Source: Anaerolineae bacterium (lineage in GTDB: Bacteria; Chloroflexota; Anaerolineae; JAFGEY01). Taken from it: DNA of 13,007 nucleotides. This document shows, in pieces, positions 1-13,007 of the stretch. Both the position numbers and the translations under genes were made by a program. The stretch covers positions 1 through 13,007 of the forward strand of contig JAFGEY010000363.1 of the NCBI GenBank assembly GCA_016931365.1, read 5' to 3'. The notes beneath the pieces are model-generated. The model did no database searches and was not told the origin of the DNA. It saw nothing but the letters and a program-made list of their open reading frames with translations. Every line of letters starts with the position of its first letter. Positions within the stretch are counted from its first letter, which is position 1.

Positions 1-705
1 CACGTGGCGCGCATCGGCGCGGTGTTCGGCCAGCGCACGACACTGTGGTGGGACCTGCCGGTGATCGAGTCATTCGACCTGCTGCGCTACATCTATCAGA
101 TTCCGGCGCAAGAATACCGGCGGAATCTGGACGAATTTCGCCAACTGCTCGATCTCGATCCCTTTCTCGATACGCCGGTGCGCGCACTTTCGCTGGGCCA
201 GCGCATGCGCGCCGACATTTGCGCGGCGCTGATGCACGACCCGCCGCTGCTCTTTCTCGACGAGCCAACCATCGGCCTGGACGTGGTGGCCAAAGCGCGC
301 ATCCGGCAGTTTATCTTGCACATCAACCACGAGCGCGACACCACGGTGATTTTGACCACGCACGACCTGTCGGATGTGGAAAAGCTGTGCGAGCGGGTGA
401 TGATCATCGACCGCGGCCGGCTGCTCTATGACGGAAAACTGGAGACGCTGCGCGACCGCTTTGGCGGCAAGCGCGAGCTGGTCGTCGATCTGAGCAACGG
501 GTACGAGACGGTCGATGTGGAGGGAGCGACAGTGGTCGCGCGCGAGGGAGCACGGGTGACCTACCAGTTTGAGCGGGGCGACATCACCGCTTCCGAGCTG
601 ATCGGCCGGCTGTCGGCGCGCTACCGCATCGTCGATCTACAGGTGCGCGAGCCAGACATCGAAACGACGGTGCGGCGCATTTATGAGGAACAACTGTTAG
701 CATAA
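1..705 (+). CDS. ABC-2-type exporter ATP-binding protein (5'-truncated by window)
   Basis: This is the nucleotide-binding subunit of an ABC exporter, which would hydrolyse ATP at the inner membrane face for permeases not in this window. Counting codons from base 1, the visible 234 residues contain the Q-loop region (VFGQ, 8-11), the ABC signature LSLGQ (63-67), Walker B with its glutamate (LLFLDEP, 83-89), the D-loop (GLD, 92-94) and the switch histidine (H121), then a roughly 100-residue accessory C-terminus. Walker A is missing, so the true start lies upstream and the GTG at base 4 is not a real start. The GQRTTLWWDLP stretch after the Q-loop resembles the uncharacterised exporter ATPases of COG4586, which pair with two ABC-2 permeases; this is family memory, not a search. 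The next gene is convergent, so any permease partners should be upstream. The ABC ATPase call is certain; the subfamily is probable. Confidence 0.93.
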   Translation, partial: HVARIGAVFGQRTTLWWDLPVIESFDLLRYIYQIPAQEYRRNLDEFRQLLDLDPFLDTPVRALSLGQRMRADICAALMHDPPLLFLDEPTIGLDVVAKARIRQFILHINHERDTTVILTTHDLSDVEKLCERVMIIDRGRLLYDGKLETLRDRFGGKRELVVDLSNGYETVDVEGATVVAREGARVTYQFERGDITASELIGRLSARYRIVDLQVREPDIETTVRRIYEEQLLA

Positions 706-716
706 CGGCCTATCGA

Positions 717-749
717 CCGCCGACCATCGATAATGTTTCTGGTCGGCGG
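717..749. terminator. Hairpin between convergent genes (possible bidirectional terminator)
   Basis: A perfect 10-bp inverted repeat (CCGCCGACCA at 717-726, TGGTCGGCGG at 740-749) with a 13-nt loop sits between the stop codons of two convergent genes (705 and 770). Neither strand has a T-run after the stem, so it is not a classical intrinsic terminator. It may protect 3' ends or aid termination in both directions. Confidence 0.45.
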
Positions 750-769
750 CTAGTGGGTGGAAAGCGAAC

Positions 770-2020
770 TTATTTGTACTTGGATTCCCGCTGCGCCAGG
801 GTCATCGCTTCCTGCGCCGTCGCACGGCCATTGATAATCGAATCGACGGCCTGCTGGTAGAGACGCAGCGCATCGTACAAATCGTACAACTGGGGCGACA
901 TAAAGACAATATGTTCAGCCGAGATGTGCGCCGTCGCGGCGACATCCTTGCCCAGTTGATCTTCCAGGTCCTTTGATTCGAGCAAAGACCGGCGCACCGG
1001 CACGCCATCCTGAGGAATCTGGCGGGTCAGAAAAGAAACCCAGGCCCAGCAGGCGTCGGGATACTCGGCCTCAGTCGAGATCGCGTATCCGGTGACATAG
1101 CCCAGCGTCGCCGACTGCACGCCCTTGGGCAGCGGAGCCATCCCCCAATCAATGGTCCAGTCATCCTTCTGAAACCAGCGCCCCTGTTCGGAGAACATGC
1201 CTGTCCACATCCCCAGCCGCCCACGCTCCAGGCCAAGCTGGACATATCCGCCGATGCCATAGGCCGCACGCGCTTGTTGTGGCGTGGGTACGGCATTGAA
1301 CTCGTACATCAGCTTGGCATACCAGTCCAATGCTTCGATCGTCTTGGGCGCGTCAAAAGTGGTGCGCGTGGGCTTGAGCATATCGTCAAAAATCGTCCCG
1401 CCGTTCTGATAGATCGCCGCCAGCGCGTCGTTCAGTTCGAAATCAGGCGCATAACCATAGATCCCAGCGTCGGGATCGTACATCGCCTTGGTCGTTTGAA
1501 AAAAATCATCCCAGGTCCACTCGGCCTGTGGATACGCAACACCGTAACGGTCGAGCAGCGCGCGGTCGTAATACATCACCATCATATCCAACGCATAGGG
1601 CACTGCCCACAACTTGGTCTGCCCTTCTTCTTCCAGGTCGACTGTGAACAGGTCCAGCGTGTCGGGGTAAAAATCATCGCGATTGAACTTTTCATCTACC
1701 GTGATATATGGGGCCAGGTCGAGCACGTCCACCTCTTCGCGCATAAAACGCCAGGCAAAGGGCACGATGGCAAATACATCGGCGTCGGCGAAACCAAACT
1801 GCTGCGAACGAACAAACTCGACCGTAATGTGACGATTCTCTTTTTGAAAGGCCGGCAGCAACGACTCGAAATAGAGTTGCTGTCCCTCGGTAGCGACCAT
1901 ACTGATCGTCACCGGCTCAGGCGTGGGTGTGATCTGCACACAACCACTGACGACTGCCACAACAAAAAGCGCACTCGCAAGTCCGAATCTCCATACAAAA
2001 CGATCTCGTTGATGCATCAT
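770..2020 (-). CDS. Extracellular solute-binding lipoprotein, sugar ABC (family 1) type
   Basis: This is a 416-residue predicted substrate-binding lipoprotein of an ABC importer, anchored outside the cytoplasmic membrane, where it would capture a sugar or similar solute. The chosen ATG (2020) is preceded by GGAGG eight bases upstream; the frame stays open to 2143, but that extension lacks a ribosome site and would bury the signal peptide. A second ATG follows directly at 2017. The signal peptide is short and basic, then hydrophobic, with a VSGC lipobox (C27) and a short Thr/Pro linker. The mature part starts with a family-like strand and helix (VTISMVATEGQQ, then LLPAFQKENRHITVEFV) and has aromatic-rich segments (YPQAEWTWDDFF, WTGMFSEQGRW) typical of sugar-binding proteins. 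No permease or ATPase for uptake lies next to it, and the ATPase at the window start is an exporter type, so it is an orphan or serves a distant permease. The ligand cannot be told. Confidence 0.88.
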   Translation of the reverse strand: MMHQRDRFVWRFGLASALFVVAVVSGCVQITPTPEPVTISMVATEGQQLYFESLLPAFQKENRHITVEFVRSQQFGFADADVFAIVPFAWRFMREEVDVLDLAPYITVDEKFNRDDFYPDTLDLFTVDLEEEGQTKLWAVPYALDMMVMYYDRALLDRYGVAYPQAEWTWDDFFQTTKAMYDPDAGIYGYAPDFELNDALAAIYQNGGTIFDDMLKPTRTTFDAPKTIEALDWYAKLMYEFNAVPTPQQARAAYGIGGYVQLGLERGRLGMWTGMFSEQGRWFQKDDWTIDWGMAPLPKGVQSATLGYVTGYAISTEAEYPDACWAWVSFLTRQIPQDGVPVRRSLLESKDLEDQLGKDVAATAHISAEHIVFMSPQLYDLYDALRLYQQAVDSIINGRATAQEAMTLAQRESKYK

Positions 2021-2074
2021 AACCCTTTCCTCCGGCCTAGATTCTGACCCATTGCCACATATACGAGAGCCAGA

Positions 2075-2103
2075 ATTGTAGCACAAAGTGAGTTTATATT
2101 CAA
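2075..2103 (-). promoter_or_regulatory. Sigma70-type promoter of the solute-binding lipoprotein
   Basis: On the minus strand, TTGAAT (2103-2098) and TACAAT (2080-2075) are separated by exactly 17 bases. Transcription would start near 2068, giving a leader of about 48 bases before the ATG at 2020. The -35 box lies two bases from the -35 box of the divergent promoter. Confidence 0.65.
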
Positions 2104-2105
2104 CA

Positions 2106-2134
2106 TTGTCAACAAACGTGGTCGATGCTATAAT
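2106..2134 (+). promoter_or_regulatory. Sigma70-type promoter of the cyclotransferase-MFS unit
   Basis: TTGTCA (2106-2111) and a perfect TATAAT (2129-2134) are separated by 17 bases. The expected start near 2141 leaves a leader of about 28 bases to the ATG at 2169, with AAGGA at 2154-2158 as a ribosome site. The two -35 boxes of this divergent pair lie in a direct repeat TCAACA-N3-TCAACA (2100-2105, 2109-2114), a possible regulator site. Confidence 0.75.
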
Positions 2135-2168
2135 CGCGCACAATCTTGTTCACAAGGACGAACCTATT

Positions 2169-3110
2169 ATGCACACTCGCACTGGACATCTTTTCATCTT
2201 GTTGATTCTGCTCTTGCTCCTGCCATCCTGCACCCAACCGCCAGCGATCAATACCTTGATGCCGACATCAACACCCACCACCACACCGACGACAATTCCA
2301 ACGTCCGCACCCACACCGACGCCAACCATGCCGGTCTTTGACAGCCCACTGCCCGATCCATCCACATCGCCGCTGCCTGCCCCCACCGCCACACTTGAGG
2401 CCATGTCCCAGGCTCCCCAATACACCTACCGGGTGATCAACACCTACCCGCACGATCCCGACGCATTCACCCAGGGATTGGTTTATTTGGATGGATTGCT
2501 ATACGAAGGAACTGGACAGCACGGCGCATCGTCGTTGCGCCAGGTCGAGCTGAAGACAGGCCAGGTTTTGCAGCAACACAATCTGCCCGGTGAGCATTTT
2601 GGCGAAGGGATCGCCGTCCTGAACGGCAAAATCTATCAACTCACCTGGCAGTCGCACGTCGGTTTTGTATACGACCTGGCAAGCTTTGAACTGCTCGGTC
2701 AGTTTGCTTATCCCACCGAAGGCTGGGGACTGACTCACGACGGGCAGCGCCTGATTATGAGCGATGGCACCCCCACACTCTATTTCCTCGATCCTGTAAG
2801 CCTGGAACGCATCGGGCAAATCGCCGTGTACGATGGCGAAAATCCAGTTGCCCGGCTCAACGAACTGGAATATGTTAACGGCGAAATATGGGCTAACGTC
2901 TGGCAAACCGACCGGATCGCGCGCATCGATCCCAACTCTGGCCAGGTGCTTGGCTGGATTGACCTGACCGGCCTGCTCGCACCGGAGGATCGCCTCCAGC
3001 CGGTCGATGTGCTGAACGGCATCGCCTACGACGCCGCCGGGAACCGCATCCTGGTCACCGGCAAGTGGTGGCCCAAGTTGTTTGAAATCGAAATCCTGCC
3101 CCAGGAATAG
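2169..3110 (+). CDS. Glutaminyl-peptide cyclotransferase, lipoprotein form
   Basis: This 313-residue lipoprotein probably converts N-terminal glutamine of peptides or exported proteins to pyroglutamate, outside the cytoplasmic membrane. It fits the plant/bacterial-type glutaminyl cyclase family (a five-bladed propeller, Pfam Glu_cyclase_2), unrelated to the animal zinc enzyme. The start is the ATG at 2169, after AAGGA and 35 bases past the TATAAT box; the open frame back to 2088 runs across the promoter. A hydrophobic signal ends in an LPSC lipobox (C21), and residues 22-80 form a Thr/Pro-rich linker. The catalytic domain from about 85 shows family-like motifs: PHDPDAFTQGL (94-104), YEGTG (112-116), FGEGI (144-148), EGWGL (184-188) and SDGT (198-201), then LNELEYVNGEIWANVW and an RNRILVTGKWW-like end. 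The MFS gene starts 8 bases after its stop and is probably cotranscribed. Which proteins it modifies is unknown. Confidence 0.88.
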   Translation: MHTRTGHLFILLILLLLLPSCTQPPAINTLMPTSTPTTTPTTIPTSAPTPTPTMPVFDSPLPDPSTSPLPAPTATLEAMSQAPQYTYRVINTYPHDPDAFTQGLVYLDGLLYEGTGQHGASSLRQVELKTGQVLQQHNLPGEHFGEGIAVLNGKIYQLTWQSHVGFVYDLASFELLGQFAYPTEGWGLTHDGQRLIMSDGTPTLYFLDPVSLERIGQIAVYDGENPVARLNELEYVNGEIWANVWQTDRIARIDPNSGQVLGWIDLTGLLAPEDRLQPVDVLNGIAYDAAGNRILVTGKWWPKLFEIEILPQE

Positions 3111-3118
3111 CAACCAAG

Positions 3119-4327
3119 ATGACACAATCCACGTCGACCGAACCCAAATCACTGTGGCAGGCGCTCAGCCGGCCCATACTCACCCTGCTCGCGCTCCAGT
3201 TGATGGGCGGGATGCTGCTCTCGCCGCATTTTGCTTTTTTCTCGATATACCTCAAAGAGCTTGGTTATTCGACCATTTTAATCGCCAACATTGCCACCGC
3301 CAAACAGATCGCCGGGCTGATCGCCTCGCTGCTCGGCGGAACCTTGAGCGACTCGCTGGGCCGCAAGCGGACGCTGTTGCTGGGCAACGCCGGCTATTTG
3401 CTGGCCAGTTTTGTGTTTCTGCTCGATTCGCCCGCCGGGATCGGCATCTTGTGGACGGTCGGCGGGTTTGGGCTGGGCCTGCACACGCTTGGCGCGCAAA
3501 GCTACCTGATGGATGTGGCCGCGTCCGGCTTTCTCGGCCTGCTCTCGGCGCTGTTCAACTGGGGCTACACCCTCGGCGGCGCGATCAGCAGCCCGGTCGT
3601 CGGCCTGCTCCTCGACCGCGGCGGCTACAGCCTCCTGGCCTGGACGTTGATCGCCTTTACGCTGCTGACCCTGGCCGTCAACCAGTTTGCCTTGCCGCGC
3701 TCACCGATCGAAAACCGGGCCGCCACCCCCCGGCTGAAACACCTGTTTGGCTATGGCGACATCGCCACCCGCCCCCCGGTGTTGATGCTGGCCGCACTGC
3801 GCTTTTTGCCCACCCTGGCCTATGCGACGATGGTGCTGCTGGTGCCGCTGATGCTCGACGACGCCAAAGCCAGCAAAGCGGTGGTCGCCTGGTATGCCAC
3901 CGTCAGCTTGACGACCGCCTCACTCGCCCAGGCCGTTGTGGGGCGCGCTGCCGACCGCTGGGGGCCTAAACCGGCCACAGCGGCGACCTTTGCCGCGCTG
4001 ATCGCCAGCGCATTCGGCCTCGCGCTGTGGCCGTCGAGCCTGTGGGCCGTGTTCGCCCTGGGCACCAGCGGCTTGGCTGCGGCATGGGCGCTGTCGACGC
4101 TGCTGCCCAGCCTGGTTGCCGAGGCCACCGTCCCCCAGGAACGCGGCCGCGTGCTCGGTTTCATCCACCTATGGTGGAACCTGGCCATGATCACTGGCTC
4201 GCTGGCCGGCGGCGCGCTGGCCGAGATCGCCATCGGGCTGCCTTTCTGGATCGCCGGCGCGCTTAACCTCTTGTCGCTGCTCCTGTTGTTCGTCTTTTAT
4301 CGCCGCGTCGCGCGCACCCGTGCCTAA
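3119..4327 (+). CDS. Major facilitator superfamily transporter
   Basis: This 402-residue polytopic membrane protein is a probable secondary transporter of unknown substrate. It has the length and about 12 hydrophobic segments expected of the family. The cytoplasmic loop after segment 2 carries motif A (GGTLSDSLGRKR, residues 73-84, matching the G-x3-D-x2-G-R-K pattern), and a second-half echo appears as GRAADRWGPKPAT after segment 8. The halves are joined by a loop around residues 195-215 (PRSPIENRAATPRLK). The ATG at 3119 has only a weak, distant AGGA (3103-3106), which suits translational coupling to the cyclotransferase gene ending at 3110. GC content is higher than in that gene. No motif distinguishes a drug, sugar or metabolite role. 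The promoter of the metal uptake operon begins two bases after its stop codon. Confidence 0.9.
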   Translation: MTQSTSTEPKSLWQALSRPILTLLALQLMGGMLLSPHFAFFSIYLKELGYSTILIANIATAKQIAGLIASLLGGTLSDSLGRKRTLLLGNAGYLLASFVFLLDSPAGIGILWTVGGFGLGLHTLGAQSYLMDVAASGFLGLLSALFNWGYTLGGAISSPVVGLLLDRGGYSLLAWTLIAFTLLTLAVNQFALPRSPIENRAATPRLKHLFGYGDIATRPPVLMLAALRFLPTLAYATMVLLVPLMLDDAKASKAVVAWYATVSLTTASLAQAVVGRAADRWGPKPATAATFAALIASAFGLALWPSSLWAVFALGTSGLAAAWALSTLLPSLVAEATVPQERGRVLGFIHLWWNLAMITGSLAGGALAEIAIGLPFWIAGALNLLSLLLLFVFYRRVARTRA

Positions 4328-4328
4328 C

Positions 4329-4357
4329 TTGCCAGATTCAACCTTCCAGATTATAAT
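4329..4357 (+). promoter_or_regulatory. Sigma70-type promoter of the nickel/cobalt uptake operon
   Basis: TTGCCA (4329-4334) and a perfect TATAAT (4352-4357) are separated by 17 bases. Transcription would start near 4364, about 50 bases before cbiM. That leader is far too short for a cobalamin or NiCo riboswitch. The spacer and flanks hold a direct repeat CCAGATT (4332-4338, 4346-4352) of unknown meaning. Confidence 0.75.
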
Positions 4358-4366
4358 GTGTGCTTG

Positions 4367-4382
4367 TTGCAATCAATTGCAA
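4367..4382. promoter_or_regulatory. Palindromic operator, Nur-like TTGCAA-N4-TTGCAA
   Basis: A perfect 16-bp palindrome (TTGCAATCAATTGCAA) starts ten bases after the -10 box, over the predicted transcription start, where a bound repressor would block initiation. Fur-family proteins bind AT-rich inverted repeats of about this size. The Streptomyces nickel regulator Nur is known to use TTGCAA half-sites with a 5-base spacer; here the spacer is 4. The operon it controls ends with a Fur-family gene, the likely binder. A looser repeat CAATT-N7-AATTG (4386-4402) follows and could be a second, weak site. Confidence 0.68.
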
Positions 4383-4413
4383 TAACAATTCAACCACAAT
4401 TGGGGAGGCAAGC

Positions 4414-5064
4414 ATGCACATTCCGGACGGATTTCTGAACACGGCCACGAGCGTCGTGACCTGGGCCGCATCAACGGGCGGCGTGGCAGTGGCGGTGCGC
4501 CGGGTCAACAAGACGCTGACCGAGCGCCAGGTGCCGTTGATGGGCGTTTCGGCGGCGTTCATCTTTGCCGCGCAGATGATGAACTTCACCGTCGCTGGCG
4601 GCACATCGGGCCACCTGCTGGGCGGCGCGTTGGCGGCGATTTTGCTCGGCCCGTGGGCGGGCACGCTGGTGATTACCTGCGTGCTGGCCGTGCAGGCGCT
4701 ACTCTTTCAAGATGGCGGGCTGCTGGCCCTGGGCGCGAACATTTTCAACATGGCCCTGGTTGGAGTATGGTCGGGCTGGCTGGTCTACGCCGGCCTCAAG
4801 CGGCTGCTCGGCGAAAAAGGGTGGGCGGTGATTGCGCGCGGTTTCGTCGCCGGCTGGGTGTCAGTGGTGATCGCCTCGCTGCTGGCGGCGGTCGAACTGG
4901 GTCTGTCCGGCGCATCGCCATGGGGGGTAGTGCTCCCGGCGATGGGCGGCGTACACGCCCTGATCGGCATCGGCGAGGGGTTGATTACGGTGGCCGTGCT
5001 GGCCTTTGTGAACGCCACCCGCCCCGACCTGCTGGCGCTGCGCGCGTCGGCGACCGAAGCGTGA
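4414..5064 (+). CDS. cbiM: ECF nickel/cobalt transporter substrate-binding subunit CbiM/NikM
   Basis: This 216-residue integral membrane subunit binds Ni2+ or Co2+ and, with the N, Q and O subunits, forms an energy-coupling-factor importer. The start is fixed by the family's invariant N-terminus (MHIPDGFL) and by GGGGAGG (4402-4408) five bases upstream; an in-frame GTG at 4360 would add 18 residues, destroy the metal site and remove the operator from the leader. In NikM structures the metal is held by the N-terminal amine of Met1, His2 and His67; here His2 is present and a histidine falls exactly at 67 (GTSGHLLGG). Several hydrophobic segments follow, with a conserved-looking NxFNMAL-type stretch (ANIFNMALVG). 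The nickel or cobalt choice cannot be read from the protein; the Nur-like operator leans to nickel. It is first gene of a five-gene operon. Confidence 0.93.
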   Translation: MHIPDGFLNTATSVVTWAASTGGVAVAVRRVNKTLTERQVPLMGVSAAFIFAAQMMNFTVAGGTSGHLLGGALAAILLGPWAGTLVITCVLAVQALLFQDGGLLALGANIFNMALVGVWSGWLVYAGLKRLLGEKGWAVIARGFVAGWVSVVIASLLAAVELGLSGASPWGVVLPAMGGVHALIGIGEGLITVAVLAFVNATRPDLLALRASATEA

Positions 5065-5072
5065 GGTGAGAG

Positions 5073-5372
5073 ATGAACTGGTTGAAAAAGTATTGGTGGG
5101 TTGTCGGGCTGCTGATCGCCTTGATAGTGGCCCTGTTTTCGCCGCTGGCCTCGCCGCATCTCGACGGGCTGGAGCGCGTCGCCGAAGACAAGGGGTTTCT
5201 CGACCGGGCGCAGGACGCGCCGTATGAAATCATTCCCGATTACGCGTTCCCGGGCATCGCCAACACGAACGCTGCGACCATCGTCGCCGGGCTGGTCGGC
5301 ACGCTGTTGATGTTTGGCCTCGGCTACGGCCTGGCCTGGGCGCTGCGCCGTCGAGCCAAAGCGGCCGGATGA
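5073..5372 (+). CDS. PDGLE-domain protein, CbiN/NikN-like subunit
   Basis: This 99-residue membrane protein is the small auxiliary subunit of the metal ECF importer, needed in related systems for metal loading of the M subunit. It has two membrane segments (about 7-26 and 66-88). Between them an outward loop carries HLDGLERVAEDKGF, matching the DGLE core of the PDGLE domain often found beside or fused to CbiM/NikM. The ATG at 5073 has a good upstream purine tract (GAGGTGAG), 8 bases after the cbiM stop, and its stop overlaps the cbiQ start by four bases (ATGA), so translation is probably coupled. The role is inferred from domain and position. Sequence differs enough from enteric CbiN that a cbiN symbol is not given. 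Confidence 0.85.
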   Translation: MNWLKKYWWVVGLLIALIVALFSPLASPHLDGLERVAEDKGFLDRAQDAPYEIIPDYAFPGIANTNAATIVAGLVGTLLMFGLGYGLAWALRRRAKAAG

Positions 5373-6166
5373 CACTGCACCTGGCTCTGGAGCCCTATCA
5401 CGTCGCTGACAGCCTGATTCACCGGCTCGATGCCCGGCTCAAGCTATTGGCGACGCTGGCGTTTGTGTTGGCGGCGACCTGCCTGCCGCCGTCGGCGTGG
5501 ACGGCGCTGCTTGGGTTGTCCCTCATCGTGGCGACGCTGCTGATCGCCTCGCGCGTGCCGCCGTCGGTGGCGCTCAAGCGCTCGCTGATCGCACTGCCTT
5601 TTGCGAGCATGATTGCCCTGTCGATCCCGTTCACGCACGTCGGCCAAACACTGTGGAGCGCGCAGTTCGGGCGCTGGACGTTGGCGGTCACCGATCAGGG
5701 CCTGACCCTGTTTGCGTCGATCGTGATCAAAGCGTGGCTGTCGGTGCTGGTCAGTGGGCTACTGGTGGCAACCACGTCCTTTCCAACCCTGCTCCAGGCG
5801 ATGCAAGCCCTGCGTGTCCCACGCATCTTGATCACCATTATCTCGTTTATGTACCGCTACCTGTTTGTCCTGGTCGACGAAGCAACGCGCCTGCAAACGG
5901 CCCGCCAGGCGCGCTCGGCGGGCGGCGCGCGGGCGGGTGGCACAATGCTCTGGCGGATCAAGGTGCTGGGCGGGATGATCGGTTCGTTGTTCATTCGCAG
6001 TTATGAGCGCAGCGAACGCATCTATCAGGCGATGTTGTCGCGCGGTTATGATGGACAATGGCCCGCGCTGACCCAACCCGCGTGGCAGCCGCGGGATACC
6101 TGGGCCGGCGTTTTGATTTTTACATCTCTGGCTTGTATCGTTATACTTGGATATGTACCGGGTTGA
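5369..6166 (+). CDS. cbiQ: ECF transporter transmembrane (T) subunit CbiQ
   Basis: This 265-residue transmembrane coupling subunit links the metal-binding M/N subunits to the CbiO ATPase. The N-terminus has the family motif HRLDARLKLL (18-27), followed by hydrophobic segments. Two cytoplasmic coupling-helix motifs of the X-R-X kind are visible: ARS in ARQARSAGG (178-186) and SRG in the RSYERSERIYQAMLSRGYDG block (210-229), both typical of CbiQ/EcfT. The start overlaps the previous stop as ATGA. One hydrophobic segment closes the protein (about 245-262). The stop at 6166 is two bases before the cbiO start. Length matches the family. Confidence 0.93.
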   Translation: MTLHLALEPYHVADSLIHRLDARLKLLATLAFVLAATCLPPSAWTALLGLSLIVATLLIASRVPPSVALKRSLIALPFASMIALSIPFTHVGQTLWSAQFGRWTLAVTDQGLTLFASIVIKAWLSVLVSGLLVATTSFPTLLQAMQALRVPRILITIISFMYRYLFVLVDEATRLQTARQARSAGGARAGGTMLWRIKVLGGMIGSLFIRSYERSERIYQAMLSRGYDGQWPALTQPAWQPRDTWAGVLIFTSLACIVILGYVPG

Positions 6167-6168
6167 AT

Positions 6169-6930
6169 ATGTGTCCGATCATTGAAATTGAAAATCTCTG
6201 CTTTTCCTATCCCGATGGACGTCCGGCGCTGAACGGCATCGATCTGAACGTGAGGGCGGGTGAAAAGGTCGCCGTGGTCGGGCCGAACGGGGCGGGCAAA
6301 TCGACCTTATTTCTGCACCTCAACGGCATTTTGAGCGGTTCACCGTCGCATGGCGCAGGTCGCGTGTGCGTAGCGGGGATCGAGGTCAATGAGCGGACGG
6401 CGCGGAAGGTTCGTGCGCAAGTTGGCCTGGTCTTTCAAAACCCCGACGATCAACTCTTTTCGACCACCGTATTCGAGGATGTGGCTTTTGGCCCGCTGCA
6501 CATGGGCCTGCCCGCGGCCGATGTGCGGGTGCGGGTCGAGCGGGCCTTGTCGGCGGTGGCAATGCGCGGCTACGAAGCGCGAATGCCGCACCATCTCAGC
6601 CTGGGCGAGCGCAAGCGGATCGCCATCGCCACCGTCTTGTCGATGGAGCCGGATATCCTGGCCCTCGATGAGCCGTCGGCGGGGCTAGACCCGCGCGCGC
6701 GGCGCAGCCTGATCGCACTGCTGCGCTCGCTGCCGCAGACCATGCTCATCGCTACGCACGATATGCGCCTGGTGTGGGAGTTGTGCCCGCGCACGGTCGT
6801 GCTGGATGGCGGCCGCGTCGCCGCCGATGGCGCGACGAGCGAACTGCTCCGAGACGAGTCGTTGATGGAGCAACACGGGCTGGAGACGCCATTGGAAGCG
6901 GTCGCCCCGGCAATGATGGCGGTTTGCTGA
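6169..6930 (+). CDS. cbiO: ECF nickel/cobalt transporter ATP-binding subunit CbiO
   Basis: This 253-residue cytoplasmic ATPase powers the metal importer. The frame is open back to 6058, inside cbiQ, but the ATG at 6169, two bases after the cbiQ stop, gives the usual CbiO N-terminus (strand, then FSYPDG). All ABC elements are present: Walker A GPNGAGKST (38-46), Q-loop Q90 in the CbiO-like VFQNPDDQLF, signature LSLGE (143-147), Walker B ILALDEP (163-169), D-loop AGLD (171-174) and switch His197. The signature differs from the common LSGGQ; the exporter ATPase at the window start also has LSLG, so this is variation, not decay. The ribosome site is weak, consistent with coupling to cbiQ. As only one ATPase gene is present, it would act as a homodimer, as in other Cbi/Nik systems. 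Confidence 0.94.
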   Translation: MCPIIEIENLCFSYPDGRPALNGIDLNVRAGEKVAVVGPNGAGKSTLFLHLNGILSGSPSHGAGRVCVAGIEVNERTARKVRAQVGLVFQNPDDQLFSTTVFEDVAFGPLHMGLPAADVRVRVERALSAVAMRGYEARMPHHLSLGERKRIAIATVLSMEPDILALDEPSAGLDPRARRSLIALLRSLPQTMLIATHDMRLVWELCPRTVVLDGGRVAADGATSELLRDESLMEQHGLETPLEAVAPAMMAVC

Positions 6931-6948
6931 CGGACACAGGAGGCAACG

Positions 6949-7395
6949 ATGGCATGTGAACAAGCTTTTCTCAAAAAACTGCGCGAAAAGGGCTTTCGGC
7001 TGACGCCGCAGCGCGAGATCATCCTCTCAGCGTTGCACGAAATCGAAGGGGTGGCAACGGCAGAAAAGATTTATGCGCGTGTTCAAACGTTCAGCATAGC
7101 CATCGACATCTCGACCGTGTACCGCACGCTCGACCTGCTGCAAGAATTTGGCATTGTTGCCTGCATCGACGCCGGCGACGGGCAGCGGCGCTACGAACTG
7201 CTCGGTCTGCACGGACCGCACATCCACCTAGTCTGCCAACGGTGCGGCGCGGTCAGCGGCATCGAGCTGGCCGAAGCAGAAGGGTTTGCCGATCACCTGC
7301 GCGCCCTACACGGCTTTGCTGCCGACCTGGAACACCTGTCCATCTCCGGTGTGTGCCAAGCATGTAGGCAAAAAGAGCCCGAGATCGTTAAATGA
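6949..7395 (+). CDS. Fur-family metalloregulator, probable nickel (Nur) or zinc/iron sensor
   Basis: This 148-residue DNA-binding repressor probably senses metal in the cytoplasm and shuts the upstream operon. AGGAGG (6938-6943) lies five bases before the ATG. Residues 1-85 form the winged helix domain (LTPQREIILSAL, 18-29; recognition helix DISTVYRTLDLL, 53-64). The hinge is followed by the metal region: H88, H91, H93, structural zinc pairs C96-x2-C99 and C136-x2-C139, and H129. The motif HGPHIHLVCQRCG is typical of Fur/Zur/Nur proteins, but the residues do not safely separate these subtypes. Its place 18 bases after cbiO, and the TTGCAA palindrome at the operon promoter, suggest autoregulated control of Ni/Co uptake and hence a Nur-like role; that is inference. 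Zur or Fur activity on other targets remains possible. Confidence 0.92.
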   Translation: MACEQAFLKKLREKGFRLTPQREIILSALHEIEGVATAEKIYARVQTFSIAIDISTVYRTLDLLQEFGIVACIDAGDGQRRYELLGLHGPHIHLVCQRCGAVSGIELAEAEGFADHLRALHGFAADLEHLSISGVCQACRQKEPEIVK

Positions 7396-7456
7396 CCAAG
7401 GCCGACAGTCTTTGAAATAACATGACCCAACCAGTCAGCTTGAACAGGAGATTTTG

Positions 7457-10279
7457 GTGTCTCGAACAATTCGCTCCTCGATCTTGAAAACAAGCTTTTT
7501 GCTGATAGGTTCGGTGTTTATAGCTTTCATCGTCGCCTGCCGCCCAACTCCAGAACCAACATTGACGTCCACTACTACGGCCACTTGGACGTCATCACCG
7601 CCTGCGACAATCACGCCAACCGGTACAAGATTTCCCTCACCCACATCAACGGCTACCCAAACACCCAAGGCTACACAAGCACATGTCAGAAATCCCACAG
7701 CCACTTCTTCACCTACAAAACCGCCAACAGCTACCCCTTCGCCTACGCCAACATATACCATACAATTCAAGTGCCAACATCCCTTTCAAGAAGCCTGTGA
7801 CCTAGCAACTGAATATGGTGGGTGGCAGGCGTACAACGGCAACGCATTGGCAGCCAAAATGGTTCAGGGAGGCGAAACATTTCTGAACTATTGCATCGAT
7901 CCCGATTTATCGCTTGCAATGCAGCCAGATCGATTGATCACACTGACCTACCCTATCACGGTAACCGAGCTGCCCGTACATTATGCCGACCTCAATTATA
8001 CGTCGCCCACCCGCACTCTCGAATATACTGCAACCATCCAGCTTCAAGATTGGAACGACGATGGCCGTGATGAGTTGATCATGCACACGCAAGAATTTTT
8101 TGCTGACGGACCGTATGGCGGTCTGAGCATCGTCTTTTACCAGGATCAAAAGACCAGAAAATGGCAGGGAAAACAGATCTGGTTCAGGGATAACGCCCCG
8201 AATCCAACAGTTCAAAAACTCGACCTGCATGACTCAAAAGGCAACTCTTTTGTGCTGGTGTCAGGAGAATTCTTTGCCGCAGATCGCATAGACGACATCC
8301 TTCTCATCTGGCGGTGGACACAGGAAGGCCCCAAGTTAGCCAAAGAGATCACGATTGACGGCTGGTGCACCTACATTGGATGGGAAGTAACCTCGGAAGG
8401 TTTCATTTTAATTCATGCCACAGAAGCGACCTCTCGTTGCGCGTCAACACCCGCCGTTGTCTATGTGCTGCAGAACGATCAGTTCGTGACCAAGCCGGCG
8501 TCTGGCTCCCCGGTATCCACGCCCATTGTCCGACCTGAGAGCACTTTTGTTCCTACGGCATCGCCAGCGCATCCAGGCTGGACATCATACACAAACGCAG
8601 ATTATGTGAACGACATAGCCTTTGACCACGACGGAAACCTGTGGGTAGCCAGCGATGGCGGTGTGGTCAGATGGAATTTGGCCGATATGACCTACACCAA
8701 GTACACCGCAGACAATGGACTGATGGACAATCAAATCAGATCTGTGGCTGTGGCACCAGACGGCGCATTGTGGTTTGCGATATACGGAAAGGGCCTTTCA
8801 CGGTTCGACGGACGATCCTGGACTCACTACACCAAAGATACCGGACTGGTGGAAGACGCGCTCAACGTCATCGCTTTCGCTCCAGATGGCACACTGTGGG
8901 CTGGTACATACGGAGTGGGTGTTTGGCATTTCGATGGACAAACCTGGACATCCTATACCTCTGATGATGGCCTGGCCAACGATTATGTTTGCTCCATTGC
9001 CCTGCCTCCAAGTGGCGTCGCATGGTTTGGGGGATGCGGGCCGCTTGTCTCTCGGTTCGACGGCCAAACCTGGACCTCTTATGGGCCGCAAGATGGTTTG
9101 ATTGATGGAATGGGCGGGGCAGTTTTCATCGCAGATGATGACACATTGTGGTTCAGTACCGGCTTTGATGGCATTGCGCCGGGGGGTGTTTCCCATTTTG
9201 ATGGTCAGACCTGGATCACCTATACTGAGCAGAGTGGGCTGGTTTACAACACCGTTAGAGCCATCGCTCAAACCCCTGATGGTGCGATGTGGTTTGCGAC
9301 CCAATACGGCCTTTCGCGTTTTGACGGCAAGACCTGGACGACACACAATCGTTTATCAAATAACAATGTTCAAACGATAACCTTAGCACCGGATGGTACG
9401 TTGTGGATCGGCACCTGGGGCGACGGCATCTCGCATTTCGACGGCCAAACCTGGACCACTTATATCACAGGCGAAGGGCCGGCAGACAATTTTATCAAGT
9501 CTATCGCTGTGTCTGCCGACGGCACAATCTGGGTGGGTACCGGCGCTGGTGCGTCCCGCTATGATGGAAAGACCTGGACTACTTTTACAGAAAACGACGG
9601 TCTGATAAGCAACAACGTCTGGTCTGTTGTTGTAGGCACAGATGGTGTGTTGTGGTTGAGCACCAATCAAGGTATTTCTCGCTTCGATGGTCGGCATTGG
9701 GATTCATTCAACATCGGTGACGGGCTAGCAAGCAATCTTGTCTATTCCGTTGCTGCGTCTCCGGACGGCACTATTTGGGCCGGCTGTTACGGTGGCGTCT
9801 CTCACTTTGACGGCTACACCTGGACAACCTATACTCGCACAGGTGGATTGGCTAATAATGAGGTCTATTCTGTCGCTGTGGACAAAAACGGCATGCTATG
9901 GGTCGATTCGCGAGGACTCGCTCGTTTTGATGGCAACTCGTGGCAAACATTTATCCAACAAGTTTCATGCATTGCTGTTGCTCCTGACGGAGCACTATGG
10001 TTTGGTGCCTCCGAGGGCGCTTATCGATATGATGACAACGGATGGACCAGCCATACAATAGGCAAAGAGGTCTTGTCAATCGCCGTCGCTCCCGGCGGCA
10101 CAATGTGGTTCGGTACCTCTGCTGGCGCATTCCAGTTTGACGGCAAGAATTGGAAAACCTATACTGACAACGACGGTTTGGTGCACAATTGGGTCACGAC
10201 CATTGCCGTAGCTCCAGATGGTTCTTTATGGCTTGGCACTCGGGGAGGCGGCATCTCCCATTACGTACCGCCGAAATAA
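7457..10279 (+). CDS. Large lipoprotein with tandem two-component-regulator-type beta-propellers
   Basis: This 940-residue predicted surface lipoprotein has no assigned function. The GTG at 7457 is preferred because AGGAG (7446-7450) ends six bases before it; a TTG at 7454 is only three bases away. A signal segment ends in an IVAC lipobox (C28), followed by a Thr/Pro-rich linker to about 100. A second module (about 100-350) contains LQDWNDDGRDEL (196-207), like the calcium-binding loops of FG-GAP/VCBS repeats. From residue 374 to the end there are 14 repeats of about 40 residues with the pattern TWTTYT..DGL..N.V.SIAVAPDGTLWFGT..G.SRFDG, the Reg_prop propeller type. These normally form the sensor half of hybrid two-component systems, but no Y_Y_Y, kinase or membrane segment follows here. 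The gene is more AT-rich than its neighbours. The 61 bases upstream show no clear promoter, so it may be read from the metal operon or an unseen start. Confidence 0.88.
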   Translation: MSRTIRSSILKTSFLLIGSVFIAFIVACRPTPEPTLTSTTTATWTSSPPATITPTGTRFPSPTSTATQTPKATQAHVRNPTATSSPTKPPTATPSPTPTYTIQFKCQHPFQEACDLATEYGGWQAYNGNALAAKMVQGGETFLNYCIDPDLSLAMQPDRLITLTYPITVTELPVHYADLNYTSPTRTLEYTATIQLQDWNDDGRDELIMHTQEFFADGPYGGLSIVFYQDQKTRKWQGKQIWFRDNAPNPTVQKLDLHDSKGNSFVLVSGEFFAADRIDDILLIWRWTQEGPKLAKEITIDGWCTYIGWEVTSEGFILIHATEATSRCASTPAVVYVLQNDQFVTKPASGSPVSTPIVRPESTFVPTASPAHPGWTSYTNADYVNDIAFDHDGNLWVASDGGVVRWNLADMTYTKYTADNGLMDNQIRSVAVAPDGALWFAIYGKGLSRFDGRSWTHYTKDTGLVEDALNVIAFAPDGTLWAGTYGVGVWHFDGQTWTSYTSDDGLANDYVCSIALPPSGVAWFGGCGPLVSRFDGQTWTSYGPQDGLIDGMGGAVFIADDDTLWFSTGFDGIAPGGVSHFDGQTWITYTEQSGLVYNTVRAIAQTPDGAMWFATQYGLSRFDGKTWTTHNRLSNNNVQTITLAPDGTLWIGTWGDGISHFDGQTWTTYITGEGPADNFIKSIAVSADGTIWVGTGAGASRYDGKTWTTFTENDGLISNNVWSVVVGTDGVLWLSTNQGISRFDGRHWDSFNIGDGLASNLVYSVAASPDGTIWAGCYGGVSHFDGYTWTTYTRTGGLANNEVYSVAVDKNGMLWVDSRGLARFDGNSWQTFIQQVSCIAVAPDGALWFGASEGAYRYDDNGWTSHTIGKEVLSIAVAPGGTMWFGTSAGAFQFDGKNWKTYTDNDGLVHNWVTTIAVAPDGSLWLGTRGGGISHYVPPK
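8576..10276 (+). repeat. 14 tandem propeller-blade repeats within the lipoprotein gene
   Basis: Fourteen units average about 40 codons each. Each starts with an aromatic-rich strand (typically TWTTY or SWTHY), passes through a D-G-L and an A-P-D-G turn, and ends with an FDG strand. At DNA level the unit boundary recurs as variants of TTCGACGGCCAAACCTGGAC, for example near 8932, 9055, 9199 and 9436. Units 5 (longer), 7 and 11-13 (shorter) depart from the mean. Fourteen is twice seven, matching two seven-bladed propellers. Confidence 0.85.
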
Positions 10280-10281
10280 AC

Positions 10282-11394
10282 TCAATGACCGGCCGCCTTG
10301 AGGCCGTGCCCGGTAAAGGTTGAAACGATCAGTTCCCCCGCTGCGACCGTGCGCACATACTGCGACACCCCCGCCATCGCGGCTGCCGCCGTCGGCTCGA
10401 TGTAAAAACCCCGCCGCCACATTGCGTGCAGCGCAGCCTGAATTTCGGCCTCATCCACGGCGATGAACCATCCTCCACTCTCGCGCACTGCGCGTACGAT
10501 CTGCGGGCCGCGCACCGGATCGGCAATGGCGATCCCTTCGGCGACGGTGGGCTGCCTGGCAATATGCAGGTTTTTGCCTGAATTTTCATTAAACGCCTTG
10601 TGCAGCGGCGCGCACGCCTGCGCCTGCACGCCGACCAGCCGGGGCAAGCGGTCGATCACTCCCGCACGGAGCAAATCCCTGAACCCGATGAATGCACCCA
10701 ACAGCAGGGTACCGTTGCCCACCGGCAAGATAACCGCATCGGGCGCGCGCCAGCCAAGCTGCTCGCAAACCTCGTAGGCCCAGGTCTTGGTGCCGTGAAA
10801 GAAAAAGGGATTCCACGAATGGCTGGCGTAATAAGTTGTCTCTGCGGCCGCGAGTACGGCGCGGGCGGTATCCTCGCGGCTGCCGGGCACCTTGATCAGC
10901 CGCGCCCCGTATGCCTCGATCTGGGCCATCTTGGCCGGCGAGGTGCTGGCCAGTACGTAAATCTCGCAGGCAATGCCCGCGCGGGCGCAGTAGGCGGCGA
11001 TCGCGCAGCCGGCATTGCCCGACGAATCCTCGACCACCCGCTCGATGCCCAACGCCCTGGCCTGGCTGATCAGCACCGATGCACCACGATCTTTGTACGA
11101 GCCGGTCGAAAAGAGCTGATCCTGCTTGACCCACACCACACGGCCCTCAAAATCAAGTGGGAGCAGCGGCGTAAAACCCTCATCCAGTGACACGATCCGG
11201 GCATCTGCGGGCAGCGGGATTGCCTCACGGTAACGCCACATGGTTGGCGGACGGCAGGCGATCACGTCGAGCGGAAAGCGAGGCGCAAACACAATGTCGA
11301 GCAGGCCGCCGCAGCGGCATCGCCAGCGCGGATCGTCGAGTGGGAAAACAGCCGCGCAAGATACGCATAAAAGGCTGGCAGGGGAACCTGGCAT
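10282..11394 (-). CDS. Threonine synthase-like PLP-dependent enzyme with N-terminal zinc ribbon
   Basis: This 370-residue cytoplasmic enzyme of the fold-type II PLP family most likely makes threonine from O-phosphohomoserine. The ATG at 11394 has GGAGG six bases upstream; the frame is open to 11478, but that part lacks a ribosome site and overlaps the probable promoter. Residues 10-28 hold a zinc ribbon (C10-x2-C13, C26-x-C28, then GG), common in threonine synthases. The PLP lysine is K101 in STGSYKDRG (96-104); SSGNAG (124-129) is the substrate/cofactor loop, and VGNGTLLLG (225-233) the phosphate-binding turn. The end carries TGHGLK, a threonine synthase hallmark. Two details, SSGN in place of the usual STGN and Tyr in place of Phe before K101, leave room for a related lyase or synthase, so no symbol is given. 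Its 3' end lies two bases from that of the convergent propeller gene. Confidence 0.85.
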   Translation of the reverse strand: MPGSPASLLCVSCAAVFPLDDPRWRCRCGGLLDIVFAPRFPLDVIACRPPTMWRYREAIPLPADARIVSLDEGFTPLLPLDFEGRVVWVKQDQLFSTGSYKDRGASVLISQARALGIERVVEDSSGNAGCAIAAYCARAGIACEIYVLASTSPAKMAQIEAYGARLIKVPGSREDTARAVLAAAETTYYASHSWNPFFFHGTKTWAYEVCEQLGWRAPDAVILPVGNGTLLLGAFIGFRDLLRAGVIDRLPRLVGVQAQACAPLHKAFNENSGKNLHIARQPTVAEGIAIADPVRGPQIVRAVRESGGWFIAVDEAEIQAALHAMWRRGFYIEPTAAAAMAGVSQYVRTVAAGELIVSTFTGHGLKAAGH

Positions 11395-11421
11395 TTTTCG
11401 CCTCCATCCGAAATTTTGCCC

Positions 11422-11450
11422 AGTGTATCCGAGATGCGATACGGGCGCAA
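11422..11450 (-). promoter_or_regulatory. Possible promoter of the threonine synthase-like gene
   Basis: On the minus strand TTGCGC (11450-11445) and TACACT (11427-11422) are 17 bases apart, which would start transcription about 20 bases before the ATG at 11394. The -35 match is poor (three of six), so this is tentative. Confidence 0.4.
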
Positions 11451-11479
11451 ATGTAAACCCCACTGCGCATAAACCCAAT

Positions 11480-11508
11480 TTGACGAATCCGGAATCTTGT
11501 GGTACACT
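11480..11508 (+). promoter_or_regulatory. Promoter of the cimA leader transcript
   Basis: TTGACG (11480-11485) and TACACT (11503-11508) are separated by 17 bases, and TG at 11500-11501 makes an extended -10. Transcription should start near 11515, about 20 bases before the leader-peptide ATG and about 383 bases before cimA. Confidence 0.75.
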
Positions 11509-11534
11509 CTATTCAAGTCGATTGAGGTACAGCA

Positions 11535-11642
11535 ATGTCTAGCTCATCAACCACAAACCAGACACTGGCACTCTCCCTTATTTTGGTTCTTGGCGTCCTC
11601 CTGATTACGGAGGCGTTTGTGGTTGGGAGAGCGTCGGCTTGA
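11535..11642 (+). CDS. Branched-chain amino acid leader peptide (35 aa) of a transcription attenuator
   Basis: This short ORF begins with ATG, six bases after GAGGT (11524-11528), and ends in TGA. After a Ser/Thr-rich start (MSSSSTTNQT), residues 11-30 contain 7 Leu, 2 Ile and 4 Val, and the peptide ends in GRASA. Its purpose is probably to be translated, not to yield a working protein: ribosomes short of charged Leu, Ile or Val tRNAs would stall between RNA segments 1 and 2 of the attenuator, while fluent ribosomes would reach the stop codon and cover segment 2. Known ilv/leu leader peptides of enteric bacteria share this kind of composition and position. The alternative, a one-helix membrane microprotein, would also be hydrophobic, but would not explain the matched RNA pairings or the terminator 23 bases past the stop. 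Such a short gene is likely to be missed by standard callers. Confidence 0.83.
   Translation: MSSSSTTNQTLALSLILVLGVLLITEAFVVGRASA
11548..11625 (+). promoter_or_regulatory. Attenuator 1:2 stem (pre-emptor of the antiterminator)
   Basis: CAACCACAAAC (11548-11558) pairs perfectly over 11 bp with GTTTGTGGTTG (11615-11625). Segment 1 lies in leader codons 5-8 and segment 2 in codons 27-31, on either side of the main Leu/Ile/Val block. The enclosed loop has its own 5-bp hairpin (CCTCC 11597-11601, GGAGG 11609-11613). When this stem forms, segment 2 cannot pair with the terminator arm. Confidence 0.72.
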
Positions 11643-11676
11643 TTCACCCCTAAGAAGAAGAAAAGGCCTCCCAACC
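11621..11676 (+). promoter_or_regulatory. Attenuator 2:3 antiterminator
   Basis: GGTTGGGAG (11621-11629) pairs perfectly over 9 bp with CTCCCAACC (11668-11676); with A11630 bulged, two more pairs form (11631-11632 with 11666-11667). This takes the whole 5' arm and loop of the terminator, so antiterminator and terminator exclude each other. It would form when a ribosome stalled on the leader peptide covers segment 1. Confidence 0.75.
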
Positions 11677-11690
11677 GGGAGGCTTTTTTT
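11661..11690 (+). terminator. Intrinsic terminator (attenuator 3:4 stem)
   Basis: GCCTCCC (11666-11672), loop AACC, and GGGAGGC (11677-11683) are followed by seven Ts (11684-11690). Four As before the stem (11661-11664) can extend it. It lies in the leader of cimA, about 207 bases before its start codon, with no gene of ordinary size in front of it, which is why it is read as an attenuator and not a gene-end signal. Confidence 0.92.
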
Positions 11691-11897
11691 GTGCCACCGC
11701 TAACCCGGACACAGCCGTCCACCCCGAAGAGCAAAGCCGCTTTCCCGGTTCAAGTCGCTCGTATTCCGTCAAACTGAATTTGATATAAAGTCCTGCACAC
11801 GGGCCAGGCTTTGCCTTATCAGTATTAGTTTGAAAGAGTACGCGTCGAGTTGAACGCGAAAATCGGTCTTGTACCCGCTCGAGGAAAGGAAAAGGCT
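11691..11897 (+). other. Leader between attenuator terminator and cimA
   Basis: This 207-base noncoding stretch links the terminator to cimA. A purine-rich ribosome site (GAGGAAAGGAAAAGG, 11881-11895) precedes the ATG. TGATATAAA at 11781-11789 is an extended -10-like sequence without a recognisable -35, and could give low constitutive expression. Only short hairpins such as GGAC-N6-GTCC are seen; no riboswitch or T-box is recognised. Confidence 0.45.
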
Positions 11898-13007
11898 ATG
11901 TCCGCCAAGCTGCAATTGTATGACACGACGCTGCGCGACGGCACGCAGCGCGAAGGGCTTTCGCTTTCACTGAACGACAAGCTGAAAATTGCCCAGCGCC
12001 TGGATTGGCTGGGTATGGCTTACATTGAGGGCGGCTGGCCCGGATCGAACCCCAAGGACATTGCCTTTTTTGAGCAAGCCACAAAGCTGAACCTTACCCA
12101 CGCCGTGATCACCGCCTTTGGCAGCACCCGCCGCGCCGATACGCCGGTGGAGCAGGATGCGCAAATCCGCACGCTGCTGGCAGCGGAAACACGGGCGGTC
12201 GCCATTTTTGGCAAAAGCTGGGACCTGCACGTCGAGCACGTGCTCAAAACCACGCGCGACGAAAACCTGCACATGATTGCCGACAGCGTGGCCTTTGCCA
12301 GGAGCCACGGGCGTGAGGTGATCTATGACGCCGAGCACTTTTTCGACGGCTACAAGGCTGACCCCGCTTACGCGCTCGCCACCTTGCGCGCCGCCGCCCA
12401 GGCCGGAGCCGCCGTACTGGTGCTGTGCGATACCAATGGCGGCACCTTGACGACGGAACTGCAAGAGATCGTGCGTACGGTCAAACGTCAATTCAACGGC
12501 GGTGAACTAGATCGCACGCCATTGGGCATCCACTGTCACAACGACAGCGGACTGGCCGTCGCCAACACGCTGGTCGCCGTGCAAGAAGGCGCGGCCCATG
12601 TCCAGGGCACGATCAACGGCTATGGCGAACGCTGCGGCAACGCTGATCTGTGCGTCGTCATCCCCAATTTGCAGCTCAAACTCGGTTTCTCTTGCGTCAA
12701 TCCCGAGCAATTGGCTGAGCTGACCCAGGTATCTCATTACGTTAGCAACCGCGCCAACCTGACCCCCGACACACACCAGCCCTACGTCGGCCATAGCGCC
12801 TTTGCCCACAAGGGCGGCATGCACGTCGACGGGATGCGCAAACATCAAAGCACCTTCCAGCACATCGATCCGACGCTGGTCGGCAATCAGATGCGCTTTG
12901 TCGTCTCCGAACTGGCCGGACGCAGCAACATCCTCTACAAGGTCGAAGAACTCAACATGGGCATCCAGCTCGGCAAAGAGCAGGCGCGCATGGTGGTCGA
13001 GCAGATC
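11898..13007 (+). CDS. cimA: (R)-citramalate synthase (3'-truncated by window)
   Basis: This enzyme condenses pyruvate and acetyl-CoA to citramalate, the first step of the threonine-independent isoleucine route (citramalate to 2-oxobutyrate). The 370 visible residues of an expected 500 or more start at an ATG with a strong purine-rich ribosome site. Present are the metal-site motif LRDGTQREG (12-20), the CimA-typical [13 protein letters not shown] (42-54), the signature HCHNDSGLA (212-220), [10 protein letters not shown] (241-250), [12 protein letters not shown] (301-312) and [10 protein letters not shown] (335-344). The [10 protein letters not shown] segment and the whole pattern fit the CimA subgroup (TIGR00977 type) better than 2-isopropylmalate or homocitrate synthase. 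The C-terminal LeuA regulatory domain lies past the window end, so feedback control cannot be judged. Expression is probably set by the Leu/Ile/Val attenuator upstream. The divergent neighbour is a threonine synthase-like gene. Confidence 0.93.

Follow-up and report, generated by a model that had tools for sequence, protein, structure and literature searches.

A probable ribosome-mediated attenuator upstream of citramalate synthase and its recurrence in an apparently undescribed leader family of Chloroflexota

The cimA leader in the window

The window (the whole stretch of 13,007 nucleotides that was analysed) ends within cimA, which was identified as citramalate synthase by TIGR00977 (546.9 bits, cut-off 450), in agreement with the initial annotation. 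A threonine-synthase-like gene (10282-11478, - strand) is divergent from the cimA leader, so that two routes towards isoleucine adjoin; all thrC models score below their cut-offs for it. The stretch 4360-7395 holds genes for a cobalt-type ECF transporter, with the CbiQ model above its cut-off and the CbiM and ATPase models below, followed by a Fur-family-like regulator whose models are below cut-off. The region preceding cimA contains these features:

11480-11508, + strand: sigma-70-type promoter with an extended -10 (TTGACG-17-TACACT, TG before the -10)
11524-11527, + strand: GAGG, candidate ribosome-binding sequence of the leader ORF, by position
11535-11642, + strand: leader peptide ORF of 35 codons, ATG at 11535, peptide MSSSSTTNQTLALSLILVLGVLLITEAFVVGRASA; Leu/Val/Ile-rich, with homologous leaders
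11548-11558, + strand: segment 1, complement of 11615-11625 (11/11 Watson-Crick pairs)
11597-11613, + strand: hairpin A, CCTCC-TGATTAC-GGAGG, proposed RNA polymerase pause hairpin; conserved in the family, with covariation
11621-11632, + strand: segment 2, GGTTGGGAG-A-GC, 5' half of the antiterminator; overlaps the leader ORF at its end
11666-11676, + strand: segment 3, GCCTCCCAACC, 3' half of the antiterminator; also the 5' arm and loop of the terminator
11677-11690, + strand: segment 4, GGGAGGC plus seven T, 3' arm and T tail of the terminator
11621-11629/11668-11676 and 11631-11632/11666-11667, + strand: antiterminator (2:3) helix, 9+2 pairs
11666-11672/11677-11683, + strand: terminator stem of 7 pairs, loop AACC, T run at 11684-11690
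11898-13007, + strand: cimA, ATG at 11898, running off the window

The extended -10 promoter, the ribosome site upstream of the ATG, the 35-codon ORF, the 2:3 pairing and the 7-bp terminator with its seven Ts (11666-11690) had all been described in the initial annotation and are present. A scan of 11200-11900 returned this promoter alone (shuffle expectation 0.3). Residues 11-30 of the leader peptide include 13 Leu, Ile or Val (background 22%, binomial P 5e-5), as first described, and the 21 codons before the V-G at segment 2 comprise 7 Leu, 3 Val and 2 Ile. This density is reached by 3 of the 237 short ORFs of the window, a count that includes nested starts and the leader itself, so that the leader ORF alone is only suggestive. 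Its stop codon at 11640 is 19 nt from the start of segment 2. The hairpin upstream of segment 2 that is kept in related leaders is hairpin A, which is listed by the scan that gave the promoter and was missing from the initial list of pairings. A generic terminator scan listed the terminator stem on the - strand only; it is absent from the + strand list, probably because the T run can pair with the AAAAG before the stem.

Predicted folding of the leader

In the mechanism that we infer, which covers transcription, ribosome stalling, termination, pausing and the regulatory outcome, a ribosome would translate the 35-codon leader behind RNA polymerase. With charged Leu, Val and Ile tRNAs plentiful, it would reach the stop codon at 11640 and cover segment 2 (11621-11632), leaving segment 3 to pair with segment 4, and transcription would end near 11690. 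When these tRNAs are short, the ribosome would stall within residues 11-24, segment 2 would be free to pair with the emerging segment 3, and transcription would proceed into cimA. Hairpin A lies just upstream of segment 2, and a pause of RNA polymerase there, giving the ribosome time to catch up, is probable from its fixed spacing. Starvation for Leu, Ile or Val would raise cimA expression by this mechanism, an outcome already put forward in the initial annotation.

Folding predictions for RNA ending at 11677 gave the antiterminator a probability of 0.91-1.00 when the 5' side was masked up to positions between 11558 and 11620, mimicking a stalled ribosome, of 0.28 with the mask to 11625, and of 0 from 11630, mimicking a ribosome at the stop codon. 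Together with the covariation described below, this bears out the predicted exclusion of the terminator by the antiterminator and its blocking by a ribosome at the stop codon. Hairpin A and the antiterminator are not mutually exclusive. The antiterminator also folds in the model without any ribosome (0.74-0.99, RNA ending at 11677), and loss of leader translation might therefore not give termination. Once the full terminator is transcribed, it has a probability of 0.87-1.00 at all seven mask positions; the outcome must therefore be set kinetically, as it is in known attenuators. A pairing of GGAGGC with GCCTCC (11609-11614/11666-11671), which had been raised as a complication, can form and is predicted at <=0.01.

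The 1:2 pairing is complete in the window, as claimed, with a secondary role. With segment 1 free, its probability is 0.54-0.75 in RNA ending at 11660, the value with no ribosome being 0.75, and 0.01-0.20 in RNA ending at 11677, the antiterminator winning once segment 3 emerges. Upstream of segment 2, its best complement in the window scores -18.8, against -13.2 (sd 1.8) in 30 shuffles. Among 102 family leaders (one of the 103 described below has no upstream sequence), the complement upstream of hairpin A beats the codon-block shuffle mean in 69, with a mean of -14.8 vs -12.9. From these models the 1:2 protector is a modest and position-variable tendency, not a fixed element.

Distribution, target genes and covariation of the leader family

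Homologous leaders lacking the peptide or the pairings had been named in the initial annotation as evidence against its reading. We scanned up to 600 nt upstream of 124 cimA loci for a leader plus terminator, with five upstream regions shorter and a few genomes represented twice, and a convincing leader was found in two: L081, from the genome with the closest cimA found (G010, 74% identical), and L115 (G070). Both encode Ile-run peptides. A search of the family of G010 returned G010 alone. A third locus, L114, lies at a contig end and starts inside a nearly identical terminator; two more that were flagged in the scan (L032 and L063) appear accidental. Most cimA orthologues thus have no adjacent leader. 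In several leaderless loci the 250 nt upstream of cimA resemble coding sequence by eye, so gene order may account for the missing leaders.

The motif GGTTGGGA, located where the leader ORF ends, is common to the window, L081 and L115. The pattern GGTTGGGA-N(30-60)-TCCCAACC matched 23 of 396 genomes of the class and a reversed-pattern control matched 19 (hand count); the pattern by itself is therefore unenriched and no proof. Eleven of its sites, the only ones kept and chosen for having a leader ORF and a terminator, combine a terminator with a leader that is rich in Leu/Ile/Val and encodes V-G-R or V-G-S at segment 2, and one of them is L115.

A covariance model of 13 leaders, window included (R1), matched 252 of 396 genomes at E<=0.1 and 206 at E<=0.001 (hand count; E-values per genome) in the likely class of the window, Anaerolineae. 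Across the phylum, 59 of 400 genomes had a match at E<=0.001 and 341 had none at this threshold. A second model (R2) was made from 44 ilvB/ilvD leaders of other genomes, with no cimA leader and without the window. It found the window leader over model positions 1-147 of 147 with 81.1 bits and a roughly calibrated E-value of 4.2e-16 in 31,507 bases, and gave 50.3 and 37.1 bits for the other two cimA leaders. R2 is independent of the window in its rows and not wholly so in their discovery, because they were found through R1, which held the window. In a second Chloroflexota class (that of G590, Chloroflexaceae) R2 matched 74 of 120 genomes at E<=0.01 and 57 at E<=0.001 (hand count); in an outgroup class (that of G747, Geobacter) it matched 4 of 117 at E<=0.01 and none at E<=0.001. 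The genomes of loci L045, L021 and L001 gave weak R2 matches (E 0.18-0.81), and that of L011 gave none at E<=1. Both models favour branched-chain leaders, because both contain the Leu/Ile/Val codon region. A third model (R3) had over-generous E-values and many terminator-only matches; 40 of its matches, chosen as odd or missing from the R1 list, were fetched, and 18 were judged chance (L371, L375, L376, L383, L387-L389, L391, L392, L394-L400, L402 and L403). From these searches the window leader belongs to an RNA leader family of Chloroflexota that is apparently undescribed.

Of the best 120 R1 matches listed for the class, all but one contain an ORF in which six or more of 12 residues are Leu/Ile/Val, a property that R1 itself favours. 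The association with target genes is not built in, because R1 holds no information on downstream genes: 110 of these 120 matches precede branched-chain genes (ilvB 54, ilvD 50, cimA 2, leuS 2, leuA-like 1 and ilvE 1; representatives checked by NCBIfam). The other ten are two contig ends, one apparent Liv-type ABC transporter (L272, by eye) and seven without a recognised target. Likewise, 21 of 22 R2 loci have ilvB or ilvD downstream, the remaining one (L312) preceding a DAHP synthase gene.

Several arrangements depart from a single leader before a recognised target. The seven copies for which no amino-acid gene was recognised downstream (L186, L195, L197, L200, L276, L284 and L303) may be orphans, copies in decay or small RNAs. 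Two loci carry tandem leader elements before one ilvB-type gene (L245 at 24-173 and 451-604; L205 at 2021-2164 and 2294-2430), which suggests serial attenuators. At the aspartokinase loci L373 and L390, the leaders begin roughly 10 nt downstream of a -10-like hexamer, and their mRNAs may be nearly leaderless, judging by this distance.

Run on the 44 ilvB/ilvD leaders aligned with MAFFT, RNAalifold recovered hairpin A and the terminator, with compensatory changes in 12 of 14 pairs. A larger alignment holds 103 matches, obtained by searching 99 of 120 fetched loci and the window with a model fitted to hairpin A and the terminator, from which the antiterminator was absent. Pairing reached 94.3% for hairpin A, 98.3% for the terminator and 87.5% for the antiterminator, the last with 33 cells changed on both sides, and none of 500 shuffles was as high on either of these two measures. 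For each of the three helices, the pairing or covariation score was reached by 0/500 shuffles; the number of pairs with double changes was reached by 14/500 (hairpin A), 1/500 (terminator) and 2/500 (antiterminator), all of these statistics ignoring shared ancestry. Covariation, which the initial annotation had suggested testing for segments 1-4, was thus found for hairpin A, the terminator and the antiterminator.

The strength of the terminator and its dominance at equilibrium (0.87-1.00) would also suit a promoter-proximal constitutive terminator or an mRNA-stabilising hairpin with an incidental leader ORF. This is extremely unlikely, as the antiterminator covaries although it was not part of the alignment model, the element recurs before amino-acid genes, and the leader codons match the target, as set out below.

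The geometry of the element is also conserved. Hairpin A is separated from segment 2 by 7 nt in 101 of the 103 matches and by 6 nt in the other two, and the T|G step of segment 2 lies 11 nt after the hairpin. A distance of 11 nt from the hairpin is the geometry of known hairpin pauses, and hairpin A is proposed as a pause hairpin because its fixed spacing matches it. In 98 of the 103 the stop codon falls within 37 nt of where segment 2 starts, and in 94 segment 2 is translated as V-G in the Leu/Ile/Val-rich frame.

Sensor codons and comparison with known attenuators

Outside the ilvB/ilvD majority, leaders were found to be rich in the amino acid that matches the gene downstream, with genes assigned by NCBIfam. 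Two cimA leaders (L199 and L208) are rich in Ile, four leuS leaders (L285, L293, L340 and L374) and one leuA-like leader (L235; a short gene of 316 aa, 451.2 against a cut-off of 455) in Leu, the metG leader (L369, start codon uncertain) in Met, and two aspartokinase leaders in Thr (L373 and L390; proteins above TIGR00657 (208.7) and below narrower models). The leader of a DAHP synthase gene (L343) has six Tyr codons in a row, and that of serA (L338) has 6 Thr and 3 Ser (single-leader P 0.14). The target amino acids were permuted 100000 times among 13 leaders, which were picked for a clear target gene, serA and the window included, and scored against background frequencies that are round numbers; no permutation reached the observed codon-target score. 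Enrichment in single leaders is weak (leuS P 0.02-0.09). The window leader shows no enrichment for Ile by itself (2 of 34 residues, P 0.6), although CimA serves isoleucine; its codon mix resembles that of the ilvB/ilvD leaders, which have means of 3.4-4.0 Ile, 5.5-5.7 Leu and 3.0-3.3 Val. Two leaders in G042, L386 with an argG-like gene downstream (by eye) and L385 with no gene, were considered as a possible Arg version; with three Arg in 27 residues it was set aside as weak and is outside the permutation test.

These leaders also bear on whether the peptide itself is conserved. The product of the ORF could be functional, as a small hydrophobic or arrest peptide with V-G-R at its end, the terminator belonging to its own mRNA; the peptide is hydrophobic, V-G-R recurs in many ilvB/ilvD leaders and, as noted, V-G at segment 2 is frequent. 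However, V-G-R is the product of translating segment 2, itself constrained by pairing, and segment 2 is read as R-L-G in three leuS leaders (L285, L340 and L374), the leuA-like leader and the DAHP synthase leader L343, and as P-L-G in the metG leader; the serA leader and the fourth leuS leader (L293) stop just before it. In all of them V-G-R is lost and the RNA motif kept, which points to the RNA, not the peptide, as the conserved entity. Tyr-run and Thr-rich leaders are also unlike strings of hydrophobic residues, and we consider a functional peptide very improbable.

Conservation of the RNA would equally be expected of a metabolite riboswitch or a T-box-like or protein-binding antiterminator that acts through GGTTGGGAGG with no ribosome, and nucleotide conservation is indeed strong in segment 2 and hairpin A. 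A ligand-specific RNA is, however, not expected to swap codon runs by target around an unchanged core. Moreover, Rfam 15 gave no family at gathering score in the window and a tRNA gene as the sole match in eight related loci, and control of this kind seems highly unlikely.

A ribosome-mediated attenuator, as originally proposed, is strongly supported by the recurrence of the element, its target genes, the covariation of three helices and the change of codons with target. We regard it as highly probable, from sequence and folding models, that the leader is a ribosome-mediated transcription attenuator of cimA in a Chloroflexota family that exchanges sensor codons by target; that the window leader is a genuine attenuator, from a modular family that appears to be undescribed, is very probable. 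The broader generalisation is likely, with somewhat more reserve: one RNA cassette in Chloroflexota, made of pause hairpin A, the GGTTGGGAGG antiterminator half and the CCTCCCAACC-GGGAGG terminator, would serve as a general amino-acid attenuator of biosynthesis, transport and tRNA-synthetase genes, retargeted through its sensor codons (Ile/Leu/Val, Ile, Leu, Met, Thr, Tyr and perhaps Ser).

Below threshold, the best Rfam family in 11450-11900 was RF01859 Phe_leader (31.3 bits, gathering 55); Thr_leader scored 14.9 (gathering 55), and Leu_leader was not listed there at E<=10. The window element differs from Phe_leader in this score below 55, in having one Phe codon in its leader and in its target, cimA. 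Leader attenuators of ilvB are described, in the available parts of the sources, in Corynebacterium, Mycobacterium and other Actinobacteria (PMC11857589, PMC13236596, PMC1262725, PMC10272879). They are alike in regulating acetolactate synthase operons by leader-peptide attenuation outside Proteobacteria, and differ in belonging to Actinobacteria; their comparison with the window RNA was made through Rfam scans only. Histidine leader peptides of Firmicutes (PMC2965389, PMC9413887) are also attenuators outside Proteobacteria, some of them before hisS-type genes; they differ in their phylum and, in the parts of these papers available, in responding to histidine only, with no mention there of a switch shared with other amino acids. 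According to the accessible text of a genome-wide survey of 2010, leader-peptide systems had, ermC aside, been shown only in Proteobacteria and Actinobacteria, to which the survey added Firmicutes (PMC2965389). Attenuator motifs may have arisen in gamma-proteobacteria, with very few transfers (PMC3766115, in the portion available). No Chloroflexota leader-peptide attenuator was found in the literature searched, as far as the available parts extend (including PMC2965389, PMC3766115, PMC4833913, PMC9413887 and PMC10272879); Lopatovskaya et al. 2010 (Mol Biol 44:128), whose subject is bacterial attenuation, may report some of these leaders.

A Chloroflexota family carried by between about half and two thirds of the sampled genomes of a single class would widen the range of leader-peptide regulation. 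If sensor codons are indeed exchanged on a conserved switch, the origin and retargeting of attenuators would be directly traceable, the amino acid that controls each operon could be predicted, and the cassette would be a compact, programmable amino-acid sensor.

A close parallel in mechanism exists with the enteric ilv and leu attenuators (Rfam Leu_leader for leu), in which a leader peptide rich in end-product codons is combined with competing hairpins and a U-tailed terminator, and which also precede branched-chain amino-acid genes, as the Chloroflexota family does. The latter differs from them in its phylum, in the use of one switch with varied sensor codons, in the cimA target and in the fixed spacing of hairpin A. 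The mechanism is thus already known, and one switch with exchangeable sensor codons appears to be new as a family.
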